Part shown: one piece after another, positions 1 through 64,000 of the stretch
Layout: every line of letters begins with the position of its first letter
Numbering within the stretch: the first letter of the stretch is position 1
Source of the DNA: Clostridia bacterium
GTDB lineage: Bacteria > Bacillota > Clostridia > UMGS1883 > UMGS1540
Length of the DNA stretch: 64,000 bases
Direction: 5' to 3'
Assembly (NCBI GenBank): GCA_017620205.1
Contig: JAFZQX010000004.1
Coordinates: forward strand, 1-64,000
The notes under the pieces: generated by a model
Databases searched by the model: none
Told to the model about the DNA's origin: nothing
The model's input: the letters and a program-made list of their open reading frames with translations, nothing else
Made by a program: the position numbers and the translations under genes

Positions 1-6
1 TTTCAT
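1..6 (-). CDS. Start of a leftward gene that leaves the window
   Basis: Only the first two codons (ATG AAA on the minus strand) are in the window. The call rests on an ATG at 6-4 preceded by a GGAGG ribosome site eight bases upstream and a TATAAT box at 59-54. Nothing can be said about the product. Confidence 0.4.
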
Positions 7-10
7 CAAT

Positions 11-76
11 AAATCCTCCGTTTGTTTTTTGTTTTGACTGGCAGGTCTTTACAATTATACCACAAACGGAGGATTT
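11..76 (-). promoter_or_regulatory. Perfect 14-bp inverted repeat over a leftward promoter
   Basis: AAATCCTCCGTTTG at 11-24 is exactly mirrored by CAAACGGAGGATTT at 63-76. On the minus strand the inner arm contains the ribosome site of the gene that starts at base 6. A TATAAT box (59-54) lies between the arms. The outer arm sits upstream of the probable start site, so this looks more like a DNA operator than a transcript hairpin, but no good -35 box is visible. Confidence 0.4.
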
Positions 77-100
77 TTTCTCATCGGTTAACCTTTTTTG

Positions 101-125
101 AACCACGCGACTATCGCGTGGTTTT
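101..125 (+). terminator. Hairpin, possible rightward terminator
   Basis: AACCACGCGA and TCGCGTGGTT form a 10-bp stem with a CTA loop, followed on the plus strand by a short T run. No rightward gene in the window uses it. Confidence 0.4.
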
Positions 126-137
126 CGTTGACACAAT

Positions 138-169
138 AAAGGCAGTAACAATATGTTGTTACTGCCTTT
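138..169. terminator. Bidirectional hairpin downstream of trkH
   Basis: A perfect 14-bp stem (138-151 with 156-169) with a TATG loop, flanked by A and T runs. It lies 34 bases beyond the trkH stop codon and probably ends the trkA-trkH transcript. Confidence 0.7.
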
Positions 170-202
170 TAAATTTAGATCCCCTATTCCCGCCTGTTTT
201 TA

Positions 203-1636
203 CTACTTTTTCCATGTTTTTCTGGAGAAAAGTATTAAAAAGGGGAAAATTTCCAATCTGCCTATAAGCATGTCACCTATAAGCACTATTTTTGAAAGAT
301 TCGAATATTCTGCAAAATTATGTGCAGGGCCCACTTTGTCAAGACCGGGACCTATATTATTGATAGTTGCGGCAACTGCCGTATAGTTTGTCGTAAAATT
401 GAAATTATCAAGGCTTATTATCAGCACGGATACTACAAAAATGAGGATATACGCGGCAATAAACACATTAACTGCTCTCAGTGTTTCGTGTTCAACGGGT
501 CTGCCGTCCATCGAAAGCTTTATAGTTCTGTTTGGGTGTGCTGAAATCTGAATTTGTTTAATAATACTTTTAAACAAAATAACAATTCGCGATACTTTTA
601 TACCGCCGCCTGTACTGCCGGCGCATGCGCCGATAAACATTAGAGCAACAAGTATAGCTTTTGAAAACTCAGGCCATTTATCAAAATCGGCCGTTGAAAA
701 GCCGGTTGTTGTTATAATTGAAGCCGTCTGGAAAAAGCCGTGTCTTATTGTTTCCGAGATTGAAGGGTAAATCTTACTGCAGTTAATAATAATAAGTGTT
801 GCAGCAGCTAAAATTATTGTAAGATATACTTTAACTTCTTCGGAAGGAGATTCTTTAAATCTTTTTTTAATTAAAATATAATGTACTGCAAAATCAACAC
901 CGAACAGTATCATAAACACAGTAATTACCCACTGTATGTATGGTGAATATCCTGCAATACTTGTATTCTTAACCGCAAAGCCGCCGGTACCTGCCGTTCC
1001 GAAAGCCATAGTAAGCGACTCAAAAAGCGATGTCCCGCCAAAAAGCAAAAAAACCACTTCAAGTGCAGTAATTCCAACGTAAATTATATATAGCAATTTT
1101 GCACTTACGCCTACTTTGGGCACAAGTTTGCTTACAGACGGCCCTGGACTTTCTGCTCTCACAAGATACATATTATCGCCGCCTGATTTGGGCAGAAGCG
1201 CCACAAGGAACACAAGAACACCCATGCCGCCGATCCAGTGTGAAAAACTGCGCCAAAACAGAATACTGTGCGGCAAAGCCTCTATGTCATATAAAATTGA
1301 TGCTCCGGTTGTAGTAAAGCCTGACGCTATTTCAAATACGGCATCAATAAAATTAGGTATAGACTTGCTTATAAAAAACGGAATGGCGCCGAAAATACTT
1401 ATAACTATCCAAGAAAGCGCAACTACGGCAAATCCTTCTTTTGCAAACAAATTGCGGTTTTTCGGTCTCTTTAAAGAAAGCGGCAATCCGAGACATAAGC
1501 AAACAGCTATGCAGATAATCCACATCGACGCAGTATTCTCTTTATAAATAAGAGAACAAATCAGCGGCAAAACCATACAACCGGCTTCTATATCAAGGAC
1601 AAGGCCCAATATGTATGCTATTAATGCAAAGTTCAT
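203..1636 (-). CDS. trkH: TrkH/KtrB-type potassium uptake channel
   Basis: Membrane subunit that moves K+ into the cell, gated by a cytoplasmic TrkA-type ring. The 477-residue protein is hydrophobic throughout and shows the four loop motifs of the family's selectivity filter: TTTGAS, GTAGTGGF, TTTGFST and GSTGGG, one per pore repeat, each with the key glycine. The start has the sequence MNFALIAYILG. It lies 22 bases downstream of trkA in the same direction, so the two subunits are almost certainly co-transcribed. The length fits TrkH (about 480) better than the shorter KtrB. Ion specificity and coupling (Na+ or H+) cannot be read from the sequence. Confidence 0.93.
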   Translation of the reverse strand: MNFALIAYILGLVLDIEAGCMVLPLICSLIYKENTASMWIICIAVCLCLGLPLSLKRPKNRNLFAKEGFAVVALSWIVISIFGAIPFFISKSIPNFIDAVFEIASGFTTTGASILYDIEALPHSILFWRSFSHWIGGMGVLVFLVALLPKSGGDNMYLVRAESPGPSVSKLVPKVGVSAKLLYIIYVGITALEVVFLLFGGTSLFESLTMAFGTAGTGGFAVKNTSIAGYSPYIQWVITVFMILFGVDFAVHYILIKKRFKESPSEEVKVYLTIILAAATLIIINCSKIYPSISETIRHGFFQTASIITTTGFSTADFDKWPEFSKAILVALMFIGACAGSTGGGIKVSRIVILFKSIIKQIQISAHPNRTIKLSMDGRPVEHETLRAVNVFIAAYILIFVVSVLIISLDNFNFTTNYTAVAATINNIGPGLDKVGPAHNFAEYSNLSKIVLIGDMLIGRLEIFPFLILFSRKTWKK

Positions 1637-1658
1637 AATACGTCTAACCTTTCAGACA

Positions 1659-3017
1659 TTATGCCAAAATATCGTTAATATCTTTAAATCCTTCATGTTT
1701 GGTGACTATTATTACAGTGTCTCCGGCAAATATGGAATCGCTTCCTTTAGGAATTATAATATTGCCGTTTCTGTTTATACAGGCAACAAGAACATTTTGC
1801 TTTAAATTAAGTTTATAAAGTGGTATGTTAATGATTTTAGAGTCTTTTGCTATACGGAACTCAAGCGCTTCTGCTTTGCCGTCTAAAATCATATGCATTG
1901 TCTCAACTTCACTGCCTATGGTGTTACAAGCAGCGCGAACAAATTTAACGATTGTTTCAGCCGTTATTTCTTTTGGGTATACTGTAGTACCAATATCGAG
2001 ATTTTCCAAAACGTTATCGTATTCTATTCTGTTGATTTTTGTGATGATTTTACCGTTTGTTTTTGTTTTGGCATACAGAGACAAAACTACGTTTTCCTCG
2101 TCAATATTTGTCAAAGAAACGAAAGAATCAATGTTTTCAATACCTTCTTCAAGCAAAAGATTTACATTTGTGCCGTCCGCATTAATAATAACTGCCTTAG
2201 GCAGCAAAACACACAGCTCTTCGCACCACTTTGAGTTTTTTTCTACAATTTTAACGTTTACACCCGATTGAATAAGTCTTTCCGCAAGATAGTAAGCGGT
2301 TGTTCCCCCTCCTACTATCATAGTATTCTTAATGGGATTTGTTTTAATTCCAGTTTTTTTGAAGAAATTATTGCGTTCTTCAATTGAAGCGACAATACTA
2401 ATATAGTCGTCTTTTTGAATAACAAAACTACCGTCGGGAATAAAAGCTTGGTCACCACGTTCTACTCCGCATACAAGAATATTTGTATTTAGTTTTGAAT
2501 CAATATCAGATATTTTAAGATTATCAAGAACTGAATTCTCCGGAACGTGCATTTTAAATATTTCAACTCTGCCCTTAGCAAATGTATCAATCTGAATAGC
2601 TGAGGGGAAGCGCATTATTCTTGCAATCTGATCGGCCGCCATTTTTTCCGGGTTAATCGTCATGGCAAGACCCAGGTCTTCTTTAATAAGATTTATTGCT
2701 GTTTTATAATCAGGTTCGCGAACCCTTGCAATTGTTTTACAGTTTGAAATCTTTTTAGCAATAAAACACGAAAGAAGATTGATTTCATCGGAACCGGTTA
2801 CTGCTATAAGAATATCTGTGTTTTCAACACCGGCTTCTTTAAGTGTTTTAATGCTTGTACCGCTGCCGGTAAAACCAATAATATCAAGTTTATCTACAGT
2901 GTCGTTTAAAACATCTCTTTTGATATCAACAACTGTGATGTTGTGTTCGTGTTCGCTTATAAGCTGCTGAGCAAGCTTTCTGCCAACCTTACCGCAGCCA
3001 ACTATGATGATATTCAT
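1659..3017 (-). CDS. trkA: TrkA, NAD-binding regulator of potassium uptake
   Basis: Cytoplasmic gating subunit that binds nucleotide and controls TrkH. The 452-residue protein carries two tandem RCK modules. The first starts with the Rossmann signature GCGKVGRKLA near residue 7, and the second with VGGGTTAYYLAERL near residue 230; each is followed by a TrkA-C domain. This double arrangement is typical of TrkA rather than single-module KtrA. The gene is the first of a trkA-trkH pair, with AAGGAG just before its ATG. Both Rossmann folds have the glycines needed for nucleotide binding. Confidence 0.94.
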   Translation of the reverse strand: MNIIIVGCGKVGRKLAQQLISEHEHNITVVDIKRDVLNDTVDKLDIIGFTGSGTSIKTLKEAGVENTDILIAVTGSDEINLLSCFIAKKISNCKTIARVREPDYKTAINLIKEDLGLAMTINPEKMAADQIARIMRFPSAIQIDTFAKGRVEIFKMHVPENSVLDNLKISDIDSKLNTNILVCGVERGDQAFIPDGSFVIQKDDYISIVASIEERNNFFKKTGIKTNPIKNTMIVGGGTTAYYLAERLIQSGVNVKIVEKNSKWCEELCVLLPKAVIINADGTNVNLLLEEGIENIDSFVSLTNIDEENVVLSLYAKTKTNGKIITKINRIEYDNVLENLDIGTTVYPKEITAETIVKFVRAACNTIGSEVETMHMILDGKAEALEFRIAKDSKIINIPLYKLNLKQNVLVACINRNGNIIIPKGSDSIFAGDTVIIVTKHEGFKDINDILA

Positions 3018-3064
3018 AAATTCTATCTCCTTTTAATCCTATCATTCATTTTTTAAGTATAACA

Positions 3065-3892
3065 CTATGACAAATTATTGTCAAGCTGTCTTTTGTTAAA
3101 AATAAGCATAAAAGCAATTATAAGAGTAACAATCCCGCTTAAATAATAAAGCGGAAAGTTTTGTGCATAGTAAAACAATCCTGAAACCAAAATGTTTGAA
3201 GCATTAAAAATAATATGCGTAAGTATTGTTAAGTATATATTTTCAGTCTTATAATATACAAATCCCAATACAAAACCAATAATTGCCGCGTATATCCCCT
3301 GAATAACATTCAGATGCATAAAACCGAATAATACGCTTTGAATTATATTGGCAAACAGAAAACCGCCGCCAAATTTAAGCTCTCCGTATATAAATCCTCT
3401 GAAAAACAGCTCTTCAAAGGCAGGCGCGAGTATTCCGACAATAATGAGCAATGCATAAACATTACCCATTGAAATAGATTCCATAGAACTTTCATAGCTT
3501 GGAAGAAAATCTTCAAACGCCGGAATTGAAATCACAACAGTTGCAACAACGTTTAAACCATACGCAAGAAGCATGCATGCCAGAATATCTTTAAAGCTCA
3601 ATCTTCTTTTATGCACATAGTCAGACATTGATTTTTTTCTTGAATTTATAATAAACCATATTAATAATACGGTCAACACCATAGATGTAAAATATACATT
3701 TGTTACATCTATGGCTTGTCCTTGGATTTGATAAATAAAATGCTCCGATAAACGGTATAAATTGTGTTCGCCGTTGATAAGCATCAAAACGGCGTCCGAA
3801 ACAGGCCGTGCGATTATAGAAAGCAGCAGTGAAATAAAGTACATAACAATATATAACAGTACAAAAAGTATTGCGTTTATTTTTTTGCTCAC
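3065..3892 (-). CDS. CPBP family intramembrane metalloprotease (CAAX protease-like)
   Basis: Predicted integral membrane protease of the CPBP/Abi family, 275 residues with about seven to eight hydrophobic segments. The family's metal-binding and catalytic motifs are present: an EELFFR stretch (the EExxxR motif), a histidine in FGFMHLN and a second histidine in LTHIIFNASN. In bacteria these proteins are linked to bacteriocin self-immunity or protein processing, but the substrate here is unknown. It stands between trkA and rnfB on the same strand without tight spacing to either. Confidence 0.85.
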   Translation of the reverse strand: MSKKINAILFVLLYIVMYFISLLLSIIARPVSDAVLMLINGEHNLYRLSEHFIYQIQGQAIDVTNVYFTSMVLTVLLIWFIINSRKKSMSDYVHKRRLSFKDILACMLLAYGLNVVATVVISIPAFEDFLPSYESSMESISMGNVYALLIIVGILAPAFEELFFRGFIYGELKFGGGFLFANIIQSVLFGFMHLNVIQGIYAAIIGFVLGFVYYKTENIYLTILTHIIFNASNILVSGLFYYAQNFPLYYLSGIVTLIIAFMLIFNKRQLDNNLS

Positions 3893-3926
3893 TTAAACCG
3901 CACCACCCTTCATTAAAAAGCTATAA

Positions 3927-3949
3927 CGGAGCCGGTACTACCGGCTCCG
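3927..3949 (-). terminator. Hairpin after the rnf operon
   Basis: CGGAGCCGG pairs with CCGGCTCCG around a TACTA loop, 33 bases past the rnfB stop. On the minus strand a TTATAGCTTTTT stretch follows. It probably ends the rnf transcript. Confidence 0.65.
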
Positions 3950-3982
3950 ACAGGAAATTATATTAATAAAATCATATAAAGC

Positions 3983-4771
3983 TTAAGCAAGCTCTATACA
4001 CTTTGCGGGACATTTTTCTACACATGTTCCGCAGCCAACACATTTTTCATGGTCAAATTTAGCTACGCCGTCAACCGTGATGGCGCCCTGCGGACAGTTT
4101 TTAGCGCAAATGCCGCAAGCTAAACAGCCCGATTTACAGTATTTACGTACAAGTGCGCCTTTATCCGTAGATTTACATTTAATATCAGATTTTTTATCTG
4201 TTGTGCGAAGTTTTATTACGTGTCTGGGACAGATATTTACACATGTTCCGCAGCCAACGCATTTATCAGGATCTACTACCGCAATTCCGTTTTTAATGCT
4301 TATAGCGTCAAATTTACAAACGGAAACACAAGTGCCATAGCCCAAGCAACCGAACTCACAGCCTTTGGGACCGCCGGCAACACGCATAGCCGCTGCACAA
4401 TCGCTTATTCCGTTGTAATCAAATTTCAAAGCTGCCGCGTCACAATCGCCGCCGCACTGAACAAAAGCCCGCTTTGGTTCCACCTTTTCAGCTGCCATTC
4501 CCATAATATCTGCGATAGCCGCCTGAGCTTTTTCTCCGCCAACAGCGCATTTGGTAAGAGGTGCTTCACCCGCTACTATTGCAGCCGCATACGCCGAGCA
4601 GCCGGCAAAGCCGCAACCGCCGCAGTTTGCGCCGGGAAGTGCTTCTTCAATCTGACCTATTCTTTCATCTGTGTCTACTTTAAATATTACCGATGCAACG
4701 GCAAGAATAGCTCCTAGCACGAGAGCAATTCCGCCTAAAACAAGTGCCGGAAATAATACTTGATTAACCAC
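3983..4771 (-). CDS. rnfB: Rnf complex iron-sulfur subunit B
   Basis: Electron-transfer subunit of the ferredoxin:NAD+ oxidoreductase that couples electron flow to Na+ or H+ export. The 262-residue protein begins with one membrane helix (about residues 5-30). It is followed by the 4Fe-4S motif with C50, C53, C58 and C75, and then several ferredoxin-type CxxCxxCxxxCP motifs in the C-terminal half (for example CVGCGTCVNICP, CLACGICAKNCP, CVGCGTCVEKCP). The length and extra clusters fit clostridial RnfB. It is the last gene of rnfCDGEAB, 12 bases after rnfA. Confidence 0.95.
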   Translation of the reverse strand: MVNQVLFPALVLGGIALVLGAILAVASVIFKVDTDERIGQIEEALPGANCGGCGFAGCSAYAAAIVAGEAPLTKCAVGGEKAQAAIADIMGMAAEKVEPKRAFVQCGGDCDAAALKFDYNGISDCAAAMRVAGGPKGCEFGCLGYGTCVSVCKFDAISIKNGIAVVDPDKCVGCGTCVNICPRHVIKLRTTDKKSDIKCKSTDKGALVRKYCKSGCLACGICAKNCPQGAITVDGVAKFDHEKCVGCGTCVEKCPAKCIELA

Positions 4772-4783
4772 TGCTCTACCCCC

Positions 4784-5359
4784 TTACTTTATTAAACCGG
4801 AAAAACCTAAAAACGCTATTGCCAAAAGTGAAGCTGAGATCAAAGCAATCGGAAATCCCTGTAAAGGTTTGGGAATGGGTGCCGTCTCAAGTCTTTCACG
4901 AATACCGGCAAACAAAACTATGGCGAGAGTAAAACCAACACCTGCTGTAGCGCCGAACACCACTGACTGAAGGAAATTATATCCCTGCTGTGTGTTAAGC
5001 AGAGTTACACCGAGAACAGCGCAGTTTGTTGTTATAAGCGGAAGATATATACCGAGTGCAGAATAAAGCGCCGGGCTAACTTTTTGCAGGAACATTTCAA
5101 CAAACTGAACGAGAGCCGCAATAATCAAGATGAAAAGTACGGTCTGAAGATATTCCCAGTGAAGCGGTACCAAAAGATACTGCCACAATAAATATGTGAT
5201 AGCAGATGCGAGAGTCATTACAAACGTTACCGCCATACCCATACCTATTGCTGTGTCTGTCTTTTTTGAAACGCCCAAAAACGGGCAAATACCGAGGAAT
5301 CGTACTAAAACAAAGTTATTTACAAATATTGCACCAATTGCAATAGTAAGAAGATTCAT
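4784..5359 (-). CDS. rnfA: Rnf complex membrane subunit A
   Basis: A 191-residue integral membrane protein with six hydrophobic segments, paralogous to RnfE. Together they form the ion path of the Rnf complex and, in known structures, hold a membrane-embedded iron-sulfur cluster between them. The conserved cysteine motifs are visible: LGICPFLG near residue 25 and TTNCAVLG near residue 110. Its ATG overlaps the rnfE stop codon by one base (TAATG), which suggests translational coupling. Confidence 0.95.
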
Positions 5360-5955
5360 TATTTACTCTCCTCCCTACGCATTTTAATTAAATTGATAGC
5401 TCCGAGAATGATACCGAGTGTTAAGAAACCGCCGGGAGCTAAAATCATAATAGTAGCCGGATTAAAGCTTGCGCCGAATACGCTGTGTCCCAGAAGCGTT
5501 CCGTTTCCGAAAAGTTCACGGAAAAACGCGATTATAGTAAGCGCTCCCGTAAAACCAAGTCCCGTTCCTATTCCGTCGCCAATTGAATTGAGAACTGTAT
5601 TTTTTGAGGCGAATTCCTCAGCTCTGGCAAGTATTATACAGTTAACAACTATAAGCGGTATGAACAGGCCCAGCTGTGCGTATAAATCCGGTAAATATGC
5701 TTTTAAAAGCATTTCTACAATAGTTACAAAGCCTGCTATTACAACAATGTATGAAGCTATTCTTATTTTTGAAGGAATAACTTTACGGAGCATTGAAATA
5801 ACAGCGTTTGAGCAGATAAGAACAGCCGTAGCCGAAAGGCCCATGCCGACAGCGTTTGAAATAGATGTTGTTGTTGCAAGCGTCGGACACATACCGAGCA
5901 GCAGAACGAAAGTAGGATTACGCTTTAAAATACCGTTTTTAATTGCATTAATCAT
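5359..5955 (-). CDS. rnfE: Rnf complex membrane subunit E
   Basis: A 198-residue membrane protein homologous to RnfA, with the matching cysteine motifs LGMCPTLA and VVNCIILA. The start at 5955 (MINAIKNG) was chosen because an AAGGAGG ribosome site lies six bases upstream and the residues before it would only overlap rnfG. The gene overlaps the end of rnfG by eight bases and the start of rnfA by one. It forms part of the ion-translocating core of the Rnf complex. Confidence 0.94.
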
Positions 5956-6502
5956 TTTTAGCCTCCTTATCTCCCGCAACAGCAAGAACTTTTTCATAAG
6001 CTTCATTTATACCTTTTTCAATGCCTTCCGAAGTCCTTGTGGCGCCGCTTAAAGCGTCAAATTCGTCATCTCCTGCATTTCCGCCCTTTTTAGCTTTTAT
6101 AGGCGCTTTTTTTCCTTTAAGACTATCAGAAAACTCGGGCTTAGAAGCGTTTGCGCCCAGTCCCGGTGTTTCACTGCTTTCAATTACTTTTATGCCTGTA
6201 ACAGCCAAATCTTTATCAAATCCAACTATAAGCTTAAGACCTGTGCTGTAGCCTGCAGTTTCTACATTTACACAATAACCTTTTGTTTCGCCGTCAGTAG
6301 TTCCTTCATATACTGTTTCTTCATCATCGATAGCATTAAATTCCTCTGCTTCAACAAGAGAACGGCGCGAAAGATTTTCGTTATTCTTTGTATTTTCTTC
6401 AATGATTGGTTTAGTAACATAGTTTGCCGCAGCAAGCAGCAATGTGGTTATTAGACCGATCAGGCAAAGTATTCCGCCAAGTTTAATTATCTTTTTAAGC
6501 AT
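5948..6502 (-). CDS. rnfG: Rnf complex FMN-binding subunit G
   Basis: A 184-residue membrane-anchored subunit that carries covalently bound FMN on the outer side of the membrane. One N-terminal helix (about residues 8-28) is followed by an FMN-binding domain. The motif SGATRTS near residue 155 contains the threonine to which FMN is attached in the family, and SSETPGLGA is the usual upstream glycine-rich loop. It overlaps rnfD by eight bases. Confidence 0.94.
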   Translation of the reverse strand: MLKKIIKLGGILCLIGLITTLLLAAANYVTKPIIEENTKNNENLSRRSLVEAEEFNAIDDEETVYEGTTDGETKGYCVNVETAGYSTGLKLIVGFDKDLAVTGIKVIESSETPGLGANASKPEFSDSLKGKKAPIKAKKGGNAGDDEFDALSGATRTSEGIEKGINEAYEKVLAVAGDKEAKND

Positions 6503-7403
6503 GTTTAACCTCCCCGTATTTTTTGGGAACAGTAAACTTATCTATGAGAGGTGTTGCTGCGTTCATAAGTAAAACTGCGTATGTAACACCCTCAGGATAT
6601 CCGTTTCCTAGTCTAATAATAGATGTAAGAAGACCGCAGCCTATACCCATTATAATTTGTCCTTTAGCAGTTACGGGAATTGTAACATAATCCGTTGCCA
6701 TAAAGAAAGCTGCAAGGAATACGCCGCCCAGCAAAATCTGCTGCAATCCGTCTTTGCCGGCAATGCTAAAGAAAACAAACACCGTAAGAATATAAGCAAG
6801 CGGAATATAAGGTTTAATTATCTTTCTTGCTAAAAGGTAAATACCGCCTATAAGAATTGCAAGCGCAGATACCTCACCTACACAGCCCGGTACATTACCC
6901 AAAAACGCGTCAAGCGTTGTAACTGCTCCGCCGGCAAGCGGTGTGGCACTGCTTATAGCGTCAACTTTAGGATCAGACCAAGTAGTCATAAACACAGGCC
7001 AAGCAGCAAGCATGAAAGCACGAGCAGCAAGAGCCGGGTTTACGAAGTTATGACCAAGACCTCCAAAAAACTGTTTTACAACAATAACAGCAAATAAATC
7101 ACCGACGGTTATTGCCCAAAGCGGCAGCGTGGGAGGCGAACAAAGCGCAAGCAGTAAACCTGTAAGCATTGCACTTCCGTCCCATACAGTCAGCTTTTTC
7201 TTGGCAAAGAAGCAATATAAAGCTTCAAAAAGAGCAGCTGCCAGCATCGAATATACTTCAAGCAAGAGTGTTCTGAACCCGAAGAAATAAACGCCGGCTA
7301 TAACTGCAGGTATAAGTGCCGCAATTACGTTAAACATAATTTTAGACGTTGTGTCTTTATGTCTTATGTGCGGCGATGATGAAACAAATAATAAATCTTC
7401 CAC
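6495..7403 (-). CDS. rnfD: Rnf complex membrane flavoprotein subunit D
   Basis: A 302-residue polytopic membrane protein of the RnfD/NqrB family. The SSATPL motif near residue 155 holds the threonine that carries covalent FMN in this family. The GGLGHNFVNPALAAR stretch is a hallmark loop of RnfD/NqrB. It follows rnfC by 12 bases and overlaps rnfG, as expected for a single transcript. Confidence 0.94.
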   Translation of the reverse strand: MEDLLFVSSSPHIRHKDTTSKIMFNVIAALIPAVIAGVYFFGFRTLLLEVYSMLAAALFEALYCFFAKKKLTVWDGSAMLTGLLLALCSPPTLPLWAITVGDLFAVIVVKQFFGGLGHNFVNPALAARAFMLAAWPVFMTTWSDPKVDAISSATPLAGGAVTTLDAFLGNVPGCVGEVSALAILIGGIYLLARKIIKPYIPLAYILTVFVFFSIAGKDGLQQILLGGVFLAAFFMATDYVTIPVTAKGQIIMGIGCGLLTSIIRLGNGYPEGVTYAVLLMNAATPLIDKFTVPKKYGEVKHA

Positions 7404-7415
7404 AATTATCCCTCC

Positions 7416-8714
7416 TTATTTCTTCTGTTCTCTCAGAGCCTGTTTTGCAAGTCTTATGGACTGTACAATATGGCGTTTTGACGGACACACATAACTGCAT
7501 GAACCGCATTCTATACAATCGAGTATGTTATACTTTTTGCAGCTGTCCCAATCGCGAACTTCCGCATAGTTGCAAAAATTAAGCGGTAAAAGGTGTATTG
7601 GGCAAGCGGATACACATCTGCCGCAGCGGATACATGCCATGCTCTCGGGAAGCGTTGCTTCTTCTTCGGAGAGGCACAAAATAGAGCCTGTTCCCTTTAT
7701 GATAGGAAGATCAGTATCGGAAACTGCCATACCCATCATAGGACCGCCGAAAATAACCTTTCCTGGTTTACATACAAAACCGCCTGCAGCATCAATAAGA
7801 GACTGTGCCGACATACCGAGGCGAGCTCTGAAGTTTTTAGGCTCTTTTATAGCGGAACCTGCGACAGTTACTATTCTGCTTGTAAGCGGAGTACCGTATT
7901 TAGCAGCGTTATAAAGCACGGTAGCACTGTCAACGTTTAATACGATTACGCCAACATCGGCAGGAAGTCCACCGGATGGAACTTCACGTCCCGTAACAGC
8001 GTTTATAAGCTGTTTTTCACTACCCTGAGGGTATTTTGTTTTTAAGTTAACAACTTCAATATCGGGATACTTTTCACAAATTTTTCTCATGTTTTCGGCA
8101 GCATCGGCTTTGTTGTTTTCTATCGCAATAAAGCCGCGTTTTACACCGAGCTTTTTAAGAACCAGGTCAAGACCTCCCGCAACCTCTTCGCCTCGTTCTA
8201 AAAGAACTCTGTGGTCACTTGTAAGGTAGGGCTCACATTCCGAACCGTTAATAATTACGGTATCTACAGGTTTATCCTTCGGAGGTGAAAGCTTTACGTG
8301 CGTCGGGAAAGTTGCGCCGCCCATACCAACCGCACCCGCCGCAAGAGCAATATCTGCTATTGAAGCGTCTGCGGGCAAGGGTTTTACATCTTCTTTTTCA
8401 TCTTTAAAGTCATTTTGAATAACTACAGACAAAACTTTTTGGCCGGACGCAACGGCTCTTGGCTCAATCGCCGTAACAGTTCCGGATACAGACGAGAAAA
8501 TATTGGCAGATACAAATCCCTGCGCCTCGCCGATTTTTTGATACATCTTTACATAGTCGCCAACTTCAACGCAAGGAGCACAAGGTGCGCCTATATGCTG
8601 CGACATTGGAAAGACCATAAATTCATCGGGCTTAAGTTCCACAATCGGAACACCCGATGTCTGTTCTTTTTTGTCATCAGGGTGAATACCGCCCCGAAAA
8701 GTTAAAAGTTTCAA
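7416..8714 (-). CDS. rnfC: Rnf complex NADH-binding subunit C
   Basis: Peripheral subunit that exchanges electrons with NAD(H) and carries FMN and two 4Fe-4S clusters. At 432 residues it has the size of clostridial RnfC. The NAD/FMN-binding glycine-rich stretch AAGAVGMGGATFP and the cluster motifs CIRCGRCVSACP and CIECGSCSYVCP near the C-terminus are present. I place the start at a TTG (8714) because AGGAG lies eight bases upstream and the protein then begins KLLTFRGGIHP, as in relatives; an ATG 22 codons upstream has no ribosome site. It opens the rnf operon. Confidence 0.94.
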   Translation of the reverse strand: MKLLTFRGGIHPDDKKEQTSGVPIVELKPDEFMVFPMSQHIGAPCAPCVEVGDYVKMYQKIGEAQGFVSANIFSSVSGTVTAIEPRAVASGQKVLSVVIQNDFKDEKEDVKPLPADASIADIALAAGAVGMGGATFPTHVKLSPPKDKPVDTVIINGSECEPYLTSDHRVLLERGEEVAGGLDLVLKKLGVKRGFIAIENNKADAAENMRKICEKYPDIEVVNLKTKYPQGSEKQLINAVTGREVPSGGLPADVGVIVLNVDSATVLYNAAKYGTPLTSRIVTVAGSAIKEPKNFRARLGMSAQSLIDAAGGFVCKPGKVIFGGPMMGMAVSDTDLPIIKGTGSILCLSEEEATLPESMACIRCGRCVSACPIHLLPLNFCNYAEVRDWDSCKKYNILDCIECGSCSYVCPSKRHIVQSIRLAKQALREQKK

Positions 8715-8733
8715 GGTTTTTTCTCCTTTCGCC

Positions 8734-8778
8734 GCCCTGCAAGGCTTGTAGTTAATATATATCCCGGATCTGCAGGGC
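8734..8778 (-). promoter_or_regulatory. Inverted repeat in the rnfC leader
   Basis: GCCCTGCA at 8734-8741 is mirrored by TGCAGGGC at 8771-8778, ending 20 bases before the rnfC start codon. In RNA this would be an 8-bp stem with a 29-base loop. It could be an operator or a leader hairpin. I found no Rex-type redox site. Confidence 0.45.
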
Positions 8779-8863
8779 AATTAAATCCGGATTTGTTTTC
8801 TGTTGCTTGCACAGATAACCAATTTACACTTTATATATTCAAAATCAAAAAGAATCGAAGGAA

Positions 8864-11065
8864 CTAATTGATTTTTTTTAATTTTGCATATAACGCAAGA
8901 AGTGTTTTTGTTCCGTCTTTATCAAAAGCTATTTCTATTTTCATGTCGTTTCCGACGGGAACAGCAGTTAAAACAGTTCCTTCGCCGAATTTGCCGTGAA
9001 GCACTCTGTCTCCCGGTGCAAAATCAAATTTTGCGTTTTGCTGCACATCGGGTTTAGCTGTTGTAAAAGTAGGTTTAAATGAAACTGTATTTTCTCTTCT
9101 TTGAGGGATAAAGCTCGGCGCTGCAGATCTTTGCGCAAAGCCGAATTTTTCATCATAGAGCTCCTCCGGAATTTCCTTAGTAAAGCGTGATGGCTTGTTA
9201 GCTGTTGTTGTACCGAAGAGCATTCTTTCTCTTGCGTGCGTTAAATAAAGCTTTTTTTGAGCACGCGTTATTCCCACATAACAAAGTCTTCTCTCTTCTT
9301 CAAGCTCTTCTTTTTCAAACATTGAACGTTGACCCGGAAAAACGCCTTCTTCCATGCCGCAAAGGAAAACAACCGGAAACTCAAGACCTTTTGCACTGTG
9401 AAGAGTCATAAGTGACACGGTATCCTGATCCTCGTCATAATTATCAATATCGGAAACAAGAGAAATATTGTCAAGAAAGTCAGCAAGATTAGGACTTTCA
9501 TTGTCCTTTTCGTAGTTTACGGCAACAGACACAAATTCCTGCAGGTTCTCTACCCTTCCCCTAGCCTCAATGTCATTGGGGTTTACCATATATTGAGCAG
9601 CATATCCTGTCTTATCAAGTACTTCGGATATAAACTCGGATACGCCCATTGAAGATACTTTCTCTCTGAGCGACTCTATTATTTTTATAAAGCCGTCTGC
9701 TGCAGCTGCGGCTGCGGTTGAAAGAATTGCGGAATTATCTCTTAAAAACTCATAAATACTTATTCCGTTTTCCGCGGCAAGCTCTGTTGCTTTATCTGTT
9801 GTTGTCTTCCCTATTTTCCGTTTCGGCTCGTTTATTATTCGAAGCAGGCTTATATTATCTGTTATATTGTTTATAACACGAAGATACGCGATAATATCCT
9901 TAATTTCTTTACTGTCATAAAACCTGTGACCTGCAATAATTCTGTACGGTACAGCTTCATTTATCAGGCGTTCTTCAATCGTTCTTGCCTGGGCGTTCAT
10001 TCTGTATAAAACAGTCATGTCCGAAAACGGTATGTTCTCATACTTATTAAGTCTTTGTATTTCGGACGCTATATACATCGCTTCGTCGCGTTCGTTGTCC
10101 GCATAGTATTTTACGATTTTATCGCCTTTTCCGCTGTCCGTCCACAGTGTCTTTCCTTTTCTTCCCGTATTGTTTTTAATAACACTGTTTGCAGCATCCA
10201 AAATGTTTCCGCTTGAACGGTAATTCTGTTCAAGCCTTATTACAGTGGCGTTCGGAAACGTTTTTTCAAAGCTTAAAATATTCGCTATATTCGCACCTCT
10301 GAATTTATAAATACTCTGATCGTCGTCACCGACAACGCAGAGGTTTTTATATTTTGCGGCAAGAAGTGAAACAAGCTTATACTGGGCGTTGTTAGTATCT
10401 TGATATTCATCAATGTGAATATACATAAACTTGTCCTGATAGTATGAAAGCACTTCAGGACAGTCTAGGAAAAGCTTAACGGTAAGAATAATAAGATCGT
10501 CAAAATCGACACAGTTTGAGGCTTTCAGCTTCTCCTGATAGAGCTTGTATACTTTGCCTATAGCCTCCATTTTGAGGTTCCCGTGATAAGTTGCAATAAA
10601 CTCATCGGGCTCAACAAACTCATCTTTTGCGCTTGAAATATAACTTATACAAAGCGACGGCGAAAAAGTCTTTTCATCGAGATTAAGCTGTTTAACACAG
10701 TCTTTTATAAGCCTTTTCTGATCATCGGAATCATAAATTGTAAAGCCTTTGTCGTAACCTATTTTATCAATATCGCGGCGCAGGATCCTTACGCATGCGG
10801 AATGAAATGTTCTTATCCACATGTCGTCCGCAACATCTCCCAAAAGGCCATGAAGCCTTTCCTTCATTTCTCCTGCCGCTTTATTAGTAAAAGTTATTGC
10901 AAGTATATTCCAAGGCGATATGCCTATTTCGCTGCAAAGATAAGCAATTCTGTATGTAATTACACGCGTTTTTCCGCTGCCGGCGCCCGCAAGTACCAAA
11001 AGAGGTCCCTCAACATGCGTCACAGCCTTATATTGCATCTCGTTTAAATCGTTTATTGCAAACAT
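8864..11065 (-). CDS. pcrA: PcrA/UvrD-type superfamily 1A DNA helicase
   Basis: ATP-driven 3'-5' DNA helicase used in repair and in clearing RNA polymerase and replication conflicts. The 733 residues match PcrA length. The SF1A motifs run in order: Walker A AGAGSGKT near residue 27, DEYQDTN (motif II, DExQ) near 220, GDDDQSIYKFRGA (motif III), QNYRSS (motif IV), VSLMTLHSAKGLEF (motif V) and EERRLCYVGITRA (motif VI). The C-terminal tail ends in the PcrA Tudor-like segment (GDRVLHGKFGEGTV), which binds RNA polymerase in known PcrA. It stands between transketolase and rnfC. Confidence 0.96.
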   Translation of the reverse strand: MFAINDLNEMQYKAVTHVEGPLLVLAGAGSGKTRVITYRIAYLCSEIGISPWNILAITFTNKAAGEMKERLHGLLGDVADDMWIRTFHSACVRILRRDIDKIGYDKGFTIYDSDDQKRLIKDCVKQLNLDEKTFSPSLCISYISSAKDEFVEPDEFIATYHGNLKMEAIGKVYKLYQEKLKASNCVDFDDLIILTVKLFLDCPEVLSYYQDKFMYIHIDEYQDTNNAQYKLVSLLAAKYKNLCVVGDDDQSIYKFRGANIANILSFEKTFPNATVIRLEQNYRSSGNILDAANSVIKNNTGRKGKTLWTDSGKGDKIVKYYADNERDEAMYIASEIQRLNKYENIPFSDMTVLYRMNAQARTIEERLINEAVPYRIIAGHRFYDSKEIKDIIAYLRVINNITDNISLLRIINEPKRKIGKTTTDKATELAAENGISIYEFLRDNSAILSTAAAAAADGFIKIIESLREKVSSMGVSEFISEVLDKTGYAAQYMVNPNDIEARGRVENLQEFVSVAVNYEKDNESPNLADFLDNISLVSDIDNYDEDQDTVSLMTLHSAKGLEFPVVFLCGMEEGVFPGQRSMFEKEELEEERRLCYVGITRAQKKLYLTHARERMLFGTTTANKPSRFTKEIPEELYDEKFGFAQRSAAPSFIPQRRENTVSFKPTFTTAKPDVQQNAKFDFAPGDRVLHGKFGEGTVLTAVPVGNDMKIEIAFDKDGTKTLLALYAKLKKIN

Positions 11066-11097
11066 ATTCTTTCCGTTTCTATAGTCCCATACGCAAC

Positions 11098-11127
11098 CTT
11101 ACGGTGAAACATTTGTTCCACCGTAAG
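11098..11127. other. Stem-loop between transketolase and pcrA
   Basis: CTTACGGTG and CACCGTAAG form a 9-bp stem around a 12-base loop without a clear T run on either side. It may be a weak terminator or an mRNA-stabilising end for the transketolase transcript. Confidence 0.4.
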
Positions 11128-11149
11128 CTTTGCAAGTATTTAAATACTA

Positions 11150-12094
11150 TTACTTTGTTTTCTTTTTAATAGCTCTTTTTGCGGCAGCAGCAATGTCATC
11201 TGCCGTCATCTCATACATCTTGAGTAAAGCAGCAGGCTTACCACTCTTGCCGAATTTGTCTTTAGCACCGATTCTTTCCATGGGCGCAGGGCAGTTTTCA
11301 CAGAGAACTTCAGCAACAGCACTGCCGAGACCGCCGATAATGTTGTGTTCTTCGCATGTTACAACAGCGCCTGTCTTGCTTACTGATTTTGTGATAAGTT
11401 CAGCGTCGATAGGCTTAATTGTATGGATGTTTATTACTTCTGCACGGATACCGTCTGCTTTGAGCATTTCAGCAGCATTAACAGCTTCGGGAACAAGCAG
11501 ACCGTTTGCGATAATTGTAACGTCGCTTCCTTCGGATAAAACGATACCTTTACCAAGTTCAAACTTATATGTAGCGGGATCGTTATATACCGGAACGGAA
11601 AGACGGCCGAATCTGAGATATACGGGACCGTCATGTTCAATAGCAGCGAGAACTGCCGCACGTGCTTCAATAGCATCTGCAGGGCTAATAACTACCATGC
11701 CGGGAAGAGCGCGCATTAAAGCGATATCTTCGAGGCACTGGTGTGTAGCGCCGTCTTCACCAACGGAAATACCTGCGTGAGTAGCGCCAATTTTAACGTT
11801 TAAATGCGGATATGCAACAGAGTTTCTAACCTGTTCAAAAGCTCTGCCTGACGCAAACATTGCAAATGAGCTTGCAAAAACAGTTTTACCGCAGGAAGCA
11901 ATACCTGCAGCTGTTGTAATCATGTTAGCTTCCGCAATACCCATATTTATAAATCTTTCGGGGAATTTCTTTTTGAATGTATCTGTTTTGGTAGACTTAG
12001 AAAGGTCAGCGTCCATTACGACAAAATCATATTTATCGCCAAATTCAGCAAGCGCACTTCCGTAAGCCTCTCTTGTAGCTATTTTATCAGCCAT
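11150..12094 (-). CDS. Transketolase, C-terminal subunit
   Basis: Second half of a split transketolase, an enzyme of the non-oxidative pentose phosphate pathway that moves two-carbon units between sugar phosphates. The 314 residues contain the pyrimidine-binding domain (VVMDADLSKSTKT, GIAEANM with its catalytic glutamate) and the C-terminal transketolase domain (IIANGLLVPEAV). The partner with the diphosphate-binding domain is the next gene upstream, 42 bases away. Splitting into two proteins is common in Clostridia and archaea. A 1-deoxyxylulose phosphate synthase is unlikely because that enzyme is one chain. Confidence 0.9.
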   Translation of the reverse strand: MADKIATREAYGSALAEFGDKYDFVVMDADLSKSTKTDTFKKKFPERFINMGIAEANMITTAAGIASCGKTVFASSFAMFASGRAFEQVRNSVAYPHLNVKIGATHAGISVGEDGATHQCLEDIALMRALPGMVVISPADAIEARAAVLAAIEHDGPVYLRFGRLSVPVYNDPATYKFELGKGIVLSEGSDVTIIANGLLVPEAVNAAEMLKADGIRAEVINIHTIKPIDAELITKSVSKTGAVVTCEEHNIIGGLGSAVAEVLCENCPAPMERIGAKDKFGKSGKPAALLKMYEMTADDIAAAAKRAIKKKTK

Positions 12095-12136
12095 TTTATA
12101 TTCATTCCTTTCTCGTTAATTCAAAATTACAGTATA

Positions 12137-12961
12137 TTACTCTGCTCCGAGTTCTTTCATAGCTTGGTTGTATTCTTCTTCATTGGGAGCTTTGCCGTGC
12201 CATCCAGCCTGGTTTTCCATGAAGGAAACGCCTTTACCTTTAACGGATTTAGCAACGATAGCTGTGGGTTTTCCTTTTGTAGCTTTAGCTGCAGAAACTG
12301 CTGCTTCAATGCTGTCAAAATCATGAGCGTCGCATGTTAAAACGTTCCAGCCGAAAGCTTCAAACTTCTTGTCGATAGGTGTCGGGTTCATAACTTTTGT
12401 GATGTCACCGTCTATCTGGAGACCGTTGAAGTCAACAAAAATTGTAAGGTTGTCGAGGTTATACTGAGCTGCAAACATAGCTGCTTCCCATACCTGACCT
12501 TCTTCAATTTCACCGTCACCTAAAATAGCATATACTCTGTAATCTTTTTTATCGAGTTTTCCGGCCATTGCCATACCGCCGGCAGCGCACACGCCCTGAC
12601 CGAGTGAACCGGTTGACATATCAACACCGGGAACTTTCTTCATATCGGGGTGACCTTCAAGATGGCTGTCAATACTGCGGAAACCTTTAAGATCTTCTAC
12701 CGGGAAATAACCTCTTTCTGCCAAAACAGCGTAGAGCGCGGGAGCGCAGTGTCCTTTACTCATAACAAATCTGTCTCTGTCGGCCATTTTCGGGTTTTTC
12801 GGATCAACATTCATTTCTTCAAAATAAAGATATGCAAGAATGTCTGCCGTTCCGAGTGAGCCGCCCGGATGTCCGGAGCTGGCGCTATAAACCTCTGTAA
12901 TTATGTCGCGACGAATATTCTGTGCAACTTTGGCAAGCTTATCCTTTTTTGCTTGTTCCAT
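12137..12961 (-). CDS. Transketolase, N-terminal subunit
   Basis: The thiamine-diphosphate half of a split transketolase, 274 residues. The ThDP/Mg motif starts at GDGEIEEGQVWEAAMFA and continues to the FVDFNGLQIDG asparagine. SSGHPGGSLG near the N-terminus carries the family's substrate-facing histidine, and MSTGSLGQG is the usual cofactor loop. It is the first gene of the pair; the ribosome site is an AGGATG-like sequence. It works only with the C-terminal subunit encoded directly downstream. Confidence 0.91.
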   Translation of the reverse strand: MEQAKKDKLAKVAQNIRRDIITEVYSASSGHPGGSLGTADILAYLYFEEMNVDPKNPKMADRDRFVMSKGHCAPALYAVLAERGYFPVEDLKGFRSIDSHLEGHPDMKKVPGVDMSTGSLGQGVCAAGGMAMAGKLDKKDYRVYAILGDGEIEEGQVWEAAMFAAQYNLDNLTIFVDFNGLQIDGDITKVMNPTPIDKKFEAFGWNVLTCDAHDFDSIEAAVSAAKATKGKPTAIVAKSVKGKGVSFMENQAGWHGKAPNEEEYNQAMKELGAE

Positions 12962-13022
12962 TTTACTTCATCCTTTCAGTATTTATATTTATTATTAAAC
13001 TGCTTATTGCATTTTACAGCAG

Positions 13023-13433
13023 TTATAATGCTTGCTTTGATTTCTGCTCACAAAGAGCTTTGTATATAACTTCCATAAGCTCTTCAATACGTCCTTTTTC
13101 GCCTTTAATATAAAGATAACCCATAAGGGCTTCAATACCCGTTGCGTATCTGTAATGCGTAACATCGGCATTTTTCGGCGTCGTCTGGCTTTTTGCATTT
13201 CTGCCGCGTTTTAAAACAGACATTTCCTCGTCTGTCAGCATATTTTCTATTATGTGAAACGCGTTAAACTGTGACTCTGCACAAACAAAATATGTAGATT
13301 CATTGTGAAGGCGTGACGGCTGTGCGTTAGCCTCGCCTATCAGCTTACTTCTTATAAAAAGTTCATACACCGCATCGCCTATATATGCCAAAACAAGCGG
13401 TGAATATTCATTTATATTAAGACTAAACTCCAT
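13023..13433 (-). CDS. mrnC: Mini-ribonuclease III
   Basis: A 136-residue RNase III catalytic domain without the double-stranded RNA-binding domain. In Bacillus this enzyme trims 23S rRNA ends. The signature YIGDAVYELFIRSKL near residue 16 carries the catalytic aspartate, and ATGIEALMGYLYI has the second acidic residue. Mini-III genes commonly sit directly after cysS, as here (12 bases downstream), which supports the call. Confidence 0.94.
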   Translation of the reverse strand: MEFSLNINEYSPLVLAYIGDAVYELFIRSKLIGEANAQPSRLHNESTYFVCAESQFNAFHIIENMLTDEEMSVLKRGRNAKSQTTPKNADVTHYRYATGIEALMGYLYIKGEKGRIEELMEVIYKALCEQKSKQAL

Positions 13434-13445
13434 ATTTTCCTCGTT

Positions 13446-14825
13446 TTATGCTTTCTTGTGCCATTTAACGCCTTCTCTTGTATCTTCCAGGACAATACCC
13501 ATTTTGTCAAGCCTGTCGCGGATTTCATCGGCTTTAGCAAAATCGCGTGCTTTTCTTGCCGCCTGTCTTTCTTCAATAAGAGCTTCAACATCGGCGTCAA
13601 TACTCGTATCGGCTGTTTTATTTAAAAGATTTAAAACTCCGCCAATTTCGTTTATAAGCGATAACGCAGCAGACAGTTCTGTTTTATCGGCGTTTTCGGC
13701 AAGAGCCGTGTTTGCCGCCTTTGTTACTTCAAACAAAACGGATATGGCGTCTGCCGTATTTATATCGTCATCCATGGCGTCTATAAACTTTTGCTTTAAC
13801 TCTTTGAATGTTTCGCTGGAATCTACATTCCCGGGCTCTGTTACTTCCTCAAGTCTGTACTTGCAGTTATAAATTCTGTCAAGGCCCGCTTTTGCAGCAC
13901 CCATAAGCTCATCGCTGAAGTTTATCGGGCTTCTGTAATGCGCGGAAAGCATGAAGAATCTTATTACTTCATAATCATATTTCTGCGCTATATCACGAAC
14001 GGTAAAGAAATTACCGAGCGATTTTGACATTTTAACATTGTCAACGTTTATGTAACCGTTGTGAAGCCAGTAATGCGCGAACGGTTTTCCGTTTGCAGCT
14101 TCACTTTGAGCTATTTCGTTTTCATGGTGCGGAAAAATCAGGTCACGGCCGCCGCTGTGGATGTCTATTGTTTCGCCCAAATATTTGTTAGCCATGGCGC
14201 TGCATTCAATATGCCAGCCGGGTCTGCCCTTTCCGAACGGGCTGTCCCAAGCTATTTCATCTTCCGTCTTCTGCGCTTTCCAGATTGCAAAATCCATAGG
14301 ATCCTGCTTTCTTTCGTCAACACCTATTCTGGCGCCGGCTTCAAGCTCTTCAAGCGGCTGATGACTCAGTTTTCCGTATCCTTTAAATTTCTTTGTTGAA
14401 AAATACACGTCTCCGTCTACAACGTACGCATATCCAAGGTCAACGAGCTTTTTGCACATAGCAATTATTTCACTAATATTCTCTGTGGCTCTCGGATGCA
14501 CGGATGCATGTCCTATCCCGAGGCCCTCTGCATCCACAAAATACTCTTTAATGTACTTCTCGGCTATTTCAGGAACAGTACTCTGTTCTTCAGCCGCGCG
14601 TTTTATAAGCTTATCATCAACATCCGTAAAGTTCTGAACAAAAGTAACTTTATAACCTCTGTATTCAAAATAACGGCGGAGCGTGTCAAAAATTATAAAA
14701 GGGCGTGCGTTTCCTATGTGAAAATAGTTATAAACCGTAGGACCGCAAGAGTACATCTTGACTTCGTCCTTATTAATCGGAATAAACTCTTCTTTTTTAG
14801 CTGTAAGAGTATTATATAGCTTCAA
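13446..14825 (-). CDS. cysS: Cysteinyl-tRNA synthetase
   Basis: Charges tRNA-Cys with cysteine. The 459 residues are the usual length. Class I signatures are present: HIGNAR (HIGH-like) near residue 37 and KMSKSLGN (KMSKS) near 265. Zinc ligands are visible as CGPTVY near residue 27, HIECSAMA near 205 and the [11 protein letters not shown] stretch. It overlaps the end of cysE by four bases (ATGA), so serine acetylation for cysteine synthesis and cysteine charging are translated together. Confidence 0.96.
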
Positions 14826-15472
14826 TTCTGTTCCTCCTTGCCGGAATCACTGTTATTATCAATTTGTTTTTCAAGTTTTTCAATTCTGTAAAGAAGCCTG
14901 CAAAGCTCCTGCGCAACAGGGTCAGGTATGTGAACCCAGTCAAGATCGACGCGTTCCGAGCCTTTTTTAACTGTTCTTCCGGGTACGCCGACGCATGTCG
15001 AATTAGCTTCTACTTCCGATAAAACGACTGCGTTTGCAGCGATTTTAGCATTATCGCCGACACGGAAGGGCCCTAGAATTTTAGCGCCGGCACCTATAAG
15101 CACGTTATTGCCTATTGTCGGATGACGTTTGCCTGTTTCTTTTCCGGTACCGCCGAGCGTAACTCCCTGATAAATTGTTACGTCATCCCCTATCTCGGTT
15201 GTTTCGCCTATGACAACACCCATACCGTGATCAATCAAAAGACCTTTGCCGATTTTAGCGCCCGGGTGAATTTCAATACCTGTGAAAAAGCGCGAAACCT
15301 GAGATATGAGTCTTGCTAAGAAATAACATTTACATTTATAGAAAAAATGTGCAGGACGGTGCAAAATTACTGCCCACAAGCCCGGATACAACAAAAAGAC
15401 CTCAATGGGATTTCTTGCCGCAGGGTCTCTGTCCATTATTGATTTTATGTCATACACGAGATTTTTGCACAT
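14822..15472 (-). CDS. cysE: Serine O-acetyltransferase
   Basis: Makes O-acetylserine from serine and acetyl-CoA, the first step of cysteine synthesis. The 216 residues hold a short N-terminal helical region ([17 protein letters not shown]) and a left-handed beta-helix of hexapeptide repeats ([20 protein letters not shown], then [26 protein letters not shown]). The catalytic aspartate/histidine pair of the family lies in LIDHGMG. It is the first gene of the cysE-cysS-mrnC group and has its own promoter. No T-box leader is visible. Confidence 0.95.
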
Positions 15473-15500
15473 TGTAAACTCCCTAAAAACACTTCTTATT

Positions 15501-15529
15501 ATTATACTATACTATCTTTAAAAATACAA
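15501..15529 (-). promoter_or_regulatory. SigA-type promoter of cysE-cysS-mrnC
   Basis: On the minus strand TTGTAT (15529-15524) and TATAAT (15506-15501) are separated by 17 bases, just upstream of cysE. The leader is too short for a riboswitch. Confidence 0.6.
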
Positions 15530-15555
15530 CAGTTATTTTACACAAAAAACAAATT

Positions 15556-16755
15556 TTAATCTCTGAAATATAAATCCCTTGTGTAAACCTTATTTAAAAC
15601 ATCGTCAAGTTCGCTGTTGTAGCGGTTTGCCACTATAACGTCGGCTTTCATTTTGAACTCATACAAATCTTTATAGACTTTGGAATTAAAGAACCGTTCT
15701 TCGTTATATGTAGGCTCGTAAATAACTATCTCAACGCCCTTTGCTTTAATGCGCTTCATAACACCCTGCACAGAGCTTTCTCTAAAGTTGTCACTACCTG
15801 ATTTCATTGTCAGGCGGTAGATTCCGACAACGGGGTTTTTCTTTTTTCCGAAGCCCGCTATCTTTAATATCTGGCTGGCAATAAAGTCTTTTCTGGTTGT
15901 ATTGGCGTCGACGACAGCTCCGATAAGGTTTTGAGGAACGTTGTTATAGTTAGCCATAAGCTGTTTCGTGTCCTTCGGAAGGCAGTAACCGCCGTAACCG
16001 AAAGAAGGATTATTATAGTGATTCCCGATTCTGGGGTCAAGTCCGACTCCATCAATAATATCTTTAGAATTGAGGCCTCTGAGCTCTGCATATGTGTCAA
16101 GCTCGTTGAAAAAAGATATTCTTAAAGCTAAATATGTGTTTGAAAAGAGTTTTATGGCCTCGGCCTCGGCAAGGCCCGTATAAACCACGGGGATTGTCTC
16201 TTTAACAGCTCCTTCACGAAGCAGCGCAGCAAACTGCTCGGCTTTTTTCTTCAACCGTACGTCATTCGGCGCGCCTACAATTATTCTTGAAGGATAGAGA
16301 TTATCGAAAAGGGCTCTTCCTTCTCTTAAAAACTCCGGTGAAAACAAAATGTTTTCGAATCCAAGCTTTTCCCGAAGCTGATCGGTATATCCTACCGGTA
16401 CTGTTGATTTAATAATTATAACAGCGTCCGGATTATATTTTATAACAAGTTTGCATACTGTTTCAACAGAAGTTGTATCAAAGTAGTTTAATTCCGGATC
16501 ATAGTTGGTTGGCGTTGAAACAACAACAAACTCGGCATCTGTATAAGCTTCTTCTGCATCCAGCGTTGCCTTGAGGTTCAGTTTTTTGTTTTTAAGATAC
16601 TCCTCTATATCACAATCGACTATAGGAGATATCTTATTGTTTATCATATTTACCTTCTCAGGCAAAATATCAACAGCATAAACATTATTATTTTGCGAAA
16701 GTAAAACAGCATTTGAGAGGCCGACGTATCCCGTTCCGGCAATTGCAATCTTCAT
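15556..16755 (-). CDS. ugd: UDP-glucose 6-dehydrogenase
   Basis: Oxidises UDP-glucose to UDP-glucuronate with two NAD+, for surface polysaccharides. The 399 residues match the short E. coli-type enzyme along their length. Visible are the Rossmann loop GTGYVGLS at residue 7, STVPVGYT, the EFLREG motif, the catalytic-cysteine motif [15 protein letters not shown] near residue 250, and [10 protein letters not shown] in the C-terminal domain. I use the ATG at 16755 (MKIAIAGTG): the GTG nine bases upstream lies within the AAGAGGTGG ribosome site. The gene stands alone behind its own promoter. Confidence 0.94.
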
Positions 16756-16790
16756 AAAATCCACCTCTTAAATTATAATGTAACCCTTTT

Positions 16791-16819
16791 AATATAACAT
16801 ATTAACGCTTTAATGTCAA
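16791..16819 (-). promoter_or_regulatory. SigA-type promoter of ugd
   Basis: TTGACA (16819-16814) and TATATT (16796-16791) on the minus strand are 17 bases apart, upstream of ugd. It is divergent from the tRNA promoter. Confidence 0.65.
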
Positions 16820-16885
16820 TATTTTAAAATACAACATATGCACTTTTTTCTAAACGATAAAATTGCAAAAATACAAAAATAGCTC

Positions 16886-16914
16886 TTGAAAACCGAGTAA
16901 AATTCTGTTATAAT
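16886..16914 (+). promoter_or_regulatory. SigA-type promoter of tRNA-Pro
   Basis: TTGAAA (16886-16891) and TATAAT (16909-16914) with a 17-base spacer, ending 17 bases before the tRNA. Confidence 0.7.
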
Positions 16915-16931
16915 ATTGTATTGAACGAAAA

Positions 16932-17008
16932 CGGGATTTAGCGCAGTTTGGTAGCGCACATGGTTTGGGACCATGGGGCCGGGGGTTCGAATCCCTCAAT
17001 CCCGACCA
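16932..17008 (+). tRNA. tRNA-Pro (anticodon UGG)
   Basis: A full cloverleaf can be drawn. The acceptor stem CGGGATT pairs with AATCCCG, and the D-arm has GCGC on both sides. The anticodon stem CATGG/CCATG holds the loop TTTGGGA with anticodon TGG at 16966-16968, and the T-arm has the TTCGAAT loop. The terminal CCA is encoded (17006-17008). The UGG anticodon reads CCA, CCG and, by wobble, other proline codons. Confidence 0.96.
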
Positions 17009-17037
17009 CACTGCAGATGATACTCTGCAACAAATCT

Positions 17038-17061
17038 GTCGCACAATGTGCGGCATTTTTT
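17038..17061 (+). terminator. Terminator between tRNA-Pro and the PfkB gene
   Basis: GTCGCAC and GTGCGGC form a 7-bp stem with an AAT loop, followed by ATTTTTT. The T run abuts the TAAGGAGGT ribosome site of the next gene, so only read-through transcripts or a separate start would express that gene. Confidence 0.65.
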
Positions 17062-17073
17062 AAGGAGGTATAC

Positions 17074-18021
17074 ATGCTTGATTTAGCTTGTGTTGGAATT
17101 ATGGTTGCGGACGTTATAACGAAACCCGTAGATTCAATACCCGAAAAAGGGCTTTTGGCAAAGGTTGACAGCATAGAGCTCTTTAACGGCGGAAATGCAA
17201 TGACCGCCGCTTTAAACAGTGCAAAACTCGGCGCACGATCCGCCGTTATCGGAAAAATCGGAAACGATTTTTTCGGAAAATTCTTAAAAGAAAAGCTTCA
17301 GATGGGAAACGTCGTAACCGATGGTGTTTCGGTTGACGACACCGTTCAGACTTCCGCGTCAGTCGCACTTTCTTCTTCAGACGGAGAAAGAACATTTCTT
17401 CACTGCGTAGGCGCAAACGGAACTTTTTCGATTGACGACATCAACCGTGACATTATAGATGACGCGAAAATTGTTTTCGTAACAGGTACATTTCTCCTTA
17501 AAACTTTTGACGGCGAGCAAACGGCACTATTCTTAAAAGAGTGCAAAGAGAAAGGCAAAATTACAGCTCTGGATGTTTGTTGGGACAGCAGCAACAGGTG
17601 GAACGAGCTGCTTGACAGCGCTATGCCCTATATAGATATTTTCATGCCCAGCATCGACGAAGCAGTAAAACTTGCCGGCGGTGAAGAAGACCCGGACAAG
17701 ATTGCTGACATTTTCTTCAACAAAGGTGTGAAAAAAGTTGTTATAAAACTCGGCAGTAAAGGCTGTTATCTGCGAGAAAGCAAAGAAAGTGCGGCTATTA
17801 TACTGCCCTGCTATAAAAACGTTAAAGTAGTAGACACAACAGGAGCAGGTGACAGTTTCTGCTCAGGCTTTTTAACAGGTGTTGCAAAAGGCTTTACCTT
17901 TGAAGAATGCGGACGGTTTGCAAATGCCGTAGGCGCACACTGCGTGTCGGCGCAAGGCGCAACCACAGGTATTAAGCCGATGGAAGATATACTTAAATTT
18001 ATGGAGGAGAACAAACAATGA
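17074..18021 (+). CDS. PfkB family carbohydrate kinase
   Basis: A 315-residue sugar kinase of the ribokinase/PfkB family that phosphorylates a sugar with ATP. The start at 17074 follows a TAAGGAGGT ribosome site at a good distance. The first family signature is present as the GGNAMTAALNSAKLG stretch near residue 38 with a GKIGNDFFG loop. The second is DTTGAGD at residues 254-260, whose last aspartate (D260) is the catalytic base. The exact sugar cannot be read. The stop overlaps the next gene, a mannitol-1-phosphate dehydrogenase, by four bases (ATGA), so a role in fructose or polyol metabolism is likely. Confidence 0.9.
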   Translation: MLDLACVGIMVADVITKPVDSIPEKGLLAKVDSIELFNGGNAMTAALNSAKLGARSAVIGKIGNDFFGKFLKEKLQMGNVVTDGVSVDDTVQTSASVALSSSDGERTFLHCVGANGTFSIDDINRDIIDDAKIVFVTGTFLLKTFDGEQTALFLKECKEKGKITALDVCWDSSNRWNELLDSAMPYIDIFMPSIDEAVKLAGGEEDPDKIADIFFNKGVKKVVIKLGSKGCYLRESKESAAIILPCYKNVKVVDTTGAGDSFCSGFLTGVAKGFTFEECGRFANAVGAHCVSAQGATTGIKPMEDILKFMEENKQ

Positions 18022-19001
18022 AAGCTGTAATTTACGGCGGCGGAAATATCGGCCGCGGATTTTTGGGACAATTGCTTTATGAAAGCGGATACGAAACTGT
18101 ATTTATTGATGTTAACAAAGAACTTATTGATGCCATCAATAAAGACAATTCCTACAATATCAAAATAGTATGTAACGAATATCAAAAAGAGGTTACGATT
18201 AAAAATGTAAGTGCGGTTCATTCGGACGATGCTGTACCGGAGATAGCTTCAGCTGATATTATCTTTACATCTGCGGGCGTAAACGTACTCCCCTACATCG
18301 CACCCGTTATAAAGAAGGGACTTGAGCAGAGAAAAACAGGCGTTGACATTATTATATGCGAAAACCTCATCGGTGCGGATAAATACCTCCGCGATTTAAT
18401 TCAGCCTACAGGCAATGTAGGTTTTGTTGAAGCCAGCGTTGGCAGAATGGTTCCCGTCATGACAGACGAAATGCGCGAAGGCTCCGTTACGAAAGTATGG
18501 GTTGAGCCATTCTGTACTCTGCCTGTCGACAAAGATGCATTTAAAAACCCGATTCCCGATATCAAAGGCATGGTTCCGAGTACACCTTTTGAATATCACA
18601 TTCAAAGCAAGCTCTACCTCCACAACATGGGTCACGCTATTGCGGCTTATCTCGGCATGGAAAAAGGCTATACATATATTTGGGAAGCAATGGAAGACGC
18701 TGATATCGCAGCAACAGTTAAAGACGCTATGTATTCTTCCGTTAAAGCGCTTCATCTTGAACACGGGGTTCCGGAAGAAGAAGTTAAAGCATACGCAGAC
18801 AACCTTATGGAGCGCTTTAAAAACAGATATTTAGGCGATACAACAAAACGTGTAGGCAGAGACGCAAGACGTAAACTCATGCCAGACGACAGACTCCTTG
18901 GCGCTTTAACACTTTGCCAGAAATATAACATTCCGGGCGACAGTATCAAGAAAGGCATCATGGCTGCTCTTGACCATTTATACGAAGGAGAAACAAAATA
19001 A
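18018..19001 (+). CDS. Mannitol-1-phosphate 5-dehydrogenase family protein
   Basis: A 327-residue NAD-dependent polyol dehydrogenase that would interconvert mannitol 1-phosphate and fructose 6-phosphate. The N-terminal GGGNIGRGFLG loop is the MtlD NAD-binding signature, and a C-terminal helical domain (HNMGHAIAAYLG, KRVGRDARRKL) matches the family. It is translationally coupled to the PfkB kinase. E. coli MtlD is longer (382), so this is a compact member and the substrate is inferred. No mannitol PTS gene lies nearby. Confidence 0.78.
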   Translation: MKAVIYGGGNIGRGFLGQLLYESGYETVFIDVNKELIDAINKDNSYNIKIVCNEYQKEVTIKNVSAVHSDDAVPEIASADIIFTSAGVNVLPYIAPVIKKGLEQRKTGVDIIICENLIGADKYLRDLIQPTGNVGFVEASVGRMVPVMTDEMREGSVTKVWVEPFCTLPVDKDAFKNPIPDIKGMVPSTPFEYHIQSKLYLHNMGHAIAAYLGMEKGYTYIWEAMEDADIAATVKDAMYSSVKALHLEHGVPEEEVKAYADNLMERFKNRYLGDTTKRVGRDARRKLMPDDRLLGALTLCQKYNIPGDSIKKGIMAALDHLYEGETK

Positions 19002-19013
19002 ACGGAATATTTT

Positions 19014-19046
19014 AAACTGCAAAACATCCTGTTTTGCAGTTTTTTT
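19014..19046 (+). terminator. Terminator after the mannitol dehydrogenase gene
   Basis: ACTGCAAAACA (19016-19026) and TGTTTTGCAGT (19030-19040) form a perfect 11-bp stem around a TCC loop, followed by six T. It separates the sugar genes from the peptide locus. Confidence 0.85.
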
Positions 19047-19047
19047 C

Positions 19048-19076
19048 TTGCTTTTAGCCTCAATATGTGATATATT
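19048..19076 (+). promoter_or_regulatory. Possible promoter of the peptide locus
   Basis: TTGCTT (19048-19053) and TATATT (19071-19076) with a 17-base spacer lie between the terminator and the PqqD gene. A second -10-like TATAAT occurs at 19084-19089 without a matching -35 box. Confidence 0.45.
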
Positions 19077-19106
19077 AATATATTATAATGAAATGAGGAA
19101 ATCATA

Positions 19107-19382
19107 ATGAAGATCAAAGACGGTTACAGTCTCAAAAACGTTGCGGGCACTTACATGATAGTACCTTTAGGCGATAACTTTGTAGACTTTACTTCAGTTA
19201 TAACCACAAATGAAACAGGCGCGTTTCTTTGGGAATGCCTCAACTCACAAAAAACAAAAGAAGAAATCTGCGATGCCGTAATGTCTGAATTTGAAGGCGC
19301 ATCGCGCGAAATTGTTGAACGAGATTTAAATAGATTTATAGAAGAACTTGACAAGAATAATATGTTGGAGAAAGATTCATGA
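19107..19382 (+). CDS. PqqD family peptide-recognition (RRE) protein
   Basis: A 91-residue protein with the winged-helix PqqD fold, which in ribosomal peptide pathways binds the leader of a precursor peptide and presents it to modifying enzymes. Family features include the ETGAFLWECL helix near residue 33, the following TKEEICDAVMSEFEG segment and the VERDLNRFIEELDKNNML C-terminus. It is free-standing, not fused to a radical SAM enzyme. Its stop overlaps the S26 peptidase start by four bases (ATGA). A 60-residue peptide with a YxxPxL motif, the site read by such domains in lasso pathways, is encoded downstream at 22659. Confidence 0.85.
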   Translation: MKIKDGYSLKNVAGTYMIVPLGDNFVDFTSVITTNETGAFLWECLNSQKTKEEICDAVMSEFEGASREIVERDLNRFIEELDKNNMLEKDS

Positions 19383-19840
19383 TATTCAAACGAATCAGAC
19401 CGCCTGTTGATATAATCGCCCCATTAATAATAGAAGAAATAGGCGCGGGCAACGACGTCAAAATAGGAGTAACAGGCTTTTCAATGTACCCTCTTTTACG
19501 CAGTGAAAGCGACATGGTGATACTTTCAAAGCCCGAAAACATCAAAAAACTCGACGTTGTATTCTACAAACGACCAAACGGGCAGTATGTTCTGCACAGA
19601 ATAATTCGAAAAAAAGGTGACGTGCTGTCTATTGCAGGGGACAACGAAACGGAACTTGAACACCCGGTTTATGTGTCCGACTGCATCGGTAAAATGACAT
19701 ATTATATAAGAAACGGAAAAAAGCATTCCGTAAACAGTATTTCCTATTTATTATACTGCCATTTTTGGAAGTTTATATTTCCTTTCAGGCACATAGCGGT
19801 AAAAGCAATAATGTTTATCGGAAAGCATCGCAGAAAATAA
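19379..19840 (+). CDS. S24/S26 family peptidase, signal peptidase-like
   Basis: A 153-residue protein resembling the catalytic core of type I signal peptidases. GFSMYPLL carries the nucleophile Ser35. The second motif reads YVLHRII with His73 where the bacterial housekeeping enzyme has lysine, so it is of the SipW/eukaryotic-like Ser-His type. DVVFYK and the later KHSVNSISYLLYC segment fit the fold. There is no clear N-terminal membrane anchor; the C-terminus is hydrophobic and may attach to the membrane. It is coupled to the PqqD gene and 13 bases before the ABC exporter. I infer cleavage of an exported peptide or protein of this locus. Confidence 0.72.
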   Translation: MIFKRIRPPVDIIAPLIIEEIGAGNDVKIGVTGFSMYPLLRSESDMVILSKPENIKKLDVVFYKRPNGQYVLHRIIRKKGDVLSIAGDNETELEHPVYVSDCIGKMTYYIRNGKKHSVNSISYLLYCHFWKFIFPFRHIAVKAIMFIGKHRRK

Positions 19841-19853
19841 GTCTAACAGGACG

Positions 19854-21536
19854 GTGATTTTAATAAATAACGAAAGAAGAGCAAAAAAATACATTATAAA
19901 TATCGCCGGCAGCGTAAAGTTTCAAATAGTCTTTTTGACACTTTGTACTCTTTCGCTTTCCTATATTACAATACAGTTTGCATTGGCTTCCAAAACAGTT
20001 CTGGACGCAGCAACTCTTTCAGAAATGCGCCACCACCTTTCGCCCGGTATTAAAAGACTTGCGATTCTCGTTTTGATACAGCTTATACTTCAAATAATGT
20101 GCACCTTTGTTAATTTGCGCTCCGAAGCATTTCTGAAAAACAAAGTACAGAAAGACCTGTTCTCAAAGCTTTTGAGAAAACAGTACATGCCGCTTTCGGA
20201 ATATCACTCCGGAGAGCTTTTAAACAGGCTGGACGGTGATGTAAGTATTGTTACAAAAACAGTCATATCCATAATACCCAATGCGCTTGGTTTTCTTTCC
20301 CGCATAGTACTCGGATTCTGGCTTTTATATAAGCTGGACCGCGACTTTGCACTTTTGTTCCTTGTTATAGGTCCTCTTATGATGCTTATAGCAAGAGTAT
20401 ACAGCAAAAAAGTTAAACCTCTTCACAAAGTATGCCGCCAGACATCGGGCAAAGTACATTCCTTTATACTTGACGCTCTGCGCAGTATTCTCGTAATTAA
20501 ATCTTTCGGCGTTTATGATAAGATGACCGAAAACGCAGAAGAGCTGCAAAACCAAAACTTTAAAGCGGTATTAAAGCGCGGATATATAAGTATAATTGCA
20601 AATATTCTTTTTTATATATCATTGACAGCAAGCTATTATTTCGCAGTTGCATGGTGTGCATACAAAATATCTGCAGGAATTATGACTATAGGTACGTTTG
20701 CGGCAGTTTTACAACTTGTAAGCCAGGTTCAGGCTCCGTTTAAAGACTTAGCAGCATCAATTCCACAGTTTTTCGCAATGACTGCATCGGCCGAAAGAAT
20801 CTGTGAACTCACAGGTTTACAAGACGACAACATAACCGAAAGCGAACCTGATTTATCAAAAATATACAAAGAAATGTCTTCATTATATTTAGATAATATT
20901 GTCTTCTCATATAATAATGAAGAAATTTTAAAAAACGCCTCTGTCGATATTCCTAAAAATACGATCGTAGCTGTATCCGGCATATCGGGTATAGGTAAAA
21001 GTACAATGCTTAAACTAATTTTAGGGATTTTGATTCCCGACAAAGGTGAAATCGGAATAAAGCTTTCAAACAGATCAAAGCTTAAAATTGACGCTTCCAC
21101 AAGATGCTTGTTTTCATACGTTCCCCAAGGTAATCTGCTTATATCGGGGACGGTACGCGACAACATATGCTTTATTGATAAAGAATATAATGAAGAAAGG
21201 ATGCTTAAAGCAGCAAAAGACGCATGCGCGTATGATTTCATACAAGAATTGCCCGACGGCTTTGACACCATGCTCGGCGAAAACGGCCTGGGCCTTTCAG
21301 AGGGTCAGATGCAAAGACTTTCCGTTGCCCGTGCGCTGTACAGCAAAGCGCCTATTCTTCTGCTTGACGAAGCAACATCGGCTCTCGATGAAATGACAGA
21401 ACAAAACATGCTCAAAAACATCCGATCGCTTAAAGACAGAACATGCATCATTGTTTCTCATAAAGATTGCGCGGCAAGCTTAAGCGATTATTTATTATAT
21501 ATTGAAAACGGCCAGATCATCCTAAAGTCAACCTAA
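19854..21536 (+). CDS. ABC exporter with fused membrane and ATPase domains
   Basis: A 560-residue half-transporter that would work as a homodimer. The first ~310 residues form a type IV exporter membrane domain with about six helices. The ATPase domain has Walker A GISGIGKST at 376-384, the signature LSEGQMQRL, and Walker B ILLLDEATSALDE with D505 and E506. No N-terminal C39 peptidase domain is present, which fits a separate peptidase next door. The start is uncertain: the GTG at 19854 has an AGGA only two bases upstream. Substrate is unknown; the neighbours suggest a peptide. Confidence 0.85.
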   Translation: MILINNERRAKKYIINIAGSVKFQIVFLTLCTLSLSYITIQFALASKTVLDAATLSEMRHHLSPGIKRLAILVLIQLILQIMCTFVNLRSEAFLKNKVQKDLFSKLLRKQYMPLSEYHSGELLNRLDGDVSIVTKTVISIIPNALGFLSRIVLGFWLLYKLDRDFALLFLVIGPLMMLIARVYSKKVKPLHKVCRQTSGKVHSFILDALRSILVIKSFGVYDKMTENAEELQNQNFKAVLKRGYISIIANILFYISLTASYYFAVAWCAYKISAGIMTIGTFAAVLQLVSQVQAPFKDLAASIPQFFAMTASAERICELTGLQDDNITESEPDLSKIYKEMSSLYLDNIVFSYNNEEILKNASVDIPKNTIVAVSGISGIGKSTMLKLILGILIPDKGEIGIKLSNRSKLKIDASTRCLFSYVPQGNLLISGTVRDNICFIDKEYNEERMLKAAKDACAYDFIQELPDGFDTMLGENGLGLSEGQMQRLSVARALYSKAPILLLDEATSALDEMTEQNMLKNIRSLKDRTCIIVSHKDCAASLSDYLLYIENGQIILKST

Positions 21537-21603
21537 CAGCCGTATTTGTACAATATGCACAAAACACATATCCAAAATTGTTCATATTTGTTTTTCAATT
21601 TTG

Positions 21604-21632
21604 TTGACATCAAAGTTATATTTTGCTATAAT
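21604..21632 (+). promoter_or_regulatory. Perfect consensus SigA promoter of the secreted protein
   Basis: TTGACA (21604-21609) and TATAAT (21627-21632) with exactly 17 bases between them, followed by AGGGGAG before the ATG at 21672. Every core position matches consensus, which predicts strong expression. Confidence 0.85.
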
Positions 21633-21671
21633 GTCAGTAGAAGATTATAAAGTAAGGGGAGAAATAATAAA

Positions 21672-22571
21672 ATGAAAAAGAAAAGCATACGTATTTTATC
21701 TATCTTAGCTGTATTGATTTTTGCAGTATCTTTTGCAACAACTGCTTTTGCAGCTAGCGTTAGCACAACAACAAAGTATGTTGTAGGTGCTGACAACATT
21801 AACAAAATTCAGGTAACCACAAACGTTACAGGTGCTACACCCGCAAGCAACGTTTCATATCTCGTAACAGCAGGTAATAATGCTGAGCCTTCAAGTTCAA
21901 ACGTTCTTTATATGAACCAGTATGAAGTTGATGCTTCAGGCGCAGCGACAATCAGCTACAAATTGAATACAGCATCTGCTAATTGGCCTGCTAACTATGT
22001 AACAACAGTTAGATTCGGTTCTACAGCAGGTGATACAATTACAGACAATTTAAATTCTATTCAGAACTACAGAGCTTATTATAACACCGACGGTTCTGTT
22101 AATTTCCTTCCTGTTGAAGGAAAAGAAATTGCAACAATCACTAAAAACGGCAATGCTGTTGCTAACTCTTTAGCATTAACACAGACAGCTGTACAGGGTG
22201 ATTTGTTTGAAGTAACAACACAGAACCTTACATCCGGTGCTGTTGGTGATGATAAAATGGCATCAGCTCTTACAACAATTGATACAGATGAACAGACAGT
22301 TAACATTTTGTTCCAGCCCGTTGCAGGAAGCGGTATTACTGAACTCGGTATTAAATACGGTTCACTTTTATTCCCCTCTGTAGCCGAAGTTGACGGTAAT
22401 CCTTTCATTGGTATTACAAATGTAAAACTTGATTTTAGCGGTGCAATTCATGGTGAATATACATTCGCAGGCGAAGCTGCTAAATGTGTTCCCTACTATC
22501 TCGATGACCAAGGTGACTTATACTACTATGACGAAACCGAAGACGAATTCGTTGCAGGTACATTAGAATAA
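21672..22571 (+). CDS. Secreted protein of unknown function
   Basis: I do not recognise a family. The 299-residue protein starts with a classic signal peptide (positive residues 2-7, hydrophobic core to about 22, AFA site so cleavage after A27). The mature part is Thr/Ala/Val-rich, looks beta-rich and lacks cysteine until one near the C-terminus (AAKCVPYY). The tail is acidic and tyrosine-rich (YYLDDQGDLYYYDETEDEF). There is no lipobox, LPXTG or SLH motif, so it is probably released or held by other means. It is driven by a perfect promoter inside the peptide locus and is followed by a hairpin and the small peptide gene. Confidence 0.75.
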   Translation: MKKKSIRILSILAVLIFAVSFATTAFAASVSTTTKYVVGADNINKIQVTTNVTGATPASNVSYLVTAGNNAEPSSSNVLYMNQYEVDASGAATISYKLNTASANWPANYVTTVRFGSTAGDTITDNLNSIQNYRAYYNTDGSVNFLPVEGKEIATITKNGNAVANSLALTQTAVQGDLFEVTTQNLTSGAVGDDKMASALTTIDTDEQTVNILFQPVAGSGITELGIKYGSLLFPSVAEVDGNPFIGITNVKLDFSGAIHGEYTFAGEAAKCVPYYLDDQGDLYYYDETEDEFVAGTLE

Positions 22572-22583
22572 TTTGTACATTAT

Positions 22584-22620
22584 CTTATACATCTTCTAAG
22601 CCTGCGACGGGATGTATAAG
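22584..22620 (+). other. Intercistronic stem-loop upstream of the small peptide gene
   Basis: CTTATACATC (22584-22593) pairs perfectly with GATGTATAAG (22611-22620) around a 17-base loop, with no T run after it. A competing pairing CCTGC (22601-22605) with GCAGG (22632-22636) overlaps the loop. This could set mRNA ends or control read-through from the secreted-protein gene into the peptide gene. Confidence 0.55.
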
Positions 22621-22658
22621 TGAGATGATATGCAGGCAGAAAGGTTACGGTAATCATA

Positions 22659-22841
22659 ATGAGAAAATATACAACACCGACTCTTGAAGTAGTTAAGCTT
22701 TTAGTAAGAGAAGATATGGCAGCAAAAAAAGTAACGGGTATCAACGGAACATATGATGGCGATATCAATACCACAACATATACTCTTACTTCTGATATAG
22801 TATCCGAAGCTAATGAACCCGAAGAGGACGAAGGCGAATAA
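22659..22841 (+). CDS. Putative RiPP-type precursor peptide with YxxPxL leader
   Basis: A 60-residue peptide. Residues 4-9 are YTTPTL, matching the YxxPxL motif that PqqD-like recognition domains bind in lasso peptide leaders, followed by EVVKLLVRED. The second half (GINGTYDGDINTTTYTLTSD, then an acidic EPEEDEGE tail) has no cysteine and no known core. It has no signal peptide. It is followed directly by a strong terminator, and AAAGG lies rather far (14 bases) upstream of its ATG. Location among a PqqD protein, a peptidase, an exporter and an HprK-like kinase supports a modified peptide; the modification is unknown. Confidence 0.65.
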   Translation: MRKYTTPTLEVVKLLVREDMAAKKVTGINGTYDGDINTTTYTLTSDIVSEANEPEEDEGE

Positions 22842-22873
22842 TCAATAAACTTAACAGTTTATATATTGTAATT

Positions 22874-22904
22874 AAAAAGGTTGATATTATTATCAACCTT
22901 TTTT
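22874..22904 (+). terminator. Terminator after the small peptide gene
   Basis: GGTTGATA (22879-22886) and TATCAACC (22891-22898) form a stem around TTAT, extended by five A-T pairs and ending in six T. It separates the peptide gene from the kinase gene. Confidence 0.88.
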
Positions 22905-22949
22905 AACTACTATGAGCTTTTTAATCAAATATTCCAAGGAATGCAGATT

Positions 22950-23819
22950 ATGATAAAATACTATTATATAGCAGGATTAAGCATGGTGTTTAATATGATG
23001 CCGGACGATTATTTCGAATCAATCCTCTCGCCCTATTCAATCACACCAATCAGTAAAGCTGATTTGAATTTTGAAATAATTAAAAGCGATATTGCACCAA
23101 TAATACCAAGCAACATTCAAAAACGCACAATAGGACAAAACAAATATTACTGTAATTTAGATGGTAATGATACAGTTTTTTATTTTGATACAATACTAAA
23201 TAAAGTAATAGCACTTTTAACTTTTTCTGAGGATTATTCAAAAATCACCATAAAAGCACTTAATATATACAGTCCGAATGTCAGCTCAAAGTATTTTATA
23301 TTTAATCTCGTTGGATATGCTCTCCACTATATAATACAAATGAAGGGCGGTTTTGTTTTTCACTCCTCCTCTATTTGCTGCCAAAAACAAGGAATAGCAT
23401 TTTCGGCAAAATCGGGCACCGGTAAAACGACACACACATCACTTTGGCTCAAATACATTCCCGATTGTTTAATGCTAAACGATGATACACCAATAATCAA
23501 ATTAAACGACAACGGAGAAGTTTATATATACGGTACACCGTGGGCAGGTACAACAGGCAGGCACACTAATTTTTCGATTCCGCTTAAAGCGCTGGTTTTT
23601 ATAGAACGCAACGAAACTAACAGCATACAAAGCATTAATTCAGACATTGCCATCAAACGTTTTTATGAGGGAATCACACCTCCGTTAACCCCTGCCATGC
23701 TCTCATCATCTCTATACACTATGGACAGAATAATAAGTTACGTACCTACGTATCTTTTATCTTGTAATATGCAGCCGGAAGCAGCAAAAGTAGCGTATGA
23801 AGCCATTTTTAACGGCTGA
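22950..23819 (+). CDS. HprK-like P-loop kinase
   Basis: A 289-residue protein resembling the kinase domain of HPr kinase but lacking HprK's usual N-terminal domain. The P-loop SAKSGTGKTTHTSLW has K159. LMLNDDTPII carries the acidic pair expected at the metal site, and YGTPWAGTTGRH follows. Homologues near lasso peptide genes (PadeK of the paeninodin cluster is the known case) phosphorylate a peptide serine. I chose the ATG at 22950 because AAGGA lies nine bases upstream and the preceding bases are a terminator. By inference it modifies the peptide or secreted protein encoded upstream. Confidence 0.75.
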   Translation: MIKYYYIAGLSMVFNMMPDDYFESILSPYSITPISKADLNFEIIKSDIAPIIPSNIQKRTIGQNKYYCNLDGNDTVFYFDTILNKVIALLTFSEDYSKITIKALNIYSPNVSSKYFIFNLVGYALHYIIQMKGGFVFHSSSICCQKQGIAFSAKSGTGKTTHTSLWLKYIPDCLMLNDDTPIIKLNDNGEVYIYGTPWAGTTGRHTNFSIPLKALVFIERNETNSIQSINSDIAIKRFYEGITPPLTPAMLSSSLYTMDRIISYVPTYLLSCNMQPEAAKVAYEAIFNG

Positions 23820-23854
23820 ATTACAATTTATATCTAAAAGGAGATTTAAAACTT

Positions 23855-25504
23855 ATGAAAAAACTATTATTAATCTTACTTGCTTTTACATTAATTTTTT
23901 CAATGCCGCAAGCGGCGCTTGCCTCATCTTTTCCCGATGTTGATGACAGTCACTGGGCTATAAATTATATAAATAACCTTGTAGCAGCAGGTACTATTAA
24001 CGGTTTTGAAGACGGAACTTTTCGTCCGGGCGAAATTGTCACACGTGCTCAGTTCGTTAAAATGATAGGTTACGGGAGCACAAGGCGCGAATATGATTTT
24101 CCCGATATAGCACCCGACCACTGGGCATACGAATATATAATGACGTGTGAACTTGCCGCAAAACCCAATGGCAACTTTGAGCCCAATTTACCTATAACAA
24201 GAAATGAAGTAGTAAGTCTTCTTTGGATAAGAGCAGGAAAACCTGCAGGTGTTACAGCTCCTCCCAACATCAACAGACAAGGTTCAAGCGCACAGGCGGT
24301 ATCTTGGGCTTATTCTACCGGTTTAGTAGTTGGAGATGATTATCTTAACCTAAGACTTAAAGATTCTTTGACACGCGCAGAAGCTGCAAAAATCATCGTA
24401 TGCTCACGCGAATTAGATAATACTACGGGTACACCTATCGAAGGCAGTTCATACAAACGAAAAGTATCATACTATAATGTAGTTGATGACGGTATATACG
24501 AAAGAACGTATAACGCTTTAGACGTTATAGATAAGCCTTATAATCCCGACGATACAATTACAAACGGTGAGCTTGCGCTTGCAGCCGTAAGGCTTATATG
24601 TGACGAGAAAAAACCTGCATACGCTAATATTTCCGCAGTGCCTCAATTTTCTCATAAATACGCAAAACCAATCGACGTGCTTTGCAGATATTATTTAGGA
24701 AATGATAAAAACAACGCATCATACGCAGACTCCGCTGCCACTGTAAGAGAAGCCATAATGGCTTTGATGTTTGCAACAATTCGAACATCAACCTCTTATA
24801 TTAAATATGACGAGAACGGTCCTATTTATAACGGCGCAGCTTATGAAAGCGATACAGCAAAGCTTTTACTTACAATTGCATATCAGTATGGTATAAAATT
24901 GGGAGACAACGAAATTCAAAATATAAACTCACCGGTCACCATGAAAGAATTTGCTAATTTATTGCTTGAATTTGACGGCATGTCAGGTTTTTATACATCA
25001 AAATCATTTATGGCAAACGGTGAACAAACAATAAAAGACTGCCAGATAAATTCTAAGATTTCATCATATCCCGCAAACGCAGATCAGTATAATGTAATAT
25101 TAGCTGATGTCCCCGCATACGTTTACGAAACGCCTTTCTTAAACTGTGAACAGTCACCGAAAGAAAGCTTCTTTGTAACAAATCAATTTAAGTTAATTTT
25201 TGAAACCTTATGTTCACAGCTTGCTCATAATATCACAGGCAAAGGCGCAAATGTAACAATTACACTTTATCCCGGCCTCACATGGAACAACGGAAAAGGC
25301 TACACACTTCGTGTTAAGTTTACTGTAAACTCATTATCGGAGCCGCGTGTTCTTTCTGAGGTAATTAATTGTTCAAATGATACAATCGGCTCACTTAACC
25401 TCTATCAGGGAATGAGCATATTCCTTGATATTGACACAAACAACTTATTAAACGACGTTGTTTTCCCGACAGATAAAGCATCTGTAACCCAATATGTCGG
25501 CTAA
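23855..25504 (+). CDS. Secreted protein with S-layer homology (SLH) domains
   Basis: A 549-residue exported protein. A signal peptide (about 1-23, site near ALA) precedes two clear SLH domains (FPDVDDSHWAINYINNL with GFEDGTFRPG and TRAQFVKMIG, about 24-70; YDFPDIAPDHWAYEYI, about 79-125) and a weaker third (AVSWAYSTGLVVGDDYLNLRLKDSLTRAEAAKII, about 148-187). SLH triplets bind pyruvylated cell-wall polymer. The remaining 360 residues show no family I know, though residues 200-370 may hold further degenerate repeats of the same kind. AAAGGAG precedes the ATG. Its place inside the peptide locus is unusual. Confidence 0.85.
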   Translation: MKKLLLILLAFTLIFSMPQAALASSFPDVDDSHWAINYINNLVAAGTINGFEDGTFRPGEIVTRAQFVKMIGYGSTRREYDFPDIAPDHWAYEYIMTCELAAKPNGNFEPNLPITRNEVVSLLWIRAGKPAGVTAPPNINRQGSSAQAVSWAYSTGLVVGDDYLNLRLKDSLTRAEAAKIIVCSRELDNTTGTPIEGSSYKRKVSYYNVVDDGIYERTYNALDVIDKPYNPDDTITNGELALAAVRLICDEKKPAYANISAVPQFSHKYAKPIDVLCRYYLGNDKNNASYADSAATVREAIMALMFATIRTSTSYIKYDENGPIYNGAAYESDTAKLLLTIAYQYGIKLGDNEIQNINSPVTMKEFANLLLEFDGMSGFYTSKSFMANGEQTIKDCQINSKISSYPANADQYNVILADVPAYVYETPFLNCEQSPKESFFVTNQFKLIFETLCSQLAHNITGKGANVTITLYPGLTWNNGKGYTLRVKFTVNSLSEPRVLSEVINCSNDTIGSLNLYQGMSIFLDIDTNNLLNDVVFPTDKASVTQYVG

Positions 25505-25521
25505 TTCAGGAAGGATCGGTT

Positions 25522-26685
25522 ATGACTTCTGATTTTACCGCTAACACAGCTATAAGTATTCTTTGTTCATATATAAAGAACGAACAACTGAATATTGATT
25601 TAAACGAGGAACAGATCAAAGATCTGTTCCTCGTTATGAAAGCACACGATCTCACTCATTTGCCGGGACTTACGATCATAGACGCAAATAACAAACCTAA
25701 ATATGAGATGTTTCAAAGGGCTCAATTTATGGCGGCAATGCGATATGAGCAGCAGCAGTATCAACGAATGAAAATTTCTGAGCTTTTTGAAAACAACGGA
25801 ATTAAATATGTACACTTAAAAGGTTCTGTTATTGCACAGCTTTACCGTGAATCATGGCACAGAACCAGCTGCGACATTGATATACTGCTTAATAAATCAG
25901 ATATAGATAAAGCTGTAAAGCTACTGTCCGATGAATTAGGATATAAACTACGCCAAAACATGACAGATCATGACATTAGCTTGTTTCTTGGCGATAATAT
26001 CCACGTTGAACTTCATTATGATTTATGTGAATCGTGTATTGATTTAAACGATGCCATGAAATCCGCAGAACCTGCATCAGGTAAGAAATACGAATACGTT
26101 TTCACACCTGAAATTATCATGCTTTATCATTATGCGCACATGGCAACTCATTTTAAAAAAGGCGGTATAGGTCTTAAGTCTGTTTTAGACTTATACCTTT
26201 TAGAACATAATGTAAAATATGACAAGGAGATTCTGAATAACCTGTTAACAAAGGGCGGCATCAAAAAGTTTGCCGATGCTATGCTTCATATTACAAAAGT
26301 ATGGTTTGAAGACGGAAAACCGGACGAATTAACAGACATTTTAAAAAGTTTCATTTTTGATTCCGGGGCATACGGAAGCTTAAAGCATACAGTGACAATG
26401 TATATGCATGAAAGTCTCGAAAAAAACGCTGGTTCAGGCAACTTTAAATACGCTATTAACAGAATATTTCTCCCATATAAAGATTTAAAATACATTTATC
26501 CCATTCTTCTCAAGCACAAGTCACTTATACCCGTTTACCAAATAAAACGTTGGATTACCCTATTATCTCCAAAAAGATTCGGCAAAGTAAAAAAAGAGAT
26601 CAAAACGGTAGCCGGAATGAACGCGGATACTTCGTGCAAAATCATTGATATGCTAAAAGAGCTGGAATTATTGGATTCTAAATAA
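25522..26685 (+). CDS. Nucleotidyltransferase family protein (NTP_transf_5 type)
   Basis: A 387-residue protein of the uncharacterised nucleotidyltransferase family often found next to ribosomal peptide genes. The signature region KGSVIAQLYRESWHRTSCDID near residue 99 ends in a D-I-D motif (D118, D120), the expected metal ligands, followed by the typical LLSDELGYKL and HVELHYDL segments. No membrane segment is visible. It starts 17 bases after the SLH gene. By inference it attaches a nucleotide to a product of the locus, but the family has no firm activity that I can name. Confidence 0.72.
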   Translation: MTSDFTANTAISILCSYIKNEQLNIDLNEEQIKDLFLVMKAHDLTHLPGLTIIDANNKPKYEMFQRAQFMAAMRYEQQQYQRMKISELFENNGIKYVHLKGSVIAQLYRESWHRTSCDIDILLNKSDIDKAVKLLSDELGYKLRQNMTDHDISLFLGDNIHVELHYDLCESCIDLNDAMKSAEPASGKKYEYVFTPEIIMLYHYAHMATHFKKGGIGLKSVLDLYLLEHNVKYDKEILNNLLTKGGIKKFADAMLHITKVWFEDGKPDELTDILKSFIFDSGAYGSLKHTVTMYMHESLEKNAGSGNFKYAINRIFLPYKDLKYIYPILLKHKSLIPVYQIKRWITLLSPKRFGKVKKEIKTVAGMNADTSCKIIDMLKELELLDSK

Positions 26686-26688
26686 ACA

Positions 26689-26730
26689 AAAGGTGTATTA
26701 CAAGCAGACAGTCTTGCTAATACACCTTTT
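26689..26730. terminator. Bidirectional terminator between convergent genes
   Basis: GGTGTATTA (26692-26700) and TAATACACC (26718-26726) form a 9-bp stem flanked by A and T runs. It closes the rightward peptide locus and the leftward lipoprotein operon. Confidence 0.85.
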
Positions 26731-26731
26731 T

Positions 26732-27826
26732 CTATTCCATAATTATTTCAAGAACCTTTCCCCCGCCGGTCACTCCGTAAGTACATCTTCTTTTTCCGTC
26801 TGTTACTTCAAAAATCTTTTGATTTGTAATCAAATCGTTTTTTGCCGCTTGTAGCTCTTCTTCGCTCGAAAATTTAACGCTTATTCTGTTTTGATTCACA
26901 TGGCTTAGATATATTTCGGAAAAAGAATCAAAATCATAATATTCCATATAAAGATTATTATAAATATAATAATTATACTCAGTGGCCGTACATACAGGTA
27001 TAAACTCCTGATCGTCATCTATTATATGCGTTTCAAGAATATCGTCGGTAGTAACGCAAAAATACTGATATGTTTTAGTGTTTATACCACTTTGCGATAC
27101 GGGATCGTCCCACGTTACGTCAACATAATAATAATCACCGTCAAGCATAATATAGTTCCATTCGTGCGGCCCCTCGCCTATTTTTTTCCCGTACACTCTT
27201 CCGCACTCAATACCGAGATTCTGCATAATTACCTGAAAAGCGGCGGCATAACCCGAACAAATAGCTTTTTTGTTTACCAAGCATCCGTATGCAGTGGCAG
27301 CATCATATAAATACTCATGTGTTTCGTCTTTCATTAGTATATCGTATATTACACTGTCATACTCAGTATTGTCAATTATATAATCATGTACAAACAATGC
27401 TTTTTCGTAATCTGATCCTAAATTCTGTGCCATAGCAGTTACGGAGTTTACAACATTGTTAAAAAGTATAATTTTATCGTCTAAGCCTTCTGAATCACTA
27501 TGTGTACAATTGAAGTTTACGCTTATTCTTCTTCCGTTTGTTATTGTTTCATATGAATATAAAGATCCAATCCAAAAAAGCTCAGGATGATTTCCGATTA
27601 CTCTTTCATAAATTCTTGAAACTTCATCACCGGACACATTTTTAACTGTAAACTCAGTATTTCCTGCTAACAGCTCATTTTCTATATAACTGTATAAGTC
27701 AATATCACTTTCAAAACCCGCGTTGTTAAATTGTGAGGCTATATCTTTTAAATACTCGGTATTTATACAAGACGACAGCGCAAGTATCATAAACAAAATA
27801 ACAGCAGGCAAAACAATTCTCTTCAT
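26732..27826 (-). CDS. Lipoprotein with transglutaminase-like domain
   Basis: A 364-residue exported protein. The N-terminus has a lipobox (ALSSC), so it should be lipid-anchored outside the membrane. The central region carries the transglutaminase/cysteine-peptidase triad pattern: NKKAICSGYAAAFQ (Cys), GPHEWNYIMLDGDYYYVDVTWDDP (His and Asp), with the KALFVHDYI helix upstream. Such domains cleave or cross-link cell-wall or surface substrates. I use the ATG at 27826, which places the lipobox correctly, rather than a TTG four codons upstream. Last gene of a three-gene leftward group with the SLOG and HTH genes. Confidence 0.8.
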   Translation of the reverse strand: MKRIVLPAVILFMILALSSCINTEYLKDIASQFNNAGFESDIDLYSYIENELLAGNTEFTVKNVSGDEVSRIYERVIGNHPELFWIGSLYSYETITNGRRISVNFNCTHSDSEGLDDKIILFNNVVNSVTAMAQNLGSDYEKALFVHDYIIDNTEYDSVIYDILMKDETHEYLYDAATAYGCLVNKKAICSGYAAAFQVIMQNLGIECGRVYGKKIGEGPHEWNYIMLDGDYYYVDVTWDDPVSQSGINTKTYQYFCVTTDDILETHIIDDDQEFIPVCTATEYNYYIYNNLYMEYYDFDSFSEIYLSHVNQNRISVKFSSEEELQAAKNDLITNQKIFEVTDGKRRCTYGVTGGGKVLEIIME

Positions 27827-27839
27827 AAACAACCCCAAA

Positions 27840-28304
27840 TTATAAATACTTTATTGTAAGCTCCTTCTCTTTTGCATATTGTATCGTTTTAAGTGTGCCC
27901 CCGCCGATATTTCTGAAATACGCTACACAATAAAAACTCATATCAACCATAAACCTGTTCCTTTGCATCATGCACTCGCTTGTATATTTAGGAGAAACAA
28001 TAAAAACCTCATCGGAAGCAGCCTTAATATCTTCATAAGTTCTTTTGTCTGAATTACTCCATTTTTCAGGCTGCTCGGGGCAAGGAAGCGCAAGAATAAG
28101 GCGCACACCGCTGTTATACTTTTTATACATTAATACACTTTTTGCCGCGAGCGTGTCAAATCCCAAAGCGCCACCACAAACAAAATCAGTAACGCCTTTA
28201 TCTATAAGATCAGCAACAACCTTACATAGATTAGTTTGAAGCTCTTCCTTATCTTCTGACCTTATTACTCTGTGTCCGGTAAAACAGCAAGTATTTTCTT
28301 TCAT
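27840..28304 (-). CDS. SLOG family protein (DUF1273/YpsA-like)
   Basis: A 154-residue Rossmann-like protein. The N-terminal CCFTGHR, the glycine-rich FVCGGALGFDTLAAKSV and the RNRFMVD segment are typical of the SLOG superfamily (YpsA, DprA, LOG), which binds nucleotides or their derivatives. The function of stand-alone members is not settled; YpsA affects cell division in Bacillus. It lies 13 bases before the transglutaminase-like lipoprotein and 19 bases after the HTH regulator, so all three are probably co-transcribed. Confidence 0.78.
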   Translation of the reverse strand: MKENTCCFTGHRVIRSEDKEELQTNLCKVVADLIDKGVTDFVCGGALGFDTLAAKSVLMYKKYNSGVRLILALPCPEQPEKWSNSDKRTYEDIKAASDEVFIVSPKYTSECMMQRNRFMVDMSFYCVAYFRNIGGGTLKTIQYAKEKELTIKYL

Positions 28305-28323
28305 GTTTACACCTGCTTTATTT

Positions 28324-28743
28324 CTAATTTAAAGTAATCATATTATTATCGTCTAAAAAATCGTCTAATTTAAAAACGTCATATCCGTGTGTTATTCCAT
28401 AGATTATTATGCTGTCACGCTTATCACGCGCGTCAAGTACAGCAAATTTTGATATCCTTAGCAACAGCTGTGTTTCCTCAAGAGAAAGATTCATTCCAAG
28501 AGCAATAGAAATCAAAATGTTTCTTGAAGGAGTTCTTTCGCCGTTAAAAACCTTATATAAATATACCCCAACTCCGGATTTTTTCACAACCTCAGAAACG
28601 GCAAGATTTTTAACCGTTAGCAAGTCGTTTAAGTATCCCGCCGCATCAAAATTAATAAAATCTTTTTCATGAGAATCAAAAAAAGCTTGCAGATTGTCAG
28701 CAGTTTTAATTTCTTTTAATAGTTCCTCCGTACTCGTTTTCAT
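28324..28743 (-). CDS. Helix-turn-helix regulator
   Basis: A 139-residue probable DNA-binding protein. The middle (AVSEVVKKSGVGVYLYKVFNGERTPSRNILISIALGMNLSLEET) reads like a Cro/C1-type helix-turn-helix in which the recognition helix is SGVGVYLYKVFNG. The N-terminal 35 residues are helical and acidic. I place the start at 28743 because GGAGG lies seven bases upstream; the TTG two codons earlier is too close to it. It is divergent from a membrane Ser/Thr kinase gene with 70 bases between, so it may control both directions. Confidence 0.72.
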   Translation of the reverse strand: MKTSTEELLKEIKTADNLQAFFDSHEKDFINFDAAGYLNDLLTVKNLAVSEVVKKSGVGVYLYKVFNGERTPSRNILISIALGMNLSLEETQLLLRISKFAVLDARDKRDSIIIYGITHGYDVFKLDDFLDDNNMITLN

Positions 28744-28813
28744 TGACAAGCCTCCAATACTTTTATATAATAATTATAGTATAAAAATGAAAAATATTCA
28801 AGGAGAGATTTTT

Positions 28814-30250
28814 ATGTTTTCCTCCGAATCTCTTAAAACAATAAGAATAATCAAGCAAAACGAAACCAAAACAATATCTATAGTTGAAGATACATCTGGA
28901 ATTAAATATTTAAAACGTGAGATAAACGGTGACAAGAGAGAAATATACAAAGCACTCCAAAAAATAAACCAACCGAACATACCAAGAATTAAATATGTTG
29001 AGCTAACAGATAAAACCGTTGTGATAGAAGAATATATAAACGGTACAGCTCTCAGTGAAATAATGGAACAAAACAAAAAACTCAGCAAAAAAGATATTCT
29101 ATGCATTTCTAAACAAGTTTTGTCTGCTCTTTGTATACTACACAAGAACAATATCCTACACAGGGACGTTAAACCCGATAATATACTTATAGATAACTTA
29201 AATCATGTATGGCTTATTGATTACGATATTTCAAGGATATACCGTAATGAAATAAGAAAAGATACAGAGCTTAAGGGAACATTCGGCTACGCGCCAATAG
29301 AACAGTACGGCATGCTGCCAACAGATTATAAAACAGATATTTATGCATTTGGCGCAACGCTTAAAACGCTTCTTTCCTATTCTCGCCAAAAAGGCAGTTT
29401 AAATAAAATAGCGGAAAAATGTATGCGGCTTGACCCTTCAGAGCGTTACAGCAATGCCGAAAGCATAAAAAAAGCCATAAGACGAGCAAAGTATAAAAAA
29501 ATAATACCGGGAACTATAATTACATCGGCAATCGCCGGAGCAATATTTTTTTATTTATTAAACCGAGTTCCGTCCGGATATGTCCGCGTATCTGATGAAA
29601 TGCTTTCAATTATCCGTTTTGAAGACTTTAACGCTTCTGAATCTGTAAATAAATATTATAATTACGAAGGATATGACAGTCTTACTATTTTCGGCGTCGA
29701 CTCCCCTATTTCTCACCTTCTGTTTATTGAAGACATGGAAATGAACGGTAAAATTAACATGGGCAGAAACCAAAATACTAAAATAGACGCATCTTTTAAA
29801 CTCAAAAACGGTGTGCTTTCGGTTTGCCTTTCAGACCCTTACGGACACAGTTTTAACCATGAATTTAAATATGATAACAATAGCGATAATCACAATTATG
29901 AATTACTCTACCGCGAAAACCGCCGCAAAAATGCAGATATAATATGTTGGGATATGGAAAAAGACGGCATAGAAGAGCTGCTAATAGGCATTAATGACGC
30001 TACTTTCGTTCCCGAAGAACACAGAATACTAAGTTATATGAACTATTGTCAAGGGTGGTGTATAAAATATGACGAAGGCAGAGGATTTATACTGTGCAGC
30101 GGCGATATGTTTTCCGAGGGCACAAAGTTTTGGTTGTATAAAGAAGAAACGGGCGTATATCTCCCCTATTTTTCGGGTACATGCGAGAAATACAGAATAC
30201 AAAAGTATTACTTGTTAGATGACGATTTATGTGAAAAAAAATATTCCTGA
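28814..30250 (+). CDS. Membrane-anchored Ser/Thr protein kinase
   Basis: A 478-residue Hanks-type kinase. The catalytic loop HRDVKPDN is at 116-123, the metal-binding motif is DYD (136-138) in place of DFG, and GTFGYAPIEQYG is the activation and P+1 segment. One membrane helix follows at about 231-250, with about 225 residues outside the cell. That outer part has no PASTA repeats and no family I recognise; it is rich in Asp/Glu/Asn. The ATG at 28814 follows AGGAGAG. The DFG-to-DYD change keeps the metal-binding aspartate, so activity is expected. Confidence 0.88.
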   Translation: MFSSESLKTIRIIKQNETKTISIVEDTSGIKYLKREINGDKREIYKALQKINQPNIPRIKYVELTDKTVVIEEYINGTALSEIMEQNKKLSKKDILCISKQVLSALCILHKNNILHRDVKPDNILIDNLNHVWLIDYDISRIYRNEIRKDTELKGTFGYAPIEQYGMLPTDYKTDIYAFGATLKTLLSYSRQKGSLNKIAEKCMRLDPSERYSNAESIKKAIRRAKYKKIIPGTIITSAIAGAIFFYLLNRVPSGYVRVSDEMLSIIRFEDFNASESVNKYYNYEGYDSLTIFGVDSPISHLLFIEDMEMNGKINMGRNQNTKIDASFKLKNGVLSVCLSDPYGHSFNHEFKYDNNSDNHNYELLYRENRRKNADIICWDMEKDGIEELLIGINDATFVPEEHRILSYMNYCQGWCIKYDEGRGFILCSGDMFSEGTKFWLYKEETGVYLPYFSGTCEKYRIQKYYLLDDDLCEKKYS

Positions 30251-30273
30251 TTTTTAGACAAATAGTCTATGAC

Positions 30274-30318
30274 TTTCTGAAACAGTTAAATTATAATAAT
30301 CTCAGAATGTTTCAGAAA
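30274..30318 (+). promoter_or_regulatory. 11-bp inverted repeat around a promoter
   Basis: TTTCTGAAACA (30274-30284) is mirrored exactly by TGTTTCAGAAA (30308-30318). A TATAAT box at 30292-30297 lies between the arms. The arrangement fits an operator for the downstream WG-like gene. Confidence 0.55.
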
Positions 30319-30330
30319 AGAGGTTTTGTT

Positions 30331-31026
30331 TTGCAGTATACGGTAGGAAAACGGCATTTCACAAGCAACGCACCGGGCAATGTTCGGATTTTACAAAGAG
30401 AATATGAAAATATTTATGAACTCGCAGAAAACACTTTTGTACTGCACAAAAACGGAAAAACAGGTCTTTGCAGAATTGAAAATTCCAAAGCAGTACATAT
30501 TGCAGATTGCCTTTATGATACGGTTGACGTACTCGGAAACGCAGTATTCTTAAGCAAAGAAGATGCTGTAAGATACTATAATTCCAAAACAAAGGCGGTA
30601 CGGGATTTTAACGAAGTTATAATTGATACTCCCTATATGTACGGATACGGCGTAAAATATCAATATATTATTCATTCGGAATCGGGAAAAATAATCTATA
30701 AAAAGAAAAGCAATAAATATAGCAGGACTTACTATACTTATTGCGGAGAAACGGATAAAGGCCCTGTATTTTTTGACGCCAAAAGCAACACTTATTATTA
30801 TCCCGGAGATAACGGCTATAAACCGCACGAACCCCATATCCTCCGCCCTATTATAATAAACGGTAAAAATATTATAAACATAACAGAGGGTGAAAACGGT
30901 TTGGGCGTAATAGATTGGTGCGGAAATGCTATAACAGAAAATAAATATGATGACATTTCGCTTGAACTTAATATAAAAGCCGTAAATTCAAACGAAAGCA
31001 TCGTAAAAACCGTTAAAATATATTAG
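30331..31026 (+). CDS. WG-repeat-like protein of unknown function
   Basis: A 231-residue protein without signal peptide or membrane helix. Two segments, KNGKTGLCRIENSKAVHIADCLYDTVDV and GENGLGVIDWCGNAITENKYDDISL, resemble WG/beta-propeller-type repeats (G-x-x-G-L-x-x-x-x-x-G, then Y-D). I choose the TTG at 30331 because AAAAGAGG sits seven bases upstream; the ATG at 30307 lies inside an inverted repeat with no ribosome site. It follows the kinase gene by 80 bases and may be regulated separately. No enzyme motif is visible. Confidence 0.6.
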   Translation: MQYTVGKRHFTSNAPGNVRILQREYENIYELAENTFVLHKNGKTGLCRIENSKAVHIADCLYDTVDVLGNAVFLSKEDAVRYYNSKTKAVRDFNEVIIDTPYMYGYGVKYQYIIHSESGKIIYKKKSNKYSRTYYTYCGETDKGPVFFDAKSNTYYYPGDNGYKPHEPHILRPIIINGKNIINITEGENGLGVIDWCGNAITENKYDDISLELNIKAVNSNESIVKTVKIY

Positions 31027-31199
31027 TTTTCTTTTTTACCAGTCTCCATATTATCAATCGCATATTCGCAGCACTGAATAACAAAGCTGTTTAAAGATAC
31101 GTTTTCCTTTTGCGCGATTTTGGACATTTTATCAAGCAGAGACTTGGGTAATCTGAATGTTCTGTTTGTGGTTTCTTCAGTATGACGCACTGTAAACAT
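31023..31199 (-). CDS. Small ribbon-helix-helix DNA-binding protein
   Basis: A 58-residue protein. It starts MFTVRHTEETTNRTFRLP, continues KSLLDKMSKIAQKENVSLNSFVIQ and ends in a polar tail. The strand RTFRLP followed by two helices with an N-S-F turn is the Arc/CopG pattern. AAGGAG precedes the ATG, and a TATAAT box lies upstream on the minus strand. It ends four bases inside the convergent WG-like gene. No toxin gene accompanies it, so it is more likely a repressor than an antitoxin. Palindromic TGCAC sites in the adjacent intergenic region are candidate operators. Confidence 0.7.
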   Translation of the reverse strand: MFTVRHTEETTNRTFRLPKSLLDKMSKIAQKENVSLNSFVIQCCEYAIDNMETGKKEN

Positions 31200-31255
31200 A
31201 TAATCACTCCTTTATAATATTATATATGCAAACCGCATAAAATTATATACATTCT

Positions 31256-31316
31256 TTTTGCACATTTATATAAAGTGCAAAATGCACTTGACTTTTTGTT
31301 GTGCTAATGCTAAAAT
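31256..31316 (+). promoter_or_regulatory. Promoter with nested TGCAC palindromes
   Basis: TTGACT (31288-31293) and TAAAAT (31311-31316) are 17 bases apart. TTTTGCAC (31256-31263) mirrors GTGCAAAA (31275-31282), and AAGTGCA (31273-31279) mirrors TGCACTT (31283-31289), which runs into the -35 box. A repressor bound here would block the promoter. Confidence 0.6.
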
Positions 31317-31365
31317 ATGTAATATAAGCCAAGCAACACATTGTTTAAACGCATGGAGGTGCTTT

Positions 31366-32151
31366 ATGTTTTGTTTTAATTGCGAAAAAAAAATGATTGA
31401 TGAGACAGAGTTAAGTCCTAATTGTAAAAATAAAACAGAGTGTAATGAATGTTGTGATGACTGCAGAGGAGTAATCTCATCTAAGCGAAAAACAGCTATT
31501 AAATATAGTTTAGTTGCTGCTTTAATTGTTGTTTTAATAATAACAGTTAACATCATAGATAGTGTTAAATTAACAAAAAACCAAATCACTAATAAAGCCA
31601 AAGTTTATACCAATAGGGACTTACAGGGCTATTGGAACGATGACGGCATTGTATTAGTGTTTACGGACAACAACTATTCTATGGATACCGATAATATGGG
31701 CAACATAGAAAAAGGTACATTTACAGTTTCAGGCGATACGCTTGTAACAACAATTAAGGAAAGCAACATCAGCAAAGATGAAGTTGGAAAAGATTATTCT
31801 TATAAAATCGAAATTAAAAACGAAACGCTTTATTTAGATGATAACGGTTCGATCAGTCAATACGAGAAAATCACCAAAGAAGAAGCAGAAAATATTATAG
31901 TTATATTGCCCGATGCTTTGCTTTTCCTAAAAGACATGGGCGTTAAAAAGAACAGCGACGGCACATATTCATTTAAGGGATATGTTACAGGCATGAACCC
32001 TTCCGGTACGGTTAATGTTAGATCAACAACAACCGGTCATACATTTTCAACCGGCGACATGATGATATACACTTTTGCAAACGCGTTTGGAAACAGCCCT
32101 AATCAAGAAATTGTATATGATTCAACCGGGTATTTTGTAGGAATAAGATAA
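31366..32151 (+). CDS. Zinc-ribbon-like membrane protein with a QGxW domain
   Basis: A 261-residue protein. The N-terminus (MFCFNCEKKM...SPNC) looks like a zinc ribbon in which the first cysteine of the second pair has become serine; further cysteines follow (CNECCDDC). One membrane helix (about 42-62) leads to an outer domain that starts LQGYWNDDG and has the pattern F-x4-Y, G-x-F-x-V-x-G-D, and KITKEEAENI. Two lipoproteins downstream share this domain. The C-terminal region (GYVTGMNPSGTVNVRSTTTG) resembles nothing I know. The ATG at 31366 follows GGAGGT. Confidence 0.65.
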   Translation: MFCFNCEKKMIDETELSPNCKNKTECNECCDDCRGVISSKRKTAIKYSLVAALIVVLIITVNIIDSVKLTKNQITNKAKVYTNRDLQGYWNDDGIVLVFTDNNYSMDTDNMGNIEKGTFTVSGDTLVTTIKESNISKDEVGKDYSYKIEIKNETLYLDDNGSISQYEKITKEEAENIIVILPDALLFLKDMGVKKNSDGTYSFKGYVTGMNPSGTVNVRSTTTGHTFSTGDMMIYTFANAFGNSPNQEIVYDSTGYFVGIR

Positions 32152-32184
32152 CTCTATATAAACAAAAGGAAGGTGAGTTATACT

Positions 32185-32649
32185 ATGAAAAATAAACTAT
32201 TGTTTTTTCTGTTGATTGCCGTCCTTGCAGTTAATCTTTCGGCTTGTAAAAAGGAAGAGAAAAGCACTTCTCCTGGCGCAAGCACCCCTTCTGCTCCATC
32301 GGCAAAAACCTTTGCAACTCCTGAGCCTGTATATAAGCCATTAACAGAGGAAAATATACAGGGCTGTTGGTTAGACGAAAATGATGATTTTTTGTTTGCG
32401 GTTGAAGACAATGCCTATCTTAGTGCCATGTATGTATATGAAATTAACAAGTTTTCTGAGGTTAAAGGTTTGTATGAAATTAACGGAGATACGCTTTTGC
32501 TTCATTTTGACGAGGGTTATGCGGATTTGACACTAAACGATGTAAAACTAACCGACGATGAATTGTCATTTGTAACCGTTGAAAACAGAAAGTTTGATTG
32601 TAAAAAAATCAGCGTTGAAGAAGCACACAAATTCATTGCTTCAAAATAA
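32185..32649 (+). CDS. Lipoprotein with a QGxW domain
   Basis: A 154-residue exported lipoprotein: signal peptide with lipobox LSAC, then a Ser/Pro-rich linker, then one domain beginning IQGCWLDEND with GLYEINGDTLLL and a final KKISVEEAHKFI. The same scheme occurs in the genes at 31366 and 35491. The ATG at 32185 was chosen because AGGTGAG lies seven bases upstream and it gives a normal signal peptide. Function unknown. Confidence 0.68.
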   Translation: MKNKLLFFLLIAVLAVNLSACKKEEKSTSPGASTPSAPSAKTFATPEPVYKPLTEENIQGCWLDENDDFLFAVEDNAYLSAMYVYEINKFSEVKGLYEINGDTLLLHFDEGYADLTLNDVKLTDDELSFVTVENRKFDCKKISVEEAHKFIASK

Positions 32650-32885
32650 TATAAAACCGCGTAAGATTATTAACAAAAATATTGGGGAGTTATATAAAAC
32701 AGATTTATAGTGAGCAATACAGATGTGATTTGACACCAAACAAAAAAACACTTTTGACGGTTAATACAGTTCTTGCATGTCAGGCTCTTTTCACACTTGA
32801 ATAATTTTGGGACATCAAACCGATTATTCAATATAAAACCATCGACAGAACATTTACCTCGCCACAATACAAAGGAGATAAAACA

Positions 32886-34898
32886 ATGCTGTATAATTTT
32901 TTTAAAAAAAATGATATTTTAAATAGATTTATTCTATTCTTTCCTGTGTTTATCCTGATTAGTGCGCTTCTGTCAGGCTGCGCCACATCTAACAAGCTGT
33001 CGTCAGGCCGCGCCACATCTAACAAACTGTCAAGCGCGCTTGTCTCTGAACTGTTCAATGAAAAAGGACATGCTATAAGCGAGACAATGGTAACAGTTGT
33101 ATTAGACGAAGCTTTGTCTGCTCAAACTCCCAAATTGCGTGACAAAGATGATAGATTTGTTTTGTTGGATATAAACGGAATATACTCAACGCATATAATT
33201 AATACAAATAACAAAACAATAGAAGATATAATTTACAGCAGTCCCTTGTATCATGCAATTCCGTCTATAAGACATTTGGATAAAGATGTTAATGTAAAAT
33301 TGTTTTCGCTTGAAAAAGAATTTATTGAAAAACACGGCGTTGACTGTTTAGGTGATAAGAAATATGCCGAACAATGTTTGAGCGAAATAACAAGCAGAGG
33401 AATTTTACCTGTTGAAAAAGTTCGTGAAATGATTAAAACTCATTGCGCTTCACAATCAGAAAACAGAACAGTTGAGATCTTTTTTAAGGATGAAACTGCC
33501 GTACCGCTGTACTATTTAGCACAAGCCAGCGGGTTAGTATATAACTGGGGTTCGTTTTGGCCCGAAGACCAATACAATATGTTTGTTAAAAACAGCTTGG
33601 ACGCATCTACGAAATCAACCATATCCGCAATGTACGGTCCGCCGTATGTCCAAAAAACAGTTTGGGTTGCAAGCGACAGCGACGGCAATGACGCAGGAAC
33701 ATATAATTCCTTGAAGGAAGCACAAACAATACTGATGAATAAGAGTTCAGGCAGTAAAAAAACTGATTCAGACAATAAAACAACACAAAGCGACAATTCG
33801 GCAGAAAGTAAATCGTCATCATTAAATAAGCCGTCAGAAGACAATCAAAACACGAAAAAAGAAAATATCGCTACAACAAGTAGCCAAGATAGAATAAGCA
33901 ATCAAAATAGTAAAAGCGTCAATTCAAGTAATAACTCGTCAAAAAGTGTAGCTGGCTCTTCAAGCGATAAAACATCAGCCAAAAGTGTAGCTGGCTCTTC
34001 AAGCGATAAAACATCAGCCAAAAGTGTAGCTTTATCGCCAAGCAGCTCGTCCTCGGTTAATGTTGAAACTGCTGAAATTAAAAAGACCCACAAGGTTTCA
34101 ACACTTTTAAACGGCAATCTTGATAAAGAATACTTTTTGATGACTCAATACGAAAATGATATATATTATTATAACTATACCGAAGGATATGTTGGATGTG
34201 TTAATATGTTAACCGGCAGCACTAATCAGTTCATGTCAATCGGACAAGGCACAACTCTCACCTATAACGGCGAAAACTATTATATAATCGATATAATGAA
34301 CATAAAGGATATATATTTCGACAGTTATCAACACGCCCCTATGGTTATAGTTGTTACACATGTAGGCAGCGCGAATGGCATCAGTGCCACATGTGTGGTA
34401 AATGCAAAAACACAAAGTATAGTTCGCATCATACAAAACTACACGAAGCTTGGGGCTTTAGGCACAGATTCCCGCGGAAATCTTTTATGTAATCGAGGTT
34501 CGCTGCTATCAATCAGTCCTGATGGTACAGTAAACACTCTTTCGGGACCAAACAATTGTTTTGCAATGATAAATGCAGGAAACAAACTTTATTTCTTAGA
34601 AAAAGGAGAAGTTTTAGAATACAATTATAATCAGTTTAACACGTTGTTCAATGTAAACAGCTGTGTTCTCGGAGCGAACACAAGCAACGTTGTTGCATAT
34701 TGGGATAAAGCATTCCATTATTACAACTACAATGGACAAGAAACAAAGAAAATATCTATTGATGCGATAGAAGTAACTGACAATAAGTCTATCAACATTT
34801 CAACCAATGCAGATCAGCAGATATTCATTTCAAGCAATGGCGATATCGTGTTCTATGATAAAACCAATAAGGCACTAAGGAAAATTTCAAGCAAATAA
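32886..34898 (+). CDS. Large lipoprotein with Ser-rich repeats
   Basis: A 670-residue exported protein, family not recognised. Lipobox LLSGC puts the lipid-bearing Cys at 32. Residues 30-50 contain a 10-residue duplication in which the second copy has Arg42 where the first has Cys32. Residues about 50-290 form one domain; 295-400 are a Ser/Asn/Lys-rich linker that includes KSVAGSSSDKTSA twice (353-378). The C-terminal ~260 residues (YYYNYTEGYVGCVNMLTG, GNLLCNRGSLLSISPDGTVNTL) look like a beta-propeller. AAAGGAG precedes the start. Confidence 0.65.
   Translation: MLYNFFKKNDILNRFILFFPVFILISALLSGCATSNKLSSGRATSNKLSSALVSELFNEKGHAISETMVTVVLDEALSAQTPKLRDKDDRFVLLDINGIYSTHIINTNNKTIEDIIYSSPLYHAIPSIRHLDKDVNVKLFSLEKEFIEKHGVDCLGDKKYAEQCLSEITSRGILPVEKVREMIKTHCASQSENRTVEIFFKDETAVPLYYLAQASGLVYNWGSFWPEDQYNMFVKNSLDASTKSTISAMYGPPYVQKTVWVASDSDGNDAGTYNSLKEAQTILMNKSSGSKKTDSDNKTTQSDNSAESKSSSLNKPSEDNQNTKKENIATTSSQDRISNQNSKSVNSSNNSSKSVAGSSSDKTSAKSVAGSSSDKTSAKSVALSPSSSSSVNVETAEIKKTHKVSTLLNGNLDKEYFLMTQYENDIYYYNYTEGYVGCVNMLTGSTNQFMSIGQGTTLTYNGENYYIIDIMNIKDIYFDSYQHAPMVIVVTHVGSANGISATCVVNAKTQSIVRIIQNYTKLGALGTDSRGNLLCNRGSLLSISPDGTVNTLSGPNNCFAMINAGNKLYFLEKGEVLEYNYNQFNTLFNVNSCVLGANTSNVVAYWDKAFHYYNYNGQETKKISIDAIEVTDNKSINISTNADQQIFISSNGDIVFYDKTNKALRKISSK
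33942..34031 (+). repeat. 39-bp tandem repeat, 2.3 copies
   Basis: A 39-base unit beginning AAAAGTGTAGCTGGC occupies 33942-33980 and 33981-34019, with the first 12 bases repeated again to 34031. It is in frame and encodes a 13-residue Ser-rich spacer in the large lipoprotein. The two copies are identical, so the duplication is recent or is being homogenised. Confidence 0.9.
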
Positions 34899-34950
34899 AG
34901 AAAGCTTTTACTATTCAGAGAACATGAAAGCTTTAACATCCGTTTTCATA

Positions 34951-35013
34951 GCAAACAGTCCTAATCAAAAAATCGTCTATGATTCAACCGGATGTTTTGC
35001 AGGAATAAGTTGA
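34951..35013 (+). pseudogene. Fragment copy of the end of the gene at 31366
   Basis: Translated in frame, this reads ANSPNQKIVYDSTGCFAGIS and stop, against NSPNQEIVYDSTGYFVGIR at the end of the gene at 31366-32151. Similarity continues past both stop codons (ACTCT-TATAAA, then a ribosome site before a lipoprotein ATG). It is therefore a remnant of a tandem duplication that included the next lipoprotein's start region. A tiny reading frame from an ATG at 34924 runs through it, but I see no ribosome site. Confidence 0.75.
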
Positions 35014-35040
35014 CTCTGTATAAAGGAAAGGAGTGGTTTT

Positions 35041-35277
35041 ATGAAAAAAATATTTGGTTTAACAGTTTTATCATTAATTCTGTCGCTTTCAATAACAGGT
35101 TGCGGCATACCGGGAAGTCACAGTAAGTACTGTACGGTTCCCGGCTGCCCACAAGAAAGCGCAAGTGGAGCTGATTATTGTTACCGTCATAAATGCTTTA
35201 ATTCAAGCTGCAAAAACAGAGCTGTTACAGATTACGGCTATTGTACCGAGTGCTTAAAAAGAGCATCAAAAAAATAG
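35041..35277 (+). CDS. Small cysteine-rich lipoprotein with duplicated zinc-knuckle motif
   Basis: A 78-residue exported protein: signal peptide with lipobox SITGC, then two tandem copies of the spacing C-x4-C-x10-C-x2-[H/C]. The first is CTVPGC to CYRH and the second CFNSSC to CTEC. This looks like two small metal-binding knuckles or disulfide loops on the outer face of the membrane. AAAGGAG precedes the ATG. It follows the duplicated fragment and is 12 bases before a small membrane protein. Function unknown. Confidence 0.68.
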   Translation: MKKIFGLTVLSLILSLSITGCGIPGSHSKYCTVPGCPQESASGADYCYRHKCFNSSCKNRAVTDYGYCTECLKRASKK

Positions 35278-35289
35278 GAGGATTTCATA

Positions 35290-35475
35290 ATGAAATGGTT
35301 AGGCACAATTCTTTGGATTATCGGACTTTTAGGTATAAGTTATATTGTTTCTGAAGTTAACATTGACGTCACGGAATTTACAACATTTCCACTTTTTATT
35401 TTATGGTGCGGTTTGACAATGGGCCTTGGAGGCTTTCTAATTAATAGCGGCTCAAAGCATAAAGAAGAAAAATAA
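35290..35475 (+). CDS. Small two-helix membrane protein
   Basis: A 61-residue protein with two hydrophobic segments (about 4-22 and 33-52) joined by a short acidic loop (EVNIDVTEFT) and ending in a basic tail (KHKEEK). AGGAGG lies eight bases before the ATG and its stop codon directly abuts the ribosome-site region of the next lipoprotein gene. No family recognised; it may assist the neighbouring lipoproteins. Confidence 0.6.
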   Translation: MKWLGTILWIIGLLGISYIVSEVNIDVTEFTTFPLFILWCGLTMGLGGFLINSGSKHKEEK

Positions 35476-35490
35476 ATGGAGGCACTTTGC

Positions 35491-35877
35491 ATGAAAAGAA
35501 TTATTACTGTTTTAACTACAATTGTATTTATTATTTGCTTATGCTCTTGCGGCTCGGGCGGCAAAAACGAGTCTACATCTTATACAAACAATGATATTCA
35601 GGGCTGGTGGTATGATGATTCCGGCTTGGTATGGGGCTTTAAGGGCGATGACTATATCTTGCAAAGTACAATTGCAGGAACGGTCGGAGCCGGAACTTTT
35701 AAAATTGACGGCGACAAACTAAGCCTCAGCCCAAAAGACGGTTACGATTTTGGAGCAAAAAGTTATAATATCAAAATAGCAAGCGAAAAACTGACACTCA
35801 AACCTTCTGATAAAGAAGGAGAAACAACCAACTGGAGAAAAATCAGCGAAGACGAAGTAAAGAAAATATTCGGATAA
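35491..35877 (+). CDS. Lipoprotein with a QGxW domain
   Basis: A 128-residue exported lipoprotein: signal peptide with lipobox CLCSC, a short linker, then the same domain as the genes at 31366 and 32185. It begins IQGWWYDDSG, continues GAGTFKIDGDKLSL and ends WRKISEDEVKKIF. The ATG at 35491 follows GGAGG by eight bases; the ATG that overlaps that GGAGG is rejected. It ends the lipoprotein nest and is followed by a terminator. Function unknown. Confidence 0.7.
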   Translation: MKRIITVLTTIVFIICLCSCGSGGKNESTSYTNNDIQGWWYDDSGLVWGFKGDDYILQSTIAGTVGAGTFKIDGDKLSLSPKDGYDFGAKSYNIKIASEKLTLKPSDKEGETTNWRKISEDEVKKIFG

Positions 35878-35880
35878 TTA

Positions 35881-35906
35881 GGCGTGCCGTAAGGCACGCC
35901 CTTTTT
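35881..35906 (+). terminator. Terminator, palindrome copy 1
   Basis: GGCGTGCC (35881-35888), loop GTAA, GGCACGCC (35893-35900), then CTTTTT. The same 8-bp stem recurs at 37006 and 37268. Confidence 0.85.
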
Positions 35907-35970
35907 CACCTTTTCTTCGACAAAAACATATAATATAATGCGGGTTTCGCAAAAAAAAGGAGGAAAACAA

Positions 35971-36165
35971 ATGGATAACTATATTTGTCCCGAAAACAAA
36001 TGTAACTTAAAGCTTGCTTACTCTTATGTTCCAATACAGAAAATAGGCAGCGTATATTCAAACACCGAAGCGCTGAGAAACGGTACACTCTTCCCTGAGC
36101 TTAACTTGCCTCTCGGCGTTTACGGAGTATTTACAAAAAAAGGAGTGCTTGAAGATGGAGAATAA
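35971..36165 (+). CDS. cotJA: Spore coat-associated protein CotJA
   Basis: A 64-residue protein of the CotJA family, a component of the inner spore coat needed with CotJC. The conserved middle (LAYSYVPIQKIGSVYSNTEALRNGTLFPEL) and LPLGVYG end are typical. The start at 35971 follows AAAGGAGG. It overlaps cotJB by 11 bases. In Bacillus the cotJ operon is under mother-cell SigE control; the upstream sequence here is too A/T-rich to call a SigE site with confidence. Confidence 0.88.
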   Translation: MDNYICPENKCNLKLAYSYVPIQKIGSVYSNTEALRNGTLFPELNLPLGVYGVFTKKGVLEDGE

Positions 36166-36400
36166 CAGACAGGCATCTCTTAAAAACTTAATGGCGGCAG
36201 ATTTCACCGCTTATGAACTGCAGCTTTATTTAGATACGCATCCGGACGATAAGGACGCAATGACAAAATATACGGAAGCAGTTAAAAAAGCAGCAGTTTT
36301 AAGAACTGAATACGAAAACATGTACGGCCCGATTACAGCAGCGTCAGCTGCAGGTAAACTTCCGTGGCAGTGGATAGTATCACCGTGGAACTGGGAATAA
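36155..36400 (+). CDS. cotJB: Spore coat protein CotJB
   Basis: An 81-residue CotJB family protein. The family pattern DFTAYELQLYLDTHPDDKDA and the ending PWQWIVSPWNWE are clear. The ATG at 36155 has AGGAG nine bases upstream; a TTG two codons earlier is too close to it. It lies between cotJA and cotJC in the standard order. Confidence 0.9.
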   Translation: MENNRQASLKNLMAADFTAYELQLYLDTHPDDKDAMTKYTEAVKKAAVLRTEYENMYGPITAASAAGKLPWQWIVSPWNWE

Positions 36401-36412
36401 GGAGGAAAATAT

Positions 36413-36997
36413 ATGTGGGCATACGAAAAGAAATTACAATATCCGATAAAGATTAAAAACACAAACGCACAGCTTGCAAAGTTTATAGCAAGTCAATACG
36501 GCGGACCGGACGGCGAACTTGGAGCATCACTTCGCTATCTCTCACAGAGATTTACAATGCCCGATAACGTTACAAAAGGCATATTAAACGATATCGGCAC
36601 GGAGGAGCTTGCGCATCTTGAAATGATAGGCTCAATTATATATCAGCTTACAAGAAATCTAACCGCTGACGAAGCAAAAGCACAGGGTTTCGGCGATTAT
36701 TATGTTGACCATAACACGGCTGTTTACCCCGTAAACGCATCGGGAGTTCCGTTTACAGCATCATATGTACAAAGCAAAGCGGACGTTATAGCAGACCTAA
36801 CAGAGGACTTAGCGGCCGAGCAAAAGGCGCGCGCAACTTACGATAATATTTTAAGACTTTGTGACGACCCGGATGTTAAAGATCCGATAAAATTCCTCCG
36901 TGAACGCGAAATTGTACATTTCCAACGTTTCGGAGAAGCACTTACAAGGATTCAAGACGGCATAATGGATAAACGTACTTTTTATATGAATAAGTAA
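36413..36997 (+). CDS. cotJC: Spore coat protein CotJC, manganese catalase-like
   Basis: A 194-residue protein of the manganese catalase family found in spore coats. The four-helix ferritin-like fold is suggested by the metal-ligand stretches GELGASLRYLSQRF, GTEELAHLEMI and REIVHFQRFGEAL, each with a Glu or Glu/His pair. It may remove peroxide at the spore surface. GGAGG lies eight bases before the ATG. Confidence 0.92.
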   Translation: MWAYEKKLQYPIKIKNTNAQLAKFIASQYGGPDGELGASLRYLSQRFTMPDNVTKGILNDIGTEELAHLEMIGSIIYQLTRNLTADEAKAQGFGDYYVDHNTAVYPVNASGVPFTASYVQSKADVIADLTEDLAAEQKARATYDNILRLCDDPDVKDPIKFLREREIVHFQRFGEALTRIQDGIMDKRTFYMNK

Positions 36998-37005
36998 TAA
37001 ACAAA

Positions 37006-37025
37006 GGCGTGCCGCACGGCACGCC
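37006..37025 (+). terminator. Hairpin after cotJC, palindrome copy 2
   Basis: GGCGTGCC (37006-37013), loop GCAC, GGCACGCC (37018-37025). Unlike copy 1 it has no T run behind it. It lies eight bases after the cotJC stop. Confidence 0.6.
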
Positions 37026-37267
37026 TCAGACGGCTGACAAACTAGGTCTACCGCAAGGGAAACTTATTCTGTCAGAAATTTAAAAGAATATACACAGTTT
37101 TGTGTTTTCAAATCCGGCCCCAAGAGATTTTCGAAATCCCTTGGGGCAGCTTGCTTTCCGCGAATTAAAGCTCTACCGTACCAACGTACGCCGACGAATT
37201 TGAATTCGCGAAATATCCCGTCGTTTCTCAGCGTCCTATCAGATTTATGACTTTGTCATAAATCGAA
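37026..37267. repeat. Gene-free, hairpin-rich island between cotJC and the HAD gene
   Basis: No gene is visible on either strand. The stretch is packed with inverted repeats: CTGACA/TGTCAG (37034-37075); GCCCCAAG-GATTT/AAATC-CTTGGGGC (37117-37147); CGCGAATT/AATTCGCG (37159-37210); CGACG/CGTCG (37192-37223); and a perfect 10-bp stem GATTTATGAC/GTCATAAATC (37242-37264). It is bounded by copies 2 and 3 of the GGCGTGCC palindrome. It could be a decayed or non-autonomous mobile element, or a structured RNA. Confidence 0.5.
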
Positions 37268-37287
37268 GGCGTGCCAAAAGGCACGCC
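37268..37287. terminator. Palindrome copy 3, before the HAD gene
   Basis: GGCGTGCC (37268-37275), loop AAAA, GGCACGCC (37280-37287). It lies five bases beyond the leftward HAD gene's stop and may serve as that operon's terminator. Confidence 0.6.
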
Positions 37288-37292
37288 TTATA

Positions 37293-37847
37293 TTACCACT
37301 TTGATATTTTATTTCCTTTAACAATAAAAGCTTTCTCAGCCAAATTTGCAAGCGGTTTGTCCGAACGCGAGTCTGAGTAAAACTCTTCAATATGAAAACC
37401 GGGATGTTCCGTTTTAAGACGATTAACCTTTTCTTCTCCGTAGCAGTTTTCTCCTTCCGTTTTGCCGCTTAGTTTGTCAACTCTTGAAGCAATCAGGTTT
37501 ATACCGAGTTTTTTACATATAGGAGTCAGCAGGAACTCCGGTGACGCTGAAATAACCAAATCGCTTTCATTTTTGTTCTCTAAATACCATTTTTTAACAT
37601 TATCACTATGAGTATCCCAAAACAAATTAACTTCGTCATCAATGTTTTTTATGCACTTAAAGAAAGAATAGAACTTTTCCTTAAATCTTGTCTTTGATAT
37701 GTTCTTCAGCAGTGAAAATCTAAAATACATAAAACCCTGATACGGCAAATATTTAATTATCACCGGGTGTCTCCTAAGGCAAAAGTAATAAAAGTCTCTT
37801 GTGCTGTCGCCGTTATATATAGTTTTGTCAAAATCATATACATTCAT
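37293..37847 (-). CDS. HAD family phosphatase
   Basis: A 184-residue hydrolase of the haloacid dehalogenase superfamily (HAD-IB type). Motif I is VYDFDKTI with the nucleophile Asp near residue 5, motif II is VISASPEF (Ser), and the last motif is FYSDSRSDKPL (Asp pair). A helical cap lies between. Substrate unknown; relatives act on phosphoserine or phospholipid head groups. It is the last gene of the leftward pur-queH group, 11 bases after queH. Confidence 0.85.
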   Translation of the reverse strand: MNVYDFDKTIYNGDSTRDFYYFCLRRHPVIIKYLPYQGFMYFRFSLLKNISKTRFKEKFYSFFKCIKNIDDEVNLFWDTHSDNVKKWYLENKNESDLVISASPEFLLTPICKKLGINLIASRVDKLSGKTEGENCYGEEKVNRLKTEHPGFHIEEFYSDSRSDKPLANLAEKAFIVKGNKISKW

Positions 37848-37858
37848 ATTCTTACCCT

Positions 37859-38464
37859 TTAATCCTTCTTTGAGAAAACACAGCCGCAGTAGTTTTGTCT
37901 GTAAAGATTATATTGTTTTGAAAGCTCTATGGATTTTTTGTAACCTTCGTTTTTCTTAAAATCAGAAAATAAAAACTTTACATCTTCACCTTCGGCAACA
38001 TTTAAACCAATTGTATTCAGCTTCTCCGCTGATTTATGAGGACTGACTGAAAGCGTAGTCGTAAAATAGTCACACTCATGCTCTTTTGCAGTATTTAGTG
38101 CTTCTTCAAGGCGCATTCTAAAGCAAACAGTGCACCTGTCACCGCCTTCAGGCGCTTCTTCAAGACCTTTAATAAGCTCCAAAAACCTTTCATGGTCATA
38201 TCTGCCTTCCGCAAATTCAACTTTATGTTTAAACGGCATTTCGGACAAAAGTCTTTTCTGCTCCTCCACCCTCTTTTTGTATTCATCAAAAGGAGAAATA
38301 TTCGGATTATAATAGAAAAGCACTATGTCAAAATATTCCGTAAGGTAGCTTAAAACATAGCTGCTGCAAGGTGCGCAGCAGCTATGAAGCAAAAGGCGGG
38401 GCACCCTGCCTTCCGACTTTATTTTATTCAGTTCTTCTTTTAATAATAAACTGTAAGTTGTCAT
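37859..38464 (-). CDS. queH: Epoxyqueuosine reductase QueH
   Basis: Reduces epoxyqueuosine to queuosine in tRNA, the final step of queuosine synthesis, without cobalamin. The 201 residues carry the QueH cysteine signatures: LLHSCCAPCSS near residue 28 and DRCTVCFRMR near 110. Family segments TTTLSVSPHKSAEKLN and YRQNYCGCVFS at the C-terminus are also present. These cysteines hold an Fe-S cluster and an extra metal in known QueH. It follows purL by 15 bases. Confidence 0.92.
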   Translation of the reverse strand: MTTYSLLLKEELNKIKSEGRVPRLLLHSCCAPCSSYVLSYLTEYFDIVLFYYNPNISPFDEYKKRVEEQKRLLSEMPFKHKVEFAEGRYDHERFLELIKGLEEAPEGGDRCTVCFRMRLEEALNTAKEHECDYFTTTLSVSPHKSAEKLNTIGLNVAEGEDVKFLFSDFKKNEGYKKSIELSKQYNLYRQNYCGCVFSKKD

Positions 38465-38479
38465 ATAAAATCACACAAA

Positions 38480-41400
38480 TCAGATTTTAAAATAATCAAC
38501 AGCGCTTTCAAAGAGGCCCATATCATAATTGCCCGGTACGTTTTTGTAAAGACCGTAGCCAATTCTTTCGGAATGACCCATTTTACCGAGTATTCTGCCG
38601 TCGGGAGATGTAATGCCTTCAATAGCGCATGTAGAACCGTTCGGGTTAAAGTGAATATCGTTTGTCGGCATATCACCGAAATCAACGTACTGCGTTGCTA
38701 TCTGACCGTTTTTCTTTAAGGTGTCTATCATATCGTCGCTTGCGATAAATCTGCCTTCACCGTGCGAAATAGGCACTGTATAAACATCTCCGACTTTACA
38801 TTTTGAAAGCCACGGTGATTTATTAGATGCAACTCTTGTGCGTACAAGGCGCGACTGATGGCGCGCTATTGTGTTAAATGTTAAGGTCGGGCAAGTATCG
38901 TCAGTATCTATTATTTCACCGAACGGAACAAGACCAAGCTTTATAAGAGCCTGAAAACCGTTACAGATACCGCACATAAGACCGTCACGGTTTTTAAGTA
39001 ATTCGTTTACGCCGTTTTTAATTTCTTCATTACGGAAGAACGCTGTAATAAATTTACCGGAACCGTCAGGTTCGTCACCGCCGGAAAAGCCGCCGGGGAT
39101 AAATACTATCTGCGCGTCCGAAAGCTTTTTAGCAAAATATTTAACGCTTTCGGAAATATCATTTGCAGAAAGGTTTCTTATAACTATAATCTCAGGATCT
39201 GCGCCTGCACGGCTTAAAGCCTTCGCCGTGTCATATTCGCAGTTAGTACCCGGGAACACCGGAATTAATACGCGAGGTTTAGCTACGCCCTGTTTCGGAG
39301 CCACTTGCTTTGTGCTGAAGAAGCTAAAAGTCGGAACCGGTTTGTTGTCTGTCTTTATATTACAACTGTAAACACTTTCAAGTTTATTTTCATAAATATC
39401 GAGAAGCTCTGTAAGATCTACGCTTTCGCCGCCAAGTGTTATAGATTTTTCTGCTGTTACTTCGCCAAGAATAGTTCCAACTTCAGTGTCATCTGCAAGT
39501 TCTAATATAAACGAGCCGTAGTTATATCCGAAAATGTCATTTACACTTATGTCATCTGCAAACTTAAAACCGAGGCTGTTACCAAACGCCATTTTCATAA
39601 TGCACTCTGCCACGCCGCCGTAAGAGGGTGTGTTTGCGGATATTACGCTGCCGCTTCTGACAAGTTTTGAAACCAAATCAAAGTTTTTAAGAAGTTCTTC
39701 CGTTTTCGGCAAGCCGTTTTCGTCAAGATCTGTTTTAAGTATAGCAACACGGTTTCCTGCCTTTTTAAATTCGGGTGAAATGATGTTATCTATGTTTTCT
39801 GTTGTAACCGCAAATGAAACAAGCGTAGGCGGAACGTCAAGCTTTTCAAAAGAGCCACTCATAGAGTCCTTACCGCCTATAGCCGCAATACCGAGTTGAA
39901 GCTGTGCACGGAATGCGCCGAGCAGAGCAGACATCGGTTTGCCCCAACGTTTCGGATCCGTCATCGGTTTTTCAAAGTATTCCTGGAACGTAAGATACGT
40001 TTCTTTAAAGTCCGCACCGCAGGCTATAAGCTTACAAACAGATTCTATAACAGCCATATATGCGCCGTGATACGGGCTTTTTTCGGAAATAAACGGGTTG
40101 AATCCCCATGACATCAGCGAGCATGTTTTGGTTTCTTTCTGCTCTGTTGATATCTTTGTAACCATAGCAGGCGGAGGCGTTAACTGATTCTTGCCGCCGA
40201 AGGGCATAAGTATGGTGCCCGCACCGATGGTTGAGTCAAAACGTTCGGAAAGTCCGCGCTTTGAACAAGCGTTTAAATCACCTGCAAGCTTTTTATATTC
40301 ATCTGTAAAGCTGCCTGAAACAGCCTTTTCATAGTTTCCGGGAGCAGCTGTAATAATATTTATATGCTTCTGCGCACCGTTTGAATTTAAGAATTCTCTT
40401 GTTATATTAACTATAGTCTTTCCGCACCAGCTCATGGTAAGACGCGGTTCTTCCGTAACAACGGCTACAACCGTTGCTTCAAGATTTTCTTTTGCGGCAA
40501 GTGCTTTGAATTTATCAACATCGTCAGCCGCAACAACAACTGCCATTCTCTCCTGGCTTTCGCTTATAGCGAGTTCTGTACCGTCAAGGCCGTCATATTT
40601 TTTCGGAACAGCGTCAAGGTTTATCTTAATTCCGTCCGCAAGCTCGCCGATAGCAACGGATACGCCGCCTGCGCCAAAGTCGTTACAGCGCTTTATAAGA
40701 AGCGAAGCTTCTTTGTTTCTGAAAAGTCTCTGGAGTTTGCGTTCTTCCGGAGCATTACCCTTTTGAACTTCTGCACCGCAGTTTTCTATAGATTTTAAGT
40801 TGTGAGATTTTGAAGAGCCCGTTGCGCCGCCGCAGCCGTCGCGTCCTGTCCTGCCGCCCAAAAGTATAATAATATCTCCTGCTATGGGACATTCTCTGCG
40901 AACATTTTCTATAGGAGCTGCGCCAACAACAGCGCCAATCTCCATTCTTTTTGCGGCATAGCCGTCATGGTAGATCTCGTCAACCTGTCCTGTTGCAAGA
41001 CCTATCTGGTTGCCGTATGAACTGTAGCCCGCAGCCGCAGATTTTACAAGCTTTCTCTGCGGAAGCTTGCCCTCGAGCGTTTCGGAAACGGGTCGTGTGG
41101 GATCTGCCGCGCCTGTAACTCTCATAGCGGAGTAAACGTAAGCTCTGCCCGAAAGCGGATCACGGATAGCGCCGCCAATACATGTTGCCGCGCCGCCGAA
41201 AGGCTCAATTTCTGTGGGATGATTATGAGTTTCGTTTTTAAACAGCAGGAGCCATTTTTCAGTTTTGCCTTCGGATTCAACATCTATTTTAACCGTGCAG
41301 GCATTTATCTCGTCAGACTCATCGAGTCCGTCAAGCTTGCCCTGGGTTTTTAAGTATTTACCTGCAATTGTCGCTATGTTCATAAGATTTATAGGCTTTG

Positions 41401-42175
41401 TAACGCCAAGCTCTTCTCTTACATTAAGATATTCATTATAAGCGTTTTCCAAAATCTTATCTTCGAATTTAACACTGTCTATTGTAGTTAAAAACGTTGT
41501 GTGTCTGCAGTGGTCCGACCAATACGTGTCAATCATTTTGATTTCTGTTATAGTAGGATCTCTTTGCTCTTTTACGAAGTATTCCTGGCAGAATTTGATA
41601 TCATCAAAATCCATCGCAAGTCCGCGTTTATCAATAAAATCGCGAAGCTCACCGTCGCCGTATTTGCAGAATCCCGTAAGCACTTCGACTTCGTCGGGAA
41701 TGTTATACTGCATCTTAAGCGTTTCGGGCATCTCTAAACTTGCCTCACGGCTTTCAACAGGGTTTATAACGTACTTTTTGAAGTTTTCAAGCTCTTCGGC
41801 AGTAAGATTTCCGTATAAAAGATAAACTTTAGCGCTGTGAACCGTCGGTCTGTCGCCCTGTGATATAATCTGAATACACTGTGCCGCAGAATCTGCCCTC
41901 TGATCAAACTGACCGGGCAAAAACTCAACGGCGAATACATTTTCCGCGCCGCGCGTATCAATTTCAGCGGAAGCCGTGTCCTGCTGCGGCTCGGAGAAAA
42001 CAGTGCCTATAGCGTAATCAAAAAGCGCTTTTTCAATATTTTCAACGTCATATCTGTTTACAACTCTTAAATCTGTTAAATTCTTAATCTGTAAAAATTC
42101 TTTTGCATCGGAGAGCAAATCACGCGCTTCGTTTGCAAGTTCTTTTTTCTTTTCAACATATACTCTGTATACCAT
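38480..42175 (-). CDS. purL: Phosphoribosylformylglycinamidine synthase, single chain
   Basis: Converts FGAR, glutamine and ATP to FGAM, the fourth step of purine synthesis. At 1231 residues it is the large one-chain type, with the synthase domains first (SDHCRHTTF, FKNETHNHPTEIEPFGGAATC near residue 290) and a class I glutaminase at the C-terminus (MCGICNGFQALI with the catalytic Cys, SHGEGRF with His). Many Firmicutes instead use PurS-PurL-PurQ; the one-chain form is frequent in Clostridia. It starts three bases after purD. Confidence 0.97.
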   Translation of the reverse strand: MVYRVYVEKKKELANEARDLLSDAKEFLQIKNLTDLRVVNRYDVENIEKALFDYAIGTVFSEPQQDTASAEIDTRGAENVFAVEFLPGQFDQRADSAAQCIQIISQGDRPTVHSAKVYLLYGNLTAEELENFKKYVINPVESREASLEMPETLKMQYNIPDEVEVLTGFCKYGDGELRDFIDKRGLAMDFDDIKFCQEYFVKEQRDPTITEIKMIDTYWSDHCRHTTFLTTIDSVKFEDKILENAYNEYLNVREELGVTKPINLMNIATIAGKYLKTQGKLDGLDESDEINACTVKIDVESEGKTEKWLLLFKNETHNHPTEIEPFGGAATCIGGAIRDPLSGRAYVYSAMRVTGAADPTRPVSETLEGKLPQRKLVKSAAAGYSSYGNQIGLATGQVDEIYHDGYAAKRMEIGAVVGAAPIENVRRECPIAGDIIILLGGRTGRDGCGGATGSSKSHNLKSIENCGAEVQKGNAPEERKLQRLFRNKEASLLIKRCNDFGAGGVSVAIGELADGIKINLDAVPKKYDGLDGTELAISESQERMAVVVAADDVDKFKALAAKENLEATVVAVVTEEPRLTMSWCGKTIVNITREFLNSNGAQKHINIITAAPGNYEKAVSGSFTDEYKKLAGDLNACSKRGLSERFDSTIGAGTILMPFGGKNQLTPPPAMVTKISTEQKETKTCSLMSWGFNPFISEKSPYHGAYMAVIESVCKLIACGADFKETYLTFQEYFEKPMTDPKRWGKPMSALLGAFRAQLQLGIAAIGGKDSMSGSFEKLDVPPTLVSFAVTTENIDNIISPEFKKAGNRVAILKTDLDENGLPKTEELLKNFDLVSKLVRSGSVISANTPSYGGVAECIMKMAFGNSLGFKFADDISVNDIFGYNYGSFILELADDTEVGTILGEVTAEKSITLGGESVDLTELLDIYENKLESVYSCNIKTDNKPVPTFSFFSTKQVAPKQGVAKPRVLIPVFPGTNCEYDTAKALSRAGADPEIIVIRNLSANDISESVKYFAKKLSDAQIVFIPGGFSGGDEPDGSGKFITAFFRNEEIKNGVNELLKNRDGLMCGICNGFQALIKLGLVPFGEIIDTDDTCPTLTFNTIARHQSRLVRTRVASNKSPWLSKCKVGDVYTVPISHGEGRFIASDDMIDTLKKNGQIATQYVDFGDMPTNDIHFNPNGSTCAIEGITSPDGRILGKMGHSERIGYGLYKNVPGNYDMGLFESAVDYFKI

Positions 42176-42178
42176 AAT

Positions 42179-43444
42179 TTACCCCCTATAAGCAGCAAGT
42201 GCTTTTTTGCCTATATCTTTTCTGTAAAAAGCATTTTTAAAGCTTACTTTTTCAACTGTTGCGTAAGATTTTTCAATAGCCCTATCAAGTGTTTCGGCAA
42301 TTTCAGTAACGCCCAAAACTCTGCCGCCGTTTGTCAAAAGCTTTCCGTTCTCGAGCTTTGCGCCTGCTACGAATATGCCGCTGTCATCTGAGGGCATTGT
42401 GATTTCAAATCCCTTTTCGTATGACTTCGGATAGCCTTCCGATGCCATTACCACACAGCAAGCGTATTCATCTGCAAATTTAACTTCTGCATCTGCAAGC
42501 TTGCCGTCCGATACAGCTTTCATAATATCAAACAAGTCGCTTTTAAGAAGCGGCAGTACAACCTGCGTTTCAGGATCACCGAAACGGCAGTTATATTCTA
42601 TTACTTTCGGTCCGTCCTTTGTTATCATAAGTCCGAAATAGAGACAGCCCGAAAAAGGTCTCCCCTCTTTGTTCATAGCTTCGATAGTCGGAATGAATAT
42701 TTTTTCCATACAATCTTTGGCTACTTCTTTTGTATAATAAGGATTCGGAGCAACCGTACCCATACCGCCGGTATTTAAGCCTTTGTCGCCGTCAAGCGCT
42801 CTTTTATGATCCATAGAAGATACCATAGGTACAATGGTTTTTGAGTCGGTAAAGCTCAAAACGGAAACCTCAGGTCCTTCAAGATATTCTTCAATAACAA
42901 CTCTGCTTCCGCTTTCACCGAAAACCTTATCTTCCATCATGGATTTAACAGCTTCTTTTGCGTCCTCTCTCGTCTCGGCGATTATAACGCCTTTGCCGAG
43001 TGCAAGACCGTCCGCCTTAATAACGGTAGGTATCTTTGCGGTGTCAAGATACGAAAGCGCTTCGTTCATATCTTCAAAAACTTCGTACTGCGCCGTCGGA
43101 ATTCCGTATTTTTTCATGAGATTTTTGGAAAACACCTTACTGCCTTCAATTATTGCCGCGTTTTTTCTCGGTCCGAAGCATTTTATACCCTTTGCTTCGA
43201 GCGCGTCAACAGCGCCTAAAACAAGCGGATCATCGGGAGCAACAACCGCGAATTCAATATTTTCTGATACTGCAAAATCAACTATTTTGTCAATATCCTT
43301 AGCTCCGATATTTACGCACTCTGCGTCTTTTGCAATGCCGCCGTTTCCGGGTACTGCGTATATTTTATCTATTGTTTTATTTTCTTTAAGTTTTTTAATA
43401 ATAGCGTGTTCGCGTCCGCCGCCGCCGACTACCAAAACCTTCAT
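42179..43444 (-). CDS. purD: Phosphoribosylamine-glycine ligase
   Basis: Second step of purine synthesis: joins glycine to phosphoribosylamine with ATP. 421 residues, the standard length, ATP-grasp fold. VVGGGGREHA at the N-terminus, KADGLALGKGV and EEYLEGPEVSVLSF in the ATP-grasp core, and EYNCRFGDPETQ with metal ligands are all present. I use the ATG at 43444 (MKVLVVGG); a TTG three codons upstream is less likely. A stem-loop lies between it and the previous gene. Confidence 0.96.
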   Translation of the reverse strand: MKVLVVGGGGREHAIIKKLKENKTIDKIYAVPGNGGIAKDAECVNIGAKDIDKIVDFAVSENIEFAVVAPDDPLVLGAVDALEAKGIKCFGPRKNAAIIEGSKVFSKNLMKKYGIPTAQYEVFEDMNEALSYLDTAKIPTVIKADGLALGKGVIIAETREDAKEAVKSMMEDKVFGESGSRVVIEEYLEGPEVSVLSFTDSKTIVPMVSSMDHKRALDGDKGLNTGGMGTVAPNPYYTKEVAKDCMEKIFIPTIEAMNKEGRPFSGCLYFGLMITKDGPKVIEYNCRFGDPETQVVLPLLKSDLFDIMKAVSDGKLADAEVKFADEYACCVVMASEGYPKSYEKGFEITMPSDDSGIFVAGAKLENGKLLTNGGRVLGVTEIAETLDRAIEKSYATVEKVSFKNAFYRKDIGKKALAAYRG

Positions 43445-43488
43445 AGCTCTCAAAATCCTTTCTTTAATTATGGGTATCTAAAACAGTT

Positions 43489-43518
43489 TTACACCTTACC
43501 CGAATGTGTAAGGTGTAA
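43489..43518 (-). other. Intercistronic hairpin within the pur operon
   Basis: TTACACCTTAC (43489-43499) and GTAAGGTGTAA (43508-43518) form a perfect 11-bp stem with an 8-base loop, without a following T run. It could reduce or protect the downstream purD-purL part of the mRNA. Confidence 0.55.
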
Positions 43519-43529
43519 TTCTTTAAGTA

Positions 43530-44714
43530 TTAGTGATGGAAAAGTCTCATCTTTGTAAATGCCATAACCATATTGTATTTATCGCATGTTTCAATAACGT
43601 TATCGTCACGAATAGAACCGCCCGGCTCTGCAATATATGAAACGCCGCTTCTTTTAGCTCTCTCAATATTGTCGCCAAACGGGAAGAAAGCGTCGCTTCC
43701 GAGAGAAACGCCTGAAATCTTTGAAAGATACTCTTTCTGTTCAGCCTTTGTAAATTCTTCGGGTTTCTCGGAGAAAAGCGTCTGCCATACGCCGTCTGCC
43801 AATACGTCTTCACTTGTATCTGAAATATAAACATCAATGGCGTTATCTCTGTCGGGACGTTTAACTCCGTCTAAAAACGGAAGATTTAATACTTTTTCAT
43901 GCTGGCGGAGATGCCAGATATCTGCTTTGCTGCCGGCAAGTCTTGTGCAGTGAATACGGGACTGCTGACCTGCACCAACACCTATTGCCTGACCGTCTAC
44001 TGCGTAGCAAACGGAATTTGACTGTGTATATTTAAGTGTTATAAGTGAAATTATAAGATCGCGAACTGCTTCTTCGGGCAAATCTTTATTCTTTGTAACA
44101 ATATCAGAAAGCAGTTCACGGTTTATCTCGAAATTGTTTCTGCCCTGTTCAAACGTGATACCGAAAACCTGTTTGCGTTCACGTTCTTCCGGAACATAGT
44201 TTTCGTCTATTTTTATAATATTATAATTACCGTTTCTTTTTGATTTAAGGATCTCGAGCGCATCGTCATCATATGCGGGCGCTATAACGCCGTCCGATAC
44301 TTCTCTTTTAATAAGCTGTGCTGTAACTTTATCACACTTATCCGAAAGCGCGATAAAATCGCCGAAGGACGACATTCTGTCAGTCCCTCTCGCTCTTGCG
44401 TATGCGCATGCAAGCGGAGATGAATCAAGGTCATTTACATCATCAACAAAACAAGCTTTTTTAAGTTTATCCGAAAGCTTTGTTCCTACTGCCGCAGAAG
44501 TTGGGCTTACATGCTTAAAAGAAGTTGCGGCGGGCATACCGAGCGCACCCTTAATCTCCTTTACGAGCTGCCAGCTGTTAAAAGCGTCAAGAAAATTTAT
44601 AAAACCCGGTCTGCCTGAAAGTATTTCAATCGGCAGATCAGAGCCGTTTTCCATAAAAATTTTCGCAGGTTTCTGATTGGGGTTACAACCGTATTTAAGT
44701 TCAAACTCCTTCAC
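43530..44714 (-). CDS. AICAR formyltransferase, stand-alone
   Basis: Adds the formyl group in the ninth step of purine synthesis (AICAR to FAICAR). The 394 residues correspond to the C-terminal half of bifunctional PurH only. The conserved SFKHVSPTSAAVG stretch (KH pair at the active site), YTQSNSVCYAVDGQAIGVGAGQQSR and DAFFPFGDNIERA are present. The IMP cyclohydrolase half is missing and is supplied by the separate gene immediately upstream, two bases away. Confidence 0.92.
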   Translation of the reverse strand: MKEFELKYGCNPNQKPAKIFMENGSDLPIEILSGRPGFINFLDAFNSWQLVKEIKGALGMPAATSFKHVSPTSAAVGTKLSDKLKKACFVDDVNDLDSSPLACAYARARGTDRMSSFGDFIALSDKCDKVTAQLIKREVSDGVIAPAYDDDALEILKSKRNGNYNIIKIDENYVPEERERKQVFGITFEQGRNNFEINRELLSDIVTKNKDLPEEAVRDLIISLITLKYTQSNSVCYAVDGQAIGVGAGQQSRIHCTRLAGSKADIWHLRQHEKVLNLPFLDGVKRPDRDNAIDVYISDTSEDVLADGVWQTLFSEKPEEFTKAEQKEYLSKISGVSLGSDAFFPFGDNIERAKRSGVSYIAEPGGSIRDDNVIETCDKYNMVMAFTKMRLFHH

Positions 44715-44716
44715 TT

Positions 44717-45442
44717 TTATCTACCTCCGTTTTTGTTTATAAGGCGGTTTTCAGTTTTTCCGCTTTCAAGGTCAATATATCTTACATAAAGAGAAACCTT
44801 ATTGTTTTCGTCAAGGTTTGTCCAAAGCTCATCGGTAAACTTATCTATGTCATCGGGAATATTAACTCTTTCAGGCTCGCCCGTAAATGTGGGAATCGGG
44901 TTGCCGTCACAGTTATATGTATGGATAAACTGTCCTACGCCCGCAATCGGCGCATAAGAAAACGTGTATCTGTTGCAAGCAGTACCGTCAGCGTCAGCAG
45001 ATTTTAAAATGCTGAGCTTATAAGTAAAATCATTATCATTAAAATCAATAATGCCGCTGATGCGGGGCGTTAAATTCGGTGCATCGGGCTCAAACTCGCG
45101 TGTTTCAAGCGCACTTTCAAAAGACTTTCCGTCTTTTATAAAATCATAAATAGTATCGGTCTGATCTCCGTTTGTAACAATTAAAGAGTTTCCGATTTTG
45201 CGTATCGGTGAATAAATAATAAGCGTAGGATCTGCAAGTTTTGAAGGATCGTATGCGTTTATTATAACTTCATCGCCTTTTTCAATAAAAACTCTGTTTC
45301 TGCTGTTTTCGCTTCTGCCCATTATAAAATAAGCTGTTACAGCCTTTTTGCCGTCCGCGCTCTTGCCTATTACAATTCCGCGGCCAACGTATGAATTTCC
45401 TTTTATAAGTTCTCCGATATTACCGGTTTTGTATACGTTCAT
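44717..45442 (-). CDS. IMP cyclohydrolase, PurO-like
   Basis: A 241-residue protein whose N-terminal part (YVGRGIVIGKSADGKKAVTAYFIMGRSENSRNRVF) matches the PurO family of IMP cyclohydrolases, first known from archaea. It would close the ring of FAICAR to give IMP, the last step of the pathway. It sits between purN and the stand-alone AICAR transformylase with one- and two-base gaps, which fits a pair that together replace PurH. Similarity to archaeal PurO is distant, so the family call is strong by context and moderate by sequence. Confidence 0.82.
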   Translation of the reverse strand: MNVYKTGNIGELIKGNSYVGRGIVIGKSADGKKAVTAYFIMGRSENSRNRVFIEKGDEVIINAYDPSKLADPTLIIYSPIRKIGNSLIVTNGDQTDTIYDFIKDGKSFESALETREFEPDAPNLTPRISGIIDFNDNDFTYKLSILKSADADGTACNRYTFSYAPIAGVGQFIHTYNCDGNPIPTFTGEPERVNIPDDIDKFTDELWTNLDENNKVSLYVRYIDLESGKTENRLINKNGGR

Positions 45443-45443
45443 A

Positions 45444-46076
45444 TTAAAGGTTCTCCTTCTCTTTTTCCTCTTTCATTTCTCTTTGGATATCCTTGCATAC
45501 TTTTTCGCAAGCTCTTGGCAAGATTATCCATTCAGCCCTCTCCATAACTCTTCTTTGAAGTATTTCGGGCGTATCGCCGTTTTTAACGGGAACCGATTTT
45601 TGAAGAATGATCTCTCCTCCGTCCGGTATTTCGTTTACAAAGTGTACTGTAGCGCCGGTAACTTTAACACCGTATTTTAAAGCGGCTTCATGAACCTTAA
45701 TTCCGTAATAACCCTTACCGCAGAAAGACGGTATCAAAGAAGGATGAATGTTTATTATTCTGTTTTTATAAAGCGAAGTGAAGTTTTCGCTTAATATGCT
45801 CATAAATCCGGCAAGAACTATAAAATCTATTTTATTTTCTTTAAGAACGCGGATAACTTCTCTTTCAAACACCTCATTATCGCGTTCAGTCTTTACAACA
45901 ACCTCAGTTTTAATTCCGTTTTCACGTGCACGCGTCAAAGCATAGGCGTTTGCATTATTTGAAAGCACGAGAACTATTTCACCGCTTCTGAGTTTTCTCT
46001 GCTTTTGTGCGTCTATAAGTGCCTGAAGATTTGTTCCCCCGCCGGAAACCAAAACGGCAATACGTACTTTTAGCAT
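45444..46076 (-). CDS. purN: Glycinamide ribonucleotide formyltransferase
   Basis: Third step of purine synthesis, using 10-formyltetrahydrofolate. 210 residues. The substrate loop [13 protein letters not shown] near residue 8, the catalytic Asn-His region ([11 protein letters not shown], with NIHPS) and [16 protein letters not shown] with the catalytic Asp are all visible. It overlaps the purM end by seven bases. Confidence 0.96.
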
Positions 46077-47110
46077 ATTATCACGCTCTCTTTTCCTTCA
46101 ATAATTTCACCGACAACATAAGCGTCTTCACCATTTGTCTGTAAGATTTTAAGTGCATTATCAGCATCTTCTTTTGAAACAACAATACTCATACCCACGC
46201 CCATATTAAACGTATTAAACATATCTCTTTCGGGAATATTGCCTGTTTTTGCAATTAAATCAAATATAGGCAAAATGCGTATAGCCGATTTATCAATTTT
46301 AGCAGTAAAGCCTTCCGGCAGTGAACGAGGAATATTTTCGTAAAAACCGCCGCCTGTTATATGTGATACTGCTTTAACTCTAATTTTGTCAAACAATGCA
46401 AGCATTGGTTTTACATATATTTTGGTAGGCGTCAAAAGGGTTTCGGCTATTGTTTTTCCTGAAAGCTCGGCAATGGGCTTTTTAATGTCGCTGTGTTCAA
46501 CGTCAAACACTTTGCGTACAAGCGAAAAGCCGTTTGAATGAACGCCGCTTGACGGAAGGGCAATAATCACATCACCGCTTTTAATCTCTTTATTATTAAG
46601 AATTTTATCTCTGTCTACTATACCTACCGAAAAACCAGCAAGGTCATATTCGTCCTCGGGATAAAAGCCCGGCATTTCGGCAGTTTCGCCGCCGATCAAT
46701 GCGCAGCCAGACTGAACACATCCTTCCGAAACGCCTTCAACGATAGACGCAACACGCTCGGGATAGTTTTTGCCGACAGCTATATAGTCAAGAAAGAAAA
46801 GAGGTTTTGCGCCGCAGCAAATGATATCATTAACACACATTGCAACGCAGTCAATACCGACAGTATTGTGTTTGTCAGAAAGAAAAGCAATTTTAAGTTT
46901 TGTTCCTACTCCGTCAGTACCGCTGACAAGCACAGGTTTTTTAATACCTGTCATATCAAGTTCAAAAAGTCCGCCAAAACCGCCGATATCAGATAAAGCC
47001 CCCGATGTCATTGTTTTAGCGATATGCTTTTTCATAAGCTCAACAGCTTTGTATCCCGCAGTTATATCAACACCTGCGGCAGCATAGCTGTCTGATTTTG
47101 AATTATTCAT
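46070..47110 (-). CDS. purM: Phosphoribosylformylglycinamidine cyclo-ligase
   Basis: Fifth step of purine synthesis: closes the AIR ring with ATP. 346 residues. [16 protein letters not shown] at the N-terminus, [24 protein letters not shown] and [15 protein letters not shown] are classic PurM segments. It overlaps purN by seven bases and follows purF by 22 bases. Confidence 0.97.
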
Positions 47111-47132
47111 AATTCCAATCCTTTCCGTAATT

Positions 47133-48551
47133 TTATTCTTTTCCGTTCCAGCAGTATGTGCAAAGGTTTTCGGGGTCTATACCTATAGCCTCAATAAGAC
47201 CTTCCAGCGTCTGGAACTCAAGAGAATGGAACTTAAATTTATCACAAATACATTTTCTCATCTTTTTGCCGCGCTCTGTTTTGCCGTCTGCGTATTCCTG
47301 AAGATGGCGAACTCCCTCATCTCCTTCAAGCTCATCTATCGTCCTTCTTGCTATAAGATCCATATCGGACGTACTTCTTGAAAAGTTTAAATATTTACAG
47401 CCGTACATAATAGGCGGGCACGCAGAGCGCATATGAACTTCCTTTGCGCCGTTTGAATAGAGAAACTCAACAGTTCCGCGAAGCTGTGTGCCCCTTACTA
47501 TACTGTCATCAACAAAGAGAAGCTTCTTGTCCTTAATAAGCTCGTGCACGGGTATAAGCTTCATTTTAGCAACTCTGTTTCTCTCCGCCTGGTTCTGAGG
47601 CATAAAGCTTCTCGGCCAGGTGGGTGTGTATTTTATAAACGGTCTTGCAAACGGAATTCCGCTTTCGTTGGCGTAGCCTATAGCGTGCGCAGTACCGGAA
47701 TCCGGAACGCCGCTTACTGTGTCAACATCACATTTACCGCTTTCCCTGTCGTTTTTGGCAAGAATCTTACCGTTTCTGTTACGCATGATTTCAACATTTA
47801 CGCCTTCATATTTCGAAGTAGGATAGCCGTAATATGTCCAAAGGAAAGAACAAATTTTCATTTTCTTTCCGGGAGGTGAAAGCTGTTCTATTTTATCTGC
47901 CGTAACTTTTACTATTTCACCGGGACCGAGCTCATATTCGTCTTCATAGCCAAGCTTTAAATATGCAAACGATTCAAAAGAAAGGCAGTGAGAGCCCTCT
48001 TTTTTACCAACAAGTATCGGAAGTCTGCCGACTTTATCTCTCGCGGCAATAATTGCGTCTTCAGTCATGATCATTATAGACGCAGAGCCGTCAATTGTGT
48101 CCTGAGCAAACTTAATACCGTCAACAAAATTATTTCTCTGGCTGATAAGCGCAGCAACCAGTTCCGTAGAATTGATCTTGCCGCCTCCCATAGCCGAAAA
48201 CTGTGTTCCGTTTTGGGAAAGAATTTTATCTACTATTTCCGCAGCGTTATTTATTATTCCTATTGTTGTTATAGCGTAAGTACCGGTTGATGAACGGATT
48301 AAAAGCGGCTGCGGGTCAGTATCGCTTATACAACCAATTGCCACTTTACCTTTCATCTCATCTGTTATACCTGCAAATTTTGTCCTGAAAGGAGAATTTT
48401 CTATATTGTGAATATCGCGTTGAAATCCGTTTTCCTCACTGTAAGCAGCCATGCCGCCGCGTCTTGTGCCGAGGTGGGAATGATAGTCAACGCCGAAAAA
48501 TGTGTCCAAAACGCAGTCCTGTTTTGAAACAGCACCAAAAAAACCGCCCAT
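47133..48551 (-). CDS. purF: Amidophosphoribosyltransferase-like protein with altered N-terminus
   Basis: By position and fold this is PurF, which makes phosphoribosylamine from PRPP (first step of purine synthesis). The transferase half is intact: PRPP motif [16 protein letters not shown], and Fe-S-type cysteines in [13 protein letters not shown] and [10 protein letters not shown]. However, the protein begins M-G-G-F-F-G, where PurF normally has M-C-G-x-x-G and the exposed Cys1 is the glutaminase nucleophile. The rest of the glutaminase domain is kept ([18 protein letters not shown]). The start is fixed by GGAGG upstream. It may use free ammonia, or be a regulatory paralogue. Confidence 0.82.
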
Positions 48552-48588
48552 TGTTATTTCCTCCTGATTTTTTTTAAGCTTAAATCAA

Positions 48589-49296
48589 TTAGCCAAGAAG
48601 ACGCGTAATAACTTCTTTATAAGCGTCCTCAACACCGCCGAGATCACGTCTGAATCTGTCTTTATCAAGTTTCTCGTGCGTTACCGTATCCCAGAAACGG
48701 CATGTGTCGGGAGAAATTTCGTCGGCAAGTACAAGATTACCTTCGCTGTCAATACCGAACTCAAGTTTAAAGTCGATAAGTTCTATGTTTACATCTTTGA
48801 GATAATCTGAAAGCACTTCGTTTATTTTAAGAGAATAATCGGAAATAAGTTTGAGTTGTTCGGGCGTTGCGTATTCCATAGCGAGAATGTGATATTCGTT
48901 TACCATCGGATCGCCTAAATCGTCGTCTTTGTAGCAAAATTCCAAGACTGTTCTTTTCATTTTTGTGCCTTCCTCAAGACCCAATCTTTTTGCAAGCGAG
49001 CCTGCCGCAATGTTTCGTACAATTACTTCAAGAGGAACGATTTTAACTTTTTTAACAACCGTTTCGCGGTCTGAGATCTCTTCAACAAAATGCGTAGGGA
49101 TACCGTTTTTCTCAAGAAGCTTCATTAAATGGTTGGTAACGCGGTTGTTAACAACGCCTTTGCCGAGGATTGTACCCTTTTTAAGACCGTTAAACGCAGT
49201 TGCGTCATCCTTGTAAGATACGATACAGTATCTTTCATCGTCTGTGGCATATACCTTTTTAGCTTTACCTTCGTACATTTGTTCTCTTTTTTCCAT
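48589..49296 (-). CDS. purC: SAICAR synthetase
   Basis: Joins CAIR and aspartate with ATP. 235 residues, the usual bacterial length. The N-terminal [13 protein letters not shown] loop, the [22 protein letters not shown] segment and [25 protein letters not shown] with its SPDTCR motif are characteristic. It lies 21 bases after purE. Confidence 0.97.
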
Positions 49297-49317
49297 GACT
49301 GAATTCTCCTTTATATC

Positions 49318-49812
49318 TCAATTATTATATTTATCGACTATGGCTTTGTCTTTTTCAAGAACTTTTTCGTAGTTTTTATGTCTTTCGTCTTTAAGCTTTT
49401 GTGAAAGTATGCTGTCGCCTACTGCAATGATCTCTATTGCAAGAAGCGCAGCGTTTTTTGCGCCGTTTATACCTACTGTAGCAACCGGTATTCCGGGCGG
49501 CATTTGAACTGTTGACAAAAGTGCGTCCATTCCTTCGAGTGCGGAAGACTTTATCGGTATTCCAATAACGGGCAAAGTGGTATTTGCGGCTATAGCGCCT
49601 GCAAGATGCGCAGCCATACCTGCCGCAGCAATAATTGCTCCGAAGCCGTTTTCTTCAGCGCACTGAGAAAAGCTTTTAGCTTCCTCGGGTGTTCTGTGCG
49701 CCGAATATACATGTACTTCATACGGCACTCCGTAACTTTTAAGCGTATCAATTGCTTTTTCAACAACGGGCAAATCACTGTCGCTGCCCATAATTACAGC
49801 AACTTTTTTCAT
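49318..49812 (-). CDS. purE: 5-(carboxyamino)imidazole ribonucleotide mutase
   Basis: Sixth-step enzyme of purine synthesis giving CAIR. 164 residues. MGSDSDLPV at the N-terminus, SAHRTPE with the catalytic histidine, and AAGMAAHLAGAIAANTTLPVIGIP are the PurE hallmarks. The start at 49812 follows GAGAGG; the TTG three codons upstream is too close to it. First gene of the pur operon. No purK is present in the window, so either it lies elsewhere or this enzyme uses CO2 directly as class II PurE does. Confidence 0.95.
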   Translation of the reverse strand: MKKVAVIMGSDSDLPVVEKAIDTLKSYGVPYEVHVYSAHRTPEEAKSFSQCAEENGFGAIIAAAGMAAHLAGAIAANTTLPVIGIPIKSSALEGMDALLSTVQMPPGIPVATVGINGAKNAALLAIEIIAVGDSILSQKLKDERHKNYEKVLEKDKAIVDKYNN

Positions 49813-49861
49813 GGGTTTCAAACCTCTCTTTCAATTATGGGATAAAAAAACTTAAAGGCAG

Positions 49862-49884
49862 ACTCATTAATTAGCATGAGCTGC
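49862..49884 (-). promoter_or_regulatory. Leader hairpin upstream of purE
   Basis: On the minus strand GGCAG-CTCAT pairs with ATGAG-T-CTGCC (one bulge, 8-base loop), followed by TTTAAGTTTTTTT, about 40 bases before the purE start. This resembles a terminator in the leader and could act as an attenuator. The partner antiterminator is not obvious. Bounds are approximate by a few bases. Confidence 0.5.
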
Positions 49885-49885
49885 C

Positions 49886-49942
49886 CGACAATCATATTAA
49901 ATATTACTTGAATATTATACATGATTGTCGAAATTTTGTCAA
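49886..49942 (-). promoter_or_regulatory. Consensus promoter of the pur operon with palindrome
   Basis: On the minus strand TTGACA (49942-49937) and TATAAT (49919-49914) are 17 bases apart, a perfect SigA promoter. A perfect 10-bp inverted repeat, CGACAATCAT (49886-49895) and ATGATTGTCG (49921-49930), brackets the -10 box and likely start site. It looks like an operator. No guanine riboswitch core is visible. Confidence 0.78.
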
Positions 49943-50014
49943 GGAAGTGTAAACACAAAAACTGCATATTTTTTAATCGCGCAATCTGCCGTTTATTGTA
50001 CTTTTTTACTTTCA

Positions 50015-50440
50015 CTATACGGTTTCTTTTGCGCTGCTTTCACAGTACATGCATCTGTATACGCGGTTTTCTTTATCGGTAAGCTTAAATACATGCGGAA
50101 TACCTCTTTCGGTAGATGTAATGCAACGCGGATTTTTGCATTTTATAACGTTTTTAACTACAGACGGGAGCTCAAGATGCTTTTTCTCTGTCCTTACGCC
50201 GTTTTTAATTATATTTACTGTAATATCAGGGTCTATGTAACCCAAAACGTCAAGATTTATGTCAATCTCTTTGTCAATCTTTATAATGTCTTTTTTGCCC
50301 ATTTTCTTGCTGGGCACGTTTTTAATAAGCGCTACCGTGGAATTTACGTTATCAAGGTCTAAAAACTTGTAAATCTCCATGCTGTTGCCTGCTTTTATGT
50401 GGTCAATTACTATTCCGTTATTAATCGGGTCTATATTCAT
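50015..50440 (-). CDS. pyrI: Aspartate carbamoyltransferase regulatory chain
   Basis: A 141-residue zinc-binding regulatory subunit that gives the PyrB-PyrI complex control by nucleotides. NGIVIDHIKAG near residue 8 is the nucleotide-binding segment. The zinc site uses CKNPRC and YRCMYCES in the C-terminal part. It starts directly after the pyrB stop, the usual pyrBI arrangement, and is the last gene of the pyr operon. I see no clear terminator between it and the pur promoter. Confidence 0.95.
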   Translation of the reverse strand: MNIDPINNGIVIDHIKAGNSMEIYKFLDLDNVNSTVALIKNVPSKKMGKKDIIKIDKEIDINLDVLGYIDPDITVNIIKNGVRTEKKHLELPSVVKNVIKCKNPRCITSTERGIPHVFKLTDKENRVYRCMYCESSAKETV

Positions 50441-51352
50441 TTACTTAACCTCCAATAACTTCAAAATAAGTGCCATTCTGATAAATTTGCCGTTTTTAAC
50501 CTGCTTGAAGTAACAAGCGCGCGGGTCGACGTCTACTTCCGTTGAAATTTCGTTAACACGCGGCAGCGGATGCATAATGCAGAGAGTTTTCTTTGCGTCT
50601 TCAAGTTTTTCGGGTGTTAAAATATACGTATCGCGAAGTCTTATGTAATCTGCTTCGTTAAAAAATCTTTCTCTCTGAACTCTTGTCATATACAAAATGT
50701 CAAGCTCGCTCATAACGCTCTCCATCGTACGCGTCTCAGTAAACTTAATATTCTGCGATCTCAAAATGTCTTTAAGATATTGCGGAATACAAAGCTCTTC
50801 GGGTGAAATTAAAACAATTTCAACGTTTTCATAGCGCGTCAAAGCCATAATAAGCGAATGCACGGTTCTGCCAAACTTAAGGTCGCCGCAAAAGCCTATT
50901 TTAATGTCGCTGAGTCTGCCGCATTCGCGTTTAATTGTAAGTAAATCGGTAAGCGTCTGCGTTGGGTGATTATGTCCCCCATCGCCCGCGTTAATAACGG
51001 GCACGCCTGCCGAAAAGCTCGCAGCAAGCGGAGCGCCCTCTTTTGGATGGCGCATAGCTATAATATCGGCATAGCACCCTACAGTTCTTACAGTATCTGA
51101 AACGCTTTCGCCTTTTGACGCGGAAGAGCTGTTTGACTCAGAAAAGCCGAGTACGCTGCCGCCCAAATCAAGCATAGCGGCTTCAAAGCTCAGTCTTGTC
51201 CTTGTCGAAGGTTCAAAAAAGAGCGTCGCAAGTTTTTTGTGTCTGCATTTTTCGTTATACTTTCCGGGGTTTTCTATTATATCATTAGCTGTGTCAATAA
51301 GCGCGTCAATTTCTTCTGTTGTAATATCAAGAATATCTATAAGATTTTTCAT
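50441..51352 (-). CDS. pyrB: Aspartate carbamoyltransferase catalytic chain
   Basis: Condenses carbamoyl phosphate and aspartate, the committed step of pyrimidine synthesis. 303 residues. The carbamoyl-phosphate site [14 protein letters not shown] near residue 47, MRHPKEG, the [17 protein letters not shown] stretch and [11 protein letters not shown] are all present. It overlaps the pyrE end by four bases (ATGA) and is contiguous with pyrI. Confidence 0.97.
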
Positions 51353-51984
51353 ATAAATTCCCTCCAGCTGTCATCTGAAGGATTGTCACGAAACATCATA
51401 AGACCCTTTACCGATTCGCTCTTTATGTATCCTTTTTCGGCCGCCAAAGCAACCGTTGTATCAAAATCGGTAAGACTTGTGTTTTCAACATTTGCCTCTT
51501 TAAGTCTCTCAAGGCCTTTTTTCATACCGTATGTATAAATGCTTACAACGCCGAGTACTTCAGCGCCGAATTCACGAAGAGCGTCAACAACATCTATAAC
51601 GCTGCCGCCTGTTGAAATAAGGTCTTCTATTACAACAACCTTCTGACCGGGCTTTAAGTCGCCTTCAATTTTATTTTGTCTGCCGTGATCTTTCGCCCCG
51701 CCGCGAACATAGCCCATAGGCATATTTAAAATATGACCTGCTATAGCCGCATGCGCGATACCCGCGGTACTTGTTCCCATTAAAACTTCGCACTCGGGGT
51801 ATTTTTCTTTAACGGTTTTTGAAATAGCGTTTTCAACCTTGTCTCTGGCTTCCGGAGAAGTTAAAATAAGACGGTTATCGCAGTAAATAGGGCTTTTTAT
51901 GCCGCTTGCCCAAGTAAACGGCTCTTCCGGTCTTAAAAACACAGCGCCGATTGAAAGCAGCGCACCTGCTATTTCGTTTTTCAT
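51349..51984 (-). CDS. pyrE: Orotate phosphoribosyltransferase
   Basis: Makes OMP from orotate and PRPP. 211 residues. [15 protein letters not shown] near residue 25 and the PRPP-binding motif [18 protein letters not shown] are typical. The ATG at 51984 (MKNEIAG) fits relatives; AAAGG lies 12 bases upstream, a little far, while the TTG four codons earlier touches it. Confidence 0.96.
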
Positions 51985-52009
51985 TTTTTGACACAACCTT
52001 TCTCTGTTT

Positions 52010-52708
52010 TTATCCTACAAAATCATTAATCGCTTTTTCGTAAGCGGCTACGGGGTCTGCGGCCGCTGTAATAGAACGTCCTACTACAATATAGTCAGAG
52101 CCAAGCTCTTTAGCCTTTTCGGGTGTTGTAACTCTTGCCTGATCGCCTTTACTGTCACCGGCAAAGCGAACGCCGGGCGTAACAGTCAAAAATTCTTTTC
52201 CGCATACAGAATGTACTTCGGTTGCTTCCAGAGGCGAGCATACAACGCCGTCAAGTCCGCTGTGTTTTGCGCATTTTGCATAGTGCATAACGACTTCTTT
52301 TATAGGTTTATCTATAAGTAAATCGCTTTTCATTCTCTCTTCACTTGTCGACGTTAATTGTGTTACGGCAATCAGCAGAGGCCTCGTGCCGTCAGAGCGC
52401 GTGAGGCCTTCGAGTGCCGCTTTCATCATCTCTATTGTGCCGCCCGCATGAAGATTGCACATGTCAACATCAAATCCTGACAGTACTTTCATGCTCTTTT
52501 TTACTGTATTAGGTATATCGTGAAGTTTTAAATCAAGAAATATTTTATGTCCTCTGCTTTTTATTTCGCGAACTATCGGAGCGCCTTCCGCATAGAAAAG
52601 CTCCATTCCTATTTTAACAAACGGTTTTTTACCTCCGAAACTGTCAAGAAAATCAAGAGTTTCGGCTTTTGTGCTAAAATCGCATGCTATAATTACATCT
52701 TTACCCAT
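52010..52708 (-). CDS. pyrF: Orotidine 5'-phosphate decarboxylase
   Basis: Decarboxylates OMP to UMP. 232 residues. The IACDFSTKAETLDFLD start and the catalytic DLKLHDIPNTV motif (Asp-Lys-Asp) are clear, as is the phosphate site DYIVVGRSIT. Its start codon shares one base with the pyrD stop. Confidence 0.96.
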   Translation of the reverse strand: MGKDVIIACDFSTKAETLDFLDSFGGKKPFVKIGMELFYAEGAPIVREIKSRGHKIFLDLKLHDIPNTVKKSMKVLSGFDVDMCNLHAGGTIEMMKAALEGLTRSDGTRPLLIAVTQLTSTSEERMKSDLLIDKPIKEVVMHYAKCAKHSGLDGVVCSPLEATEVHSVCGKEFLTVTPGVRFAGDSKGDQARVTTPEKAKELGSDYIVVGRSITAAADPVAAYEKAINDFVG

Positions 52709-53619
52709 CAGTGTGCCCCTCCTATTATTTCTTTTAAAGAATTTATACCGTATTTTTTCATGGCGTGCGGCAAATTTTCAATAATCTCTTTGCACGCATA
52801 CGGATTTACAAGGTTTGCGGCTCCTATCTGAACGGCAGATGCACCGCAAAGCATCATTTCAATTACATCATCGGCAGTTGATACGCCGCCCATGCCCATT
52901 ATCGGGATTTTTACAGCTTCATAAACTTCATAAACGCAGCGAAGCGCAACAGGCAAAACTGCGCTGCCCGAAAATCCGCCCTTTTTATTTGCAAGCACAG
53001 GTTTTTTTGTTTTAAGGTCAACTCTGAGTCCCAAAAGCGTATTAATAAGACTTAATCCGTCGGCTCCTGCTTCTTCACACGCTTTTGCTATTTCAGATAT
53101 GTTTGTAACATTCGGCGTAAGCTTTATAAAAACAGGCTTTGTTGTAACCTTTTTAACTCTTTTAGTCACTTCTGCGGCAGACTCTGCGTTTGTTCCGAAG
53201 CTCATACCGCCGCCGTGTACGTTTGGACAGCTGATATTAACTTCAATTATCCCTACGTTATCTGCCTTATCTATCTTTTCACAGGAATACTCAAACTCCT
53301 CAAACGAAAAACCGCTTATATTCGCAATAACTTGTTTATTGTAAAACTCTTTCATTTTAGGAAGCTTGTCCGAAATCACAGCGTCAACGCCGGGATTCTG
53401 CAGCCCGACACTGTTGAGCATTCCGGATGTGCACTCCGCGATACGCGGCGTTTCATTTCCGAAGCGCGGCTCTTTTGTTGTGCCTTTTATGGAAATTGAG
53501 CCCAAAATATTTAAATCGTAAAAATTCTTAAACTCTTCTCCGAAACCGAACGTTCCGCTTGCGGGGATTACAGGATTAGATAATTGAAGTCCGCAAAGAT
53601 TTGTGCTTATATCTACCAT
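52708..53619 (-). CDS. pyrD: Dihydroorotate dehydrogenase B, catalytic subunit
   Basis: Oxidises dihydroorotate to orotate with FMN, passing electrons to PyrK and NAD+. 303 residues. NPVIPASGTFGFG, VNISCPNVHGGG with the active-site Cys, NTLLGLRVD and MGMGGVSTADDVIEMMLCGASAVQIG (FMN phosphate site) are visible. The ATG at 53619 follows AAAGGAGG; upstream codons overlap pyrK. Class 1B because pyrK is adjacent. Confidence 0.96.
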   Translation of the reverse strand: MVDISTNLCGLQLSNPVIPASGTFGFGEEFKNFYDLNILGSISIKGTTKEPRFGNETPRIAECTSGMLNSVGLQNPGVDAVISDKLPKMKEFYNKQVIANISGFSFEEFEYSCEKIDKADNVGIIEVNISCPNVHGGGMSFGTNAESAAEVTKRVKKVTTKPVFIKLTPNVTNISEIAKACEEAGADGLSLINTLLGLRVDLKTKKPVLANKKGGFSGSAVLPVALRCVYEVYEAVKIPIMGMGGVSTADDVIEMMLCGASAVQIGAANLVNPYACKEIIENLPHAMKKYGINSLKEIIGGAH

Positions 53620-54329
53620 ATAATCTCCTCCTTTAAAAGAACGGGACCGTCCTTGCAAATTCTTTTATCGCCGTATTTTGTCTTGCACGTGCATCCCATG
53701 CACGCACCGAAACCGCATCCCATTCTCTCTTCAAACGATAGTTGACCGCTTGTTTTGGTCTTATCACAAACGGCTTTGAGCATAGGTATAGGTCCGCATG
53801 TATAGAAGTAAGTATAATCTTCGGGGAAAATGTCGGTAACAAAACCTTTATTATGCGCAGAGCCGTCTGCCGTTGAAATCTTAACTTCTATTCCCAAATC
53901 CATAAATTCTTTTTCGTAAAAAATATCGTCTGCCGTATTAAACCCGAGCACCGCTGCGGGCTTTTTATTCTCTGATATAAGCTTTTTGGCAAGATTGTAC
54001 ATCGGCGGTACGCCGACACCGCCGCCGATTAAAAGCGGCTTATCTCCGCTTTTTGACGTGTCAAACCCGTTGCCGAGGCCGCACAAAACGTCAAGCTCAG
54101 TCCCGCTTTTGAGATCCGACATATATTCCGTTCCTTTGCCTACAGTTTTGTATATAATAGTAATTGTATCGCTATTATAGTCGCAAACGGAAATAGGACG
54201 TCTTAAGTAAAAGCCGTCAAGCTTAATATTTATGAACTGACCGGGCGCCGTAATTTTCGACGTATCACCCGAAAGCTTCATTTCAAAAACGTCTTTTGCT
54301 ATATTTTTGTTTGATATTATTTTATGCAT
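53613..54329 (-). CDS. pyrK: Dihydroorotate dehydrogenase B, electron transfer subunit
   Basis: FAD- and 2Fe-2S-containing partner of PyrD that reduces NAD+. 238 residues. The FAD motif RRPISV, the nucleotide-binding LLIGGGVGVPPMYNLAKKL and the cluster motif CGFGACMGCTC with a later RICKDGPV cysteine are present. The ATG at 54329 follows GGAGG by eight bases. It overlaps both neighbours by seven to eight bases. Confidence 0.95.
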   Translation of the reverse strand: MHKIISNKNIAKDVFEMKLSGDTSKITAPGQFINIKLDGFYLRRPISVCDYNSDTITIIYKTVGKGTEYMSDLKSGTELDVLCGLGNGFDTSKSGDKPLLIGGGVGVPPMYNLAKKLISENKKPAAVLGFNTADDIFYEKEFMDLGIEVKISTADGSAHNKGFVTDIFPEDYTYFYTCGPIPMLKAVCDKTKTSGQLSFEERMGCGFGACMGCTCKTKYGDKRICKDGPVLLKEEIIW

Positions 54330-55596
54330 TAAAGTTTCCTCCATAGCGGATATCACCCGATACCGCCGTCATTTTGCAAACTCCGCAAAGCTTTTTGCCT
54401 TCAAAAGGAGTGCTTCTGCCGAGCGTTAAGAATTCTTCCGGGTTTACGGTAAATTCTCCCGATAAATCAAATACAGTAAAATCTGCCTTATCCCCTATTT
54501 CCAAGCTGTTTCCTATTCCAAAACGCTTCATGGCATTATCGTGCATAAGCGCCATAAGTTTTTGGAGAGATATCAAACCGGTTTTAACAAGATATGTATA
54601 GCATGCGGCAAATGATGTTTCAAGGCCTACTACTCCGAAAGGACTGCCTATAAGACCTTTACTTTTTTCTTCAACTGTGTGCGGTGCATGATCTGTTGCG
54701 ATCATGTCAATAGTTCCGTCGCAAACACCTTCAATCAGCGCCTCTTTATCGGCACGGCTTCGTATCGGCGGATTCATTTTAAATCTGCCGTGGTTTTCAA
54801 TATCGCCGTCGTCAAAGACCAAATAGTGCGGAGCAGTCTCACATGTTATATCAACGCCGTTTTTTTTCGCTTCCCTTATAAGCGCCACGCTCTCTTTTGT
54901 CGAGATGTGGCAAACGTGATATTTACAGCCTGTTTTTGCTGCAAGCGCTATATCGCGTTCTATCGGCTTCCATTCACTTTCGGAGCAAATACCGGGAATA
55001 CCGCTTAGCTTTGCAAACTCTCCGTCATGTATAACTCCGCCATGTAAAAGCGAATTATCTTCACAGTGCGCCGAAATTATTTTACCGAGACTTTTAGCCT
55101 TTTTCATTGCGTTTTCCATCATTTCAGCACTCTGAACACCGCGGCCGTCATCGGAAAAACCAACAACCCTGCCAGCCATTGCGTTCATATCAGAAAGCTT
55201 TTCACCTTTTTCCCCGTATGTTATTGAACCAAATGGGTATACATTTACTTTGGCGTCTCTCTTTATTATTTCCTCCTGCAGCTTAAGCGTTTCGTCGCAA
55301 TCCGGCACGGGATTTAAATTCGGCATTGGGCAAACAGAAGTAAAGCCACCGTGCAGAGCCGCGTTTGTACCGCTTAAAACTGTTTCTTTATAAGAAAATC
55401 CCGGCTCTCTCAGATGCACGTGTACATCAATAAGACCCGGGAATAAATATGCATTATCAAAATTATATACAGTTGTGTCCGCAAGCGGAGACAAAATCGG
55501 AGATACGCCAGCTATGGTACCGTTTTTTACATACATGTCCGATACCATGAATTTGCCGTTTTTATAAATATTTGCGCCTTTAATTATGTAATCCAC
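54322..55596 (-). CDS. pyrC: Dihydroorotase
   Basis: Cyclises carbamoyl aspartate to dihydroorotate. 424 residues, the class I length. Metal ligands are visible as DVHVHLREPG (HxH), later histidines in SAHCED and KYHVCHISTKE, and the catalytic Asp in IATDHAPHT. The start is a GTG at 55596 with AGGAGG eight bases upstream. First gene of the pyr operon. Confidence 0.96.
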   Translation of the reverse strand: MDYIIKGANIYKNGKFMVSDMYVKNGTIAGVSPILSPLADTTVYNFDNAYLFPGLIDVHVHLREPGFSYKETVLSGTNAALHGGFTSVCPMPNLNPVPDCDETLKLQEEIIKRDAKVNVYPFGSITYGEKGEKLSDMNAMAGRVVGFSDDGRGVQSAEMMENAMKKAKSLGKIISAHCEDNSLLHGGVIHDGEFAKLSGIPGICSESEWKPIERDIALAAKTGCKYHVCHISTKESVALIREAKKNGVDITCETAPHYLVFDDGDIENHGRFKMNPPIRSRADKEALIEGVCDGTIDMIATDHAPHTVEEKSKGLIGSPFGVVGLETSFAACYTYLVKTGLISLQKLMALMHDNAMKRFGIGNSLEIGDKADFTVFDLSGEFTVNPEEFLTLGRSTPFEGKKLCGVCKMTAVSGDIRYGGNFNA

Positions 55597-55620
55597 CTGA
55601 CATACCTCCTAACCTTATAT

Positions 55621-55649
55621 ATTCTATCATATTAAAGCAAATATGTCAA
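55621..55649 (-). promoter_or_regulatory. SigA-type promoter of the pyr operon
   Basis: TTGACA (55649-55644) and TAGAAT (55626-55621) on the minus strand are 17 bases apart. The -35 box lies in the last codons of the upstream phosphate transporter. The leader before pyrC would be under 25 bases, too short for a PyrR attenuator. Confidence 0.75.
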
Positions 55650-57400
55650 GCTTTAGCAACGTTATATTTTTTCTTATACGCTTCGTATTTTTCTGTAAAC
55701 GATGTGTTATTGCTCTTCATCGAATTCATGAACTCGTGTCCGCTGTAAGAGTCATTCTTTAACTGCAGAATAGAAACAGCTATATTTGAGCAATGGTCGC
55801 CAATTCTTTCAAAATTATTGATAATATCTGAGAAAACAAATCCGGCTTCTACGCTGCAGCCGCCCTTCTTAAGTCTTTCAATGTGGTTGTTTTTAAGAAT
55901 AATCTTAAGTCTGTCAACAACCTGCTCCAAAGGCTCAATTTGAAGTGCCAGATCCATATTGTTTCCGTTAAAAGCATCAACCGAGAGAGTTATTATCTCG
56001 TCAACAGCGGCGCCCATGGTTTTAAGCTCTGTCAACGCATCATCGGACAGCGCAATCTTTTTGTCGTTTATCTCCTGTGCAGCCTGTGCAATATTTAAAG
56101 CATGGTCGCCTATTCTCTCAATATCACCTATAAGGTGAAGAAACTCGGTTGCCTGACGGCTGTCATCAACGTTCATATTATGTTGTGTGAGTTTAATAAG
56201 ATACGAACCGAGCTTATCCTCATACATATCGGTTTTATTTTCGCCCTCGACTATATAGTCAAACTCCTCGTTGCTGTAATTTTCAAGCAAATCAATAGAT
56301 TTTTTAAGCATATCCTGAGCTTTCAAAAACATCTTAATTGTAACCTCACGCGCCTGTGAAACGGCAAGAGAGGGAGAATCAAAAAATCTTTCGTCAAGCA
56401 AATTGAATTCATCGTCTTCTTTGCCTTCGGGTATAATCCTGCACGCAAGTTTTTCAAGCTGCTTGTAAAACGGGAACAGTATCAAAACCTGAAACGCTTT
56501 GAATATAGTATTGAAAAGCGCTATTCCAAAAGGATTAGCATTGGTAGAAAGAACACCTATATAGTTTTTCAGGAAAACATAAAACAGCATGAAAACAGCT
56601 GCACCGATAACGTTATATGAAAGGTGGAGCGCCGCAACGCGTTTTGCAGATTTATTTGCACCAATACCGGACAAAATTGCAGTGATACAGGTACCTATAT
56701 TCTGGCCGAGCACAATCGGAACAACGGTAAAATAATTAATGGGGATAGACATAGAAAGTGCCTGTAAAATACCTATTGATGCAGAAGAAGACTGGATAAC
56801 GGCAGTAACCAATGTTCCTACCAAAATGCCGAGTAACGGATTTTGGAAGAGAACCAAAAGGTTTTTAAAGGTTTCATTGTCTTTAAGAGGTGCAACGGCG
56901 TCAGACATTGTCTGCATACCGAACATAAGCACCGCAAACCCTATGAGCATAAGGCCCAAATCTTTCTTTCTGCTCTTTTTCTTCATTAAGATAACTACGC
57001 CGATTAGAGCAAGTATCGGTGAAAAAGCAGTGGGGTTTAAAAGCTGCATGAATATATTGCCACTGCCGGAAATACCCGTAAGTGACAAAATCCAGTTTGT
57101 TATAAGCGCGCCGACGTTTGCGCCGATAATCACACAAACAGATTGCGAAAACGTCATGATACCGGAATTTACAAAACCGATTATCATTACCGTTGTAGCG
57201 GATGAAGACTGCATAACCGCAGTAACGGCAGCACCGAGTAAAAGTCCTTTAAAAGGACTTGAAGTTAATTTTTCAAGAATTGACTTCATTTTACTGCCTT
57301 GACTCTTCTCAAGAGCATCGCTCATAACACGCATTCCGTATAAAAAGAACGCAAGTCCGCCTATCAATTCAAGAATTTGTAAGATACCAAATCCTCCCAC
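55646..57400 (-). CDS. Na/Pi cotransporter family protein with PhoU-like domain
   Basis: A 584-residue membrane protein of the NptA/YjbB type, thought to move phosphate with Na+. The two repeated transport motifs QSSSATTV (near 65) and QSSSASIG (near 205) are clear, with about eight to nine helices to residue 320. The last 240 residues are a cytoplasmic helical PhoU-like domain (EFLHLIGDIERIGDHALNIA and IINNFERIGDHCSNIA repeats with the metal-site Glu/Arg/Asp). Transport direction cannot be read from sequence. Confidence 0.92.
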   Translation of the reverse strand: MGGFGILQILELIGGLAFFLYGMRVMSDALEKSQGSKMKSILEKLTSSPFKGLLLGAAVTAVMQSSSATTVMIIGFVNSGIMTFSQSVCVIIGANVGALITNWILSLTGISGSGNIFMQLLNPTAFSPILALIGVVILMKKKSRKKDLGLMLIGFAVLMFGMQTMSDAVAPLKDNETFKNLLVLFQNPLLGILVGTLVTAVIQSSSASIGILQALSMSIPINYFTVVPIVLGQNIGTCITAILSGIGANKSAKRVAALHLSYNVIGAAVFMLFYVFLKNYIGVLSTNANPFGIALFNTIFKAFQVLILFPFYKQLEKLACRIIPEGKEDDEFNLLDERFFDSPSLAVSQAREVTIKMFLKAQDMLKKSIDLLENYSNEEFDYIVEGENKTDMYEDKLGSYLIKLTQHNMNVDDSRQATEFLHLIGDIERIGDHALNIAQAAQEINDKKIALSDDALTELKTMGAAVDEIITLSVDAFNGNNMDLALQIEPLEQVVDRLKIILKNNHIERLKKGGCSVEAGFVFSDIINNFERIGDHCSNIAVSILQLKNDSYSGHEFMNSMKSNNTSFTEKYEAYKKKYNVAKA

Positions 57401-57444
57401 TTGGCTCTCCTCCTTTTGTTCATATCATCTCTCTATAAATCAAA

Positions 57445-58296
57445 CTATTTAATTGAAACTGCTTTTTTAATTCCTTCCAAAACGGAATACGGTATTTTCA
57501 TATCGCCGAGACCGGTTCCGATAGATATATGCGGTTTCATATCTGCATGAAAATCCGTGCCGCCTGAAACACAAAGATCAAGCTCCTTTGCAAAAGACAT
57601 AAACTTGTCCTGCATTTCGGGCGTATACTCGGTATAATAACCTTCAATACCGCAAAGGCCAAAACTTTTAAGTTCTTTTAAGTACTCAAAAAGCTCTTCA
57701 TCGCTTTTCTGCAAATGATGAAGATGCGCTGCAAAAGCAGCACCGCCGGCGTCTTTAATAACAGAAATGCACTCCTTAGCGGTAAAGTGCTGTATTGTAC
57801 AGAAACAAGGCTTTCCGCTGCCGAGATATTTATCAAAAGCTTCTTTAACACTTCCGATATAACCCATTTTAACCATTGCCTTAGCAAAATGTGCACGGCC
57901 CAGAAGCATACCTCCGGCTTCTGCCCGAGCGTCTTCTTCGGTAATATCAAAGCCGCACTCTCTAAGTTTTTCGCAAGTTATCTTGTTTCTGAGTTTTCTG
58001 TTTTGTCTGACAGCTTCGAGCCCGTCCGAAAACTTTGGATTGTTTATGTCAATATAGTACCCCAGAATATGCAGCTCTGTATCAGACTTTGCAGACATCT
58101 CAATGCCGGGAACAACTTCTATGCCGTGTTTTTTGCCTGCTTCTAAAGCTTCAGAAACTCCGTCAATTGTGTCATGATCTGTAAGTGCCACGGCAGACAG
58201 CCCTTGCTCTTTTGCATGACATACAAGTTCGGCGGGCGTCATAGAACCGTCTGATTTATTCGAATGTGTGTGTAAATCAATACATCTTCCGTCCAT
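57445..58296 (-). CDS. PHP domain phosphoesterase
   Basis: A 283-residue metal-dependent hydrolase of the PHP family. The N-terminal DLHTHSNKSDGSMTP, then LTDHDTIDG, PGIEMSA, AAHLHH and a final GGTDFHAD give the set of His/Asp/Glu metal ligands. Relatives include RNase AM (3',5'-nucleoside bisphosphate phosphatase, YciV/TrpH). It lies 11 bases after the Mrp gene and 44 bases before the Na/Pi transporter. Confidence 0.9.
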   Translation of the reverse strand: MDGRCIDLHTHSNKSDGSMTPAELVCHAKEQGLSAVALTDHDTIDGVSEALEAGKKHGIEVVPGIEMSAKSDTELHILGYYIDINNPKFSDGLEAVRQNRKLRNKITCEKLRECGFDITEEDARAEAGGMLLGRAHFAKAMVKMGYIGSVKEAFDKYLGSGKPCFCTIQHFTAKECISVIKDAGGAAFAAHLHHLQKSDEELFEYLKELKSFGLCGIEGYYTEYTPEMQDKFMSFAKELDLCVSGGTDFHADMKPHISIGTGLGDMKIPYSVLEGIKKAVSIK

Positions 58297-58307
58297 ATGC
58301 CTTGCTC

Positions 58308-59129
58308 CTAATCGGCAATTCTATCAATGACTTCAAGCATCGGATTATCGGGGTAGTTTTCTATTGCGCCCGCATCACATGCTGCGGCAAGTGCCGGATC
58401 CATCGGAATTCTTGCAAGAACCTGAAGTTCTTTTTCGCCCGCAATTTTGTCTATATGGCTTTCGCCGAACACTTTAATCTCTTTTCCGCAGTCGGGACAC
58501 TTAACATAGCTCATGTTTTCAACTATACCGAGTACGGGAATGTTCATCATTTCAGCCATATTAAGAGCTTTTTCAACAATCATTCCGACAAGCTCTTGCG
58601 GAGAAGTTACAACGATAATGCCGTCAACGGGAATTGACTGAAAAACCGTAAGCGGAACATCTCCCGTTCCGGGAGGCATGTCTATAAACATAACGTCAAC
58701 ATCGCCCCAAATTACGTCTGTCCAGAACTGTTTAACCGTTCCTGCGATTATCGGACCACGCCATACAACGGGATCTGTTTCGTTTTCTGTCAAAAGATTT
58801 AATGACATAACAGATACACCGCCGTTTGAATGCATCGGGAAAAGGCCCATTTCATTCCCCTTTGCTCTGCCCGAAAGTCCGAACATTTTAGGAATTGAAG
58901 GACCTGTTATATCAGCGTCGAGGACAGCCGTCCTTTTGCCGCTTTTTGAAGCGGCAGAAGCACAGAGCGATGTGACAAGAGATTTTCCCACGCCGCCTTT
59001 GCCGCTGACTATTCCTATAACTTTTTTAATCTGTGAAAGATTATTCGGTGCCTCAATAAAGCTCTCCGCATTTCTCTCTCCACAGTTTGCGCCGCATGTT
59101 TCACAGTTGTGTGTACATTCTTCGCTCAT
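58308..59129 (-). CDS. Mrp/NBP35 family iron-sulfur cluster carrier ATPase
   Basis: A 273-residue P-loop ATPase that carries or transfers Fe-S clusters. The deviant Walker A is SGKGGVGKS near residue 42. MFIDMPPGTGDVPL is the Walker B/switch segment, and YVKCPDCGKEIKVFG holds the CxxC that bridges a cluster in the dimer. An N-terminal cysteine cluster (CTHNCETCGANCGE) adds another likely Fe-S site, as in NBP35. The ATG at 59129 is nine bases after AGAAAGG; a TTG three codons earlier is less likely. Confidence 0.92.
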   Translation of the reverse strand: MSEECTHNCETCGANCGERNAESFIEAPNNLSQIKKVIGIVSGKGGVGKSLVTSLCASAASKSGKRTAVLDADITGPSIPKMFGLSGRAKGNEMGLFPMHSNGGVSVMSLNLLTENETDPVVWRGPIIAGTVKQFWTDVIWGDVDVMFIDMPPGTGDVPLTVFQSIPVDGIIVVTSPQELVGMIVEKALNMAEMMNIPVLGIVENMSYVKCPDCGKEIKVFGESHIDKIAGEKELQVLARIPMDPALAAACDAGAIENYPDNPMLEVIDRIAD

Positions 59130-59253
59130 AGTTTTCAACCTTTCTTACATTATATCTAATATAAAATATCCAATTAATCTGCATTTTATTACAATATAGT
59201 TAATGATATCACAAAGGCATTAAACTGTCAAGAAAGAGCGTTTTAAATAATAC

Positions 59254-59278
59254 ACAAAAAAAGCGGTTTAAAACCGCT
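59254..59278 (-). terminator. Terminator overlapping the sigK stop codon
   Basis: On the minus strand AGCGGTTT and AAACCGCT form a hairpin followed directly by seven T. The stem starts inside the sigK stop codon. Confidence 0.8.
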
Positions 59279-59963
59279 ACATCATATCAAAATTTTCCGT
59301 CAGTTTATTGATAGCCTTTTTTTCAATTCGCGATACGTATGAACGTGAAATACCCATCTCTTTGGCAATCTCTCTCTGTGTTTTTGCTCTCCCGCCGTAA
59401 AGGCCGTATCTCTTTTGTAACACCTCGGCTTCCCTGCCGCTTAATACGCTTTTGATAATCCTATATAAATATGACACTTTATCTTTTTGTTCAATTCTTT
59501 CCGTCATTTCTCCGTCATCACTTTGCAAAACATCCATTAAACTCACCTCGTTGCCTTCCTTGTCAAAACCGATAGGCTCATTTAAAGACACTTCATTTTG
59601 AAGTTTTTTTCCGGATCGCAGCACCATTAAAACCTCATTTTCAATGCAGCGCGCCGCATAAGTTGCGATTCTTATTCTTTTATCGGGTTTATAAGTCGAC
59701 ACAGCCTTAATCAAACCGATTGTGCCTATTGATATCAAATCATCGTTTTCGATTCCGCAGCCGCTGTATTTTCTCGTCACATGGGCTACAAGACGGAGAT
59801 TATGCTCTATAAGTATATTCTTAGCAGCCATATCGCCTTTTGCGTACAGGTCCAAATACTTTTCCTCTTCATCTTCCGACAGCTGAGGCGGAAACGAATT
59901 GCCGCCGCTGACATATGAAAACATAAAAACATTTTGAAACAAGTATCCTAAAATATGTATCAT
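59277..59963 (-). CDS. sigK: Sporulation sigma factor SigK, uninterrupted
   Basis: Late mother-cell sigma factor, 228 residues. The N-terminal hydrophobic stretch (ILGYLFQNVFMFSYV) is the expected membrane-inserting pro-sequence, removed by SpoIVFB in relatives. Region 2 (NLRLVAHVTRKY, DLISIGTIGLIKAV, ATYAARCIENEVLM) and region 4 (TQREIAKEMGISRSYVSRIEKKA) are nearly textbook SigK. There is no skin-type insertion. Start at 59963 (ATG) with GGGAGG upstream; a TTG one codon before is equally placed. Confidence 0.93.
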   Translation of the reverse strand: MIHILGYLFQNVFMFSYVSGGNSFPPQLSEDEEEKYLDLYAKGDMAAKNILIEHNLRLVAHVTRKYSGCGIENDDLISIGTIGLIKAVSTYKPDKRIRIATYAARCIENEVLMVLRSGKKLQNEVSLNEPIGFDKEGNEVSLMDVLQSDDGEMTERIEQKDKVSYLYRIIKSVLSGREAEVLQKRYGLYGGRAKTQREIAKEMGISRSYVSRIEKKAINKLTENFDMM

Positions 59964-60063
59964 CAAAGAACTACACCTCCCGCAATATAACAATATGATA
60001 TGCAGAAGGGATCTTGTCTGTGCGTGTCCTTCCCTAATTCACAAAAAATTCACTGTTAGGCTA

Positions 60064-60092
60064 TTGTAATATCTCATATTATCTGTTATAAT
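60064..60092 (+). promoter_or_regulatory. SigA-type promoter of yqhQ-prmC
   Basis: TTGTAA (60064-60069) and TATAAT (60087-60092) with a 17-base spacer, about 40 bases before the yqhQ start. Confidence 0.65.
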
Positions 60093-60130
60093 TTAAAATA
60101 AGCTTTATTTTCAGAAAGGCAAGATACAAA

Positions 60131-61039
60131 ATGAGTACAAACCATAAAACAAGCATCGGCGGTCAGGCGCTTATTGAAGGCGTTATGATGCGCGGGCCTA
60201 AAACTACAGCGATGGCAGTTCGCAATCCCGAAGGCGAACTTGTAATAGAAAAATGGGATACGGAAGGCATAAACAAGCCTAAAATATTAAAGCTTCCGTT
60301 TATAAGAGGCATATTTAATATGATAGACAGCCTGCGTTTTGGCTACAAATGCCTTATGCGTTCAGCCGAAATAGCCGGTTTTGAAGAAGAAGAAAAAGAA
60401 ACGAAAAGTCACGGTCTTATTATGGGTCTTTTGATGACAATAAGTTCAGTTGTTGCAGTTATAATTTCAATAGGACTTTTTATGTGGCTTCCGGCAAAGC
60501 TGTATGAGCTTACGGGGTTAAGTAAAGATTCGCGTTTTCTAAGAAGCGCTTTTGAAGGCGTAGTTAAAATAATTATTTTTATTCTGTACCTTCTCTTAAC
60601 ATTGCTTATGAAAGATATCCGCAGAACATTTTCTTATCACGGTGCGGAACACAAAACGATTTTCTGCTACGAAGCAGGATTACCTCTTACGGTTGAAAAC
60701 GTAAGAAAACAGCGCCGCTTTCACCCCAGATGCGGAACATCGTTCCTTATCCTTGTGCTTTTAGTCGGAATTTTCGTTTCCATGATAATCCCGGCTTCCC
60801 TGCCTGCGTATATCAGAACGCCTATAAAACTACTCCTGCTGCCCGTAATAGTAGGCATCGGTTATGAGCTTATAAAACTGGCAGGAAGACGCGACAACCT
60901 CTTTACTAAAATCATTTCCGCGCCCGGCGTATGGCTTCAGCATATAACAACAAGAGAACCGGATGACAGTATGATAGAAGCTGCTATTGCCGCTATGAAC
61001 GAAGTAGTTACGGGCAATCCGGAGGATGACAAATGGTAA
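60131..61039 (+). CDS. DUF1385 membrane protein, YqhQ-like
   Basis: A 302-residue membrane protein of the YqhQ family, function not established. The N-terminal GGQALIEGVMMRGP is the family signature; YHGAEHKTIFCYEAG and RFHPRCGTSFL (Cys/His, probably metal-binding) follow, with about four to five helices. AGAAAGG precedes the ATG. It overlaps prmC by seven bases; yqhQ and prmC are neighbours in many Clostridia. Confidence 0.9.
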   Translation: MSTNHKTSIGGQALIEGVMMRGPKTTAMAVRNPEGELVIEKWDTEGINKPKILKLPFIRGIFNMIDSLRFGYKCLMRSAEIAGFEEEEKETKSHGLIMGLLMTISSVVAVIISIGLFMWLPAKLYELTGLSKDSRFLRSAFEGVVKIIIFILYLLLTLLMKDIRRTFSYHGAEHKTIFCYEAGLPLTVENVRKQRRFHPRCGTSFLILVLLVGIFVSMIIPASLPAYIRTPIKLLLLPVIVGIGYELIKLAGRRDNLFTKIISAPGVWLQHITTREPDDSMIEAAIAAMNEVVTGNPEDDKW

Positions 61040-61854
61040 AAACAGTTTCGGACGTTTTCAATGAAGCTAAAAGCCAAATAGATAAAAGCGATATATCTTC
61101 CCTGCTCTGTGATTTGTTAAGCTGTGACAGAGCAGGGTTGCTTTTAAATAAAGACAGAAATCTTACGGAAAACGAATATAAAACGCTACAGAAAAACATT
61201 TCTTTAGCAAAGTCGGGAATGCCGATTGCGTACATAACAGGCAAAAAAGAATTTTACTCTTTGAATTTTGAAGTTACGCCCGATGTACTGATTCCCCGTC
61301 CCGATACGGAAATGCTCGTGGAATTTGCAATAAAGCATGCAAACGGCAAAAAAGTCCTCGATTTATGCACGGGCAGCGGATGTATAGGACTCAGCGTGGC
61401 GCACTACACGCATTGTGATATAACACTTGCCGATATTTCCGAAAAGGCTTTGAAGATTGCAAAAAGAAACGCTGAAACCTTAAATATCGACGCAAAAGTG
61501 ATAAAAACAGATATACTTAAAGATGACATTAAAGGAAAATATGATATTATTCTTTCAAACCCACCCTATATCGAAAGTGAAATCATTCCGACGCTCGATA
61601 AAAACGTATGCGATTTTGAGCCGCACCTTGCGCTGGACGGCGGAGTCGACGGGCTTGATTTCTATCCTGTCATAGCCGCCAAAGCCGCAAAAGCGCTTTT
61701 AAATGACGGAATTTTAGCGGTAGAAATCGGATATACGCAAGGCAAACAGGTAAATGAAATCTTCAAAAAATTCTTTAAAGAAACAGCAGTTTTAAAAGAC
61801 CTTGCGAAAAACGACAGGGTAGTTATTGGAACACATCCCATAACTTACATTTGA
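61033..61854 (+). CDS. prmC: Release factor glutamine methyltransferase
   Basis: Methylates the GGQ glutamine of translation release factors with S-adenosylmethionine. 273 residues. The N-terminal helical domain leads to YITGKKEFYSLNF, VLIPRPDTE, the SAM loop VLDLCTGSGCIGL and the substrate-binding LSNPPYIE motif. GGAGG lies seven bases before the ATG at 61033, inside the end of yqhQ. Confidence 0.96.
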   Translation: MVKTVSDVFNEAKSQIDKSDISSLLCDLLSCDRAGLLLNKDRNLTENEYKTLQKNISLAKSGMPIAYITGKKEFYSLNFEVTPDVLIPRPDTEMLVEFAIKHANGKKVLDLCTGSGCIGLSVAHYTHCDITLADISEKALKIAKRNAETLNIDAKVIKTDILKDDIKGKYDIILSNPPYIESEIIPTLDKNVCDFEPHLALDGGVDGLDFYPVIAAKAAKALLNDGILAVEIGYTQGKQVNEIFKKFFKETAVLKDLAKNDRVVIGTHPITYI

Positions 61855-61902
61855 ATACAAACCGGTGCTTTGTTATACTTAAAACCAAAGGGGGTTTTAA
61901 CA

Positions 61903-62499
61903 TTGAAAAAAGCATCGGTTTTTATTTTAATTCTGTTTATGCTGTTTCTTAACTCGAAAGCAGATACGGCTTACACAGTTCAAAGCGGTGACAGCTTGTG
62001 GAAGATAGCAACCAAATTCGAAACCGGGATCAGTGAACTTAAATCCGCAAATCCGCAGATTAAAAACGCAGCTTTGATTTATCCCGGAGATGTGCTGACT
62101 ATTCCGTCATCAGACGTTTCCACTGCCGAATTTGAAAACGAGGTTATACGTCTGACAAACGAAGAAAGAGCAAAATACGGGCTCCAGCCTCTGCAGCGGG
62201 ATTGGGAACTATGCAGAGTTGCACGGTATAAATCAAAAGATATGCAGTTAAACCGTTATTTCTCACATCAAAGTCCGGTTTACGGCACGCCGTTTGAAAT
62301 GATTAAGAACTTCGGTCTTTCATACCGTGCCGCGGGAGAAAACATCGCAGCGGGTTACCGTACGCCAAAAGCTGTTGTAAACGGATGGATGAATTCATCA
62401 GGGCACAGAGCAAATATTCTTAATAAAACATATACTCACATAGGTGTTGGTTTTGCAAAAGACGGATACTATTGGACGCAGATGTTTATTTCACGCTGA
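61903..62499 (+). CDS. Secreted LysM and CAP domain protein
   Basis: A 198-residue exported protein. After a signal peptide (about 1-20) comes a LysM peptidoglycan-binding domain (YTVQSGDSLWKIATKF to YPGDVLTIP) and then a CAP/SCP domain (LTNEERAKYGLQPL, YFSHQSP, GENIAAGYRTP, SGHRANILN), as in YkwD and spore coat-associated SafA-like proteins. The two conserved histidines of the CAP pocket are present. The start is a TTG at 61903 with GGGGG upstream; the ATG earlier gives a poor signal peptide. Role in cell or spore wall inferred. Confidence 0.85.
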   Translation: MKKASVFILILFMLFLNSKADTAYTVQSGDSLWKIATKFETGISELKSANPQIKNAALIYPGDVLTIPSSDVSTAEFENEVIRLTNEERAKYGLQPLQRDWELCRVARYKSKDMQLNRYFSHQSPVYGTPFEMIKNFGLSYRAAGENIAAGYRTPKAVVNGWMNSSGHRANILNKTYTHIGVGFAKDGYYWTQMFISR

Positions 62500-62507
62500 A
62501 TCTAACC

Positions 62508-62549
62508 AAAAAGCACTCCGGCAGCCCGAAAGCTGCCGGAGTGCTTTTT
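62508..62549. terminator. Strong bidirectional terminator between convergent genes
   Basis: A perfect 13-bp G/C-rich stem (62513-62525 with 62532-62544), loop CCGAAA, flanked by five A and five T. It ends both the LysM-CAP and the HtrA transcripts. Confidence 0.93.
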
Positions 62550-62575
62550 AAATTAGGAGTTATTTGAGAGATAAT

Positions 62576-63961
62576 TTACTGAAACTTAGTTGGTGTATCT
62601 TCACCAAGCACAACGGGAACATCAATTATATCACCGTTTCTGTTAATCTTAAAATTCAGAGTGTCACCTGCTTTATGCTTATCTCTTACATCGTTTAAAG
62701 CTGAGTCAGATTCAATTATCTCGCCATCGCATTCAAGAATTATGTCACCTCTCTGAAGTCCTGCATTATCGGCACCTGTACCGGGAGTTACGTCTATTAT
62801 AACAAGACCTGCGGAAGGCAGATTGTAATAATAAGCTTCCTGTTCAGATATATAACGGTACTGTATGCCAACAAGAGGACGTCCTTTAACATAACCATAA
62901 TCCATAAGGTCTTCTATTATGGGTTTTGCTTCCGAAATCGGTATTGCAAAGCCAAGACCCTCTACCATGCTCGAAGCAACCTTAACAGAATTAATTCCGA
63001 TTACTTCGCCGTATTCGTTAACAAGCGCGCCGCCGGAGTTTCCGGGGTTTATTGCAGCGTCTGTCTGAATCATATTATAACTTCTGCCGTCAACGGTAAT
63101 CGTTCTGTTAACTGCGCTTATAATACCGTGTGTAAGCGAACCGGCAAACTCCATACCAAGCGGATTGCCGATGGCAACAACTTTTTCGCCCGCTTCAAGC
63201 TTTGTACTGTCTCCCAGAACTGCAACAGGCAAATTAGGGGCGTCTATTTTAATAACAGCCAAATCCGTTCTTTCGTCGGCACCAATCAAAGATGCATCAT
63301 ATTCGTCGCCTGTATTTAATACTACCTTAACGGAAGTAGCGTTTTCTATAACATGATAGTTAGTTATAATATGGCCTTCGGCTGAGCATATAACACCGGA
63401 ACCGCTTCCTGTTGACGTCTGCGCAGAAAAGAAGCCGCGTCCTTGTATTTCACTGACTACTCCCACAACGCACGGACCCACAGTTTTTCCTATTTCAACA
63501 GTTGAAAGAGGTGTTTTTCCGTCTTCCCTTGCTGCCTCCTCTTTATATACAACCTGAGTTGCGCCCGTGGTGTCGGAGGTTACCAAATTGGCGGAAGGTT
63601 TTTTGTGCTCATCTTTTGCTGTCTTTGTAATCTCATTTCCCCAAATTGAAGGTATAACAGGTGACACCAAAGAAAACACGAGAGCGCCGACAACTGCGCT
63701 GACAGCTGAAACAAGCCATGTTTTAGGCTTTTTCTGTTTTTTGGCAACGTTTTTTACCATCCTGTTTGTCGGAACGGGATAAAGCTCGCCTGATTTATAT
63801 CTGTAAGTTGAATCGCAGTCATTGTCAAGCACTACGCAATGTTCTGCATTCGTTTTCTCTTCGGAATTTACATCACCTGCCGGGTTGTTTTCCGAATCCT
63901 GTAAAGTGCCGTTTTGATTTAAATCTTCATTTTGTGTTGAGTTTTCATAAAAATCATCCAT
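62576..63961 (-). CDS. HtrA/DegP-like serine protease with PDZ domain
   Basis: A 461-residue membrane-anchored protease for misfolded exported proteins. A polar 80-residue cytoplasmic part precedes one membrane helix (WLVSAVSAVVGALVFSLVSP). The trypsin-like domain has the triad in GHIITNYHVIEN (His), ERTDLAVIKID (Asp) and DAAINPGNSGGALV (Ser), and one PDZ domain follows (GLVIIDVTPGTGADNAGLQRGDIIL). This is the layout of Bacillus HtrA/HtrB. The ATG at 63961 has AAGG about eight bases upstream. Confidence 0.93.
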   Translation of the reverse strand: MDDFYENSTQNEDLNQNGTLQDSENNPAGDVNSEEKTNAEHCVVLDNDCDSTYRYKSGELYPVPTNRMVKNVAKKQKKPKTWLVSAVSAVVGALVFSLVSPVIPSIWGNEITKTAKDEHKKPSANLVTSDTTGATQVVYKEEAAREDGKTPLSTVEIGKTVGPCVVGVVSEIQGRGFFSAQTSTGSGSGVICSAEGHIITNYHVIENATSVKVVLNTGDEYDASLIGADERTDLAVIKIDAPNLPVAVLGDSTKLEAGEKVVAIGNPLGMEFAGSLTHGIISAVNRTITVDGRSYNMIQTDAAINPGNSGGALVNEYGEVIGINSVKVASSMVEGLGFAIPISEAKPIIEDLMDYGYVKGRPLVGIQYRYISEQEAYYYNLPSAGLVIIDVTPGTGADNAGLQRGDIILECDGEIIESDSALNDVRDKHKAGDTLNFKINRNGDIIDVPVVLGEDTPTKFQ

Positions 63962-64000
63962 AACAGAAACCTTGCCTTTCTTTAGTTAAGTTCTTATTAT

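Follow-up and report, generated by a model that had tools for sequence, protein, structure and literature searches.

A clostridial operon of the linear polyphosphorylated peptide type and the placement of clostridial precursor genes behind genes for secreted proteins

We describe a clostridial locus that probably specifies an RRE-guided, phosphorylated and exported peptide of a clostridial branch of the linear polyphosphorylated peptides (LPP), acting with its surface protein. Three features are new. One is a conserved clostridial gene order that includes a family of secreted proteins (here SEC) and an SLH protein carrying a new domain. Another is that LPP-type precursor genes in clostridia lie directly behind genes for diverse secreted proteins. 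The third is that, in two genomes, the type of peptide core varies together with the C-terminal domain of the partner protein.

LPP were reported in Nature Communications in May 2026, mostly from Bacilli, with the reference lpp cluster in Paenibacillus alginolyticus DSM5050 (PMC13381572). The core set comprises a discrete RRE, a SipW-like peptidase (LppS), an HprK-like kinase (LppK), an NTP transferase, an MsbA-like exporter and a precursor with a YxxP leader. LppS removes the leader only when the RRE is present, LppK phosphorylates Ser 3 of the core and does not accept Thr, and the role of the peptides is unknown according to the authors (PMC13381572). The sequence-only reading of the present DNA had called the system unfamiliar, a word that the publication of this pathway type makes untenable. 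We hold its outline to be right: no lasso cyclase takes part, and a peptide is recognised, phosphorylated, cleaved and exported. The precursor lacks the known acceptor serine, however, which leaves its phosphorylation on weaker ground than in LPP.

The window is the whole stretch of DNA analysed, 64,000 nucleotides of contig JAFZQX010000004.1 (positions 1 to 64,000) from assembly GCA_017620205.1. It holds eight genes in one direction (19107-26685), bracketed by two terminators. The open reading frames were re-checked and all eight lie where the earlier reading had placed them. The terminators that it had put on both sides are also present: the left one came from a scan and the right stem from reading the sequence, being absent from the terminators listed by the scan. 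The features are as follows.

19014-19042, + strand: left terminator of the locus (terminator scan)
19107-19382, + strand: discrete RRE of the PqqD family, LppB-like (PF05402, E 2.5e-15)
19379-19840, + strand: S26, SipW-like putative leader peptidase, LppS-like (S35 and H73, sequence relatives)
19854-21536, + strand: MsbA-like ABC exporter without a peptidase domain, LppD-like (domain search)
21604-21632, + strand: promoter TTGACA-17-TATAAT with extended -10, ahead of the secreted-protein and peptide genes
21672-22571, + strand: secreted partner protein of the SEC family (signal peptide, predicted all-beta, no Pfam match)
22659-22841, + strand: 60-residue precursor peptide (YxxPxL leader, C-terminal YxLx5S with S49)
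22876-22904, + strand: internal terminator 3' of the peptide gene (hairpin and T run)
22941-23819, + strand: HprK-like kinase, LppK-like (H141, P-loop GTGKTT, D182)
23855-25504, + strand: SLH-domain protein with a C-terminal alpha/beta domain, conserved with the operon
25522-26685, + strand: NTP_transf_5 nucleotidyltransferase, LppN-like (PF14907, 9.7e-36)
26690-26731, + strand: right terminator of the locus (stem read from sequence)

A 4-base overlap joins the RRE and peptidase genes. The promoter at 21604-21632 matches sigma-70 in 12/12 positions, has TG before the -10 element and lies 39 bases 5' of the secreted-protein gene. Together, the internal promoter and the internal terminator make the secreted-protein and peptide genes a strong unit of their own within the longer operon. 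The sequence-only reading had overlooked both elements. A promoter of at least 11/12 with a 17-base spacer stands at the same place in 13 of 20 loci, the window included, whereas the 365 kb as a whole contain 39 such matches. In 8 of the 14 relatives examined the peptide gene is likewise followed by a terminator.

Relatives were found by a search with the SEC family, and gene order was then read locus by locus. The order RRE-S26-ABC-SEC-peptide-HprK-SLH occurs in about ten genomes (L061, L201-L204, L206-L208, L211, L214). It is nearly complete in two more, one with no S26 gene called (L205) and one in which a contig end cuts the locus (L212). In L200, L063/L216 and L078/L217 the genes are split into two groups. 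Cultivable relatives such as Ruminococcus flavefaciens and Kandleria vitulina (L087, L113) also carry the machinery. The RRE is present in all 24 assemblies tested that have the SEC/peptide unit (G131 and G453 being one assembly counted twice). Chance does not explain the window locus, as the complete gene order is found again in several genera and families. Every locus with a SEC gene has an adjoining peptide gene, so that none of the homologous loci lacking the peptide, on which the earlier reading had staked its case, was encountered. The NTP_transf_5 gene of the window is missing from the loci of most SEC-type relatives.

The SEC protein has an ordinary signal peptide and a conserved N-terminal region, and is predicted to be mostly beta. 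It matches no Pfam family above cut-off, and its predicted structure, of low confidence (pLDDT 62), gave no useful PDB match. The SLH protein, a constant member of SEC-type operons in relatives, yields a confident AlphaFold model (pLDDT 89) of SLH repeats and, C-terminal to them, an alpha/beta domain some 170 residues long. In PDB searches the SLH part alone matches Sap and SpaA, and the C-terminal domain matches nothing. The earlier reading took the secreted and SLH proteins as neighbours, but it is with these two that the chief novelty lies.

The second feature came from whole genomes searched with precursor profiles alone. Of 391 clostridial genomes, 67 hold such precursors; a single genome may have as many as 16, spread across its contigs, and the window genome has one. 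The precursor genes lie from slight overlap to about 90 bases 3' of larger ORFs. In a sample chosen regardless of neighbours, a simple hydropathy rule assigns a signal peptide to 16 of the 18 complete upstream ORFs, against a base rate of 14% of ORFs (p 3e-12). A slightly laxer rule assigns one to 10 of 10 further upstream ORFs, which brings the pooled figure, over the two stringencies, to 26/28 versus 14%. The partner proteins are diverse: GLUG, BspA-type LRR, F5/8C, Big_2 and InlB-repeat proteins, an esterase and a subtilase-dockerin protein are among them. Within one genome each dispersed precursor stands behind a different secreted protein, and near-identical cores recur behind different proteins. 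The exceptions are two genera (L099, L119), whose precursors lie beside radical SAM and NTP_transf_5 genes and not beside secreted-protein genes. We found no earlier paper on the pairing in the openly accessible literature searched.

A C-terminal end motif common to the partner proteins was sought and not found, their domains being different. Within single genomes, core and partner vary together. In G043, core type follows the C-terminal 110 residues of the partner (Mantel r 0.92, p 5e-5): six pairs combine one core with one type of C-terminal domain and six others combine another core with another domain, and the partner proteins are much less alike outside that domain. G234, which belongs to a different family, gives r 0.68 (p 2e-4), and G278, with only five pairs, r 0.89 (p 0.08). 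Such co-variation could arise from duplication of whole gene pairs. Joint duplication can contribute; even so, the C-terminal domain and the peptide travel as one unit. The link to the cell surface that the sequence-only reading had suggested is supported.

The 60-residue precursor of the window begins MRKYTTPTLEVV and carries YxxPxL in its leader, MRKYTTPTLEVVKLLVREDMA, where the motif reads Y4-T-T-P7 and L9. The 22 SEC-type precursors share the consensus MKxYxKPxxxVVELxVxENIA; Tyr, Pro and an acidic residue (E/D) at +14 are present in all 22, and +5 is hydrophobic. The acidic residue at +14 aligns with E-2 of LppA. The extended LPP motif VLxHQxIxFET is mostly absent, HQ and FET being unconserved in the 22. 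The small residues at +15 and +17 point to a leader cut after A21; if the window precursor is aligned to LppA, the cut would alternatively fall after D19. Serine at the LppK acceptor site (core position 3) is absent from the window core (EDMAAKKV). It is found at the corresponding position in about 7 of the 22, and is kept in precursors of the EDVITTSG type. The core of the 6 precursors closest to the window, without exception, ends in Y-x-L-x5-S, with the serine eight residues after the tyrosine (S49). As a related HprK-like kinase modifies a C-terminal serine of paeninodin, according to work cited in PMC7533575, S49 is the best candidate for a phosphorylation site in the window precursor.

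The kinase itself has no Pfam or NCBIfam match above cut-off, and a PDB search with the HprK profile returned only PEPCK/P-loop similarity. The HprK-like assignment is drawn from that P-loop/PEPCK-like similarity and from relatives. Its His, P-loop and Asp (H141, GTGKTT, D182) are invariant in 107 of 107 sequences. In one relative (L060) the RRE is fused to the HprK-like kinase.

The RRE gene is the only PqqD gene in the genome. In a single-sequence search its product matches LppB (9x8z, E 0.0033) and does not match the paeninodin RRE (9x90); a profile of its relatives matches both, at 3.6e-8 for LppB versus 1.1e-4 for 9x90. LppB holds the Tyr-type leader with N33, D70 and F74 (PMC13381572). 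These align to N35, D73 and F77 of the window RRE, which are retained in 56/58, 53/58 and 28/58 relatives, respectively. The catalytic Ser and His of the S26 peptidase (S35, H73) are invariant in 56 of 56 relatives. The third catalytic residue of LppS is D93 (PMC13381572); among the S26 relatives D88 and E94 are invariant and D101 is not. A PDB search with the S26 protein found nothing specific.

We infer every chemical step in the window organism as well as the joint action of peptide and partner. The RRE (19107) would bind the Y4-P7-L9 leader of the precursor, and the HprK-like kinase would phosphorylate a Ser or Thr of the core, with S49 the foremost candidate. The RRE would present the precursor to the S26 peptidase for cutting after A21 (or D19), and the ABC exporter would secrete the core peptide. 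The secreted protein of the upstream gene would leave by the Sec route, the SLH protein of the same operon would be anchored at the cell surface, and there the peptide would act together with the partner's C-terminal domain. More tentatively, and with somewhat less than even confidence, we propose that the matured peptide is no free natural product and would instead belong to a surface protein, as a component made and exported on its own. The peptide might bind the C-terminal domain of the upstream partner or be attached to it, for example as a beta strand or by a phosphate-based bond with the SLH/cell-wall layer, with one RRE-kinase-peptidase-exporter set serving many pairs across a genome.

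Three other explanations deserve weighing. The peptide could be a secreted LPP-type antimicrobial or signal, with the secreted protein merely co-expressed as carrier, immunity protein or decoy. This would suit RiPP logic, the variable cores and the strong private promoter, and also the inference of the LPP authors that gene transfer was patchy and driven by selection, as is usual for conflict genes (PMC13381572). We nevertheless think it unlikely, as it sits poorly with the dispersal of precursors each behind a different secreted protein, with near-identical cores behind different proteins and with core types that track the partner's C-terminal domain. Less probable again is a surface fibre of the SipW-TasA kind, in which the S26 protein would be the signal peptidase for the secreted and SLH proteins, and the RRE, kinase and peptide a regulatory side branch. 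These two proteins do share an operon, and the S26 protein does match SipW and archaeal-type signal peptidase models, weakly. But its relative LppS is an RRE-dependent leader peptidase (PMC13381572), most loci have the RRE and S26 genes side by side, and the signal peptide of the secreted protein is an ordinary one.

A lasso pathway with its cyclase and B2 protease elsewhere in the genome would account for the RRE, HprK-like and NTP_transf_5 families, which lasso pathways share, but we regard it as scarcely credible. The earlier reading had reported both enzymes absent from the window, and had allowed that a lasso pair elsewhere might serve the precursor. Their absence extends to the whole genome (2.34 Mb in 46 contigs, 100% complete by tool estimate): searches found no B2 (PF13471) and no lasso cyclase, the two weak Asn_synthase (PF00733) matches being read as GuaA (GMP synthase) and NadE (NAD synthetase). 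A distant cyclase is rejected on these searches, barring genes missed by the 46-contig assembly. Nor is there a B2 above cut-off in 50 other genomes with an HprK-like kinase or in the 24 SEC/peptide-unit assemblies and relatives, and the leader is YxxP, not the WxxP of paeninodin.

Returning to the preferred reading, of a modified peptide acting with its surface protein, the pairing of precursor and secreted protein, with a core that follows the partner's C-terminal domain, offers a concrete and testable role for LPP-type peptides, namely RiPP chemistry that builds or dresses surface proteins. Because the precursors are scattered behind surface-protein genes in these gut bacteria, scans limited to biosynthetic clusters would miss most of them.

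In closing, we set the locus beside three known systems. With paeninodin-type lasso pathways it shares the RRE, the HprK-like kinase and the NTP_transf_5 family; it differs in having no cyclase, no B2 and a YxxP leader in place of WxxP, and in an RRE that is closer to LppB than to PbaB1. In the SipW/TasA-TapA system of Bacillus subtilis, a SipW-like peptidase is encoded beside surface or secreted proteins, as the window peptidase is encoded near secreted proteins. To our knowledge, that system has no RRE, kinase or precursor peptide, and the window enzyme is, by homology, probably a leader peptidase. The closest likeness is to LPP: a discrete RRE, a SipW-like Ser-His peptidase, an HprK-like kinase, an NTP transferase, an MsbA-like exporter, a YxxP leader, an acidic residue before the cut and no cyclase. 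The differences are the conserved secreted and SLH proteins added to the operon, the dispersal of clostridial precursors behind secreted-protein genes, the lack of Ser at the LppK site of the window precursor, an NTP transferase that is optional among clostridial relatives, no co-occurring lasso system, and a host lineage of Clostridia versus Bacilli. As it shares most LPP features but departs from them at Ser 3, we class the window pathway as a variant of LPP and not as a plain member.

In a related genome (G007), the HprK-like kinase has an RRE (PqqD) domain joined at its N-terminus (locus L060, 6172-7329). The union of the two in one polypeptide suggests, from gene architecture, that RRE and kinase act jointly. 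Downstream of the locus in the window, and outside it, is an ORF (28694-30250) that resembles, by eye, a Ser/Thr kinase.

The kinase-SLH locus of a related genus holds a different small ORF (L047, 9570-9899; L046, 2474-2686), whose leader resembles YxKLRAAIVDLTETLDETVSF and is without YxxP; it is possibly a further type of precursor served by this maturation machinery. In genome G410, a gene for a 47-aa peptide lies 18 bases downstream of each giant GLUG-repeat surface protein, and these peptides are near-identical to one another:

L256, 715-5688: giant GLUG-repeat surface protein, with a 47-aa peptide gene behind it
L257, 799-6840: another such protein, likewise with its peptide gene
L257, 8018-12544: another such protein, likewise with its peptide gene

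The YxKP precursors of Ruminiclostridium cellobioparum and of a Peptococcaceae MAG are found together with radical SAM and NTP_transf_5 genes (L119, 7647-9707; L099, 5838-9819), not with genes for secreted proteins. Thus, some precursors of the linear polyphosphorylated peptide (LPP) type may also be substrates of radical SAM enzymes.
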